Below, piece by piece: positions 1-64,000 of a DNA stretch of 64,000 nucleotides. The notes below the pieces were generated by a model. It searched no databases and was not told the DNA's origin. It saw only the letters and a program-made list of their open reading frames with translations. This DNA comes from Haematococcus lacustris (lineage: Eukaryota > Chlorophyta > Chlorophyceae > Chlamydomonadales > Haematococcaceae). The position numbers and the translations under genes are program-made. Position 1 is the stretch's first letter; each line of letters begins with the position of its first letter. The stretch lies in NCBI GenBank assembly GCA_030144725.1, contig JASKMD010000030.1, positions 6,823,210 to 6,887,209 of the forward strand, read 5' to 3'.

Positions 1-507
1 GAGGACACTGTGCAGCAGTGATTTTTTTGCGTAATACGTAACGATCAAAACCAAAAGCTTGTTTTTTAGGCCTGTATTTCGTTACCAAACGGACCCTTGC
101 GATGGCTGGCCTCTGCTGCTTCGTAACCGAAAAATGTCTTTTTGTGTAAAATATCTATATAAAAGCAATTGTTAGCATAAGAAAATGCTGCGATACTTGT
201 TTTTCGTTACCAGTCGGGGCCAACTGCGTGACCAGCCATGTGATGGTCCTGGACCCTTCGTGACCAGCATCAGCTTGGCTGTTTTGAAAACTGAAGCTGT
301 TTTGAAAACTGGTGGGCACACCTGCAGGCCCCGTCATGAGCCCCCTGCTTGCATGGTCAGGCCCCTCACCTCCTGCTGCTCCACCCACACTTCCCTGGAC
401 CCCCCCAGATCTGGCCCAGACCCCTCCTGCTGCTGCCGCCACTCGCCTCCCTGACCCACCCCCTGATCTGGCCCAGCCCCCGCCCTGCTGCTGCAGCCGT
501 CCCTCAC
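1..507. other. No gene start or end identified
   Basis: This stretch lies 3' of the last visible exon of the minus-strand PPR-like gene. It may be intron or 3' untranslated sequence of that gene. A short direct repeat (GTTTTGAAAACTG, near 280-312) is the only structure seen. I see no convincing exon. Confidence 0.4.
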
Positions 508-6330
<5,823 letters not shown>

Positions 6331-7068
6331 CCGCTGAGTGCAGCTGCTGCAGTTTGGCGGGCTAGTCTGCGAGCCATTAGTGGCGCCTCGGCGCCTCGGC
6401 CCTGGCGGTTAGACTGTGAGCCCGCACACCTCCTCTCAGCATGTCACCCTAAGTCATCTAGTTTGCACACCGTGTACTGGGTGTTACTGCGTCTGCTACC
6501 TCGCTGCCGCCACTGCTTTCGGGCATGCGCGGCGCGTCTCCGTCCGGTGCACCTCCAGCTGGCGGGCTTCGACTCATCACCGGCCCCTCTGTCCTGGGTT
6601 CACGGAGGGCGGTGGCAACGTGTGCAAGAGGCCAGCAGCTCATCACCGCCCCCAGCCCGTCAGTGTCAACTCACGAACTGCACGTCTGCACCGGCCAAGT
6701 GTGCAAGCGGCAGGGCTCCAAACAGGTACCTGTAGGCAAAGATTAGCACAGTCCTCAGCAAGTCAGCAGGAGCAGTATTGTCTAGATGCTTGAGCTACTT
6801 CCTGGTAGAGGGTGACGGACGCCCGCACCATCAACATAAGGCAGCAGCACAATGCACAGTGCTGTCCGTTTCATCTCCAGGCATGTTCCTGACTCAACAT
6901 TCCTACAGCTGCTTGTGAGGCTGCTGCTGACACACAAAGTGTGAAGGAGCATGAACAAGACCGGCTGTTGCCTAGGCCTGATCATGCTGCACTTGGTCTT
7001 GAAGTGTGACTACCCAGCTGTGCAAGCCTAAGGTGTGCCTGAGGTGTGCCTGAGGTGTGCCCTCCCAG
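6331..7068. promoter_or_regulatory. Divergent intergenic region between PPR-like and TPR genes
   Basis: The minus-strand PPR-like gene begins at about 6330 and the first plausible plus-strand exon of the TPR gene begins at about 7069, so both promoters should lie here. I see no clear TATA box or other element. ORFs in this stretch look like random open frames in GC-rich DNA. Confidence 0.3.
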
Positions 7069-10000
7069 GTGCTGAAGCTGCTGCAGGACCTTCACCTCCA
7101 GCCAGCAGTGGCAGTGGTGGAGTGCGGCTGTCTAGGTGCTGCCCCGTCCTGCTGTACACTGTCAGGGGTGTGGTGCTGGCTGCAGCCTCTGCTGGGCCCT
7201 ACTTGCGCTTCTTGCCCTTCATCGCGCTCTGTAGTCGACTTACATTGGCAACTATTGGCAAACAGGAAAAAGAAAACCAGGAGATCAGGACCTCTGCTGG
7301 AGCAGGGTAGACAGCACAGTTGTTCCCCCTACTATTACTACAGGGCAGGGGCTGTGTTATCTGTTGTCCGATCTGTTTGCATGCAGCAAGCATCCGGTAC
7401 CACTACGTGATTCACTACCCCAACTGTTTGCATGCAGCAAGCATCCGGTACCACTACGTGATTCACTACACACAGCCTCATAGCGAGCATCAAGCTGACC
7501 TGATGCTGGGCTGGGTTGCTTGACTGGCACCAGTTGTCTGCTGCCTGGCACACCCTAGGACAAGCCCAAGACGCACCCTGCTGCATGGCTCTGGCACATG
7601 CTAAGCTATTGTTGGTCACCCACACCTACAGCGTGCACTGCTGCTTGGGTCACATACACCCATGTGCCCAGTGCCTGCGCTGGTGCTGCAGGAGGCTGCG
7701 GCTCCGGGCCCAACATCATGCTGCTGCCTGAGGAGCAGCGCCTGTCCCATGTCAGCACCCCTAGTGACGCCCTGCAGGTTAGACGACATGGAGCACAGTG
7801 CTGCCATCATCACCATCACCATCACCATCACCATCACCATCACCATCACCATCACCATCACCATCACCATCACCATCACCATCACCATCACCATCACCAT
7901 CACCATCACCATCACCATCACCATCACCATCACCATCACCATCACCATCACCATCACCATCACCATCACCATCACCATCACCATCACCATCACCATCACC
8001 GTCACCGTCACCGTCACCGTCACCGTCACCGTCACCGTCACCGTCACCGTCACCGTCACCGTCACCATCACCATCACCATCACCATCACCGTCACCGTCA
8101 CCGTCACCATCACCGTCACCGTCACCATCACCATCACCATCACCATCACCACCACCACCACTACCACCACCATCACAACTACTATTATCACTACTACCAC
8201 CACCACCACCACCACCACCATCACATCAGCCGTAGGAACAGCAACAACACCTGCTGCTGCCTTCACTGCTGGTGCCGCTCCCGCCGCTGCCACCCATTGC
8301 TGGCCATCCTTCCACCACCTAGCTTGGGCTGGTCTGTGCCCTAAACCCATCTGCAACCTGCTCAGGCTCATGCGTGAGAGAATTGCAGGCAGGTGCAGTG
8401 ACAGCGCAGCAGTGAGTGAGGAGGCTAGTGCTCCCACCTCAGCTCAGGCTCTGGACACAGCCTGGGTTGCAGGGCATGCAGCAGGTCCCTAGCCGGACAC
8501 ACCCACCCATAAGGCTGCCAGCCTGCAGCCTGCTGGGCCCCGGGATCTCTGCCCAAGGCCACTGCTGCCACTGCTGCTGCTGACCATGCTGACCGTGCTG
8601 ACACTGCAAACCACTGCTGCTGCTGACCATGCTGACCGTGCTGACACTGCAAACCACTGCTGCTGCTGACCGTGTTGCTGCGCCACTGGCTGCCCCTGCA
8701 CCTTTGTGACAGGTCCTCCAAGCCTTCTGTGGCATCACTGCAGATGCTGACCTGCTGGAAGCCACCCAGGTAGCTGCATGGAAGCCGCAGTACACCATTG
8801 CTCTCCCACCCCTCTTCCCTCCTCCTGGCCCTGGCCCTGGCCCTGGCCCTGGCCCTGGCCCTGGCCCTGGCCCTGGCCCTGGCCCTGGCCCTGGCCCTGG
8901 CCCTGGCCCTGGCCCTGGCCCTGGCCCTGGCCCTGGCCCTGGCCCTGGCCCTGGCCCTGGCCCTGGCCCTGGCCCTGGCCCTGGCCCTGGCCCTGGCCCT
9001 GGCCTTGGCCCTGGCCCTGGCCCTGGCCCTGGCCCTGGCCCTGACTGGACACCTCGCAAACACTCCCACCCTCACCCTCACCTTGCACCCGGCTCGCACC
9101 CAGAGCTGTGCACACCTTGAGCTTGATCACCATTGCATGCCAGCAAGAGGTTCATCGTAGCACTGCTGCTGTGCCTGCAGCTGCGGCTCGCCGGCAACAG
9201 TGCGGCCCAGGAGGGAGACCTGGACCGCGCCATCCAGCTGTACTGCCAGGCATTGGAGCTGAGGCCGCCCTATGGGGCGCACCTCCTCCTCTGCAACCGT
9301 GCAGCTGCGCACCTCCAGCAAGGCAGGAAGCAGGAGGCGCTGCAGGACGCTCAGGCGGCGGTGGACCTTGCGCCACCTGACTTTGTGAACGTGAGTGAAG
9401 TGGTAAGGCCAGGAGCTGCCATGGTATCGGTAGCAGTGGTAGCGTTGCCATGGTGTTGTTGCAAATAGCAGTTACAGTAGTAGTACTGTATGGTTGCATG
9501 GGATGGAAACAAGCCACGCTGAATACAATCACAGGGTGGAGTGTGCTGCGCATGTGCCACCCCGTGTGCTTCTCCACACCTTCTTGTGCAATTGCGTATG
9601 TTCTGTGATATGTGCATGGTTCATGCCAAGGGCAAGGAGTACTGCGTAGCACAGTAGCATGTGTGCACTAGGCAATGCTGAAACTGTTGCTTATATCAGA
9701 GCATGTGTTTCATGCCAACATTGATCGCCCGACTCTCGCATGGGGGAAGGGGTAGGGAATCAGGTGTTGGTACCGGCTGTAGGTCGCAGTTACTCAGTTC
9801 GGGTTACAGACAACACAGCCCCTGCCCGTTACCCGTTAGTAGGGGAACAATGTGCTGCCCGTGTGCCAGCTGCTAGCATTGCAACAGGCACAACAAGAGT
9901 CCGCTGAAGCACAGCAGCCAGCCACCATCAGTGTGGTTTGCTATGCCATGTGCCTGACCTCAGTGCCATCCACCATGTGCGTGAAGTGCACTCTGTCTTA

Positions 10001-10260
10001 TGCACGAGCTCAGCTCCTATGGGACCTCAGCTAAGATGCAGCAAACCTGACAGGCAGTACGACTCTTCTCTGCCTGCTGCCGGCTGCTTGCCTTGCAGGG
10101 ATGGGTCCGCCTCATCGACTGCCAGTATGCCTGTGGTGACACTCAGGCTGCAATATCCACCTTGTCGAGGGCCCTAAAGGCCTGCCCAACCTTTGCAGGC
10201 ATAAGAGAGTACAAAGCCATTGTGCAGGCATTGGGGGTCAAAGGACGCCGCATTACATGA
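7069..10260 (+). CDS. TPR-domain protein, multi-exon
   Basis: The 3' half is firm. Exon 8713-8769 encodes VLQAFCGITADADLLEATQ, exon 9181-9390 (CAG acceptor, GTGAGT donor) encodes LRLAGNSAAQEGDLDRAIQ and a second helix pair, and exon 10099-10260 encodes GWVRLIDCQYACGDTQAAIS and ends at TGA 10258-10260. All three join in phase 0. Residue patterns (G-N at helix A, A-I-x-x-Y, N-R-A-A-A) match tetratricopeptide repeats, which act as protein-protein scaffolds, often with Hsp70/Hsp90 or in J-domain proteins. Upstream exons are less certain: 7692-7777 (GPNIMLLPEEQRL) and one starting at 7069 (VLKLLQDLHLQPAVAVVECG). Introns hold two large hexamer arrays. No specific orthologue is recognised. Confidence 0.65.
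7374..7470. repeat. Two tandem copies of a 52-bp sequence
   Basis: The segment starting CTGTTTGCATGCAGCAAGCA occurs twice with a 52-base offset, nearly identical. It lies in a probable intron of the TPR gene. Confidence 0.75.
7803..8232 (+). repeat. (CATCAC)n / (CGTCAC)n hexamer array
   Basis: A 430-base array of CACCAT hexamers has an internal block of CACCGT variants (about 8000-8060 and 8090-8130), then CACCAC and CTACCA variants. It reads as HHHH or ITIT in frames but lies between exons of the plus-strand TPR gene, so it is intronic. Confidence 0.95.
8580..8680. repeat. 45-bp tandem duplication rich in CTG
   Basis: Two copies of a 45-base unit containing CTGACCATGCTGACCGTGCT and AAACCACTGCTGCTGCTGAC follow one another, in an intron of the TPR gene. 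Confidence 0.7.
8823..9042 (+). repeat. (CCCTGG)n hexamer array, intronic
   Basis: About 36 hexamers CCCTGG with one CCTTGG variant near 9000 lie between the 8713-8769 and 9181-9390 exons of the plus-strand TPR gene. The C-rich strand is the sense strand. Confidence 0.95.
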
Positions 10261-10390
10261 CGAGCAGTAGCAGGGGATCATTGATGGTCAGGCTAACGTC
10301 ATGTATCAGTCACGCTTTTATATAGCTAGCAATGAAAGGAGGGAGCTTCTCATACATTAATCTAGTCATGTCTAAAGCTGGCCTATCAAT

Positions 10391-10395
10391 GTAAA
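10391..10395 (+). terminator. TGTAA polyadenylation signal of the TPR gene
   Basis: TGTAA, the usual green-algal poly(A) signal, lies 131 bases after the TPR gene stop at 10258-10260. Confidence 0.5.
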
Positions 10396-10615
10396 ACCTC
10401 TTCAAGGAGTAAAGCAGCGAACACTCCACACTGGATTTGTTTAGTTCACAGACACAGCACATAGTCGAAGTGCTTGCATAGCTATTGGCATTGGCGGGAC
10501 TTCTTTCATGGGTCAGTTTGGGTCAGTTGTATAGTTAACTCCATGTCAAACTGCGACCAAGTTGAACTGCGGTCAACACCATTGTCATCTACCGGTGTCT
10601 CTTGCCAGTTTCAAC

Positions 10616-10795
10616 ATGTCAGTCACGCACCCCGACGTTGCGATTGCTGTGGCGGTGCCATGCGGCATCTTCATGGCTACCATCCTCACGTCTGTGGCCT
10701 GGATGACAGTCATGCGCCTCCAGGCGGTCAAGGACAAGAAGCTGGCGAAAGAAGAAAAAGAAGCGAAAGCAGCTGCTCTGAAAGCAAGGCTCTGA
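10616..10795 (+). CDS. Small single-pass membrane protein, 59 residues
   Basis: An uninterrupted frame runs from ATG 10616 to TGA 10793-10795. The protein has a polar N terminus (MSVTHPD), one hydrophobic helix at about residues 8-32 (IAVAVPCGIFMATILTSVAW), and a strongly charged C-terminal helix rich in K, E and A (KDKKLAKEEKEAKAAALKAR). This is the topology of small accessory subunits of organellar respiratory or photosynthetic complexes, but I do not recognise the family. The frame stays open upstream only through a TTG codon, so ATG 10616 is the best start. A candidate TGTAA lies near 11300. The acceptor-like CTTGCCAG just before the ATG suggests a 5'UTR intron. Confidence 0.5.
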   Translation: MSVTHPDVAIAVAVPCGIFMATILTSVAWMTVMRLQAVKDKKLAKEEKEAKAAALKARL

Positions 10796-11500
10796 GCTCA
10801 TGAAGTGACAGGAGCGGGTCGCGCGTGGTTCGCACACAACACCGCGTACGCCCTTCAAGACTTGCATTTACTGCGCAGGACCAAATCACCAGTTATCAGC
10901 ACCAATTCACAGCTGGGATGTTTAGCAGCAGTAGACACCAGCTTGCATCGCTCTTTCAGTAGCAACGGCCTCAACATTAGTGTCATGAGCTTCCCCAGCT
11001 ATGTTGTGGGGCGCTGACTAGCAGCATATGCTGCTGTGCCTTTTGCAGTAGCATATAGATACATTTCAGTCAGCCTCAGTGACATGCACAAACATGTGTG
11101 TCAGAGTGCTGCGGGGTGATGTGGATGACGACCTGACCATGCATGCATCTGTCCCTTGGCATGAGTTATTACTGTTGTGCAAGCACTGAAACTGAGGGCT
11201 TACAACATCACATGCCAGGCTTGAGAGCTTCGAGCTGAGGCTTTGTTGTAGTGAACCTTTCAATGGGCGTGGCCCATTGCACTGATGGATGAAGTAGAAT
11301 GTAAGGACGCTCAAGCTTTTCTTCAACAGAACGAACACTGTTTGCTGGCAAGGTTCATAGCCCCAGGATCCACTATGTCGGCAGTAGTGTCCTTGAGCCT
11401 GTGGGAGCCAACCCCTTGAAGAACCCCTGACGGGAGGCCAGCAAGTTTGGCATGACAAGTATGCACTAATGTGAGCAAACACATCCTTCGCATGGCACAC
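10796..11500. other. Intergenic, no gene seen
   Basis: Open frames here lack domain-like sequence. The right end (11430-11563) matches the 3' flank of the Fanzor-like fragment at 13.4-13.5 kb (shared GGCATGACAA and ATGCACTAA motifs), suggesting another degraded tail of the same element family. Confidence 0.4.
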
Positions 11501-11607
11501 TCTATGGCGCAACAATAGGCTCATGCTGCTGGGCCTTGGGTGGTCGGTCTTGCAGACAGACAAAACTCATCCAGCTTCGGCTAACAACCTGTGCAAACCA
11601 CTAGGGC

Positions 11608-12530
11608 CTATGCATTGTTGCGGGCCCGACCACCAATGCCCCGCCGGTACTCTGCAGCCCGATGCAGCCGCTGCCTGCCCTTGGGCAGTGGGTCATTGAC
11701 CAGCTTGTAGCGCTGCTGGTACTCCTCGCCAACGAGGGGCAGAGCCTCCAAGACCTCATATCTGCACAGCTCCAGGGTGCGCTGCATGCTCTCCCCAATG
11801 CGATGGAAGTTCAGGCACCCGTTGGTGTCCCGGTCCAGCTACCTGCCCCATGGGGGGGCCTGCGGTTGTTGCACTGGGCCAGGTGCAGCAGGGGCGGGCT
11901 GGTCATGGGCAGGGGAAAGGGGAGGGTGGCAAGGGGGGCCTGGGCAGGGGGAGGGGGGTCCTGGGCAAGGGGGTCCTGGGCTGGGGAAGGTGGGTTGGGC
12001 GGCACCTCATGGCTCGGGAGCGACCGCCAGCCTAGAAGTCTAAACTTTTCTATCCTAGCATTCTAGGTTTTCGAGCCATTTTTTCTAGGTTTTTTCTAGG
12101 TCCCTCTTGCCTAAAATTCTATGCTCTTCTAGGAATCCGAGCCACCTAGAATTCTATGGGCGAACCCTACTCATGGCACCACTGTATGCACATACTTCCC
12201 ATGCCGCTGGCTTTTGGCTAGGCCACCAGCCGCTGGATGACCTGGCCTGCTGGAGGTACCCAGTCTGCGGGCCTAAGCCGGTCCCATGGCGGGTGTAGCT
12301 CACAAGGCTGGAGGGCATGCACGGCTAGAGGAGCTGACACGGCTGGTGCGGAACTCATCCACGATCACCAGCCTGTCAGGTCTGGCAAACGTGCTGGGCC
12401 TGCTAGGCTGCTCCACTACCTTCCGAAACCCCTCCTGCACCGCATTGGCCTGAAGCAGCCCTCTCTCCACCGCCACTCCCCTCTCCCGGTCGTAGTGTTG
12501 GCGTGACACTCACTTCATCCCCTCCACCAC
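11608..12530 (-). pseudogene. Fanzor/TnpB-like nuclease, decayed C-terminal part
   Basis: The minus strand carries two blocks of a RuvC-type nuclease of the TnpB/Fanzor superfamily, which in eukaryotes are RNA-guided DNA endonucleases of transposon origin. Exon 12300-12530 encodes QHYDRERGVAVERG and then RLVIVDEFRTSRVSS, the RuvC-II-like motif with its acidic residue. The 11608-11838 block encodes LDRDTNGCLNFHRIGE, the RuvC-III motif (D-x-N-x-x-x-N), and ends at TAG 11608-11610. Two stops break it. TGA 12510-12512 stands where the related copy at 23.9 kb has TGG, and TAG 11839-11841 stands where the copy at 13.7 kb has TGG. The exon starts directly after a CAG acceptor that ends a 0.5-kb satellite. 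Part of the middle (11850-12300) is not readable as protein. The element is almost certainly inactive. Confidence 0.65.
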
Positions 12531-12535
12531 CTGCA

Positions 12536-12955
12536 GGTCAGGTCAGGGTCAGGGTCAGGGTCAGGGTCAGGGTCAGGGTCAGGGTCAGGGTCAGGGTCAG
12601 GGTCAGGGTCAGGGTCAGGGTCAGGGTCAGGGTCAGGGTCAGGGTCAGGGTCAGGGTCAGGGTCAGGGTCGGGGTCGGGGTCAGGGTCGGGGTCAGGGTC
12701 AGGGTCAGGGTCAGGGTCAGGGTCAGGGTCAGGGTCAGGGTCAGGGTCGGGGTCGGGGTCAGGGTCGGGGTCAGGGTCAGGGTCAGGGTCAGGGTCAGGG
12801 TCAGGGTCAGGGTCAGGGTCAGGGTCAGGGTCAGGGTCAGGGTCAGGGTCAGGGTCAGGGTCAGGGTCAGGGTCAGGGTCAGGGTCAGGGTCAGGGTCAG
12901 GGTCAGGGTCAGGGTCAGGGTCAGGGTCAGGGTCAGGGTCAGGGTCAGGGTCAGG
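12536..12955 (-). repeat. (TGACCC)n hexamer array ending at a splice acceptor
   Basis: About 70 hexamers read GGGTCA on the plus strand, with two matching GGGTCG blocks (about 12665-12690 and 12745-12770) that imply an internal duplication of about 80 bases. On the sense strand of the Fanzor fragment the array finishes in CTGACCTGCAG, the intron acceptor. Confidence 0.95.
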
Positions 12956-13069
12956 CAAAGGGGCAGGCAAAGGGGCAGGCAAAGGGGCAGGCAAAGGGGC
13001 AGGCAAAGGGGCAAGGGCAGGGGCAGGCAAAGGGGCAGGCAAAGGGGCAGGGGCAGGGGCAGGGGCAAG
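12952..13069. repeat. 12-bp AGGCAAAGGGGC array
   Basis: Tandem AGGCAAAGGGGC units with GGGGCA interruptions directly abut the hexamer array and appear to belong to the same intron. Confidence 0.85.
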
Positions 13070-13177
13070 CATGAGGCCTGATGGCCAGCCTTGCAGGCAT
13101 GGGAGGCTTCCAGTGGCCCTGTTTTGTAGCCTGGGATGCTGTGTGGGCGGAAGGGTGGAGGGAGAGGCAGAGCAAAG

Positions 13178-13200
13178 ATAAGGGTAGGGTTAGGGTTAGG
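13178..13200. repeat. Short TTAGGG tract
   Basis: AGGGTAGGGTTAGGGTTAGG contains two to three TTAGGG-like units in an intergenic position. Confidence 0.7.
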
Positions 13201-13497
13201 GGGTACCCTTGACACTTGACACGCAGCTGGGTAGCAGCCCTCTTGTCCCTCACTAGGGCCTCCAGTTGAGCCGGATCAGAAGTACCTACTAGCAGCCACT
13301 AGCCGCCACTAGCAGCCACTAACTAGATCCGACTCAAACAGTGTTATTGGGCTGTGTGGAGTAAACCCAGTGCACATGGCACATGAGCCCGCCTACCACC
13401 TACACTATTGCCTGACCCGAGGGCTATGATGTAGAGTTGGCATGACAAAACATGCACTAATTGTAAGCTGATGACAGCTCAGATGGGGGGACGCACA

Positions 13498-14208
13498 CTA
13501 CTGTGCCTCAACAGGCTGCTGCTGCTGCTCCTGGGCCTTGGGGGGCTTGTCCATCAGCCGCTTGTAGCCCAGGCCAGGGTACTCCTTGCCCTTGGCTGGC
13601 AGAGCTCCCTGGTCTGGCCAGTAGCACAGCTCCAGCGGCCGCCACCTGCTCTCCCCAATGCGCTGCATGTTCAATGCTGCATTGCAGTCCCTGTCCAGCC
13701 ACCTGCCTGGCTGTGGTGCTGGCTTGGCTTTGGCAGCCTTGCCCTTGCCCTTGCCCTTGGTGGGCTCAGCTGCCGGCTTGCTGCGCTTGGCTGGAGGGGG
13801 AGTGCTGGGCCCTGGCTCTGAGGCTGCTGGCTGTGTGGCTGCCTGGCTGCTGCGTGGAGACTGTGCCTCTTGCCGCGCTTTGGCTGCCCTGGTGAGGGTA
13901 GGGTGTGGGGCTGCTGCCACCGCTCTAGCCACCGGCACACATGCACTGCATGGCGCATGCGGCAGGGCAGGGGCAGGGTGTCCTGCAGGGAGCCTTGCTT
14001 CTTCATGCCCAGTAGGCGACGGTGCTTGTTGGCCTCCTCTATCAGGTCCGCCACATGCCCCTTGTCCAGTGTGGCGGCCTTCAGCTCTGAGCTCTGGGCG
14101 TTGATGCCATACCCGCACGTCATCCTGATGAACAGCTGCGCCTCCTCCCCGCTCCAGCCCAGCTGGGCCCTGGCTGCCTTGGCGTACAGCTTGACAATGC
14201 GCTCTGCA
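13498..14208 (-). pseudogene. Fanzor/TnpB-like C-terminal fragment joined to an unknown ORF
   Basis: The 3' half encodes a Lys/Ala-rich basic stretch (TKGKGKGKAAKAKP) and then GRWLDRDCNAALNMQRIGES, the RuvC-III motif, and stops at TAG 13498-13500. The 5' half (14208 down to about 13960, after a CAG acceptor) reads in another frame as a helical, charged sequence (ERIVKLYAKAARAQLG, later CGYGINAQSSELKAATLDKG) that I do not recognise. An intron or frameshift must separate the two. RuvC-I and RuvC-II motifs are not seen, so this is a truncated copy. Its RuvC-III block is close to that at 11.6 kb and keeps the Trp lost there. Confidence 0.55.
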
Positions 14209-15110
14209 GGTCAGGTACAGGTCAGGTACAGGTCAGGTCAGGTCAGGTACAGGTCAGGTCAGGTCAGGTCAGGTCAGGTCAGGTCAGGTACAGGTCAGGT
14301 CAGGTACAGGTCAGGTCAGGTCAGGTACAGGTCAGGTACAGGTCAGGTCAGGTCAGGTCAGGTCAGGTCAGGTCAGGTCAGGTCAGGTCAGGTCAGGTCA
14401 GGTCAGGTCAGGTCAGGTCAGGTCAGGTCAGGTCAGGTCAGGTCAGGTCAGGTCAGGTCAGGTCAGGTCAGGTCAGGTCAGGTCAGGTCAGGTCAGGTCA
14501 GGTCAGGTCAGGTCAGGTCAGGTCAGGTCAGGTCAGGTCAGGTCAGGTCAGGTCAGGTCAGGTCAGGTCAGGTCAGGTCAGGTCAGGTCAGGTCAGGTCA
14601 GGTCAGGTCAGGTCAGGTCAGGTCAGGTCAGGTCAGGTCAGGTCAGGTCAGGTCAGGTCAGGTCAGGTCAGGTCAGGTCAGGTCAGGTCAGGTCAGGTCA
14701 GGTCAGGTCAGGTCAGGTCAGGTCAGGTCAGGTCAGGTCAGGTCAGGTCAGGTCAGGTCAGGTCAGGTCAGGTCAGGTCAGGTCAGGTCAGGTCAGGTCA
14801 GGTCAGGTCAGGTCAGGTCAGGTCAGGTCAGGTCAGGTCAGGTCAGGTCAGGTCAGGTCAGGTCAGGTCAGGTCAGGTCAGGTCAGGTCAGGTCAGGTCA
14901 GGTCAGGTCAGGTCAGGTCAGGTCAGGTCAGGTCAGGTCAGGTCAGGTCAGGTCAGGTCAGGTCAGGTCAGGTCAGGTCAGGTCAGGTCAGGTCAGGTCA
15001 GGTCAGGTCAGGTCAGGTCAGGTCAGGTCAGGTCAGGTCAGGTCAGGTCAGGTCAGGTCAGGTCAGGTCAGGTCAGGTCAGGTCAGGTCAGGTCAGGTCA
15101 GGTACAGGTC
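14208..15110 (-). repeat. (TGACC)n pentamer array, runs into the gap
   Basis: About 900 bases of AGGTC pentamers (TGACC on the minus strand) have TGTACC variants clustered at the left end (14215-14340) and once at the right end. It ends at a CAG acceptor on the minus strand at 14209 and is cut by the N gap at 15111, so its true length is unknown. Confidence 0.95.
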
Positions 15111-15610
15111 NNNNNNNNNNNNNNNNNNNNNNNNNNNNNNNNNNNNNNNNNNNNNNNNNNNNNNNNNNNNNNNNNNNNNNNNNNNNNNNNNNNNNNNNNN
15201 NNNNNNNNNNNNNNNNNNNNNNNNNNNNNNNNNNNNNNNNNNNNNNNNNNNNNNNNNNNNNNNNNNNNNNNNNNNNNNNNNNNNNNNNNNNNNNNNNNNN
15301 NNNNNNNNNNNNNNNNNNNNNNNNNNNNNNNNNNNNNNNNNNNNNNNNNNNNNNNNNNNNNNNNNNNNNNNNNNNNNNNNNNNNNNNNNNNNNNNNNNNN
15401 NNNNNNNNNNNNNNNNNNNNNNNNNNNNNNNNNNNNNNNNNNNNNNNNNNNNNNNNNNNNNNNNNNNNNNNNNNNNNNNNNNNNNNNNNNNNNNNNNNNN
15501 NNNNNNNNNNNNNNNNNNNNNNNNNNNNNNNNNNNNNNNNNNNNNNNNNNNNNNNNNNNNNNNNNNNNNNNNNNNNNNNNNNNNNNNNNNNNNNNNNNNN
15601 NNNNNNNNNN
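15111..15610. other. Assembly gap (500 N)
   Basis: The run of N separates the pentamer array from the LINE 3' fragment. The 3' end of LINE copy A is lost in it. Confidence 1.
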
Positions 15611-17065
15611 GCCGGCAGGTGCGCGTCGGGTCTCGCATGTCTGGCCTCTTGTATCTGCCTGTTTTCCTCGTCGTATTCGTTGCGCTTTGCCATGTAGTCC
15701 AGGTGTGCCGTGATGAGCGGCGCCGGTTCGAGAGTGGGGTGCCAGTGTACTCGTATGAGGTCCGAGTGCGCTGACTGGCGCATGGTTGTCTTGAAGTCAT
15801 TGCTGCCGAACTTGCATATAGGGCACAGCCAGTATCCTGGTTCCTTGTGTCCTGACAGGTGGGCTTCCTCTAGGCAGGCTGGGTGGTAGGCCCTCTTGCA
15901 GTTGTGGCACGTTGGGCTGTCTCCTCTTGGTAGCCAGCACAGCTCACAAGTGCATACGTCCTTAGCCTCTTCCCTGCTGATGGTCTCTATGTGTGTGGGT
16001 GTATAGCCTTCTTCTGCACATAGTGGTAATGCCCATCTATCTATGACTGTGGGCTTCCAATGCACCTTGTAGTAGTTTTCCTTGTTGATGCCGTCCCATT
16101 GCCAGCCATCTATGCTGGTTATGGCCTCTTGGTGGCCGTACATGGCCCCTAGTATGCAGCCTAGGTTCTTGGGTTTACATCGGCAGGCTTTATCCACCTT
16201 CCAGCTGGAGAGTCCTGGGAGGTCAAGGCCTACTATGCGCACTATATCCTGCGGGATAGTTTGGGTCTGCCTGCCCTCATTGTTCCGTTTCGTGCCCGCC
16301 TTGGGTGGCGTGGGCTTCGTTGGGGCCGATTGTGTTGCTCGTTGCTCTCGTTTCAGCAGTCGTGAGCTCGTCCTAGTGGCGTCATGGGCTGCGGGTGCCG
16401 CTGCGGCCCGGTCCGCCGTTGCTGGTTGCGTTGCGTGCATGGCCGCATACGCTTTCATATCCATATAGCGAGTTCTGGTGTCTGGCACTGCGGGTGTGGG
16501 CGCAAGTTCCGTGAGGCCCGCGGCCCATGTAGTGATTTTGCGTTGGTCGGGCGGGAGGTCGAGTGATGTGTTGCGACTGTCTCGGATGGCACGCGTGGCG
16601 GTCGCGTCTGGGCATGAGGGTTGGGCCGCCATGGCCGCAAGTTTGTTGAGGGCGATGATGTGCTTCTGCTTGACCTTTTTTCCGTACTTCGATGTGAGCA
16701 TGCTACCGGTGATAATGTGTGTGTTGTCCTTGCAGCTGAGTTCAGAGGCGTGCTGGATGCCTAGGCTTTTGAGGCAGGTGATGCTGGCGCTGACGACATC
16801 GTGTGCTTGAGAGCTGCTGGCCTGTGTGATGAGGCGGCCGAGTGTTTGGCATTCCTCATGATAGAGAGGTAGCCCCTCTTCCGTGGCCGATAGCCCGGAT
16901 ATATAGGCATAGACTAGCTGCCGTGCCCTAAGGGTGTGATGAAGGAGGGTGAGCATGCGGTGTCCTTGTGTGCTAGCCTGGGTATTGAGCCATGTGATTT
17001 GTTTGTGCAGCATGCTCCTCGAGATGTGGGCGTGTGCCACATCTGTGGACTGGAGGCTGTGTGTG
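15611..17065 (-). mobile_element. Non-LTR retrotransposon (LINE) copy A, 3' part with PHD-like finger
   Basis: One open minus-strand frame continues the coding region of LINE copy B. After the post-RT region it reads a Cys-rich finger at about 15815-15960: C-x-C-x2-C, then CHNCKRAYHPAC, then WLCPIC. This spacing is that of a PHD (C4HC3-type) finger, which usually reads histone H3 tails. Two similar short motifs, KVHWKPT (about 16060) and RVHWHPT (about 15735), flank the finger. No restriction-like endonuclease or RNase H motif is visible before the gap. Bases 16440-17065 are nearly identical to 24024-24649 of copy B (one C/T difference seen). The upstream end is cut by the LTR element at 17064. 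Confidence 0.8.
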
Positions 17066-17497
17066 TAACGGAGCTGAGACCAGGGAGCCTGTGAGGGCGG
17101 GAGAACGAGACAGGACCCGGGGTCAGATAGAGTTCTGAGCCAAGGTTACAACATAGCAGAGATGACCAACAGAGCACGGCTTACCTGTGAGGGCGGGAGA
17201 ACGAGACAGGACCCGGGGTCAGATAGAGTTCTGAGCCAAGGTACCTGTCTCTGCCCTCACAGAGCCTTAAGTACTCAAAACCATTCACATTCTTAGTCAT
17301 CCACGTGTAAAGGGAAAAGGTGTACGTAAACTGTGAACTTCTGTGCTCGGTGCATCCGCCTAGGTTCGGAGCACCTTGCACAGAGAACAACAGAAGCATC
17401 CACTGTAAGAAAAGAACAAGTACCCAGTTCGCTAAAGATCAGACATGCAAGTCAGTTTAAAAGATGCAAGCCGCCCATGCTGCGCATGTCCACTACA
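17064..17497 (-). repeat. 3' LTR with an internal 96-bp insertion
   Basis: It is 434 bases long, begins TGTAACGGAG and ends CCACTACA. Relative to the other LTR it carries an extra 96 bases (about 17146-17241) that repeat the segment CCTGTGAGGGCGGGAGAACG onward. The rest looks identical by eye. Confidence 0.9.
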
Positions 17498-17522
17498 TTC
17501 ACCCCCCCTGGAAAAAAGATGT
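17498..17522 (-). promoter_or_regulatory. Polypurine tract next to the 3' LTR
   Basis: The minus strand reads TTTTTTCCAGGGGGGGTGAA directly before the LTR start, the position and composition expected for the plus-strand primer of an LTR element. Confidence 0.7.
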
Positions 17523-17538
17523 TTAGCCTCTAAACATG

Positions 17539-20500
17539 CTACCTGCGCTTCTTAGGAGCCTTAGCTTGCTTGCACTGATGACAGAGCCAGGCACCACGAG
17601 GCACAGAACGAAGTGGGGGTGACAGGCACGTGATGTGAAAACCCTTGTCGCATTGATCACAAAGCAACATCGGAGGCCGCGGTGAACGGCTGGCGCAGAC
17701 TTGGCAGGCAGGGTCGTCGTCAACCGGGGCATGATGGCGGGCGGTGTAATCCCGGATTAAGGCGGCGACCGCGTCCTGCTGCGCGAGTGCTGGGCCCCAC
17801 TCCCAGGAGTTGAAGGAGTCGTCGTAGCCAGCCCACTTGATGAGGTACTGAAAGGCGTGCTGCGCGTCGTTCCAGCGACGGCCCAAGATGGCTTCCACCG
17901 TGAAGTAAGCCTCGCCGTCGATGATCACGGGCGAAGGCTGAAGCTCCACGGCGCGCTCAGGGAAAGAGGAGGAGGAAAGGTAGGGCCGTAGGCGGCTGAT
18001 GTGGAATGTGGGGAGGATACGCATGGAGGGAGGGAGGTCGAGCTTGTAGGAGACCGGGGAGTGCTTGGCCAGGACCTTGAAGGGCCCCACAAAGCGAGGT
18101 TGGAGCTTGGCGCTGTTGACAGCAGTCTGCAGGTTCAGGTTGGCACAGCTGAGCAGCACCAGATCACCGACCTCAAACTCCTCATGGCGGCGGTGCTGAT
18201 CAGCATGCAGCTTCTGGGTGTCAATGGAGCGCTGCAAGGCTGAGCGGGCGGCGGTAAGGTTGTTGCGCATGGAGGTGACGAAGTCCTCAGCTGCCTGGCT
18301 GGGCACAAGGGTGGGAGGGGGGAGCATAAGGGCAGAGGGTGTGGTGGGGTGTTGGCCGTAGTTGAGGTAGAAGGGGGTGAAGCCGGTGCCAGCGTGCTCA
18401 GAGCTGTTGTAGGCAAACTCCACGGCCGCAAGGTGCTGGTCCCAATCAGACTTGTGGTCGTTGACGTAGGGCCTCAGCATGTCCTCCACTGTGCGGTTGG
18501 CACGTTCTGTCTGGCCGTCGGTCTGGGGGTGGTAGGCAGAGGAGAGGAGGAGCCGGGTGCCGGTGAGGTGGAAGAGGGAGGTCCAGAAGTCAGAAGTGAA
18601 CTTGGGGTCACGGTCAGAGATGATGGCCTCCGGCAGGCCGTGGTGCTTGAAGATGTGGTCAAAGAAGAGGCGGGCGGTGTCGTGAGCGGTGGCGGTGGTG
18701 GTGGTGGGGATGAGGTGGATCATCTTGCTGAGCTTGTCGACGACGGTGAAGATCATGGTGTGGCCGCGGGGAGTGGCTGGAAGGGGCCCAATGAAGTCCA
18801 TGCTGACCTGCTGCCAATTGCGGGAGGGGATGGGGAGGGGCTGTAGCAGGCCAGGGGGCAGCTGGTTGGTGGCCTTGTTGCGCTGGCACTTGTCGCACGT
18901 GCGCACGTACTCCTGGACGGTCTTGTGCATCTGCGGCCAATAGAAGTGACGTTGCAGCCGCTCCAGAGTCTTGGCACGCCCTAGGTGGGCAGCGGTGTGG
19001 GCGTCATGAGCTTCATGCAACAGCTGGGCGCGGAGAGGGGAGGAGGGGATGTAGAGGCGGGGAGGGGTGGAGGTGGTGTAGAGGCGACCTTCAATGACCT
19101 GCAGGTGGGTAGGGCTGGAGGGTGAAGGAGGGGAGAGGGCCTGGGACAGGGCTGCTTGGTAGGCCGGGTCGTCGGGCGCATGGCGGTCAAAGGTGGAGAA
19201 GAAGGAGGGGTCAGGGTCAACGATGGAGAGGGCGGTGAGTTGGTGGTCAGGGCGACGGGAGAGGGCGTCCGGCACGGTGTGGTGCTTGCCAGCCTTGTGC
19301 ACAAAGGTGATGTCAAACTCCGCAAGGCGCTGGGTCCACCGCATCTGGCGCCCGGTGAGGTTGGACTGGGTGAGCACATGGGTGGTGGCGCTGTTGTCAG
19401 TTTCCACAATGAAGGGACGACCCAGTAGGTAGTGGCGCCAGGTGGTGAGGGCATGGAGCACAGCCAGGAGCTCACGCTCATGGGCTGGGTAGTTGACCTG
19501 AGCCGGGTTGAGCTTGCGGCTCTCGTAGGCCACCACGTACTCGGCGCCGGAGGAGTCCTGTTGGGTAAGCACGGCACCAATGGCAAAGAGGGAGGCGTCA
19601 GTCTTGACGGTGAAGGGGAGGGAGAAGTCAGGGGGGCGCACGACGGGGGAGCTGGCCATGGCTGCCTTGATGTCGGCAGAGGCACGCTGCTCAGCCTCGC
19701 CCCAACGCCATGGCTGCTCGTCACGCAGCAGGTCGGTGAGAGGGAGAACACGGTGGGCATGGTGGTGTAGGAGACGCCGGTAGTAGTTGGCGGTGCCGAG
19801 GAACGACCGTAGCTGGTGCTTGTCCTGTGGGGCAGGCCAGTCCAGCACAGCCTTGACCTTGGTGGGGTCTGGCTGGATGCCGGCGGCGGAGACGACGTGG
19901 CCCAGGAAGTCCACGGTGTCCAGCCAGAATGCGCACTTGGCCAGGTTAGCGCACAGTTGGTGCTTCCGCAAGAGGGAGAGGGTAAGGTGGAGGTGGCGCT
20001 CGTGGTCAGCAGCTGACTTGGAGAAGACAAGGATGTCATCTAGGTAGACAAGCACGAAGTCATCTAGGTGGGGCTTGAAGACATCGTTCATGAGCTGCTG
20101 GAAGGTGGCTGGGGCATTGCAGAGGCCAAAGGGGAGGACAGTGAACTCATAGTGCCCGTACCGGGTGCGGAAGGCGGTCTTGGGGATGTCGTCCTCAGCC
20201 ACCCTGATCTGGTGGTACCCAGACCGGAGGTCGATCTTGGAAAAGACCTGGGCACCTGACAGCTGGTCCAGCAGATCATCGATGCGGGGGAGGGGGGTAA
20301 CGGTTCTTGAGGGTTTGCTGGTTGAGGGCACGGAAGTCCACACAGAGGCGCAGGCTGCCGTCCTTCTTGCGCACGAACAACACAGGGGCAGCAAAGGGGG
20401 AGGTGGATGGCCGGATGAAACCCTTGGCCAGGAGGTCGTCCAACTGCTTCTTCAGCTGGTCCAGCTCTGGCTGCGACATGCGGTAGATGGGCCGGGGGGA

Positions 20501-21976
20501 GGGGGCAGGGCCGGTGAGATGGATGGTGTGGTCCACGGAGCGGCGGGGCATGTCCTGGACTGCAGGCAGCTCCTTGGGAAAGACAGAGGGGTACTGCTGC
20601 ACCAGTGCTGCCGCCTTGGGGTGGAGAGGGGGTGGAGTAGGGGCAGGGGTGGAGGAAGAGGGTGAGGAAGAGGGGTTGGGTTGCTGGGTGAGCAGGGCCA
20701 TGAAGACCTCATCATGCCGCGCTGCCCGGCGGAAGCGTGGCGCCGACAGCAGGTTCAGCTGATCCGCTTGGAGTGGGGTGGGTGGGGGTGGGGTCAGAGT
20801 GTGGGTGGACCCGGCGTGATCCAGGCGTACGACGTTGTTGATCCAGTCCACACACGGGTTCTTGGCTGCCAGCCACGGCTTGCCGAGGACGATGTCAAAG
20901 GAAGGGTTGGGGATGTTAGCCATGGAGAGCTGCAAGCGATCGCGGTAGGTACCCATGCGGATGGAGCACGGTGGGAGGGTGTAGGTGGGTAGGGTAGTGC
21001 TCTTGGGGCCTGGGAGGAGGAGGCGACGGGGGGAGAGGGTGGTTGCCAAGTGCAGCCCATTGCGCATGAGGTACTGCTGGCTGACGATGTTGCCGGTGGC
21101 GCCGCTGTCCACCATGAACCTGGCTGGGTGACCAGCAAAGGTGCCATGGAGGATGATCAGCTCAGAAGAGGGGCTGCTGCCACTGGCAGACAGGGCAGTG
21201 AGCACGATGGGGGAGGGCGCAGCAGCGGGGGAAGGGGTGGGAGTGGGAGTGGGAGTGGGCGTGGGCGGGGAGGTGTGGGAAGGACAAGGAGCAGGAGGGG
21301 GACACGGAGGGGCAAGGGGAGGAGGTAACGACCGGGGAGCGAGAGAATCGGCCGGCGGCTGGTCCTGAACAGCCAGCACGGCAAAGGAGTTGACATGGAG
21401 GAAGGCAGGTGCATCAGCATTGGCACGCTGCAACACAGCTGGGCGGGCTGTCCGGCCAGGCTGGGGAGGGCGAGGAGGGCTGCCACCTAGAGCTGCAGGT
21501 AGGGGCAGGGAGAACCGCACGACCTTACGAGGTCGTCCCGGTGGCGTGGAGCCAGCCACAGAAGGCTGCTTCAGAATGCTGCCAGCAGGTCTAACATGCT
21601 GCAGGGGTAAGGGCATGAGTCTGCCAACCTGCAGGGAGGGCCGGCCAGCAGTGTCCGCCTTACCAGTGTACGGCTGGCAGGTGGAATGAAGACCAGGGTA
21701 GGAGGGTGTAGGGGCAGGGAGGAGGAAGTAAGGCGCGCGGTGGGGACGAGCGCACCGGGGAGGACAAGGAGAGGAGGTGGAAAAGCAGAGAGGCTGGGAG
21801 GGGGTGGTGGGATGGGGTGGGAGGTGGGAGGGGGTGGTGGGAGGGGGTGGTGGGAGGGTCCGGAAGGCGACGTCTAGCGGCGGTCCCCCTTCCGTGGGCC
21901 GCTGCTGACGTTTGGGCGGGGAGGGCGGATGGGGCAGTCCTTCATGGTGTGCCCCGCCTTGCGGCAGTAGAAGCAC
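17539..21976 (-). CDS. pol: Pol polyprotein: protease, RT, RNase H, integrase, chromodomain, PHD finger
   Basis: The frame overlaps gag by 103 bases and lies in the -1 frame. Aspartic protease: [12 protein letters not shown] at about 21100. [22 protein letters not shown] at about 20370, [13 protein letters not shown], and YLDD at about 20040. RNase [21 protein letters not shown] at about 19590 and [10 protein letters not shown]. Integrase: [17 protein letters not shown] and CDKCQ zinc region at about 18890-18990, the first catalytic Asp in MDFIGPLP at about 18795, IISDRDPKF at about 18600, and [11 protein letters not shown]. Chromodomain: [18 protein letters not shown] at about 17820. A PHD finger ([25 protein letters not shown]) occupies about 17560-17700, before a basic tail. 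A single extra base in the C6-T-C5 run (20286-20297) splits pol into two frames, which may be an inactivating indel or a sequencing error. Confidence 0.93.
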
Positions 21977-22803
21977 GCCTTGCTGTCCCGCAAAGCCGCA
22001 CGCTGAGCATCGGAGAGACGAGTGCCCCGGCTGCGGCTTGGGCTGGTGTGGAGCATGGCGTCCAGCTCCATGGGCACCGCGGCAGTCTCAGGGCGGGGAG
22101 GGCGGGGAGCGGAGGGAGGGCGATAGGAGGAGCGGGAGGTTGAGGTGGAATAGGAGATGGCGTCCACCCGATCCGCGATGGTGGAGGCTTCGGAGAAGGA
22201 GGTTGGCTCGCGCAGCTCCAGCTCACGCCGCACTGAGGGCTTGAGGCCCCGGATGAACCGGTCGAGCTGTTCGGCGGGCGAGAGGTCCGTGACCTCCAGG
22301 CAGAGCGCTGTGAACTCGCCAAGGTACCGCCGCACGGAGCTCGTTTGGGTGAGAGCTGCCAAGCGGTCCCTTGCATGGCGCAGCCGGTTGACAGGCGCGA
22401 ACTGCCGCTCGAACGCAGCGACAAAGCACGTCCAGGAGGTGAAAGAGCTGACGCTGCTGCGGTACCACAGGAGAGCATGGCCGGAGAGGAGGGTGGCGAC
22501 GTAGACGATCCGTTGGGCGTCCGTCAGCTCGGAGATTGTGAAAAAGAGATCCACTGCGAATAGCCAAGCCGCCACGTCCGTGGTACGGCTGCCAGAGAAA
22601 GTGGCGGGTGGATTGGTACGCGGCATACGCTGCTGAGGGGCAGGAGCGGGAGTAGGAGGAGGAGCAGGAGCAGGAGCAGGCGCGGGCGCCGCCGGAGTGG
22701 TTTGCTGCAGGGACAGTTGAGCGAGCTGTTGTTCCAGCCGCTGGATTGTGGCCTGCTGCTCCGAAAATACGCGTTGCATCTGAGCGATCTCTTCCGCGTT
22801 CAT
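21874..22803 (-). CDS. gag: Gag capsid-nucleocapsid protein
   Basis: 309 residues starting at ATG 22801-22803. The N terminus is a glutamine-rich coiled-coil ([20 protein letters not shown]) followed by an Ala/Pro linker. Next comes a retrotransposon gag domain (about residues 65-210: [20 protein letters not shown], later [15 protein letters not shown] and [18 protein letters not shown]), and a CCHC zinc knuckle near the C terminus ([14 protein letters not shown]). It packages the element RNA. The stop TAG 21874-21876 overlaps the hairpin of the frameshift signal. Confidence 0.93.
21876..21916 (-). promoter_or_regulatory. -1 ribosomal frameshift signal at gag-pol
   Basis: On the minus strand the heptamer C-CCA-AAC sits in the gag frame at 21916-21910 and fits the X-XXY-YYZ rule. 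After a six-base spacer (GTCAGC) a hairpin AGCGGC/GCCGCT (21903-21898 with 21881-21876) follows. Pol is open in exactly the -1 frame across this point. Confidence 0.7.
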
Positions 22804-22881
22804 GGCGGCGCGGGATTAGCGGAGAGAATGCGGAGTGGGAGAGAGGAGCGGTGGAGTGGGAGAGACGAGGGAAGAGCACTG

Positions 22882-22906
22882 CGGTTCCCGAGAGAGAAGG
22901 CACCAA
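22882..22906 (-). promoter_or_regulatory. Primer-binding site next to the 5' LTR
   Basis: Just inside the LTR the minus strand reads TTGGTGCCTTCTCTCTCGGG. The TGG-start fits pairing to a tRNA 3' end (GGCACCA). The particular tRNA is not identified. Confidence 0.6.
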
Positions 22907-23244
22907 TGTAACGGAGCTGAGACCAGGGAGCCTGTGAGGGCGGGAGAACGAGACAGGACCCGGGGTCAGATAGAGTTCTGAGCCAAGGTACCTGTCTCTG
23001 CCCTCACAGAGCCTTAAGTACTCAAAACCATTCACATTCTTAGTCATCCACGTGTAAAGGGAAAAGGTGTACGTAAACTGTGAACTTCTGTGCTCGGTGC
23101 ATCCGCCTAGGTTCGGAGCACCTTGCACAGAGAACAACAGAAGCATCCACTGTAAGAAAAGAACAAGTACCCAGTTCGCTAAAGATCAGACATGCAAGTC
23201 AGTTTAAAAGATGCAAGCCGCCCATGCTGCGCATGTCCACTACA
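22907..23244 (-). repeat. 5' LTR of the chromovirus
   Basis: 338 bases, beginning TGTAACGGAG and ending CCACTACA, identical in plan to the left LTR without its 96-base insertion. It should contain the element promoter. Confidence 0.9.
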
Positions 23245-24023
23245 CCCTTCATCATGCACCCCATGGTGGGGGTGCGGGCTCGGCACTTTATCACAGCCTG
23301 CCCCACTGGTAACGCTTTATCAAGTACAGCCAGCTGCAAAACAGCGGGTGGGAGTTTGCAAGCAGGGTAGAGACAGATGGGGTCAGCATCTCTGTGCACT
23401 TCGTGCGCAGCTAGGCAGTCAAGGAGGCAGTGGAGCTGGCAGTTATAGGGCGTCAGCTCACAGCCACCAGCGACTTCAACCCAGCCACCCACATAGCAGT
23501 TGGGGTGGACCCAGGCGTCACCCAAGCCATCAAGGCACCGCATGCACAGCGGGACCCAGCCACGGGCCAGGTGCTGAGGTTGTGGGAGAGGGAGCTGACC
23601 AAGGGGCAGCTGAAGCATGACAGCGGGCTGACCAAAGACAAGCGGGACACAACTCGTTGGTCAGCTGCCATCCAGCCACAGCTGCAACAGCTGGCACCAC
23701 CCTGGACAGCCTCCAGGCCCACATCCAGGCCCTCAGGGCCACCGGGGGCCTGCTGTGGGAGGAGTACCTCAAGCCACGCTGGCGCCGGCAGCGGTTGGGG
23801 CTGCACCATGCCCAGGAGCCCGTCAATGAGGGCTTCTACAAGAAGGTATGGCCTGATACCTGACCCTCACCCTCACCCTTCTGCCCTGACCGCCCGGACC
23901 TGACCTGGTACCTGACCTAGTACCTGACCTGACCTGACCTGACCTGCAGGTGGTGGATGAAGTGGGTGTTATGCCAGCACTATGCCCGGGAGAGGGGAGT
24001 GGCGGTGTGGGCGGGGAGGGGTG
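23245..24023 (+). pseudogene. Fanzor/TnpB-like nuclease, RuvC-I part, broken
   Basis: The plus strand encodes GWEFASRVETDGVSISVHF, then AVGVDPGVTQAIKAPHA with the RuvC-I Asp (about 23490-23540), then ERELTKGQLKHDSGLTKDKR, then in another frame LQAHIQALRATGGLLWEEYL and RRQRLGLHHAQEPVNEGFYK. It has in-frame stops TAA 23310-23312 and TAG 23412-23414 and a one-base frameshift near 23690. A short intron of CCTGACC repeats (about 23865-23945) ends in CTGCAG. The next exon (MKWVLCQHYARERGVAVW) matches the start of the RuvC-II exon at 12.5 kb. The homology ends abruptly at 24023, where LINE sequence starts. Confidence 0.7.
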
Positions 24024-27000
24024 TGGCCGCATACGCTTTCATATCCATATAGCGAGTTCTGGTGTCTGGCACTGCGGGTGTGGGCGCAAGTTCCGTGAGG
24101 CCCGCGGCCCATGTAGTGATTTTGCGTTGGTCGGGCGGGAGGTCGAGTGATGTGTTGCGACTGTCTCGGATGGCACGCGTGGCGGTCGCGTCTGGGCATG
24201 AGGGTTGGGCCGCCATGGCCGCAAGTTTGTTGAGGGCGATGATGTGCTTCTGCTTGACCTTTTTTCCGTACTTCGATGTGAGCATGTTACCGGTGATAAT
24301 GTGTGTGTTGTCCTTGCAGCTGAGTTCAGAGGCGTGCTGGATGCCTAGGCTTTTGAGGCAGGTGATGCTGGCGCTGACGACATCGTGTGCTTGAGAGCTG
24401 CTGGCCTGTGTGATGAGGCGGCCGAGTGTTTGGCATTCCTCATGATAGAGAGGTAGCCCCTCTTCCGTGGCCGATAGCCCGGATATATAGGCATAGACTA
24501 GCTGCCGTGCCCTAAGGGTGTGATGAAGGAGGGTGAGCATGCGGTGTCCTTGTGTGCTAGCCTGGGTATTGAGCCATGTGATTTGTTTGTGCAGCATGCT
24601 CCTCGAGATGTGGGCGTGTGCCACATCTGTGGACTGGAGGCTGTGTGTGAGGGCTGTCGTGTTGCGGGCGTGATATTCTTGGGCAGTGGAGCTAATGCCT
24701 ATGCCTAGTTTGTCAGCGTCTTCTCTGATGATGGCATTGGGCGTTCCCAGGGGGAGTCTGAGTTTGAGCTTCACGCATTGATTGATGGACCTGTCGTACA
24801 GCTCAAGGTCCCCTGGGGTGCAGGGCACGGCGCAGAAGCTGTAGGCTAGGCTGGGTATGATGGCCGTGCGGATGATGTGTATGGCCTGCCTAGCGCTAGC
24901 AAAGGAGCGTCTGAGTCTCTCGAGTTTTTGGCGGAGCTGGGTGATCATAGCGGTGTGTTGTGGTTTCCAGTCCAGCGTCATGGTGATGAGCACACCCAAG
25001 TAGGTGAAAGGTGAGGTCGGGCGGTGGTAGGTGACGGGTTTCCCTTGTAGGCTGACGGTTTGGAGTTGTTGGCGGGCCCGCTTGTCCGCTTCGGCCGCGT
25101 TGCTGCACATGCCAGTTTCGACCGAGTGGTGAAGCGCCGCTGTAGCGAGGGTTTTACTGTGTGAGATGATGAGGTGACCCCAGTCCGAGAAGGCTGAGAG
25201 TTTGTCCGCTTGGCATCGGAGGTTGCGAAGGGTGTTGCAGAGTATGGCTATGTCGTCAGCATAGTCGATGCTGCTGACGGTGGCGCGTTCCCCGCTGTCG
25301 GGCGTTGCTGATTTGAATTTATAGCCCCTCGCGCCCACTTGCAGCCATCGCAGGAGGGGTTCAATGTAAATGAGGAATAGGAAGGGCGAGAGAGAGTCGC
25401 CTTGTATGGTGCCCCGGTTGACGGGTACCGGGTCAGTATGGCCGTACGGGGTTTTAAAGCGCGTTGTAGCGCCCGTGTATAGGTCCTTTACAGCGTCAGT
25501 CGCGTCCGTGGGGAAGCCTAGGTCATGCATGATCCAGAGTAGTTTGTCTTGGCACGTGGTGTTGAACGCACTGGTGAAGTCGACCAGGAGTGCGTAGATA
25601 TCTGCCTTGGCCAGTTTAGCATCCTCAAGGGCCATGACAAGCATCTGCAGCTGTTGTGTGGTGTTCCTGTGGGAGCGGAACCCAGCCTGGTTCTTGCTGA
25701 GCATCCCATTAGCTTCAGCATACTCAGCCAACGTCTTGGTAATGAGGCTGGTCCACAGCTTGTAAACGGTGTTGGCTAGGCCCACAGGTCTGTAGGAGTT
25801 GAGGTCCGTTTCTTGCCCCTTGTCCTTGTAGAGGAGGCATGTGTCACTAGTTTTCCATGCTGTGGGTGTGCAGCCTGTTGCCCACATGATGATGAAGAGC
25901 TGGTGGATGGTTTCCCGCATCTCCCATGGCAGCATCATGATGATCTCGTTCTCCACCCCGTCTGGTCCCGGGGCCTTGCCTCCTGACAGCCTGCTGATGC
26001 ATTCCTGGAAGCCTGCCTTGTCCATGATGGCTGTGTGCAGCCAGTGTATGTTTTGGCATGCGTGTAATGCGAAGGCGTCGTCGGCTTTGGCGCGAGCCCA
26101 CGGGTAGTTTCGTGTCTGTGTGTTAGTGTAGTGGCCAGTCTTGGGGGTCGGGGCCGCCAGCTTCTGCCCATATGCGGCAGTGATTATCCGGTTGAGGTCG
26201 GCAGGGGCTGTGCATATGGTTTTGGTGTCAGGGTCAGCTAGCGCCTGTAGGCCTTTGTGGTCGGTGCGGGACGGGCGCAGGATACGTTTGTTAGCCTTCT
26301 TGGGCTGGGTGCTGATCAGTTGTTGCATTCTGACGCGAGCTTGTGCGATGGCGAGTGCGGAGTCATCGTCGTCTAGTTGGTGGATTTGGTCGCGGTACGT
26401 ATTGGTCAGTTGGGCGAGCGCGGCCTGCACGTGATTTTCGGTTGGGTCTTCACCCTGTCGCGCTTGCACCGCGTCCCTGATCTCTTCGTTTATCGCATCT
26501 GTCCCTAGAATGAGTTCGTCGATTGTCGGATGCACGTTGGTTTGCTTAAAGAGGGAGTTAGCCTTCCGGCTGAGGTCTCTAGCGGTCTTAAGCTTTCTGC
26601 CCAGTGCCAGTCTAATCCTGCACATGGTCCTGCGTTGGTAGTGCTGGCCTCCCCTTGTGAGGGTCTTAGTGTTGCATGTCTTAATAGCTGCCGTCCTGCA
26701 GGTTTGTAGGAGGTTTGTGAGCATGGTGGCTGCGGTGTCTACGGCTTCCCTGGCCGGGCGTCCTGCCACTGATGTCAGACGCTGTGGTTGTTGAGGGTTG
26801 GTCTTGCCAAGTGTAGCCAGGTGGTGGGTAGCCTCTGTGTATATGGGGGCTAAGAAGGCTGTCAGTTCTGCATGCAATTGTGGGACGCCTGAGCTGGGTT
26901 GTTGCACTGCCAGGCGGTAGGCTTCCCTGTCCTTGTTGGTAATGGGGGTGGTGAGGATGGTGTGGCTGTGCTTCGGTGGTTTGTGTGGGGCTGCCAGGTC

Positions 27001-30000
27001 TATGCCCAGGCGGGCTGTATTCAATGTGGCGGTGAGTGGCCTGTGGTCGCTCAGATAGACGTTGGTATCGACGTGCGTGCGGTGCTCAGGGCCGTGTCTT
27101 GCGTCGCGTGTTAGAATAGCGTCGATGCGGCTGTTGCAGTGCGGTTGCTGGTAGGTCCAGGCCCGGTCGCCGGGGTCAGCTTCCTTCAGGTGCATTTCTG
27201 CGGCGAACCCCCTCATCATGCTGTCTTGTGTGTATTCGGTGTGCTCGGAACGATCCTCTGTTTTCATCGTGGCGTTGATATCTCCCGCCAGGATGAGTGA
27301 GCCGGGCAGGTGCCCAGTGGCTGTTCGTATGTGTTCTTGCATTTTTTCTCGCATTAACAGCGCGTCCCCGTTGTTTCCCGACGGCCAATACGTGGCGATG
27401 ATGGTGAGCTGTTCGCACTGGTGTTGGTTGAGGGTCAGGATGACGCATCGTGCGTTCACCTCAGCGTCGATGCTCGGTGGAAGCATAGTGGTTTTCATTT
27501 GGATGGCTAAGTTGTGTTTGATGCCTATTAGTACGTCACTGTGGCCTCTGTGTCGGTGTGTCGTATAGTCTGGCATGACTCTCCTCAGCCAGCCAGAGCC
27601 TGGATTGTTGCTCTTGGGCTGGGTCATGGTTTCAGTTAGGATCAGGATGTCCGGGCTGTGTTGATGCACAAGGTTCAGGACGTCGTTCCTGGACCTATGG
27701 AGGCTTCTGACGTTCAGGGTCGTTAGTGTGATATGCTGTCGATTGTGTGTTGGTTGTGGCTGCCGGGTTGGCAAGGTGCTGTGTTGTGGGTGTGGTCCTG
27801 GGTGTTCAGGTAGGTTATCGGTGGGGGGTGGCGGTATTGTGGGGTTGGCGGCGGGGGGTGGGGTGGGGGTTGTGTTTAGGTATCTGTACATCAGGGTCTG
27901 CGTGTGCGGGTCCTTGGTTTGCGCTCTTGGCTTGGTCCGTCTTTTGTCTACGATGGTGCCCGATGTCGTGGGCCGTTTACTGCTGCTTGACCGGTCTTGT
28001 AGAGTGGGAAGAGTGACTGTGGGGGCGACCCGGCGCAGTCGCGGCCGGGCCTGCTTGTCTGTCGGGTGGGTGTCTGCTGTGGCTGTTAGTATGCGCTTGT
28101 AACTCGCTGGTTGTGCAGTGGGTAGCGGCCGGTCTGTTCGGGGGGTGTGCGCGGGTTGTGTGCCCAGGTCTTGGGTAGTAAGGTCGATGTGGGTGGTACG
28201 TAGATGTTGTTCCAGCTGCTCCGTTGTGGCGCGCCTTGTAGGGTCAGCTAGCCAGCATAGTGGGTGGATGAGGTTGGTATCAGCCGCGTCGCCCTTTTTA
28301 ATTTGAACGAGTGTACCCTTCAGCTGAAGCCAGTCTTCCGGGGTGTCCAATCGGCATGGGCGGCCTTGTTCCGAGTCCAACCAGTGCCATGCGTTGTTAA
28401 TGTGGCGGATGGTGGTAGCGTGATTGTGAGTAATGAGGACGGCGGCTGTGTTAGTGTAGCTGTCCGTCTTGCCCGTGAGCGTGGTGAGGAGCTCTGGTGT
28501 GATGTTATTGTTGGTGGTGGTTGTGGCGGTAGGGCATAGGTGGAGGTCCTTGTGGTGGTGGTATAGGTAGTGGTTTATGGTGGAGATGGTGAAGTTGCCA
28601 GATTCCTCGTAGATGTGTGGGAGGCTGCTACGTAGTGGTATTATCCTGTGCTCCTGCCGTGCCTGGTTGGCTAGGCCTTGGATGTGTGTGTCGAGTGATT
28701 TGCAGTGGGTGATGACGTCTTCGGGCCAGATCATGGGTTTCCCTATGGCCATGTTGATGGCGTGCACAAGACAACATTGTTTGTATTGCCTTTCCATGTA
28801 GCATTGGGACGGGTCCTGGTTGTCTTCCTTGTGGCTGATAATGTGACTAATACCCTGTCGGGTGGTGGCCATTGTTTGGGCTGGTGTGGCTGCCGGGTCG
28901 GGTGCAATGACGAACACCTCGTGGAAGTGGTTCGTGTAAGAATGCGACAGCTCACAGATGGCTATAGCTGATTTACTGGAGCTGTCGGAATCTAGGAGCT
29001 TCCACTGCCCACCCAACTTCCTGAGCGCCATGCTGTGGCCGTTCGTTTTGCACAAGAAGTTGAGTGTGGCATACTCTATCGCTATGGTGTCGAGGTTGTC
29101 GTCGTTCCAGTCGTCTGTGTTGCGTAGTTGAGCGACACTCTTAATAGTGAGGCCGTATTTGTATCGAAGGTATAGGTGAATGACCTCGTCGCTGAAGGCG
29201 CCCCCGTCCCCTCGTGCGGTATGCCACGCCTTTTTGTCGCCTTCGTCTTGTAGGGTTGTATCCCAGGTTGTCCAAAAGTTATGCAGGTCCTCAGGCTTCA
29301 CCCATTCCTTTCCAGCTGCATTGTTGAGGGAGTGGGCCTGGCAGTTGCGATTCACCTGCGCTTCGAAAAACAAGGGGTTAGGGTTGACTTCTGGGTGATG
29401 CTCCTCATTGTGGGATGGGCCTGGGTTCGCTTCAATATCACCTCCTGCTAGCAACAACCAGCCTATATAGAGCAAGTAGATAGCACTGTAGCAGGGGGAC
29501 ATGACGCCAAGGCAATGGGCTAGCTTGGTTGATAGGGCTGGGATGCTCATGCGGGTAGGCAGATCAGGCATGCGGTTGATGCGCAGAATGTATAGTGTGT
29601 ACCGTTGCAAAGTCGTGTTGTATTGGTGAACTAGGATGCTGGTGCTTTCTGGGTTGGATGTATAGTGGCCATGCGACTGCCAGCTAGTGAGGGCTGTTGA
29701 CAGGTGCATCAAGGCAGTGTGACGTTCCACTGAGCCATCAAGGTAGAGGTACAGGGTGTAGGCAGATCCAACAGAGACCGCTCTCCATCTCCTGATTTTC
29801 TTAAGGTGTCGTCGGAGGCAAGCTCTAGATTGGGAAGGGGTAATAGCAGGGGGTGGGGGGGTGGGGGGGTAGCCCCTAATTAAAGCGATGCTGGCGATAG
29901 CAATGGCGATGTGTGCCATCCAGCTGAGTGTCTCGTGTCCGTAGTCATAGTTGGGCATGGTGCTAGTGTCTATAGTGTCGGCTGTCTGGGATTGTCGCGG

Positions 30001-30981
30001 GGTGCCTCCCCTAACTCGTTGGTGTAGTTGTCCATCCTCTGCCTTGTTGTTGTAGGCATGAGGGTACCTGATGCGGGGCAGCAGGCCAGCATGGGCAGCA
30101 TGCGTGGCTGCTCCTGGCAGCGTAGTGAGCTGAGTACACCGCTGCACACTCTCTGACTTGTTGTTGTAGGCATGGCGGTACCTGCTGCGGGGCAGAGCAC
30201 CAGCATGGGCAGCATGCATGGCTGCTCCTGGCAGCGTCATGGGCTGAGTACACCGCTGCACACTCTCTGACTTGTTGTAGTAGGCATGAGGGTACCTGAT
30301 GCGGGGCGGCAGGCCAGCATGGGCAGCATGCATGGCTGCTCCTGGCAGCGTCATGGGCTGAGTACACCGTTGCACACTCTCTGATCTGAAATTGTAGGCA
30401 TGAGGGTGCCTGATGCGGGGCAGCAGGCCAGCATGGGCAGCATGCGTGGCTGCTCCTGGCAGCGTGGTGGGCTGAACGCACCGCTGCACACTCTCAGACT
30501 TGTTGTTGTAGGCATGGCGGTACCTGCTGCGGGGCAGCAGGCCAGCATGGGCAGCATGCATGGCTGCTCCTGGCAGCGTCATGGGCTCAACCCACCCCTG
30601 CGCACTTTCTGACTTGTTGTTGTAGGCATGAGGGTACCTGTTGCGGGGCAGGAGGCCAGCATGGGCAGCATGCGTGGCTGCTCCTGGCAGCGTAGTGAGC
30701 TGAGTACACCGCTGCACACTCTCTGACTTGTTGTTGTAGGCATGGCGGTACCTGCTGCGGGGCAGAGCACCAGCGTGGGCAGGATGCATGGCTGCTCCTG
30801 GCAGCGTCATGGGCTGAGCACACCGCTGCACACTCCCTGACTTGTTGTTGTAGGCATGAGGGTACCTGTTGCGGGGCAGCAGGCCAGCATGGGTGGCGGC
30901 AATAACATGGGCTGGCCGGTGGTGGTGGGGCGGAGCGCCATGTACCATGTCGACCTGCATGTCAACATGGGCAGCTTGCAT
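24024..30981 (-). CDS. LINE copy B polyprotein: leader, 2A, two Josephin-like domains, APE endonuclease, RT
   Basis: One open minus-strand frame of over 2300 codons. Order: eight 38-residue repeats (30.96-30.05 kb), a hydrophobic leader, the 2A motif DIEANPGP, Josephin-like domain 1 (about 29400-28890), Josephin-like domain 2 (about 28860-28310), a linker, an APE-type endonuclease (TLNVRSLHRSRNDV at 27725, DILILTE, AGDIN at 27275, SRIDAIL at 27125, LSDHRPL at 27050), then reverse transcriptase (GGKAPGPDGVENE at 25960, SYRPVGLANTVYKLW, DFTSAFN, RGTIQGDSLSPFLF, YADD at 25254-25265). The frame leaves LINE sequence at 24024, where it fuses to the Fanzor scrap, so the C-terminal PHD region seen in copy A is missing. 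ATG 29957-29959 is an alternative start that leaves the repeats as 5' leader. A 3' truncation is unusual for a LINE. Confidence 0.88.
28310..28860 (-). other. Josephin-like cysteine protease domain 2 in the LINE polyprotein
   Basis: RQYKQCCLVHAINMAIGKP at about 28740-28795 has the Josephin pattern Q-x4-C-x2-H. A later block with His and NNAWHWLDSEQG (about 28365-28440) matches the His plus W-x-L-D-S end of that fold. Josephin domains cleave ubiquitin chains. Activity here is inferred. Confidence 0.65.
28890..29405 (-). other. Josephin-like cysteine protease domain 1 in the LINE polyprotein
   Basis: FFEAQVNRNCQAHSLNNAAG (about 29315-29375) carries Q-x4-C-x2-H-x2-NN, the Josephin active-site signature. 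GHSMALRKLGGQWKLLDSDS (about 28980-29040) matches the His-x-x-x-x-R-K-L-G-x-Q-W block of ataxin-3-type Josephins. The Asn of the triad appears substituted. It directly follows the 2A release point. Confidence 0.7.
29416..29445 (-). promoter_or_regulatory. 2A-like ribosome-skipping motif in the LINE ORF
   Basis: The minus strand encodes YIGWLLLAGGDIEANPGP. D-x-E-x-N-P-G-P preceded by a Leu-rich helix is the defining 2A pattern, which makes the ribosome skip the last Gly-Pro bond. It would release the hydrophobic leader from the protease/endonuclease/RT polyprotein. Confidence 0.85.
30052..30963 (-). repeat. Eight tandem 114-bp units, open in the LINE frame
   Basis: The marker GTAGGCATG recurs at 30052, 30166, 30280, 30394, 30508, 30622, 30736 and 30850, exactly 114 bases apart each time. 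Each unit encodes 38 residues such as RYPHAYNNKSESVQRC and TLPGAAMHAAHAG without a stop. They could be protein repeats or 5' promoter monomers that happen to be open. Confidence 0.95.
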
Positions 30982-31000
30982 TTGTGAACTGGCCGGCTGA

Positions 31001-31500
31001 NNNNNNNNNNNNNNNNNNNNNNNNNNNNNNNNNNNNNNNNNNNNNNNNNNNNNNNNNNNNNNNNNNNNNNNNNNNNNNNNNNNNNNNNNNNNNNNNNNNN
31101 NNNNNNNNNNNNNNNNNNNNNNNNNNNNNNNNNNNNNNNNNNNNNNNNNNNNNNNNNNNNNNNNNNNNNNNNNNNNNNNNNNNNNNNNNNNNNNNNNNNN
31201 NNNNNNNNNNNNNNNNNNNNNNNNNNNNNNNNNNNNNNNNNNNNNNNNNNNNNNNNNNNNNNNNNNNNNNNNNNNNNNNNNNNNNNNNNNNNNNNNNNNN
31301 NNNNNNNNNNNNNNNNNNNNNNNNNNNNNNNNNNNNNNNNNNNNNNNNNNNNNNNNNNNNNNNNNNNNNNNNNNNNNNNNNNNNNNNNNNNNNNNNNNNN
31401 NNNNNNNNNNNNNNNNNNNNNNNNNNNNNNNNNNNNNNNNNNNNNNNNNNNNNNNNNNNNNNNNNNNNNNNNNNNNNNNNNNNNNNNNNNNNNNNNNNNN
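31001..31500. other. Assembly gap (500 N)
   Basis: It hides the 5' end of LINE copy B and probably the start of the formin gene. Confidence 1.
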
Positions 31501-31682
31501 GCCACCTGCATTTCCAGGGCCGCTGAGCCCCTAGGCAGCAAAGCAACTGTTGCTGGCCTTGAGTGCCTGGACCAGCCTGTGTCCACGCTGCCAGGCATCA
31601 AGCAGCATGCTGGCTTGTCTCTCCCCCTCACCCGCACTGCCCCCCGCCCCCCTCACCCGCACTGCCCCCCACCCCCCTGCAG

Positions 31683-34600
31683 GCGCTGCGCTGCCACTGG
31701 CCGCATGACAGCGAGGTTGAGGGTGCGGGGGGCGCGGAGGAGGCTGAGGGGCTGGCGGTGCTGATGGCCAGCCTGCAGGCGCTCAACTCCCTGGCCAAGA
31801 CGCGTGTGGGCCTGACCAGCCTGCTGGGGGACCCGGCTGCAGTGCCGCAGCTGATGCAGGTGGGGCAGCAGGGGGCAGGGCAGACCAGGCCAGCCCAGCA
31901 GGGTCGTCTCGTGGCGGGCTAGGCACAGTGGGGGTTGAGGGGGCTGCAATGGCCTGCTGGTGAGGCTGCAGAGGGTAAGGGTTGGGTTCGGCTGTAGGCT
32001 AGGCTGCCAGCACTGCCTGCAGCCTACTAGCCAGCTCTGCCTTGCACCAGCAGCGGTGCCCTTGTTGGCGCCCAGCATGCTACACAGCCTGGAGCAGCCC
32101 AGTTGGCGCCCTCTAACCCCCTTCCTGCTTCATGCTGGTTGCAGGTGCTCCAGCTGCTGCCAGTGCACCCTGAGCTGCCCCTCCTGGCGCTGCAGCTGCT
32201 GAAGAAGATGCTGCTGTCCTCAGCTGAGGGCTACTCCAGTGTGCTGCGCTGCCTGCTGGGCCTGCCTGTGGAGCCCTGGCCGCCACCTGATGCGCCCCTA
32301 ACCGCCCCCAGTGAGCAGGCGCTAGGGGCCACCCCTCCTGCTGCTGAGCTGCGGCCTGATGCCTCACTGAAGGGCTGGGCCACCACCTCCTTCACACCTG
32401 CTGCTAGCAGTGGGGCGCTGCCGGCCCCATCCGGGCTTGCTGGTATGCCTCAGGATGGTGGGCCTGACGCTGCGGACAGACAGCCGCCAGGGGATGATAA
32501 GCAGCAAGATGAGGGGGCAGGCGCCCCGGCTGCCAGCAACCAGATCACAGCCAAGCCCCCCCCGCCACCCCCACCCCCTGCTGCAACCCCTCCCCCCCCA
32601 GTGTTCAAGTTTGGTGTACCCCCCAAGGCACCCTCGGGGCCTCCTCCCCCGCCCCCACCCCCTCCCCCACTTGCAAGGCCAGCAGCCCCTACCTTTGGTG
32701 CGCCACCTGCCGCCACCCCCCCCCCACCTCCCCCACCTCCCCCCCCTCGACCACTTGCTCCAGTTATAGGGAAGCCTCTTGCTCCCCCTCCCCCTCCACC
32801 CCCTCCACCCCCACCCCGCCCACCGGCCCCTACGCTGGGTAAGGCTCTCTTTCCCCCCCCTGCCCCTCCCCCCCCTCCTCCCCCTCCCCCTCCTCCTCCC
32901 CTCCCTCCTCCCCCCCCACCCCCTCCCCCCCCTCCTCCTTCCTCTCCTCCTCCACTCCTCATCAATCCCCACCCCAGCAGTTCCCTGGACATGCGCCACA
33001 TCTGCGCCTGGCTGGCTGTCCTGGAGGGCGGTGGCTGCAGTACCTACCAACAGCGCCCCCTGGCCATGGCTGGACCTCAGGCTGAGGGCTGCCCCGTCAG
33101 CACCCCCCTCCTGCAGCCGCCTACTGCCCCTGGGGGTCCTGGGCAACACCAGCACCCGCCACAACCTCCCTCACCACCCTGCATGCCATCCCCCAGCCCA
33201 CCCCCACCTCACCTGCCGCCCCCTCCCGGCCCCCCTCCTCCCCCAGCATTCAGCTTCAAGACCCCGGCCCGGGCGGTGACCAGCAGCCCTGCTGCCATGC
33301 CCAATGGCACCCGCCCCCCCCCCCTGCCCCCTGCACACAGCCTACAGCTAGTCAGCCCTGCAGCTGCAGCCGGAAATGCTGGCGGGGGGCACTGCCCCTC
33401 CTCCCAGCTCCACCCAGCAGACAGCAACAAGGCAGCAGCTCGCCCAGACAGTCCAATGGGGCTGGGTCAGCCAGATCAGCCAGAGCTGGGCCTGATGAAT
33501 GGCGCCTCACATTCAGCCTCGTGCAGCCAGGCAACAGCCAGGGAGTCGTCTGATGGCGGGGAGGGGCCCAGTGCAGCACTGTTGGAGAGGAGGCCGCTGC
33601 TGACGCCAGTCCCGACTGCAAAGCGCACCCCACTGCAGCCTGGCACACAGCCAGAGCTACGGCCTGCTGGACCGCCAGCTCAGCGGCCCCCTGGCCCTGC
33701 AGCAGCGCAGCTCATCCCTGGACTGTCACCAGTGCAAGCGGGCTCCACACCCGTGCCCGGCCCCACCCCGCCCCCACCTGCCAGCACCACGGTGGTGCCC
33801 CACTTACCCACCGAGGCCAGCAAGCAGCCAGCGCAGAGCCCTGCCCCACTGCCTGGCCGCCCGCCAGCAGCATCAGGGAGCTCTCCCGCCCCGCCCCTCC
33901 CTGCACTGGAGGCCGCACCATCATCGGTGCGTTGCCCTTAGCTCTCCAGCTGCAACTGCCCGCTGCCAACTATGCAGGCCACGCTTGACCTGTTGCTGCG
34001 GCCAGCCTGCCAGCTAAGCCCTTCAACGCTTAGCCTGCTGCTCATGGCCTGCGCTGCTGCCTGTGCCGGGTGTGCTGCAGGTGGCCATCCTGCTGGGCCT
34101 GTTTGACAAGGGTAGTACGCACTACAACGATGATGTAGCGCACGAGGCGCTGACGCTGGTAAGGCAGTGCGCAGGCACCTGTGCTGCTGCCCCCAATGGC
34201 TGCCAGAGCAGCCCGCAGCCAGCACTTGGCAGCACCGGCGCACTCCCCTGCTGCCGGGGGTGAGCGGTGTGTTTCACTGCGGCTGGTGGCTGCAGCTGGA
34301 GTGCATCCTGCGCGACCCCCTGGTGGAGCAGTGCACGGGCCTGGTGCGCCAGCTGTGCATGGAGCTCAAGGCGGACGAGGTGTACTTCAAGCGAGTGCGC
34401 CAGGCCCCATGCACCCCTGCCCCCACTCCCTGACCTGCCAGCGTCCCCAACCCCCTGGGCTGTAGCAGGGCAGGAACACGCTGCCAGTGCGGTACCCTAA
34501 CCCTGCCCGCCCTGCTGCTGCTGCGTGCTGCTGCTGCTGTGCCGCAGCGGTGTACTGGCAGAGCTGACTGCGGAGGATGAGGGCAGCGAGGCGCTGGCAG

Positions 34601-37600
34601 CGCTGGCGCGATACCTCAAGAATGCAGTGTATGAGATGACAGTGCCCAAGAGGCGGCCCAGCCCCCCGCGGCGCCTGCCCCCCGCCCCTACCGCTGCCGA
34701 CCTTGCGCGTGACGCCGCCCGGCTGAGCAGGATTGCGGCGGCGCACCGTGACCCTGAGGACGAGGCTGCGGCCGCTCAGGCTGGAGAGAAGGACAAGGCG
34801 CGGGAGGCAGCGCAGCAGGCAGGGCCTGGCCACCATCAGCCGGCCCCACCGCTGGAGCAGGCTGTGCCCCAGGGCAATGCCGAGGGCCCAGCAGGGGAGC
34901 CCAACAAAAAGCCGGCTGAGGCAGTGAACCCAGGTGGGCCAGGCCTGTGGCTGGCTTGAGGAGCGCATTCAGCCGTGGTAAACAGACAGGCACGTACATC
35001 ACTTGTTTCCTATTGCTGCGGGAAGAAGCATAGCTCTACACCTGCGCTGTTGCTAGTGATTCTGAACACACGTCCCTGTTTGAGCCTAACCGTCCACCGC
35101 TTGCCAGCACTCTCAGCCTCACTCTTACCACTCTCTTGGGCCCGGCCAACGAAGCTTTGAACATAATGTGGACAAGACGTGACCATAAGAATCCTTACTG
35201 CTGGCACGCAAAAGAAAATGAATGGCTACAGCAAAGTTTTTGCAAAACTGGGGGATACGAGTGATTTGACCCAAGTGTTTTATTGTGGCTTAAGTGATGG
35301 TTTGCACCAGCCTGCTGCCCAGCCTGTGTGCTTGCTGTTGCATGTGCCTGTCGCAGGGGCTAAAGCAAGCTCCACTGCCCCCCACCCCCTCATCCCTGCC
35401 CCCCCACCCCGTGCCCCACCCGCTCCTGCCAGCGTGCCAACTGCCGTCCTGAAGGTGTGACAGCGCCTGCAGCCAGCACACAGCCAGAGGCACTACTCGC
35501 ACCTGGCTCCGTGCTTCAGCCCACACCCAGCCTTCTCAGCCAGCTCAGCTCCCTCACAACACCACCTGCTGCTGTGCCTATCTCCAGGCAAAGCCAGTGC
35601 CTGCGCCGCCCTGCAAGCTGAAGCCACTGTTCTGGGATGCTGTGCCTGCACCACGCCTGAAGGTGGGGCACAAAGCTGCCTGCTTTCTGCTCCTACTCCT
35701 GACCCCTTCAGCTGCTCCCACCTGACCCCTTCCCCTGCCCCCTTCCCCTGTCTCATACCTCTGCCCCTTTCCCCTGCCCTCTGCCCTCTGCCCCTGCCTC
35801 CTGCGTCCTGCCCCCTGCTCTCACCTGCCCCTGCTCTCACCTGCTGCCTGCTCTCACCTGCCCCCTGCTGCCAGGGAACCTTCTGGGCACTGGAGAATGG
35901 CGAGGCCGTGGAGTTGCCGCCCCTCGACTGGTCTGCCTTGGCGCAGCAGTTTGTGCAGGTGGGGCCTGCCAAGCAGGCTGTGCTTGACCTGCCTAGCCCA
36001 TACTCCAGGAAAGCTGGGTCGGTCAGACGGCAACGCACAGGGGTGTTCGTGTGTGAGGGATGCATGTGGGTAGCCAGGCCTGTGACATTGAGGCAGAGTG
36101 CTGCTGGCCTGATCATGAGTGCAGGCAGCGCCTAAGGCCAAGCCGTCTAACAGTGCCCTGGGCGGCAAGGATGGCGGTGCAGGAGATGCCAAGCCCAAGC
36201 TGGTGCGCTGCTTACTCTGTTGTGGACCCCTGTCGTGCCGCTGCCCAGTCTCTAGACCTGGTGCCTGACCCCCCTGGCTGCAGATCTCCCTCATCGACGG
36301 CAAGCGGGCGCACAACGTCAACATCCTCATGGGCGGCAAGATCAAGGTGAGCCGCAGCACCCTGCTCAGGCCCTGATGGTGAGGCACGACACCTCAGCAC
36401 GCCACCGCTGCTGCTGCTTGTGATGGTTGTGGTGGGTGTGGTGGTGGTGGTGCAGATCCCGGTGTCAGGGCTGCGCGCCGCAGTGGTGGGCCTAGACCCG
36501 CGCATTTTCAGCAGCGAGGAGGTGCTGACAGCCTTGGCGCAGGTGAGCAGGGAGCAGCGCCAGGGCTCTGGCTTGCTCTTGCACACCGCTCCACAGGTCC
36601 TCTGCTCCCTATTGCCCCCTACTCGCTCCTGGTCCAGTTCCGCCAGCTGTGTACAGCACCTGCTGCCCGCAGTGCGTGCCCACACCTGAGGAGGCCGGTG
36701 CCCTGGACGCCTTCCAGCGCTCAGGCCGCCCTGCCTCAGAGCTGGCCGACGCTGACCGGGTGCTGTACGGTGAGAAGGCAGCAACAGCAGCAGTCAAGCA
36801 GCTCAGGCCAGCTGCCCAGCTAGCCGGTCCTTAGCCCTTCAGAGCACACAGTGTCACGCCTGCTACCAGTATGCATGCGTAAGGCTAAGGGCGGGTGCGT
36901 ATGTGAGGCGTGGGTGTAGAGCTGGGTAGGATGAGGGCATCACAACCGCCTGGTGTTGTGCCGCAGAGCTGATGTGTGTTCCCGGAGTGGAGGCTCGCCT
37001 GCGCTGCTTTAAGCACGTTTTTGCCATCCCTGACAAGGTCACCACCGCCAGCCAGGTGCGGCAGCCAGCCCCCAGCACCGCTGCCGCCCACCTCTGCCGA
37101 CCTCACCTGAGCATTGTGCTGCCGCCCTGCTGCCGCCGACAGGTCTTCCAAGCGTCACTGCAGGCGTCAGAGCAGCTTCAGAGGTCCACAGGCTTCAAAG
37201 CAGTGCTGCGCACAGCCCTGGCTGCCGGCAACTACCTCAACTACGGGACGCGCAACGGCAACCAGCTGGGCTTCAGGCAAGTGCAGCGCCAGCTGTAGTG
37301 TTGGACCTGGGCCCGGCAGGTGGCTGCTGGCTGCTGTGCGCTGGAGCCGTGGCCTGAGCTGCCTGGGTGGCCTGACGGTGCCCTGCAGGCTGAAGAACCT
37401 GCCAAAGCTGGCTGACCTGCGGACTGCAGACGGCAAGTCCACCCTCATGCAGGTGCGCCCTGCACTGCCACCCTGCATTGCGCACAGTGTGTGGCTGCAG
37501 GCTGCAGCTGCCCACTGCCAGTGGCAGGGTTGGCATGCACGAGGTGGGTGTGCTGCCCCCGCCCAGGTGCTGGCCGCCGAGGTGCTGAGAATGCAGCTGG

Positions 37601-39873
37601 CCCAGGGCCTGGAGCCCTCGGTGCTGCAAGAGGAGCTGGCGGCACTGTCCAACCCCTGGCTCAAGGTGGGCTGCCTGGGCTACCACACGCCTTGGCCAGG
37701 CTGGCACCCACACCTGGCCTGTTGTGTGAGCCTCAGGCCATGAGCCTTACTTCCTCCCTCCCTCCCCTTGCTGTTGCTGAGGCCAGGTGTCGCATCAGGA
37801 GGCGGCTGAGAGTCTGTCTGCAGTGGGCAGCCAGCTGGAGGACATCCGCAGCCTGCTGGCGGATTACGTGCCACTGGGACAGCTGCCGGCGGACGGCCGC
37901 AAGACAGGCAGCCCAGGGGACAAGGGGCACACCCCTGCTCCTGTGGGCTGCCCTGACCCTGCAGCGCCCGCTACGCGCTCTGCCCGAGCCAGCATTGAGC
38001 TGCAGGGCTGGGGTGCGCAGGCACCTTGGCGAGCAGGCTCAGCTAGTGAACTGCCGCCTGCGACCCGCCTCCCCTCGGAACCAGGCAGCTGCAGCACAGC
38101 CCATGTGGCAGCCACCGTCAGCAGCAGCCACACCCCCACTTCCCCGGCCCCACCTGGACCCCCACCCCAGCCCCCCAAGACAGACCGCCCCACCCCCTTC
38201 ACACCGCCGCCGCCGCCACCTCGCCCACCTGCCCCGTCTGCAGCAAGGCCACCTCCCCCACCTCCACCCCCACCCCCACCTCCACGCCCACCCCCACCTG
38301 CAGCAAAGCCTCCTCTGTCCCCCCCCCCCCCCACCACCAGCGCCGTCACCCCCACCTGCAGGCCCCCCGCCGCCCCCTCCACCCCCCCCTGGGCCCCCAC
38401 CCCCACCCCCTGGTGTGCCACGTAGCAAAGGGCCTCCTGGACCACTTCCCCCTCCACCTGCACCCACCCCACCCCTCCCTCCGCGACCTCCAGGGGCCCC
38501 CCCTCCACGGCCCCCAGCCCCCCCTGCACCGTCTGTAGCGCACCCTGCCCCTCAACCCTTGACTCTGGATATCCCAGGTCAGCTGGCCCCTGGTGACAGC
38601 AGCAGCAGCAGCGCGCCGCCCCGCACCCCCACACGGCTGTCAGCCTCTGGTGCTCCTGCCACCCCCAGCCCCCGGCAGTCAACAGACGGCCGCGACCCGC
38701 TGGATGCTGAGCTGGCCCTGGGCGTTAAGGACATGTTCAAGGTAGGCCCGCGCATGGCAGGCCAGTGCATTGTCACCATTGCATGCTGCAGTCCCTTTCA
38801 TGGGCAGTAAGGTCCATGTACAGGCACTGAACCCTTCATCAATCACTGTGTGTACATTGGCTGGAGTACATGGGCATGGCTGCCGTGTAAGGCAAGGATG
38901 TCAAGGTGGTGCAGTACCTATGAGGCTGGGCTGCTCGCTCATCCTCCTGCCTTCCAGCACTTGGAGCCTGCCATACCTGCCATACCTGCCATGTATGCCT
39001 GCCAAACATATGCCTTGTCCTGCACCACACGGAATGCTGCCCACCCCTGCCTCCCTGTCTGTAGGAGGTGATGTCAGCAGAGCTAGACAAGTTGGACAGG
39101 TTGTTCTTCGCCGCCTCAGAATTGCAGAGGAGCGCCAAGTCGAGCTATGACAGCCTGCTTGCCTTCTACGGGGAAAACGCGCACTCTACCCCATCTGGTC
39201 AGTGATGTGCCGACCCAGCCTCCTTGCCACTTTTTTGTGTATCGCTATAGCCATGTGTTACCAACCCTGCTTTGCAGACACTGAATTTTGGGCTGCCTTG
39301 ACGCTATTTGTGGAAAAGTTTGCGGTGGCTCAAAAGGCATTGCTGTTGGAGCGCAAAGAGAAGGCAGAGCGGGAGGCACGGCGCATGTGAGTGGATGCTT
39401 GCAACGTTTCCTTGTTTCGTGAGCAAGTACACATGAGCATGCAATCAGGCATGCGCTTGTGCTTTTCATTTGTTCTGAATTGTCCCTGTCATGAGTAGAT
39501 GCCACACTGTACCATTGTCGTACCTTGCGCGCCCTCACATCTCAGGCAACGGGAACAGGCGCAAGCAGGCCGGGCTCTACAAGTGCGTAGCGAGCCCCCA
39601 AACACCGTGGACAAGGATGCTCGTGCTCGCATGTTGGCCCAGCCCACATGGGACATGGGGAGAGGGGCTGAGCCACACCAACCAACCGACGCAATGCCAC
39701 CGCAAGCAATTGAGGGTGTTGACATAACCTCACGGTTGCAGGATGACACGATATCGCATGGTGGCTTGGGATCACCCGTTGTAGTTTTGCCAAGTCGGGT
39801 AGGTAAGGATACGAATTCAGCAGATGAAGGTAGAGACCCAACCGCCCGGGTTTTGACGTGGGAGGACGCTTGA
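31683..39873 (+). CDS. Formin (FH1-FH2 actin nucleator), 5' end in gap
   Basis: Formins nucleate and elongate unbranched actin filaments from profilin-actin. Exons join in phase: 31683-31859 and 32145 onward give ARM-like helices (LAVLMASLQALNSLAKT, LPLLALQLLKKML). Exon 32145-33926 is a long proline-rich FH1. Next come 34081-34158 (VAILLGLFDKGS), 34296-34390, 34548-34933 and 35357-35454. FH2 runs from 35588-35662 (KLKPLFWDAVP) through 35875-35958, 36125-36202, 36284-36346 (IDGKRAHNVNIL), 36456-36542, 36673-36769 (PTPEEAGALDAF), 36967-37055, 37143-37276 (LAAGNYLNYGTRNGNQLGF), 37389-37452, 37567-37665, 37787-38741, 39065-39197 and 39278-39386. The last exon, 39546-39873, ends at TGA. Exon 37787-38741 inserts a second polyproline block inside FH2 and needs one base removed from a C14 run (38319-38332). 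Two introns appear to use GC donors (34391, 37277). Confidence 0.9.
32560..32990 (+). other. FH1 polyproline core of the formin
   Basis: Repeated blocks of 5-12 prolines are separated by short linkers such as FKFGVPPKAP, ARPAAPTFGAP and LAPVIGKPLAPP. This is the profilin-binding FH1 signature, and it is unusually long. Confidence 0.9.
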
Positions 39874-39904
39874 GGTGGGGCATGGTGAAGGTGGCAGTGC
39901 GTCA

Positions 39905-39909
39905 TGTAA
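39905..39909 (+). terminator. TGTAA polyadenylation signal of the formin gene
   Basis: TGTAA begins 32 bases after the formin stop codon. Confidence 0.55.
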
Positions 39910-40992
39910 ATCAAATGCTCACCTTGACATTATGGCCCAAGTGGATACGAATGTTATTGTAGTCCGCCACTAGACTGTTGGGCCGCCCACCCCGTGCCAC
40001 ATAAGGCCGTATTTGTAGCTGTGGGACATCATTTTCGCAACATGAGGATTGGGTGCAGACTAAGCGTGAAACGTGAGTTATTGTTGGTTTTGTCAACGAA
40101 GTCAGAAGCCCACACATAGCAGGCAGCACTCCAAGGCTTGCGATCACGGCGCTTTCATCCATGCTTCTTAGCGAAGTTTGATCCACTGCGTCGGCGCATC
40201 GCAATGGCGACGACGTACTCAAGGCGCGACTTTTACCGAGCGGCGCAATGATTCGTGAATCTGAGGCGATGTGGGCGCAAGCCTATCTGTGGACCGCTCG
40301 CATTCCCGACCGTGTGGTGAGCTGGGTCAGGTGAGCTGGGTGGTGAGCTGGGTCAGGTACGACAAGCCTGCACCGTTGACAACATGCACAACCCAGCCAA
40401 CCAGACCCATTTGGCAAGCCTTTTAAAACGTACATCTAATGCCTTGCAAGATGTGTATGGCTCACACAGCTGAAGCCGTCAGCCATTAGGCTGCATGCCT
40501 CCCTCCCTCTAGGGTTTCGGGGCATTCCGTAACGCGAGTCCAAGCTGCGGTGTGCGGCGTGGTGTGGGGGGGAGTGGAGAGGTGGCAGACTCAGAGTGGG
40601 TGGTGGTCAGACAGGGGAGAGAAGGGCGAACAGGGCAAGAGGGAAGAGTGTGACCCGGCAAAGCTGCAACAAGCAGCAACAACAACACTGACAGCAGCAA
40701 CAACACTGGCAGCGGTAACAACAACAGTAGCAACAACAGCAACAACAATGAGTAGCAACACTGGCAGCAACATCAACATCAACAGCAGCGACAACAACAA
40801 CAGGAGCAAAAACAACAATAGCACCTCAAGGCAGTTGACCCTTGGCTGTCTCAACCCTCCCACAACTGTTACCTCGCATCGCACGCCATGCTGCACCTGC
40901 AAGCAACCGACATGGCATGGACTATGCATGGACTATCCAGCCAACCAGACCCATTTGGCAAGCTTTTTAACATACATCTAATGCCTTATCTA

Positions 40993-41236
40993 CATTTAGT
41001 TCCGTTTTCATGCGTTGTAATAGTTAATAGCCTGCTGTTTAAGAGACTTAGTTGCCTATTATGCTGTTAAAAACGCGGGACGCGGGCCATTTTAGAAAAG
41101 TGCATAGCTGGTTCAAACTAGCGACCATCCCGCGTGCTACCACGCCCCGCCCTTCGCTCCAAAACAATGTGTTGCTCCAGAAGTGCGGCTTCGCCGCACA
41201 GAATGTAGCCACAACGCACCAAAAACGGAACTAAAT
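40993..41236. mobile_element. Small terminal-inverted-repeat element (MITE-like)
   Basis: ATTTAGTTCCGTTTTCATGC at the left and the complementary CCAAAAACGGAACTAAAT at the right form imperfect inverted ends of about 27 bases around a 190-base interior without coding capacity. TA dinucleotides flank it. Confidence 0.5.
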
Positions 41237-41436
41237 TAGATAGTGGCAGCGCCCGGGGCGTTTTAGGCCCCCAAAAACACTCGGCCTCGGCGCTGGAGCG
41301 GAACAGCTCTCGACCTCAGCCAGCAGCCGCGTCGCTACGCTCCGCGGCTGCTGGCTTCGGTCTTGAGCTGTTCCGCTCCAGCGCCTCGGCCTCACGTTTT
41401 TAGGGCGCCTAAAACTACCGGCGCTTCCACTATCTA
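41237..41436. mobile_element. 200-bp foldback MITE
   Basis: The two halves are inverted copies about 95 bases long, roughly 85% identical. The ends TAGATAGTGG and CCACTATCTA are perfect complements. The arms share GGCGCTGGAGCGGAACAGCT and AGCCAGCAGCCGCG. There is no coding capacity. It lies immediately next to the other inverted-repeat element. Confidence 0.75.
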
Positions 41437-42117
41437 CTATGCAAGCAAGCATGCATGCAAGCATGCGAACATCATTTACACACACATTGCACACAAATAG
41501 TTTTGTTTGGCTGCATGCGGGCTTGCTTGACCGGCTGTCGGGCTATCGGGCTGGACAAATAAATGTGGTGTGGCCAGAGGCCGCACATACATATGTTGTC
41601 TGTTGCCCGTCCGATGTGGGACGGGCCCACTGCCCTAGTAAGATGCATATGTCTCACACAGTTTAAGCCATCAGCCATTAGGCTGCATGCCTCCCTCCCT
41701 CTTGGTTTTCGGGGCATTCTGTAACGCGAGTCCAAGCTGCAGTGTGCGGCGTGGGGTGGGGGGGAGTGGAGAGGTGGCAGACTCAGAGTGGGTGGTGGTC
41801 TGTCAGGGGAGAGAAGGGCGAACGGGGCAAGAGGGAAGAGTGTGACTGTCAAACCTGCAACAAGCAGCAGCAGCAGCAACACTTGCAGCAGTAACAACAA
41901 CAGTAGCAGCAATAGCAACAACAGCAACAACATTGACAACAACACTGGCAGCAACATCAACAACAACAGCAATGACAACAACAACAGAAGCAACAACAAC
42001 AATAACACCTCAAGGCAGTTGACCCTTGGCTGTCTGAACCCTCCCACAACTGCCACCTCGCATCGTACGCCATGCTGCACCTGCAAGCAACCGACATGGC
42101 ATGGACTATGCATGACC

Positions 42118-43072
42118 AAGATATGATGGGAAGTATGTGGGGAAAAGGGCCGCTTAAGGCTGTTGGCATGGCTGCATTAGCCTATGCTAGTGCCACTCCT
42201 GCAACTTCTTGACAACCTCTCCATGACCGAGCGTGGTTTAATGGGATGGGGAGGGTGTGTGAAGAAGGAGGTGGAAGTAGGAAGAGGTTGCTGGCTGCTA
42301 TGCATGGCTTGGGAGGTGGTGGTGATGGTGGTGGTGGGAGGGGTGCGGGGTATGCTTTGCAAGGTAGGGTAGGGCTCCTGGCTGTTGGCTCTATTCTGCT
42401 TTGGGCTTGGCCTGCTCGCTCTTGGCTGCCGCTCTAACCTCCTCCTTGATGCTGCTCCTAGCTGCTGCTCTCGGCTTCTGCACTTGGATTATGCTCTTGG
42501 CAGCTGCTCACAGCTGCGGCCCATAGCTGCGGCCCATAAATGCTACTGTGGGGAGGGGGGACCTGTTGTTGCGCACACTTGAAGTGCTCAACAACAAGAC
42601 TTATCTCTCAAGCTCGTAAGTATTCTTGACTATTACTCAAGGCTGCCTTTCAAGTAGTAGTAGTTGTTACACTAAGGAGGTAGGGCTCGGGTGGATACAA
42701 GCCAACCTCCAAAGGTAAAAGACTAAGGAGAGAACAGAGAAAGAGGTAAAGAGAAGGGGAACTACCTAGGAGAGAAAGAACTCAGGAAGGGAAGGGGAAG
42801 GGAGCTAAAGGGAGCGGGGGAGAGACCTCGAGAAGTTGCCCATCCTTTCAGTGGTTCCTTTAAACCGCACATGCACAAGCAACGTGACACCCCTGATACT
42901 GATGTTCTTGTATGATGTCAACTTTTTTGTCGTTGTACTTGCTCCTCCTTTGCTCCTTCTTCCCTTGCTCCTCCGTTCCGGGCTCTAGGATGCTCCTGGC
43001 TTCTCTTGTGACGCATAAGGTTGCACCTAGAATGTTCAAGCAAGGTCATGGCTAAAGCTCTTATTGTTATCG
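42118..43072. other. No gene seen
   Basis: The interval holds a purine-rich stretch (42715-42840, GAGAA-type motifs). I see no coding exon or RNA gene. Confidence 0.4.
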
Positions 43073-45342
43073 GCTCGGCGGGGCGGGGCGGGGCGGGGCG
43101 GGGCGGGGCGGGGCGGGGCGGGGCGGGGCGGGGCGGGGCGGGGCGGGGCGGGGCGGGGCGGGGCGGGGCGGGGCGGGGCGGGGCGGGGCGGGGCGGGGCG
43201 GGGCGGGGCGGGGCGGGGCGGGGCGGGGCGGGGCGGGGCGGGGCGGGGCGGGGCGGGGCGGGGCGGGGCGGGGCGGGGCGGGGCGGGGCGGGGCGGGGCG
43301 GGGCGGGGCGGGGCGGGGCGGGGCGGGGCGGGGCGGGGCGGGGCGGGGCGGGGCGGGGCGGGGCGGGGCGGGGCGGGGCGGGGCGGGGCGGGGCGGGGCG
43401 GGGCGGGGCGGGGCGGGGCGGGGCGGGGCGGGGCGGGGCGGGGCGGGGCGGGGCGGGGCGGGGCGGGGCGGGGCGGGGCGGGGCGGGGCGGGGCGGGGCG
43501 GGGCGGGGCGGGGCGGGGCGGGGCGGGGCGGGGCGGGGCGGGGCGGGGCGGGGCGGGGCGGGGCGGGGCGGGGCGGGGCGGGGCGGGGCGGGGCGGGGCG
43601 GGGCGGGGCGGGGCGGGGCGGGGCGGGGCGGGGCGGGGCGGGGCGGGGCGGGGCGGGGCGGGGCGGGGCGGGGCGGGGCGGGGCGGGGCGGGGCGGGGCG
43701 GGGCGGGGCGGGGCGGGGCGGGGCGGGGCGGGGCGGGGCGGGGCGGGGCGGGGCGGGGCGGGGCGGGGCGGGGCGGGGCGGGGCGGGGCGGGGCGGGGCG
43801 GGGCGGGGCGGGGCGGGGCGGGGCGGGGCGGGGCGGGGCGGGGCGGGGCGGGGCGGGGCGGGGCGGGGCGGGGCGGGGCGGGGCGGGGCGGGGCGGGGCG
43901 GGGCGGGGCGGGGCGGGGCGGGGCGGGGCGGGGCGGGGCGGGGCGGGGCGGGCGGGCGGGGCGGGGCGGGGCGGGGCGGGGCGGGGCGGGGCGGGGCGGG
44001 GCGGGGCGGGGCGGGGCGGGGCGGGGCGGGGCGGGGCGGGGCGGGGCGGGGCGGGGCGGGGCGGGGCGGGGCGGGGCGGGGCGGGGCGGGGCGGGGCGGG
44101 GCGGGGCGGGGCGGGGCGGGGCGGGGCGGGGCGGGGCGGGGCGGGGCGGGGCGGGGCGGGGCGGGGCGGGGCGGGGCGGGGCGGGGCGGGGCGGGGCGGG
44201 GCGGGGCGGGGCGGGGCGGGGCGGGGCGGGGCGGGGCGGGGCGGGGCGGGGCGGGGCGGGGCGGGGCGGGGCGGGGCGGGGCGGGGCGGGGCGGGGCGGG
44301 GCGGGGCGGGGCGGGGCGGGGCGGGGCGGGGCGGGGCGGGGCGGGGCGGGGCGGGGCGGGGCGGGGCGGGGCGGGGCGGGGCGGGGCGGGGCGGGGCGGG
44401 GCGGGGCGGGGCGGGGCGGGGCGGGGCGGGGCGGGGCGGGGCGGGGCGGGGCGGGGCGGGGCGGGGCGGGGCGGGGCGGGGCGGGGCGGGGCGGGGCGGG
44501 GCGGGGCGGGGCGGGGCGGGGCGGGGCGGGGCGGGGCGGGGCGGGGCGGGGCGGGGCGGGGCGGGGCGGGGCGGGGCGGGGCGGGGCGGGGCGGGGCGGG
44601 GCGGGGCGGGGCGGGGCGGGGCGGGGCGGGGCGGGGCGGGGCGGGGCGGGGCGGGGCGGGGCGGGGCGGGGCGGGGCGGGGCGGGGCGGGGCGGGGCGGG
44701 GCGGGGCGGGGCGGGGCGGGGCGGGGCGGGGCGGGGCGGGGCGGGGCGGGGCGGGGCGGGGCGGGGCGGGGCGGGGCGGGGCGGGGCGGGGCGGGGCGGG
44801 GCGGGGCGGGGCGGGGCGGGGCGGGGCGGGGCGGGGCGGGGCGGGGCGGGGCGGGGCGGGGCGGGGCGGGGCGGGGCGGGGCGGGGCGGGGCGGGGCGGG
44901 GCGGGGCGGGGCGGGGCGGGGCGGGGCGGGGCGGGGCGGGGCGGGGCGGGGCGGGGCGGGGCGGGGCGGGGGCGGGGCGGGGCGGGGCGGGGCGGGGCGG
45001 GGCGGGGCGGGGCGGGGCGGGGCGGGGCGGGGCGGGGCGGGGCGGGGCGGGGCGGGGCGGGGCGGGGCGGGGCGGGGCGGGGCGGGGCGGGGCGGGGCGG
45101 GGCGGGGCGGGGCGGGGCGGGGCGGGGCGGGGCGGGGCGGGGCGGGGCGGGGCGGGGCGGGGCGGGGCGGGGCGGGGCGGGCGGGCGGGGCGGGGCGGGG
45201 CGGGCGGGGCGGGGCGGGGCGGGGCGGGGCGGGGCGGGGCGGGGCGGGGCGGGGCGGGGCGGGGCGGGGCGGGGCGGGGCGGGGCGGGGCGGGGCGGGGC
45301 GGGGCGGGGCGGGGCGGGGCGGGGCGGGGCGGGGCGGGGCGG
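43073..45342. repeat. 2.27-kb (GGGGC)n pentamer array
   Basis: About 454 pentamers GGGGC/GCCCC. Interruptions are rare: GGGCGGGCGGGG near 43950, GGGGGC near 44970, and GGGCGGGCGG near 45180 and 45203. All frames are open because the unit has no stop, so the long Gly-Ala-Arg or Pro-Ala-Arg frames are not genes. Confidence 0.98.
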
Positions 45343-46034
45343 GTGTAATAGTGGGATGACATCGTATGGTTTGTGCGATTCAAGCCGCCGCCGCCGGATG
45401 CATTTCGGCGCCAGCCCGTCGAACTGTGTACGTCCATGTGCACGTTCACAAGGCTGTGGGACGTAGCTAATGTTTGGTCGCAGGCCGATTTGTGTTTAGT
45501 GCACTTCACTCGGTCAGGTCGCATCGTGACGTGACGCGCCTTGATGTGGCGAAGAACGTGGGGCCTTGATGTGGCGCCTTGACGTGGTGCATTCCCGAGG
45601 CTCTAGCCTCAGCCTGTTGGCTGCAGCCTACATGCCTGAATGTCGTGATGCTTGCCTAGCTATAAGGTTGGTAGTGAGGGCTGTTGACTAGGCACACGAC
45701 TCATGGCCCTTGGTAGTCATGGCCTAGGCTGCTTGGTGATGCTCATGTCGTAGCCGCAGATGCAGGTCACCCTGGCTTGGTGTGGCTAAGTGGCCAGGTG
45801 CAGCCGGGTGCAGCCGGGTGATAGCCATGGCTTAGGCTCATGGACAGAGCTCATGACATAGACATAGTTTGTCATGGCTGCCATGTAGGTGATGGGAAGT
45901 CGGCGGCTAATCCGATATGCCCCAACATCGTGTGCAAGGAAGTGTTGGCTGCAGGTATCCCGTCATCCTCATGAAGATGTCCTCATGATGTTGGCCAAGG
46001 AACAAGGTCTAAAGCTTGTTGTGGCTGGAATGAG
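45343..46034. other. No gene seen
   Basis: This unique sequence between two repeat arrays has only short open frames without recognisable domains. Confidence 0.4.
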
Positions 46035-46497
46035 CAAACATGGCCGGCATGGCTGGCATGGCTGGCATGGCTGGCATGGCCGGCATGGCTAGCATGGCTG
46101 GCATGGCTGGTATGACTGGCATGGCCGGCATGGCTGGCATGGCTGGCATGGCTGGCATGGCCGGCATGGCTGGCATGGCTGGCATGGCTGGCATGGCTAG
46201 CATGGCTGGCATGGCTGGTATGACTGGCATGGCCGGCATGGCTGGCATGGCTGGCATGGCCGGCATGGCTGGCATGGCTGGCATGGCTGGCATGGCTGGC
46301 ATGGCTGGCATGGCTGGCATGGCTGGCATGACTGGCACAGCCGGCATGGCTGGCATGGCTGGCATGGCTGGCATGGCTGGCATGGCTGGTATGGCTGGCA
46401 TGGCTGGCATGGCTGGCATGGCTGGCATGGCTGGCATGGCTGGCATGGCTGGCATGGCTGGTTATGGCTGGCATGGCTGGCATGGCTGGTTATGGCT
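46035..46497. repeat. 9-bp CATGGCTGG minisatellite
   Basis: About 50 units of CATGGCTGG occur, with CATGGCCGG, CATGGCTAG and TATGACTGG variants in recurring order, indicating duplication of larger blocks (for example 46080-46115 and 46195-46230). Confidence 0.95.
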
Positions 46498-46870
46498 CTT
46501 CATTGCCTGATCATGGCTGTTCATGGTGTCATGCTAGGCTATCGCTTTGCGCCGCACGTGACATGTTCTGGATGCTGGACACCGCTGGCTGCTGGTGCAC
46601 ATGCGTGTGTATGATGCATGCATGTCGTGCTGCATGTCGTGCTGGTTGTGCCATGCTCGGTCAATGAGCTGTTGACACGCATGGTTGCTTGCTGTTGCAT
46701 GCAAGCTTGCCACACATGGTGCATGCATGAAGTTACATGCACATGAAGCACACATGGGTGTGTGGGTGCTAGGCTTGTGCAAGGCCACGGTGTATTCCGT
46801 CGGCTGTGTCCAGCGGCTGACATGATGTCAGACCGCGAGTCGCCAAGGGTGCGGCGGAGAGGGGAAGCTG

Positions 46871-47064
46871 CCTTGTAGGAGGGGAGGAATGTAACAGTTG
46901 TACGGCGCATGCAAGTGTGATGCTAGCCATAAGGTACTCTGAACCCTGTAAAGGGAACAGTGGGTTCACAGCCCAACGAGCTACCCCGCTCTAAGCTCGT
47001 GGTACATGGCATCTAGGCGAGGTCAACCTGTGGGGTGCGTGGTTGACAACTCCCGCACGTTACA
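46871..47064. mobile_element. Possible polypurine tract plus solo LTR remnant
   Basis: A purine tract (AGGAGGGGAGGAA) directly precedes TGTAACAG. The segment ends GCACGTTACA, giving a 177-base unit with TGTAAC...GTTACA ends, similar to the start of the chromovirus LTR. No target-site duplication or coding sequence is seen. Confidence 0.3.
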
Positions 47065-47090
47065 GCGGGGCGGGAGTTGGAGCCTCGGCT

Positions 47091-47135
47091 ACAGTACTGG
47101 AAGTGCCTACAGAAGGCACCAAAAGTACTGTAGGT
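47091..47135. other. Hairpin-forming inverted repeat
   Basis: TACAGTACT and AGTACTGTA pair perfectly, with TGCCT and AGGCA pairing inside. Function is unknown. Confidence 0.5.
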
Positions 47136-47529
47136 CAGATTAGACAAGCTCGCTTGTAAATAGGGTACCATGCTGTTCTCCACATCCAAACCACCATTTG
47201 CTACCGCGATTGCACCGCTGGCTTCTGCGTGCTATAATAGTGAGAGGCGTCGAAGCGTAGACCCGGAGGCTCAATATGGGTATTTGTGCCTAAAGTTGTG
47301 TCCACGCAATAAGGTCGCTGTAGGGAGCTACATACATACGTATAAGGTCTAAGGCCGAGGCCCGTCTCTATCCACTCCTACAATTTAGTCCCTGCATTTC
47401 TCCTTGCGCTTTTGCCGACCTTGTCCAAATGGGCTGAAACTTGGCACGTTGGTAGCTTGTGATGTAAGGAATCCATCCCAAAAAGAATTAGGTCAAACAA
47501 ATCAAAGACAGAGGCTCGGCGGCCCGTGG

Positions 47530-48235
47530 CGTTCACGCAGGGACGGATGCAGGGATGGAGGGGGGGTGCAGGGACGAGTGCAGGGATGGAAGTGGGGGTG
47601 CAGGGACGAATGCATGGATGACTTGGGGGTGCAGGGACAAATGCAGGGATGGAGGGGGGGGTGCAGGGACGAACGCATGGATGACTTGGGGGTGCAGGGA
47701 CAAATGCAGGGATGGAAGTGGGGACGCAGGGACGGATGCAGGGATGACTTGGGGGTGCAGGGACAAATGCAGGGATCGAAGTGGGGACGCAGGGACGAGT
47801 GCAGGGATGACTTGGGGGCGCAGGGACAAATGCAGGGATGGATGTGAGGACGCAGGGACGGATGCAGGGATGGATTAGGGACGCAGGGACGAATGCAGGG
47901 ACGATTGCAGGGACGGATGCAGGGACGAGTGCAGGGACGGATGCAGGGACGGATGCAGGGATCAGTGCAGGGACTAGTGCAGGAATGGAAGTGGGGGTGG
48001 AGGGACGGATGCAGGGATGACTTGGGTGTGCAGGGACGAATGCAGGGATGGAGGGGGGGGTGCAGGGACGAACGCAGGGATGGATGTAAGGGTGCAGGGA
48101 CGGATGCAGGGATGCTGTTGGGGTGCAGGGTCGAATGCAGGGACGGATGCAGGTCCGAGTCCAGGGAAAACGGGCGCAGGGACGAGTGCAGGGCTGAGTG
48201 CAGGGCCGAATGCAGGTACGAGTGAAGGGACGAGT
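47530..48235. repeat. Degenerate GCAGGGACGAAT-type minisatellite
   Basis: Units of about 11-12 bases (GCAGGGACGAAT, GCAGGGATGGA) are arranged in 60-70-base higher blocks separated by GACTTGGGGGT. Open frames through it (Cys-Pro-His-Ser rich or Arg-Asp-Gly rich) are repeat artefacts. Confidence 0.9.
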
Positions 48236-48510
48236 GAAGAAGAAGAAGAAGACTACTCCGGTAAAAACCGGCGTGCATTCAGGGAGGAGCTTCCGCCTGG
48301 GGCGCGGCCTGCTCCCACCTCCAAAAGTTGGACATAGGCTGGACATGTCCCCACCAAGCTGCCCTAGCTGTAGCCACAGGCCAAAGCTAGCAGCCAAGGC
48401 AAACAAAGAGGCATGAGAGGAGCAAAGACCAATGCACTCGGCAACTGGACCTATCTCTTCTCCTCGTTGACGAGAGCAGTTCCCGCCTTGTCCGTCGGAT
48501 GTCGCACTAA

Positions 48511-48548
48511 AAGCTGAAGTTCAGGCTCCAAAAGTCCAAACTTCAGCT
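48511..48548. other. Perfect 10-bp inverted repeat
   Basis: AGCTGAAGTT and AACTTCAGCT flank an 18-base loop. Confidence 0.5.
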
Positions 48549-48835
48549 GTCAGCCAACGTCCCGCGTTGAGGTAGCCCTGCTCCCTCCTTGACGACGCCA
48601 GCAACTCCACAACAGCTCGATGACCCGCAACGGTCGTGTGCGGCACCCGGACCTCATTTGTATTCCGCTGGACAAAGCGGTGCCCGTTCAAGCCTGGGAA
48701 GGCTGTCCCGTTGCATCCCAATTTATATACCGCTGGGTGCGGTGGTGAGGTAGCTTAGCCAATCCGTGCGACCGAAGTCAACGCGGATTGTTACCAGGGC
48801 CACCGCGTGGAGGTGCCTCACCGCCAGCCCAGCCG

Positions 48836-49045
48836 AATGCAGGGACGAGTGTAGGGACGAGTGCAGGGATGACGGGCGCAGGGACGAGTGCAGGGACGGA
48901 TGCAGGGACGAGTGCAGGGACGACGGGTGCAGGGACGGATGCAGGGACGAATGCAGGGACGAGTGCAGGGACGGATGCAGGGACGAATGCAAGGACGAGT
49001 GCTGGGACGGATGCAAGGACGAGTGCAGGGACGAGTGCAGGGACC
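48836..49045. repeat. Second block of the GCAGGGACGAAT minisatellite
   Basis: The same 12-base units as at 47.5-48.2 kb reappear after about 600 bases of unrelated sequence. The two blocks may have been one array split by an insertion. Confidence 0.9.
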
Positions 49046-49143
49046 TTCCATCACATGTCACCTTTGCGTATCCCTAACACTTGCATACTCAGTGTAACCC
49101 AACCATCTCAATCATGGTCATGAAGTCTCACATGTAGTCCATG

Positions 49144-51925
49144 TCAATCCTGTCGACCTCTCTTACTGCTCCCACCCCTGCTACCACCACGGGCTGGCTT
49201 TCGCTTGGTCTTGTCACCCTTGCCTGGCTCATCCTCCTGCTCTTCTGGCTTTGCCGGTGGCCAGCTTACTCCTGCTGCCTCATACCATTGCTGCTCCAAC
49301 TGCTTCAGACCTGTCTCTGAGAAGTCTGGGACTTCAAGCCAATTTGCCACCCACATGGCGTCCTCTTTTTTCTAAGCTGGGGGCTTGTATGGGGCTCTAG
49401 GCACGTGTGTGCCACCTCCTGCTTCCCCTTGCCATGCCGGCACGTTGGGGGTGCTGCCGGGCCTGGGCTCTTTGGTGGGCTGGCACAGGCTGTCAAAGAG
49501 GTGGCCAAACTCAGCTATGTAGTAGGTGGTGTCCGACACAAAGCTACAGGAGGCGTAGAAGTGCACCCGCACTGAACCTGTCCCCACCCTGCCCTCATCA
49601 CCAGCATGGATTGTGTACCCACGCATCCCCAGCACCTGACCTGGCTACAAGGTCACACGCACCACCTCCTGGGCTGTCATCCTCTTCAGGTACTCCTCAA
49701 GAGCAGCCTGGCACTCAGGGCTCTTGCCCGGACCGTTCCAGAAATGCTCCACCACCTGGACCCACTTGTGGCTGCGGGGGATGAGGAGGATGCTGACCCG
49801 CTGCATGGCCATGATGAGCACCATGCCATCACGCCCTGGAATGAAACGCCAACGGCTGGTGGGCTGCTTCTACTTAGGGGATGGCTGCCGGCTGGGGGAT
49901 TGCTGCCGGCTTGGGGATTGCTGCCGCCTTGGGGATGGCTGTCGCTTGGGGGATGGCTGCTGGTTGGGACCTGCACCTGCACCTGCTGCCGGGCTGCTGC
50001 ATGCTGCTAAGGAGGGGGCTTCTGGCTGGGGTGCGTCTGTCAAGGGGGGTTGGGGTGGGAACAGGGCTGCTTGTCTCGCCTCCTCCTCATCAGATCACAT
50101 AGGCCGCACATCCACATGCAGTGCCTGAGCTGGTACCAAGCCGGTAGCCCCTTTGGGTTTGCCGTCTACCAGCATTTTGTACGGGTCGTTGCACAGGATG
50201 GTGCCACCACGGAGGGGGGAGGTGACCAGCTGGTTGGCCCTGGCCTGGAGGCGCTTCAAGCACGCCTGAGCCCACACCTTGGCAGCCAGGTGGCGTGCCT
50301 GGATGGTGGCATCCAGTTGCTGGAACGTCTGCACCGCCTCCTCGGTCAGCATCCCCGCCATGGACACCTCGTCAGCCAGGCTGCCATCATGCTGAGGGCT
50401 GGTGAAGAGCAGCTGTTTGCGCTGCCCTGTTCCATACTCAGTCACCACCTCCTGCAAGCAAGCAACACACCAGAACCATTTGCCTTGTTAAGATGGTGTA
50501 TGTGCGCATGCCAATGATGTGACATGTAAGTTTTGGGGACTCAGCTGAGTCTTGTAAGGCAAGAGTTAGGTAGGGATAGGGACAGGGACAGGGACAGGGT
50601 TAGGGATAGGGTTAGGGTTAGGGTTAGGTTTTGGGTTAGGGTTAGGGTTAGGGTTAGGGTTAGGGTGGGTTAGGTTAGGGTTAGGGTTACGGTTAGGGTT
50701 AAACAGAAGGGTTCAAAATCTGCACCTGAGCTCAACCGGACGGGTTAACTATCCTTTAAAGCAGTTGTTCTCACCGTCGTGCCCTTCTCCTCTCCCGGTA
50801 CAATCTGCAACGTCCTATCGGGGTTGAGAGCGCTCTCCTTGAAGATGATGCGAGCGTAGTGCATGGCCAGCGTCAAAAGGGCCCAGATCTCCTTGGTAAT
50901 AGGCATGATGTTATTTCCAACCATCGTCACTGCATAGCCCTCCTCCTCGACCTCAGCCTTGAACTCCTCCTCCTCTCCAAGCTGGAACACCCTGCAGATA
51001 GCCTCCCTGAAGCGAGGCCCCCTCCATGACATGGTGCCCTTGCCCTTCTTCTGAGGTGGCAGTTCACCCTGCATAAAATCCACAAGGCCAATGATGGTGC
51101 CGTTATAACTACACAACTCGCATGTAGGGTGTGCAAGGCATAGGTGACTTGCAGGCATGTAAGTCATGGAAGTTTCGGCGTGATGCCTGTTATGCAATGC
51201 AAGTATATGACAAGGTAGCATGCTGCTTTGGCTCCACTGTCGAACCTGGTCGGCCGTCGCCTTGTCCTGCTGCTTGTGCATCTTAAGGTCAAACAGTCCC
51301 TCCAGAATGGCCTCCAGCCTCTCTATCGTGGCCTGCATGGCGTCCAGCTTACGCAGCTTAGGAAGCAAAGCCTCCAGCTTGGCGATACGCTCCTCAAGGG
51401 CCTGCATTCACGTCATTGGCTATCGTCATTATCAAGACGGTACCTACCATCAACATGTAATGATGCCCCACATGCTGAGATGACTCACAGCTTGGCTTTT
51501 CGAGTCTCTTTCTGCTGCCGTCCTCTTCTTCTCTCCTCCCACTTGACTGGTTCCCTACAATCACACAATCAATGCACATTCTGTGTTGTAAGTTTGACAC
51601 CCATGATGATTAGCATGCTCCTTGCACCATCCCGTACAACTAGCTAGATGTACCACACATCATGAACGTCTTTATCTGATGTACATCACATACGGACATC
51701 ATGCACCCACTCACAATCACAAACATAGGCATGCGGATTAGCTCATCAGGCTTAAATGAGTAGGTGCCCATTATCCATGGTTATGCAGATATGTGCGGTC
51801 CTCCATACACATACTTAAACCAACCTCTTCATCACTGTCACCGATAGTCAGGTCCAAGTGTCCCTGCTTTGATGCTGGCGCGGTCGGCTGTGCCTCCTCG
51901 CCTCCCTTCGCCACCCGGCCTGCCT
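49144..51925 (-). pseudogene. Coiled-coil protein gene with four in-frame stops
   Basis: Exons run 3'-ward from about 51925: AGRVAKGGEEAQPTAP (ending GDSDEE), a coiled-coil exon at about 51240-51405 (ALEERIAKLEALLPKLRKL), then 51064-50773 (WRGPRFREAICRVFQL, ending at a GTGAGA donor). The last exon starts at 50454 (EVVTEYGTGQRKQ). Its frame reads sensibly to 49144, with an acidic SDEEEARQ stretch, an SP/R-rich tract (QPSPKRQPSPRRQQSPSRQ), then FIPGRDGMVLIMAMQRVSIL and MWVANWLEVPDFSETGLKQL, and a basic tail. Stops interrupt it at 50095-50097 (TGA), 49870-49872, 49645-49647 and 49372-49374 (all TAG), with no frameshift. I do not recognise the family. The intron at 50466-50772 contains TTAGGG repeats. 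Confidence 0.55.
50575..50705. repeat. Interstitial TTAGGG telomere-type tract
   Basis: GGGACA and GGGATA units grade into some 15 copies of TTAGGG with small variants. The tract lies inside the 50466-50772 intron, C-rich on the sense strand. Confidence 0.9.
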
Positions 51926-52518
51926 GCAGTTATATATGAATGCAGATCATGGTTCAGTGTCATGCGCTCAACTGCGTGTGAGGTGAAGGCACGGTGCTTG
52001 AAGCCTTATGCATGCACGATGCGCACGATGAGCATGGTGTGCATGATGCATGTGGTAAGTAAAGGGCAAATGCCATAACTCCTCATCCTCCCGTCGTCTT
52101 TATGCATATCTGAGGTGTATGCAAAATACAGGATCAAATAATTCTTCATAAGTATATCAAGGCTACAAAGTGCGAACAGCTTACTCCGCGTGCTCCACAA
52201 GTGTACCGCAAGTCGCGAGTGTGCTAGTTGCATGTAAGGCTTGCACGTCGATACCTGCAAGTCGCAAGTAATCGAAAAAGCTCGCATACGCAACTATTGC
52301 AACCCCAACGCGGCAAATGCAACAATGCGCGGTAGCTCAGCGGACATGTTGCCAAGCTGGCATGTATACTTATAATTGCCAGCCTGGCATGTTGACTACA
52401 AGCTTCGGGCTTTGGGCAGGCCGCGCTCACTGCGGATAGACAAATAGACCGCTTTGTCGTTGCTGCTAAGCCACTTCGTCGTTTAGAACTTCAGATATTT
52501 GACCAAACGTTGACTTCG

Positions 52519-52606
52519 CTTTTGTATAATTGACGGGCCGCGGGGAGCACTTTTGTATATTTGACGGGCCGCGGGGAGCACTTTTGTATAATTGACGGGC
52601 CGCGGA
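52519..52606. repeat. Three tandem copies of a 30-31-bp unit
   Basis: TTTTGTATAATTGACGGGCC followed by GCGGGGAGCAC repeats three times, at the edge of the foldback element to its right. Confidence 0.85.
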
Positions 52607-52617
52607 CCTCAGATATA

Positions 52618-52778
52618 CCAGATAATCGCCTCTATCTCGCACATTACGCGAATCTAATGGACTCGTCCTCGTTTCCGCGGCCATACACACCTCGGCTGCG
52701 CCTCGGTGTGTATGTCCGCATCGCCTCGGACTCGTCCATTATTTTCGCATAATGTACTCGGCCCGCCGATTATCCATT
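52618..52778. mobile_element. Foldback inverted-repeat element
   Basis: Left arm motifs GATAATCG, CATTACGCGAA, TAATGGACTCGTCC and CATACACACC recur as inverted copies on the right, around a short CG-rich loop near 52693-52706. The arms are roughly 75 bases. There is no coding capacity. Confidence 0.6.
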
Positions 52779-52855
52779 ACATATCTGTTAGTCAACACCT
52801 TGTTCTCCTCTGCAGCGGCGACCTTCCATTCGTCACTAATGTTAACCTACGATCA

Positions 52856-55822
52856 TCATTCACAAATGAAGTTTCCTGCATGTGCATGTTGTGTTGCAAT
52901 CTTGGAATTGCTAGCTATGGGACCTATACTCACAATTCCTGACCACCCCTCACAACGTTGCACCGCGTCCTTCCAACACATGCGCCCCTCAATCATGCCT
53001 TTCTCAATGTTGTTGCCAAAGTCAATCTTGGTAATGAGGTGACTGCAGCGCATGCAAAAGGTTAGGTCACCTTACTAGCCATGTGATGTATACGCCAGGC
53101 AGTGCCATTGCATGGTATATTCCTTCACACCTTGTAAGCGCGGACTCACCTTGTGCGCTGCTCGGTTATGTAGTCAATGTGCACCAGCATGCGGTCGCCA
53201 CAACTCCAGCCATCTCCCTGTGGTAGGCAAACACCTCTCTGCGACTGCCACTTCCCATCCCTGACATTCTTCTTGAGGAAAGTCTCCAGCTTCCTCCACA
53301 GGGTTAGGGGGATGGTTCCGGGCTGCATGCATGCAGAAGAATGTGGCATTGATCACATTCATAACACTGCAAAACCCCTTTATGTTCAACTCACCCCAAT
53401 GGGGTCATAGTACACGACCATCTTCAAATCCACGTAGACAGCTGCCACTGTCCAATGGTTGTTGGTGGGGTTGAAGGGGATGAGGGTCACGCTTGCATCG
53501 CCTAGCTGGGACATGCCCAACTTCTTCAGAATGTGGCCATCCTTTTCGTATTGGTCCATTGCCTGGTCCGCCTGCTCCTCATTCTCTCGGATTCCCAATC
53601 CCATATGGCTCTGGAGGATCAAGAACCTTCGCTCTTCCTTGTTGAAGCGAACAGCCTGTAATGGCATATCACCATGCACGGTACCTCTCATCCTCTGTCA
53701 ACACCGCATTCATTCATCGTGCACACACTCTTATTCCTTGCTTCTGGCATGTCAATCTATGGTGTTTACTCCACTCACTTGGATCAGCTCCATGGCCACG
53801 TCTAGTGCATTGCCATTGATACTCTTCGGCTCATATGTGGTTGGGTCAAAGAACCTTGAGTCTTGGACATGGTATGGGGGAACGCCCTGCAATAGCATCC
53901 AAACAGTCAGAACTAAAACAAGTGTATGTGCTTGTGTAATTGCTGTCAATCCCAAACCCATGCTCCCATGCTCCCATGCTCCTACCTCCACCACCTTTCT
54001 TGCGCCTGCGCTAGGCGTTGCACCGCCCTTGGGGGCACCTGCAACCATACCAATTCCTATCCACATGAACAGCAAGCGTGAGAGACTACGCAGGCCTAAG
54101 CCATCATACTACTAAAACCGACATGCAGTGACTTTCCTAGACTATACCTGGGTTGGACTGAAGGACGGCCGGGGTAAGGGTTGGGTGGGCTGGGGGGCAG
54201 GCGGTGGCAAGGGGAGTGACGGATGATGAGGGTGGGCGGTTGGATGAGGTCTTGGCCAGGGAGAGGGCTGGGGAAGGCACTGTGGAAGGGGCTGGGGCAG
54301 GGGCTGGGGTAGGAGCACAGGCAAACAGGCCAGGCGCAGTTGTAATAGCTGGGGCCATGCGAGGGGTGGGGGTGCGAGTGGGCGCCACCGCCTTGGTTTG
54401 GGTAGGGGCTGGTGGGGGTGGGGGGCAGGTGGGGGCAAGGGGGGGCACGCGTGGTGTGGCTGGGCGGTGGGATGAGGTCTTTGACAGGGAAAGGGTTGGG
54501 GGAGGGGCTTTGGGAGGGGCTGTGGCAAGGGCTGGGGTAGAAGCAGAGGCAGGCAGGCTAGGGGCAGGCGTAGCTGATGGGGCCATGCGAGGGGGGAGGG
54601 TGGGAGTGGGCGCCACCGCCTTGGATGCAGCAGCCGGTGACCCTGTGAATACGATGCAAGCAAAGGTGGTGTGATGCATGTTGGGTGGCCTGATAGCAAG
54701 AATTGTGCATGCAGCACACAATAACATATACCTAGTAAAGCGTTCTTGTACTTTGCTGGGTAGGTCCCCTCTGCCTGCTGCGCATTAACCACAGTCACCG
54801 CAGGTGGGGGGGTGACCTGCATTACACCAGTAGTGCAATTGTTGATGACTAGATCAGGCTAAGGTTGCCTTCATGCCCTGTCAACTCACCCCTGTGTTTG
54901 ACACAGTGGGTGTCTGGGATGTGAGTGGGGGGGTGCGTGTCCGCCGCAAAGACGCTTGCACATAGGGGTACACAATGAGTAATCACATCCATGCCAAGTG
55001 TGCACCCCTCACCCCCTGCTCACCTGACTCGCCTTGGGTGACCGTTGCGCCTTGACCTTGAGGGCATTTCCACTGAGCAAGCTGACATGCACACACTTCA
55101 CTGCCTTCACCGTCTTCTTCAGCTCAGGTGTGAGCTGGATGGGGGCCTCTGCACTCACAATCGCAATCAAGACGGACATGTTGTGAGCCTCCTAGGGTAC
55201 TCATGCGTGCCTAGCTAGCACCTACTTGACGCCTCATACACATGGTACAGCTCTGCGAGGCATTCCATGCCTTGTGGCACTTCACTACCTCCCTCTTTCC
55301 CCACGGCTGACAGGCCGGGGAAGTTGTGGGTGGCCACCACGTAGGAAGCGACCCACGTGTCCTGATCCTGCTTGCTCATGCTGTCGAACTGGATGCGTGC
55401 CCTTTCAACAATCCTTTGCATGCACGCATCCAACATGTATGCATGCATGTGGCTGACCCTATCAGACTGTGGCATTGTCTTGAAGCTGGCGCACTCACTT
55501 GAGCACTTCTGTTTCCATCACTGGCATTGTTGGAGGGTTGGGGCTGTTGGCCAGGTCAATGCCCGTTATCATGTCACCAATGATGAGCTTGACGCGTGGC
55601 TCATCCAACTTAGCATCCTGCATTCCACAATGCAAGATGGGTCCCTTATGCATTAGCCCATACACCTATGCAGTATGTAATATGAGTTACCCTCAGGTCG
55701 ACCACCACCTGCAGGATTGACGCCGCCAAGGTGGTTAAGTTGACCGTTTCCCCAGCTGCATTCGTCCCCATCAAGTCGCCCGTTGTGAACACAGCCGGGT
55801 TAGGGTTAGGGTTAGACGACAT
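52856..55822 (-). CDS. Ulp1/SENP-like (C48) cysteine protease, multi-exon
   Basis: The gene starts at ATG 55820-55822 (MSSNPNPNPAVFTTGDLMG) and ends at TGA 52856-52858. Intermediate exons include 55500-55615 (KLIIGDMITGIDLANSPNP), 55215-55420 (FDSMSKQDQDTWVASYVVAT), about 55025-55150, and a Pro/Ala/Thr-rich linker at about 54150-54640. The catalytic region spans 53779-53886, 53395-53655, 53150-53322 and 52856-53042, which join in phase. The C48 residues are visible: His in NNHWTVAAVY (53455-53457), Asp in YYDPIG (53404-53406), Gln and Cys in LPQGDGWSCGDRM (53218-53220 and 53200-53202). Such enzymes cleave SUMO-like modifiers; many plant and algal copies are carried by transposons. TTACA (TGTAA on the minus strand) at 52776-52780 is a plausible poly(A) signal. 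The substrate is unknown. Confidence 0.75.
55798..55816 (-). repeat. Telomere-like repeats inside coding sequence
   Basis: Three TTAGGG units lie in the first exon of the Ulp1-like gene and encode Asn-Pro-Asn-Pro-Asn-Pro just after the start Met-Ser-Ser. Confidence 0.85.
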
Positions 55823-56189
55823 TTGTTGATGATGATAGAACTGGTCAGCGATTAGTGGTTTTAGGTGCAGCTGTGTAACCTGAACGCAGACTTGTCTTCG
55901 GCGATGCTCATGCAAGTCGTGTTCAAAGTAAAGTTATTGCTTGCACGTTCCCTCCGTTAACGTAGACTTGTTACCTGAATCTGACCTTTAAACACACCGT
56001 GAAGCCCTGCCTGGAAGGGGAATGGGTAGCGTTAACTATGAAGCTACACGATTTGCAACATCGAACAGAGCTCTTGGTTCCCCAACCCATACTCCTCAAA
56101 TGCGAATGAAGTCAATGTGAAGCCCAGCCTTTAATGAGCACGGTGGGCGTCAATATTGAGCTACATGACTTGCAACACGGAATTCATGC

Positions 56190-57380
56190 ATGTGCAAGCG
56201 CCCGCAAGCGATCCTGTGGACGGAGGCGGTACACACCTCAGCACGGCGTTTGACAATGCAGCGCTCAGTGATGGGGCATAACTGGGCCGAGCCTGTCGTT
56301 GTTACAAGCGACGGCGATTTTGTACGGCCCGGTCAGGGTAGCGAGTCCAGTCCAATCATTGAAGAGTTCCGTGAGACGTGCCTGACGACTTGCGACTTCT
56401 TGGTTCTTAGCATCGACTCCGAAACCATCTACACGCATCTATCACCTCGCCACTTGGCGGCTCTGCGTGGACGTCGGCAGCGTCTATTGCTAATGCTGAC
56501 CCTAGAGCAGCGTCTTGGTCCATACATGACGAGGTGCAGAGTGGAGGGGGTGCTTGGGTTCCTGGGCTACTGTGAAGCTGTTCAGATCGTGGAGATCAGA
56601 CTCATCATGGACGAGTACACGGATGAGGAGCCCACCTATGAGCAGCTGCCAGTGGGGGCCTGGTTGGCGGAGAGGCTGATGTCCAACTTCCCCAACTGCC
56701 ATGTGTTGGGTATCAGGCCTTTCCAAATGCGGCACTCAGAGCTGGAGGAACTCCTCAGCCACCATCTGGTTGTGGGGCGCATCAAACATCTGGACATCCA
56801 GACTGCCATCCTGACTGGCAGGGAAAGGGATGTTCCTTATGAGTGGGTGGAGCCACCTTTGGGGCTGACAACCATGCAAGCCAACTACCTGGGGCCTCTC
56901 CCCATCTCCCTCCGTGACCGCACCTGCAACCTTGTGAAGCTGAGCGTCACAGAGATGTACCTAACAGACGTGGGCAACCTACCACAGTCAGTCACAACCC
57001 TACTAATATCTGACCTCAACGTCCCCCTACCAGAGCTGAATATGGCGGCCTTGACCAGAGGTGTGGCAGACCTCAGCTCAGGCCGGTTTGGGCGTCAGGA
57101 TGTTGGGTTGCTGGCCATGGCCATCACGAGCAAGGAAGGATGTGCACAAGTAGCAGCCCTGAAGCCCCTGGTGGGACGGTTTAGGGAGGCCCTGGTGGAG
57201 GTGGGGGAGCCAGAACAGGTGGTGCAGCCGAATGTGGTTGATGCTGTGATTCCAATTTTGAAAGGGTGTGCTGGGGTCGAGTTCAGGAATGCCATGCGCA
57301 CGCTGTATTCATGGCACGAGTGGGCAGTGAAGAATGCCATGGCTCCGGGTGCGTCGTTGAGCGTACGTTATGCGCACTAA
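56190..57380 (+). CDS. Leucine-rich-repeat-like protein, paralogue 1
   Basis: A single open frame of 396 residues from ATG 56190 to TAA 57378-57380; an internal Met (MQRSVMGHNW) is an alternative start. Segments such as LVKLSVTEMYLTDVGNLPQS, TLLISDLNVPLPELNM and HLDIQTAILTG have the spaced hydrophobic pattern of leucine-rich repeats, giving a likely binding surface. No signal peptide or enzymatic motif is visible. TGTAA at 57473-57477 fits a poly(A) signal. It lies in tandem with a paralogue at 57.7-58.8 kb and opposite in strand to the genes on either side. I do not recognise a named family. Confidence 0.65.
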   Translation: MCKRPQAILWTEAVHTSARRLTMQRSVMGHNWAEPVVVTSDGDFVRPGQGSESSPIIEEFRETCLTTCDFLVLSIDSETIYTHLSPRHLAALRGRRQRLLLMLTLEQRLGPYMTRCRVEGVLGFLGYCEAVQIVEIRLIMDEYTDEEPTYEQLPVGAWLAERLMSNFPNCHVLGIRPFQMRHSELEELLSHHLVVGRIKHLDIQTAILTGRERDVPYEWVEPPLGLTTMQANYLGPLPISLRDRTCNLVKLSVTEMYLTDVGNLPQSVTTLLISDLNVPLPELNMAALTRGVADLSSGRFGRQDVGLLAMAITSKEGCAQVAALKPLVGRFREALVEVGEPEQVVQPNVVDAVIPILKGCAGVEFRNAMRTLYSWHEWAVKNAMAPGASLSVRYAH

Positions 57381-57689
57381 CATGATGCCACCATGCTGCT
57401 TAGTCCTGGGTTTCAGTGACAAGGTGTGGGCTTGCATGGACAGCACGGACTCCAAGGATGAGTGGTCATGGATGTAAACATTGAATGATGTTATATCTTG
57501 AGCACCATTGCCTCCAAGGTTCCCTACAACGATTGCATGCCCTATCTCTGCGATGGAGCCATAATATGACGTGCATTGACATCTCCATCATATCCATTGT
57601 GTGTGCAAGTGCATGGTGCAAACCTTGCGGTCAGCCTGCAGTACAAGCACGATGGCCCTCACGTCGCGGCGCCCAAACCCGTCAGACTG

Positions 57690-58779
57690 GGTGGCTATAA
57701 CAAGCGACGGCGACTTCTTTTGGTTCCATGACGATGGTGGGAGCACGTTGATCCGTAAAGAGTGCCACGAGTCCTGACTCACGACTTGCGAGTGTCTAGT
57801 TATCAACATCGACTCAGAGACCATCACCAGCCACCTATCCCCTCGCATCCTTGCGGCGCTGCGCGACCGTCGGCATCCACTGACACTCCAACTGATCGTG
57901 ACGACCCTGCTTGGGCCACACATCATGAGGTACAGAGTGGAAGGGGTGATTGGGCTCCTTGGCCGCTGTGAGGCTGTTCACAGCGTGGAGATCAGATTCA
58001 TCGACATGCAGCCGGCCATGGAGGAGGACCCAACCTATGAGCAGCTGCCAGTGGGGGCATGGTTGGCGGAGAGGCTGGTGGCCAACTTTCCCAAATGCCT
58101 CTCACTACGTCTCCAGGATTTTCAATGCCAGCATGCACAGCTGGCGGAGCTCCTCAGCCACAGCCACTTTCTGAGCAGCCTACAGAACCTCAACATCCAG
58201 GAGCTTCACATCCAAGATGGCAGTGTGGAGGACGGTCACTATGAATGGGTGGAGGGTTATTTGGGGCTCACAGTCTTGTCTACGGTGTACCTGGGTCCCG
58301 TGCCCACTCCCTTACAGCCATGCCCCAGCAAACTCATGAACCTCAGCCTGACAGAGATGCACCTAACAGCCACCAGTCTGCTGCCTCAAACCATCCAGAT
58401 TCTCAACATCACTTACCTCCATGTCACCTTGCCAGAGCCTGATCACCAGACCATGACCAGCGGGGTGGCAACCCTCAGCTCAGGGCGCTTCACGACGCTG
58501 GAGATTGGATGGGTGGGCCTGTCAATCACCAGCCTTGAAGGAGGAGGGCATGCTTCGTTGGAAGCTCTGAAGCCACTGGTGGGACGGTTTGGGAGGGCGG
58601 AGGTGGAGCTTGGGGAGATAGCACCTAACGCCAGCGATGTCATTCACAAGATGGTGCCACTGTTGCAGGGGTGTGTTGGGGTCGTGTTCATAGGGTTAAC
58701 AAAGCCGCTGGATAGCTGGTGCATGAATCGGTTGAAAGGTATCATGGCCCAGGGCGCTACTGTGGAGGTAGAGGAATGA
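57690..58779 (+). pseudogene. Leucine-rich-repeat-like protein, paralogue 2, with nonsense codon
   Basis: The frame aligns with paralogue 1 from the shared TSDGDF motif (57700) through DSETI, LSPR, YRVEGVIGLLG, YEQLPVGAWLAERL and EALKPLVGRF to the stop at 58777-58779. TGA at 57775-57777 stands where paralogue 1 has TGC before LTTC. No ATG opens the frame until IMRYRVEG (57924), so the N-terminal quarter would be lost or the gene is dead. The body remains open for over 330 codons after the stop, so the lesion may be recent or polymorphic. TGTAA lies at 58842-58846. Confidence 0.6.
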
Positions 58780-59179
58780 ATGTAGAGGTAGAGGCGAAGG
58801 TCATGGAGAATGAACAAAGCCCCGTCACAAAGCTGTCATGTTGTAAGGTTGCCACGGCCTTTATTACCGCCATGAACACCTCTCACCCTAAACAGGTCTT
58901 CATGTGCTGCAACCCATCACTTCTGACCCAAACAAGCGCCAATGCTGACATCTGTGAGGCGACACAAGTCACCATACAAAAAGACATGACCCTAACCCTG
59001 TCACATGAGGCACATGCAAGACAAAAGCACATGTCACATTGGAGAATTGTGACTGTTGTTATATTAGAAGCATACCCCCCTGCTGCTTGGCCTGAGATTT
59101 GTGCGGGAGCGCAGTCAGTTCGTCTAGTGGGTCACTGCTGCTTGATTCCTCCCCTTCCCCCCCTTCCTCGACCACCTTG

Positions 59180-60897
59180 TCAACCTCCCCATCCCCCCCC
59201 TCCCCCCCCCCCCCCCCCCTCCCCCCCTTCTTCGATCACCTGGCCCCCCTCCCCCTCCCCCCCCTCCTCGACCACCTTCAGCCCCCTCTTCTCGACCCCC
59301 TCCCCCTCACCAGCCCCCTCCACCCAGTCCTCCCCCTCCCCCTCTGCCCCAAATTGTTGGGTCTCTCCTGCTTGGTGTTCTGGGAGTATTTGAAGGTCCT
59401 GTTGCTGCCCCACGCTAGTCTTGGCCTGAAGGTCCTTGTGGACACCCTCCGCCACCTCAGATAGGAGGGCCTACAACAAACATGGCACATGTTTTAGTCA
59501 TAGAATGGCAGGTAGACCCCACAGGCATATGACAAGCTCACTGACCTAAAACTTGTGGAGCTTGGTGGCCAATGCGCCCTCAATGGAGCTCAAGACTGTG
59601 GCCTCCTACACAGCAAAGGGGGGGTTGCCACATAGGATACCATGACATCATGTCTCCATCATACCATGCAAGGCATCATACCATACAAGACATCATACCA
59701 TAAGAGCAAACACTTGGTTGCCTTGACATCATCTTATGACATATGACTATTGGCAACATCAGGACACACTCAAGACACGCTCACACTCAAGACACACTCA
59801 AGACACACTCACCTGTACACCATAAGCATCCATGAAACCTGGTGCCAGGCTGCTGAGCATTGACTGGAGCTGCTCCACCATGACGGGCGGGACTGTCAGA
59901 CTGGGCGCCGCAGCCTCGGCACTGAGCTGGTCAGCAGCCACACCTGGATGGCAGCCAACTCAACCGTGTCATGTCAGCACTGGATGTAAACACTGATCAC
60001 ACTATAGGACACATACACTGCAACCATATGTCAAGGGTCATGGACACTTAGGATTACAACAGATAGACCATGATTCACATTGAAACCAATATGCAAGGTT
60101 ACTCACTGGCTTGCCAGAAAGCCAGTCCACGTGCATACTCTAGTCCCCAGTCCACAGGCACGAAGTTGATGCCCTTGGTCCAGCGAAGGATGACATATTT
60201 CTTGTAGGCCTCGGTCTCTTTGGCAATCTGGTCGCTGCACAGCTTGTGGGGGTTCTTGTTGCGCCATTCGTTGACGGTGCGACGTTTGGTGCGAAGAACA
60301 CTGCATGATAGCATGACAAATACACAGGTGCAAAAGCACATGCATTACGATGTGAGACATGCTAGATGGGACATGACATGGTATTTGAGCTTGAGCCACA
60401 AGCGTGCACTCACTGTTGCATGACATTATCCACGTTAGTGTATGTCACACACGGGGGCGGGGTTCCTTCAAACTCGACTTCCAAGGCCATCACAACGGCC
60501 CCAAGCGCTGCAAATTCCGCTGCAGGCCACTTTGAAACATCTTCTTTCATGCTCTTGTTGGAGAGCTTCCCATGAGGCTCATCGCCAATAGGATACTCCT
60601 GCATGTGGACAGCTTTCAAGTCGTTCAACATGTTGCAAGTCAATCCATGTGCAATAGTTGTAGCAACACTATGATCTTACAGGCAGGTATGGTCTCATAC
60701 CGAACTTGACCCAGGCTTTCCCTACCTCTCTCATCACACACTTAAACGCCTGCAAACCACAAGCGCATATAATTGTGACATTCATCACGGGGCACAATTG
60801 CATGCATGTGCCAGCATGCCCACACACACACACCTTTTTCCCGTCCGTGGTGATTGTTACGTGGTAAACCAGCGAATAATAGGTTGTGTGGCTCAAG
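59180..60897 (-). CDS. Unrecognised multi-exon gene, partial model
   Basis: Exons with good acceptors and GTGAGT-type donors read: 60838-60895 (YYSLVYHVTITTDGKK), about 60704-60751 (AFKCVMREVGKAWVKFG), 60412-60590 (EYPIGDEPHGKLSNKSMKED, then PPPCVTYTNVDNVMQQ), about 60107-60300 (LRTKRRTVNEWRNKNPHKLC and ILRWTKGINFVPVDWGLEYA), about 59810-59943 (VAADQLSAEAAAPSLTV), about 59545-59605, and an acidic Gly/Glu-rich end (EGEGEDWVEGAGEGEG) at 59180-59469. The exon at 59545 reads into TAG at its donor, so either the 3' end is misjudged or the gene is broken. The 5' exons lie in the left arm of an inverted duplication. The style resembles the neighbouring Ulp1-like and coiled-coil genes, but the function is unknown. 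Confidence 0.45.
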
Positions 60898-61257
60898 ACC
60901 TCAGGGCGTAGTCAACGGAAAAAGGTGTGTGTGTGTGGGCATGCTGGCACATGCATGCAATTGTGCCCCGTGATGAATGTCACAATTATATGCGCTTGTG
61001 GTTTGCAGGCGTTTAAGTGTGTGATGAGAGAGGTAGGGAAAGCCTGGGTCAAGTTCGGTATAAGACCATACCTGCCTGTAAGATCATAGTGTTGCTACAA
61101 CTATTGCACATGGATTGACTTGCAACATGTTGAACGACTTGAAAGCTGTCCACATGCAGGAGTATCCTATTGGCGATGAGCCTCATGGGAAGCTCTGCAA
61201 CAAGAGCATGAAAGAAGATGTTTCAAAGTGGCCTGCAGCGGAATTTGCAGCGCTTGG
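60500..61257. repeat. Large inverted duplication (two ~340-bp arms, ~75-bp loop)
   Basis: Bases 60500-60842 reappear inverted at 60917-61257 with only a few differences (for example GAGAGCTT against GCAGAGCTT, and TCTCATACC against GGTATAAGACC). The left arm contains two exons of the minus-strand gene. The right arm is an inverted partial copy of those exons, ending where unrelated satellite-bearing sequence starts. Confidence 0.9.
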
Positions 61258-61379
61258 GAGAGAATGGAAGACCCCCCTGAGGTTCAACCTAGAGGCTCCT
61301 CGGTTCTTGTAGGTTTTGAGGCTATCCAAGGGCTTTGGCTCGCAAGGTTGGAAGCTCAAGGTTCAGCCTAGGTTCAGCC

Positions 61380-63010
61380 TAGGTTCCGTGATGGAGCAAC
61401 CTTACAACCTTTCATCACCAGCCCCCCCCCCCCCCCCCCCCCTTGAAACCTAGCAAACCTAGCAAACCTAGCAAACCTTGACAACCTTGACAACCTAACT
61501 TTTGACTTGGGCATTACATCACTAGCCCCCCCCGCCCCCCCGCCGCGGAACCTAGCAAACCTAGCAAACCTAGCAAACCTAGCAAACCTTGACAACCTAA
61601 CATTTGACTTGGGCTTTACATCACCAGCCCCCCCCCCCCCCCCCTCAAAACCTAGCAAACCTAGCAAACCTTGACAACCTAACTTTTGACTTGGGCGCTA
61701 CATCACCAGCCCCCCCCCCCCTCCTCGGAACCTAGCGAACCTAGCAAACCTAGCAAACCTAGCAAACCTTGACAACCTAACTTTTGACTTGGGCATTACA
61801 TCACTAGCCCCCCCCCCCCCCCCCTCGGAACCTAGCAAACCTAGCAAACCTAGCAAACCTAGCAAACCTTGACAACCGAACATTTGACTTGGGCATTACA
61901 TCACCAGCCCCCCCCCCCCCCTTGAAACCTAGCAAACCTAGCAAACCTAGCAAACCTTGACAACCTTGACAACCTAAGTTTTGACTTGGGCATTACATCA
62001 CTAGCCCCCCCCGCCCCCCCGCCGCGGAACCTAGCAAACCTAGCAAACCTAGCAAACCTAGCAAACCTTGACAACCTAACATTTGACTTGGGCATTACAT
62101 CACCAGCCCCCCCCCCCCCCCCTCAAAACCTAGCAAACCTAGCAAACCTTGACAACCTAACTTTTGACTTGGGCGCTACATCACCAGCCCCCCCCCCCCT
62201 CCTCGGAACCTAGCGAACCTAGCAAACCTAGCAAACCTAGCAAACCTTGACAACCTAACTTTTGACTTGGGCATTACATCACTAGCCCCCCCCCCCCCCC
62301 CCTCGGAACCTAGCAAACCTAGCAAACCTAGCAAACCTAGCAAACCTTGACAACCGAACATTTGACTTGGGCATTACATCACCAGCCCCCCCCCCCCTCG
62401 AAACCTAGCAAACCTAGCAAACCTAGCAAACCTAGCAAACCTTGACAACCTAACATTTGACTTGGGCATTACATCACCAGCCCCCCCCCCCCCCCCTCGA
62501 AACCTAGCAAACCTAGCAAACCTAGCAAACCTTGACAACCTAACATTTGACTTGGGCGTTACATCACCAGCCCCCCCCCCCCTCGAAACCTAGCAAACCT
62601 AGCAAACCTAGCAAACCTAGCAAACCTTGACAACCGAACATTTGACTTGGGCATTACATCACCAGCCCCCCCCCCCCTCGAAACCTAGCAAACCTAGCAA
62701 ACCTAGCAAACCTAGCAAACCTTGACAACCTAACATTTGACTTGGGCGTTACATCACCAGCCCCTCCCCCCCCCCTCGAAACCTAGCAAACCTAGCAAAC
62801 CTAGCAAACCTTGACAACCTAACATTTGACTTGGGCATTACATCACCAGGCCCCCCCCCCCTCCTCGGAACCTAGCGAACCTAGCAAACCTAGCAAACCT
62901 AGCAAACCTTGACAACCTTGACAATTCAACTTTAAACGTGGGCATTACATCACTAGCGCCCCCCCTTCCCCCGGGACCTAGCCAACCTAGCCAGCCTTGC
63001 CAACCTTGAC
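61380..63010. repeat. Satellite of ~80-105-bp units with ~480-bp higher-order repeat
   Basis: About 16 units share AACCTAGCAAACCTAGCAAA, then CCTTGACAACCTAAC, then TTTGACTTGGGCATTACATC and a poly-C tract of 8-22 bases. Diagnostic variants (GCCGCGG, CTCCTCGGAACCTAGCG) recur about 479 bases apart, so a five-unit block was duplicated. Confidence 0.9.
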
Positions 63011-63105
63011 TAGCCATGGACATGGGCACTTTCACCCCCCCTCCCCTTGAAACCTTGACGTGGGCGTTTCTTTACGAGCACCCCTCCCCCCCCCCTCAAA
63101 ACCCT

Positions 63106-63235
63106 TTACTGCTGCTGCTGCCACGCTGCTGCCACTGCTGCTGCCACTGCTGCTGCTGCTGCCACTGCTGCTGCCACTGCTGCGGCCATTGCTGCTGCTG
63201 CCGCTGCTATTGCCACTGCTGCCCCTGCTGCTGCC
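63106..63235. repeat. CTG/GCC trinucleotide-rich tract
   Basis: Runs of CTGCTGCTGCCACTGCTG type, similar to the tract at 63.85-64.0 kb. Confidence 0.85.
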
Positions 63236-63640
63236 CCTGCCCCTGGCCCTGCCCCTGCCCCTGCCCCTGCCCCTGCCCCTGCCCCTGCCCCTGCCCCTGC
63301 ACCTAACCCCAACCCCAACCCCAACCCCAACCCCTAACCCCTAACCCCTAACCCCAACCCCTAACCCCTAACCCCTAACCCCTAACCCCTAACCCCTAAC
63401 CCCTAACCCTGACTCTGACCCTAGCCCTCGCCCTCGCCCTCGCCCTCGCCCTCGCCCTCGCCCTCGCCCTCGCCCTAGCCCTAGCCCTAGCCCTAGCCCT
63501 AGCCCTAGCCCTAATCCCTAACCCCTAACCCCTAACCCCTAACCCCTAACCCCTAAACTAACCCTGACCCTGACCCTGACCCTGACCCTGACCCTGACCC
63601 TGACCCTGACCCTGACCCTGACCCTGACCCTGACCCTAAT
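63236..63640. repeat. Block of telomere-variant arrays
   Basis: Successive short arrays change unit: CCCCTG (63236-63300), CCCCAA and CCCCTAA (63303-63410), CCCTCG (63425-63470), CCCTAG (63473-63515), CCCCTAA (63517-63553), CCCTGA (63560-63635). All keep the C-rich strand on plus. Confidence 0.93.
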
Positions 63641-63856
63641 CGGATGAGGCGTAGGGAAGGGGGGGAGGCTAAGGTGGACAAGGGGCAGGTCAGCAGGGAG
63701 GGATAGGGGGAGAGGGGGACGGGGGGAGGGGGAGGGGGAGGAGAGGGCAGGGTGCATGTAGAGGGGGGTTATGCATGCTGGCTTGCCTCAATGCCTATAC
63801 ATAGGGCAGTGCATGTAGGTGAGTGTCTTTTTGCCAGTGGCCATGTGTTCAATTGC

Positions 63857-64000
63857 CACTGCTGCTGCCACTGCTGCTGCTGCTGCTGCTGCTGCCACTG
63901 CTGCTGCCACTGCTGCTGCCGCTGCTGCTGCCACTGCTGCTGCTGCTCTGCTGCTGCTGCTGCTGCCGTTGCTGCTGCCGCTGCTGCTGCCACTGCTGCT
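63857..64000. repeat. CTG-rich tract running off the window
   Basis: CTGCTGCCACTGCTGCTG repeats continue to the last base. Poly-Gln or poly-Ala frames here are not supported as a gene. Confidence 0.85.

Follow-up and report, generated by a model that had tools for sequence, protein, structure and literature searches.

A LINE copy with two Josephin domains behind a 2A motif

The window analysed here, 64,000 nucleotides of the Haematococcus lacustris genome, carries on its minus strand a frame that stays open for 2516 codons (23980-31530), including a gap of 500 Ns at 31001-31500. In it lies a LINE copy that is alignable to the copy L031 over 24024-30999, broken at 24024 and cut on its 5' side by the N gap. 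Read along the minus strand, the copy encodes 7.5 units of an in-frame tandem repeat of 114 bp, or 38 amino acids (30037-30893), a hydrophobic stretch with a 2A motif (YSAIYLLYIGWLLLAGGDIEANPGP, 29416-29490), a first and a second Josephin domain (D1, 28855-29418; D2, 28231-28854), an AP-endonuclease-like domain (APE, 27043-27720; PF03372, Pfam E 1.7e-11, residues 1061-1286 of the frame read from 30900) and a reverse transcriptase (RT, 24991-25803; PF00078, Pfam E 3.5e-25, residues 1700-1970 of the same reading). A second LINE fragment on the same strand (15611-17065) corresponds to the part following RT in intact copies. As positions 16440-17065 repeat 24024-24649 with 99.84% identity over 626 bp, we dropped the idea that the LINE had been interrupted by one clean insertion of 7.5 kb; the presence of this stretch twice therefore points to a duplication or an assembly join. 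Between the two 626-bp stretches lies a gypsy-like LTR element, with repeats near 17064-17483 and 22907-23230.

The 2A motif itself reads DIEANPGP (29416-29439). The preliminary description placed two Q-x4-C-x2-H blocks after it, and both are there, QVNRNCQAH from 29358 in D1 and QYKQCCLVH from 28788 in D2, each opening a core that runs from the Gln to LDS (28987-29358 and 28372-28788, respectively). It also placed after each of them a His block with Q/W-W-x-L-D-S; both His/Asp blocks are present, HSMALRKLGGQWKLLDS ending at 28987 and HATTIRHINNAWHWLDS ending at 28372, but the spacing holds for the second only, the first reading W-x2-L-D-S. Across the six frames of the window the identical pattern yields only these two Q-C-H...H...DS sets. 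Shuffling the 396 residues 20,000 times produced one set in a single shuffle and two sets in none, and on this basis we rejected a chance motif.

Family and fold of the two domains

Scored alone against the Pfam Josephin family (PF02099), D1 reaches 29.7 bits and D2 43.7 bits, both above the cut-off of 26. A profile search of PDB sequences found Josephin-2 (E 4.9e-9) and ataxin-3 (E 4.1e-7), and a separate profile search for proteins of about Josephin length gave a single match, P0133, pointing to no cellular source of the domain. The predicted structure of the pair (pLDDT 83.7) has Josephins as its best structural matches: the top 12 Foldseek matches, all at E <= 0.001, are titled Josephin or JOS, including two ubiquitin-bound ones (3o65, 6pgv), and the model accordingly displays a Josephin fold. 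Papain-fold families share their topology, and PeiR, staphopain, PCAT1 and UfSP proteases do appear lower in the fold list, so that the blocks might be taken for a different papain-like fold, OTU or Ulp1 for instance, or for a chance resemblance. Against this stand the 12 of 12 Josephin or JOS titles, the absence of two sets from all 20,000 shuffles and the Pfam result, in which Josephin is the sole family for either domain at E <= 1 and neither OTU nor Ulp1/Peptidase_C48 (PF02902) matches D1 or D2. We therefore rejected an OTU or Ulp1 identity of the window domains, and regard another fold or a chance origin as highly improbable and membership of the Josephin family, judged by profiles and model, as close to certain.

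Profile searches and the predicted fold thus confirm that two consecutive Josephin-family domains are encoded in the LINE frame at 28231-29418 (minus strand), directly behind the 2A motif. The Josephin active-site pattern, proposed to occur twice in a retrotransposon, is borne out by Pfam, the PDB profile search, the fold matches and the LINE frame; no profile placed either block in another fold.

Conservation of catalytic residues

BLAST matched 77 sequences (47 proteins and 30 loci), of which the 56 spanning the pair were aligned together with the window and the 21 non-spanning ones were excluded; the 57 rows comprise 54 unique sequences, and a protein and a locus may represent the same genomic copy. 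The motif D(V/I)ExNPGP is found in 55 of the 57 rows. Gln, Cys, His and Asp of D2 are present in all 57, as are His and Asp of D1, whose Cys is present in 56, the remaining row being truncated there. Wherever the D1 Cys is present (53 unique rows), the Gln of this domain stands at -5 or -7 (at -7 and not -5 in 35, at -5 and not -7 in 16, at both in 2). By sequence, the pair thus has the catalytic Cys and His, a third residue (Asp/Asn) and the Gln before the Cys. In a 20-row alignment that includes metagenomic relatives, Q211, C216, H333 and D348 are invariant. As the metagenomic proteins P0090, P0091 and P0100 also have a first domain with Gln at -7, the longer loop of D1 may be ancestral.

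In the NG86 dN/dS analysis several of the more distant pairs were saturated and yielded no ratio. Between the window and L031 they are 0.09 for D1, 0.28 for D2, 0.32 for the linker, 0.15 for APE and 0.09 for RT, the D2 value being just slightly lower than that of the linker; between L034 and L002 they are 0.13 for both D1 and D2, 0.47 for the linker and 0.11 for APE. D1 ranges from 0.09 to 0.13 over three close comparisons, and the linker after D2 has values of 0.32-0.48. These ratios indicate that D1 and D2 are both under purifying selection.

It is conceivable that only D2 is catalytic, with D1 serving as a pseudo-enzyme for binding ubiquitin or the substrate. D1 has the weaker Pfam score, its Gln is shifted in many rows, and in several subfamilies its His three residues after the Cys is replaced by Tyr, Asp or Asn. 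Yet its Cys, His and Asp are invariant save in the one truncated row, its Gln is retained at either position wherever the Cys is, and its dN/dS is low in all three comparisons, and we consider an inactive D1 doubtful.

Architecture of intact copies

Two copies elsewhere in the genome, A and C, have frames of 3766 and 3784 codons. The order of parts is a signal-peptide-like start (by eye), the 114-bp repeats, the hydrophobic stretch, 2A, D1, D2, a linker, APE and RT, followed by a PHD-like finger that scores below the Pfam cut-off, a region alignable to parts of the relatives described below, some of which bear PF12237, RNase H, and a segment with CCHC and P-D...E-x-K. APE, RT and RNase H (60.1 bits) of the intact relatives are all recognised by Pfam. 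CCHC and P-D...E-x-K are invariant in 11 rows, and a profile of this segment matches R2 retrotransposon proteins (E 1.7e-5 and 3.4e-5); by its sequence, the C-terminal segment of the intact relatives is an R2-like CCHC/restriction-like endonuclease (RLE). The intact relatives thus appear to combine APE, RLE, RT and RNase H in one element, the domain set of Dualen/RandI. The element ends in a short UTR followed by (CTT)n. A stem-loop noticed by eye at the 3' end was discarded, as the stretch folds no better than its shuffles (z -0.36 and -1.07).

Between copies A (C127) and B (C83) identity is 99.94% over 8198 bp and 99.87% across 753 bp more; their 3' flanks differ, suggesting that the element moved recently. 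The 3' end of copy B (L036, C83) directly adjoins an open frame that by eye resembles gypsy pol, possibly a nested insertion. In copies A and C the repeats come after the signal-peptide-like start (by eye), and copy C has at least 11.3 units of the 114-bp period, unlike in sequence to the 7.5 units of the window. In-frame repeats of this period differ in sequence among subfamilies (L038:6356-7643, window 30037-30893, L031 1881-2969). Similar CTGCAGTGCATG/GCAGCAG minisatellite sequence borders copy C at either end (L038:5407-5707, and L037 beyond the (CTT)n tail), so that this copy may sit within a minisatellite array; exact k-mers found no target-site duplication for it.

Copy number and possible exchange of the 5' module in Haematococcus

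The 47 proteins found in the first protein search all bear the name Haematococcus lacustris. A first look at the 308-Mb assembly gave 799 Josephin candidates, and the 150 that were scored all lay above the cut-off. D1-D2 DNA was found at 91-100% identity at no fewer than 40 scored places, the window included (585 candidates). Excerpts of a published assembly paper treat the species as diploid and suggest that two genome copies are contained in an assembly twice as large as the one described there (PMC7617258), so that our counts of copies could be as much as twofold too high.

The annotated proteins P0012 and P0014 are 88% identical over the pair and 87% over RT, whereas P0014 and P0034 share 39% over the pair but 98% over RT. 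The same discordance is seen in contiguous DNA of copies A and C, where identity is 41-46% over the pair and 32% over the linker, 80-92% over most of the rest and 59-73% after RT. The 5' module has presumably either been exchanged between lineages or evolves far faster than the remainder, and because of the discordant identities of pair and RT we favour exchange.

The protease slot in distant relatives

An RT search gave 252 matches, and the best 120 of the 252 comprise 69 from Haematococcus and 51 whose sources are metagenomes, transcriptomes or unnamed records. These 51 relatives among the matches listed are 45-55% identical in RT and are presumably algal; in 27 of them APE is preceded by 300 residues or more. 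On these 27, profiles built from the Haematococcus rows recognised a Josephin in the same slot clearly in 16 (E < 1e-5) and weakly in 4, with no match in 7, the E-values referring to a set of 132 proteins. PF02099 had been precomputed independently in 5 of the 51 relatives among the matches listed, and Josephin pairs occur, again among the matches listed, in P0090, P0091, P0100 and P0131. In P0092, residues 630-905 contain two 2A motifs; the truncated beginning of a Josephin stands between the two, and a complete Josephin follows the second.

The slot can also hold another family. In P0108, one of the 7 relatives with no Josephin match, two Ulp1-type stretches (residues about 180-780, 81.1 bits) occupy the position of the Josephins behind a 2A motif, and P0114 has a sub-threshold Ulp1 match (14.7 bits against a cut-off of 20.7). 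Among the others of the 7, Pfam found no family in P0086, OTU-like by eye, an unrelated weak match and nothing else in P0121, Ulp1-like by eye, and no credible protease match in P0088; P0103 and P0112 gave no match to the motif patterns. By analogy, the Ulp1 pair of P0108 suggests that the purpose of the slot may be the removal of a ubiquitin-like tag.

The RT tree has Josephin bearers to either side of its midpoint, a position used for display alone. Two changes of state are needed to account for the three rows given the label Ulp1, of which two are weak, and P0108 pairs with the Josephin-bearing P0131 (94/93). Rows with a D1/D2-type pair (6 from Haematococcus, P0090, P0091 and P0100) fall within one group of 12 rows, which is supported (98/96). 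In the domain tree Haematococcus D1 groups with the first domains of P0090, P0091 and P0100 (84/78), which is only suggestive, and the pair of P0131 is a separate duplication (99/91).

A PCIF1-like domain (PF12237, which we take to be a cap-methyltransferase family) is precomputed between PHD and RNase H in 25 of the 51 relatives among the matches listed (P0082-P0132). The corresponding Haematococcus region (residues about 2940-3230 of the L031/L035 frame) aligns with 45 of these 51, and two Haematococcus pieces scanned with Pfam gave no PF12237 match. None of the 51 relatives among the matches listed showed NPP[FYW] together with a neighbouring [FY]G in the PCIF1-like region.

A proposed role for the Josephin pair

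Based on these data we propose that the Josephin pair, set behind 2A in the polyprotein of a Dualen-like LINE with two endonucleases, probably removes ubiquitin or a similar tag. Ribosome skipping at 2A would split off the N-terminal part (the signal-like start, the 38-residue repeats and the hydrophobic stretch), and the released replicase would begin with the two Josephins, followed by APE, RT, RNase H and RLE. As release by 2A would occur immediately ahead of D1, the two domains would make up the N-terminal end of the replicase and be well placed to strip ubiquitin. By analogy with the biochemistry of its family, each domain would cleave behind ubiquitin, and the pair would strip ubiquitin or a similar tag from its own replicase or RNP, or from host proteins at the insertion site. 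The particle might thereby escape the proteasome, and that such escape is what the pair is for seems to us a little better than an even bet. One may also speculate that the N-terminal Pro left by 2A acts as a degradation signal that the pair counters. Ubiquitin is the presumed substrate, and both domains are presumed to be active.

The pair could instead be a polyprotein-processing protease that cuts the product of about 3,800 residues, for example in the low-complexity linker before APE, with ubiquitin uninvolved. The very long single frame (3766 and 3784 codons) with a protease inside it fits such a role, as does the variable linker after D2 (dN/dS 0.32-0.48). On the other hand, the eukaryotic Josephins with solved structures are known as deubiquitinases and titles of PDB entries pair ataxin-3 and Josephin-2 with ubiquitin, a means of separation is already provided by 2A, and the slot can hold Ulp1, which has a ubiquitin-like substrate in common with Josephin. 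We therefore consider processing unlikely and retain tag removal as the preferred role.

If the pair is active, the replicase of the LINE is headed by two ataxin-3-like enzymes, and ubiquitin-mediated turnover as a limit on LINE particles becomes testable with point mutants. A wider view, which we hold tentatively and at somewhat under even chance, is that a clade of dual-endonuclease LINEs, probably green-algal, keeps a detagging slot between 2A and APE for a cysteine protease of the ubiquitin/SUMO class, several times in tandem, that the families filling it (a Josephin, a Josephin pair, a Ulp1 pair) are interchangeable, that in Haematococcus the 5' module has been exchanged between lineages, and that these cassette swaps are moves in an arms race with the ubiquitin/SUMO control of the host. 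Given that one relative has a Ulp1 pair in its slot and that protease module and RT are discordant, the clade would offer a natural experiment on host weapons against LINEs.

Comparison with known systems

The window domains share with the Josephin deubiquitinases (ataxin-3, ataxin-3-like and Josephin-2; PF02099) the fold, the Gln-Cys-His-Asp pattern and Pfam membership, and in the profile alignment Josephin-2 also has LDS. Unlike known Josephins, they stand in tandem inside a retrotransposon polyprotein, are only about 20% identical to solved members, and the first of the pair often has its Gln at -7.

OTU-like proteases occur in some LINEs, algal Dualen among them, and Kojima and Fujiwara are said to have described in 2005 a cysteine protease in Dualen/RandI elements, which would be a trait in common with ours. 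Published descriptions, drawn on in part, give APE with RLE for Dualen and RNase H for Dualen/RandI (PMC4640811), and non-A 3' repeats for RandI (PMC3747384). Going by these excerpts, our LINE shares APE, RLE, RNase H and the non-A 3' repeat, here (CTT)n, and differs in the Josephin pair and 2A of the Haematococcus element, Dualen being compared by descriptions only. We call the element Dualen-like rather than Dualen, its placement being based on the domain set.

Ulp1-like proteases are described in NeSL/Utopia LINEs, and OTU or Ulp1 in Ginger1 transposons (excerpts of PMC4640811 and PMC2836005). A cysteine protease of the ubiquitin or SUMO class joined to a transposition protein would thus be common to these and to our element; theirs belong to other families, and the excerpted descriptions mention neither a Josephin nor a pair. 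For 2A, excerpts report such sequences in APE-type LINEs and in sea-urchin NLR proteins (PMC4981915); the motif D(V/I)ExNPGP is shared and stands here behind a hydrophobic stretch, but unlike those reported, it directly precedes a protease pair, so that Pro, and after it Josephin, would start the product made downstream. Titles, abstract openings and term counts of the Josephin literature, among the matches listed and with few subscription journals, gave no tie between Josephin and a transposable element. As far as these sources extend, transposable elements with proteases of the SUMO class or the OTU/ubiquitin class were already known, and what appears to be new here is the Josephin family, its occurrence as a conserved pair and a slot whose content appears to be exchangeable.
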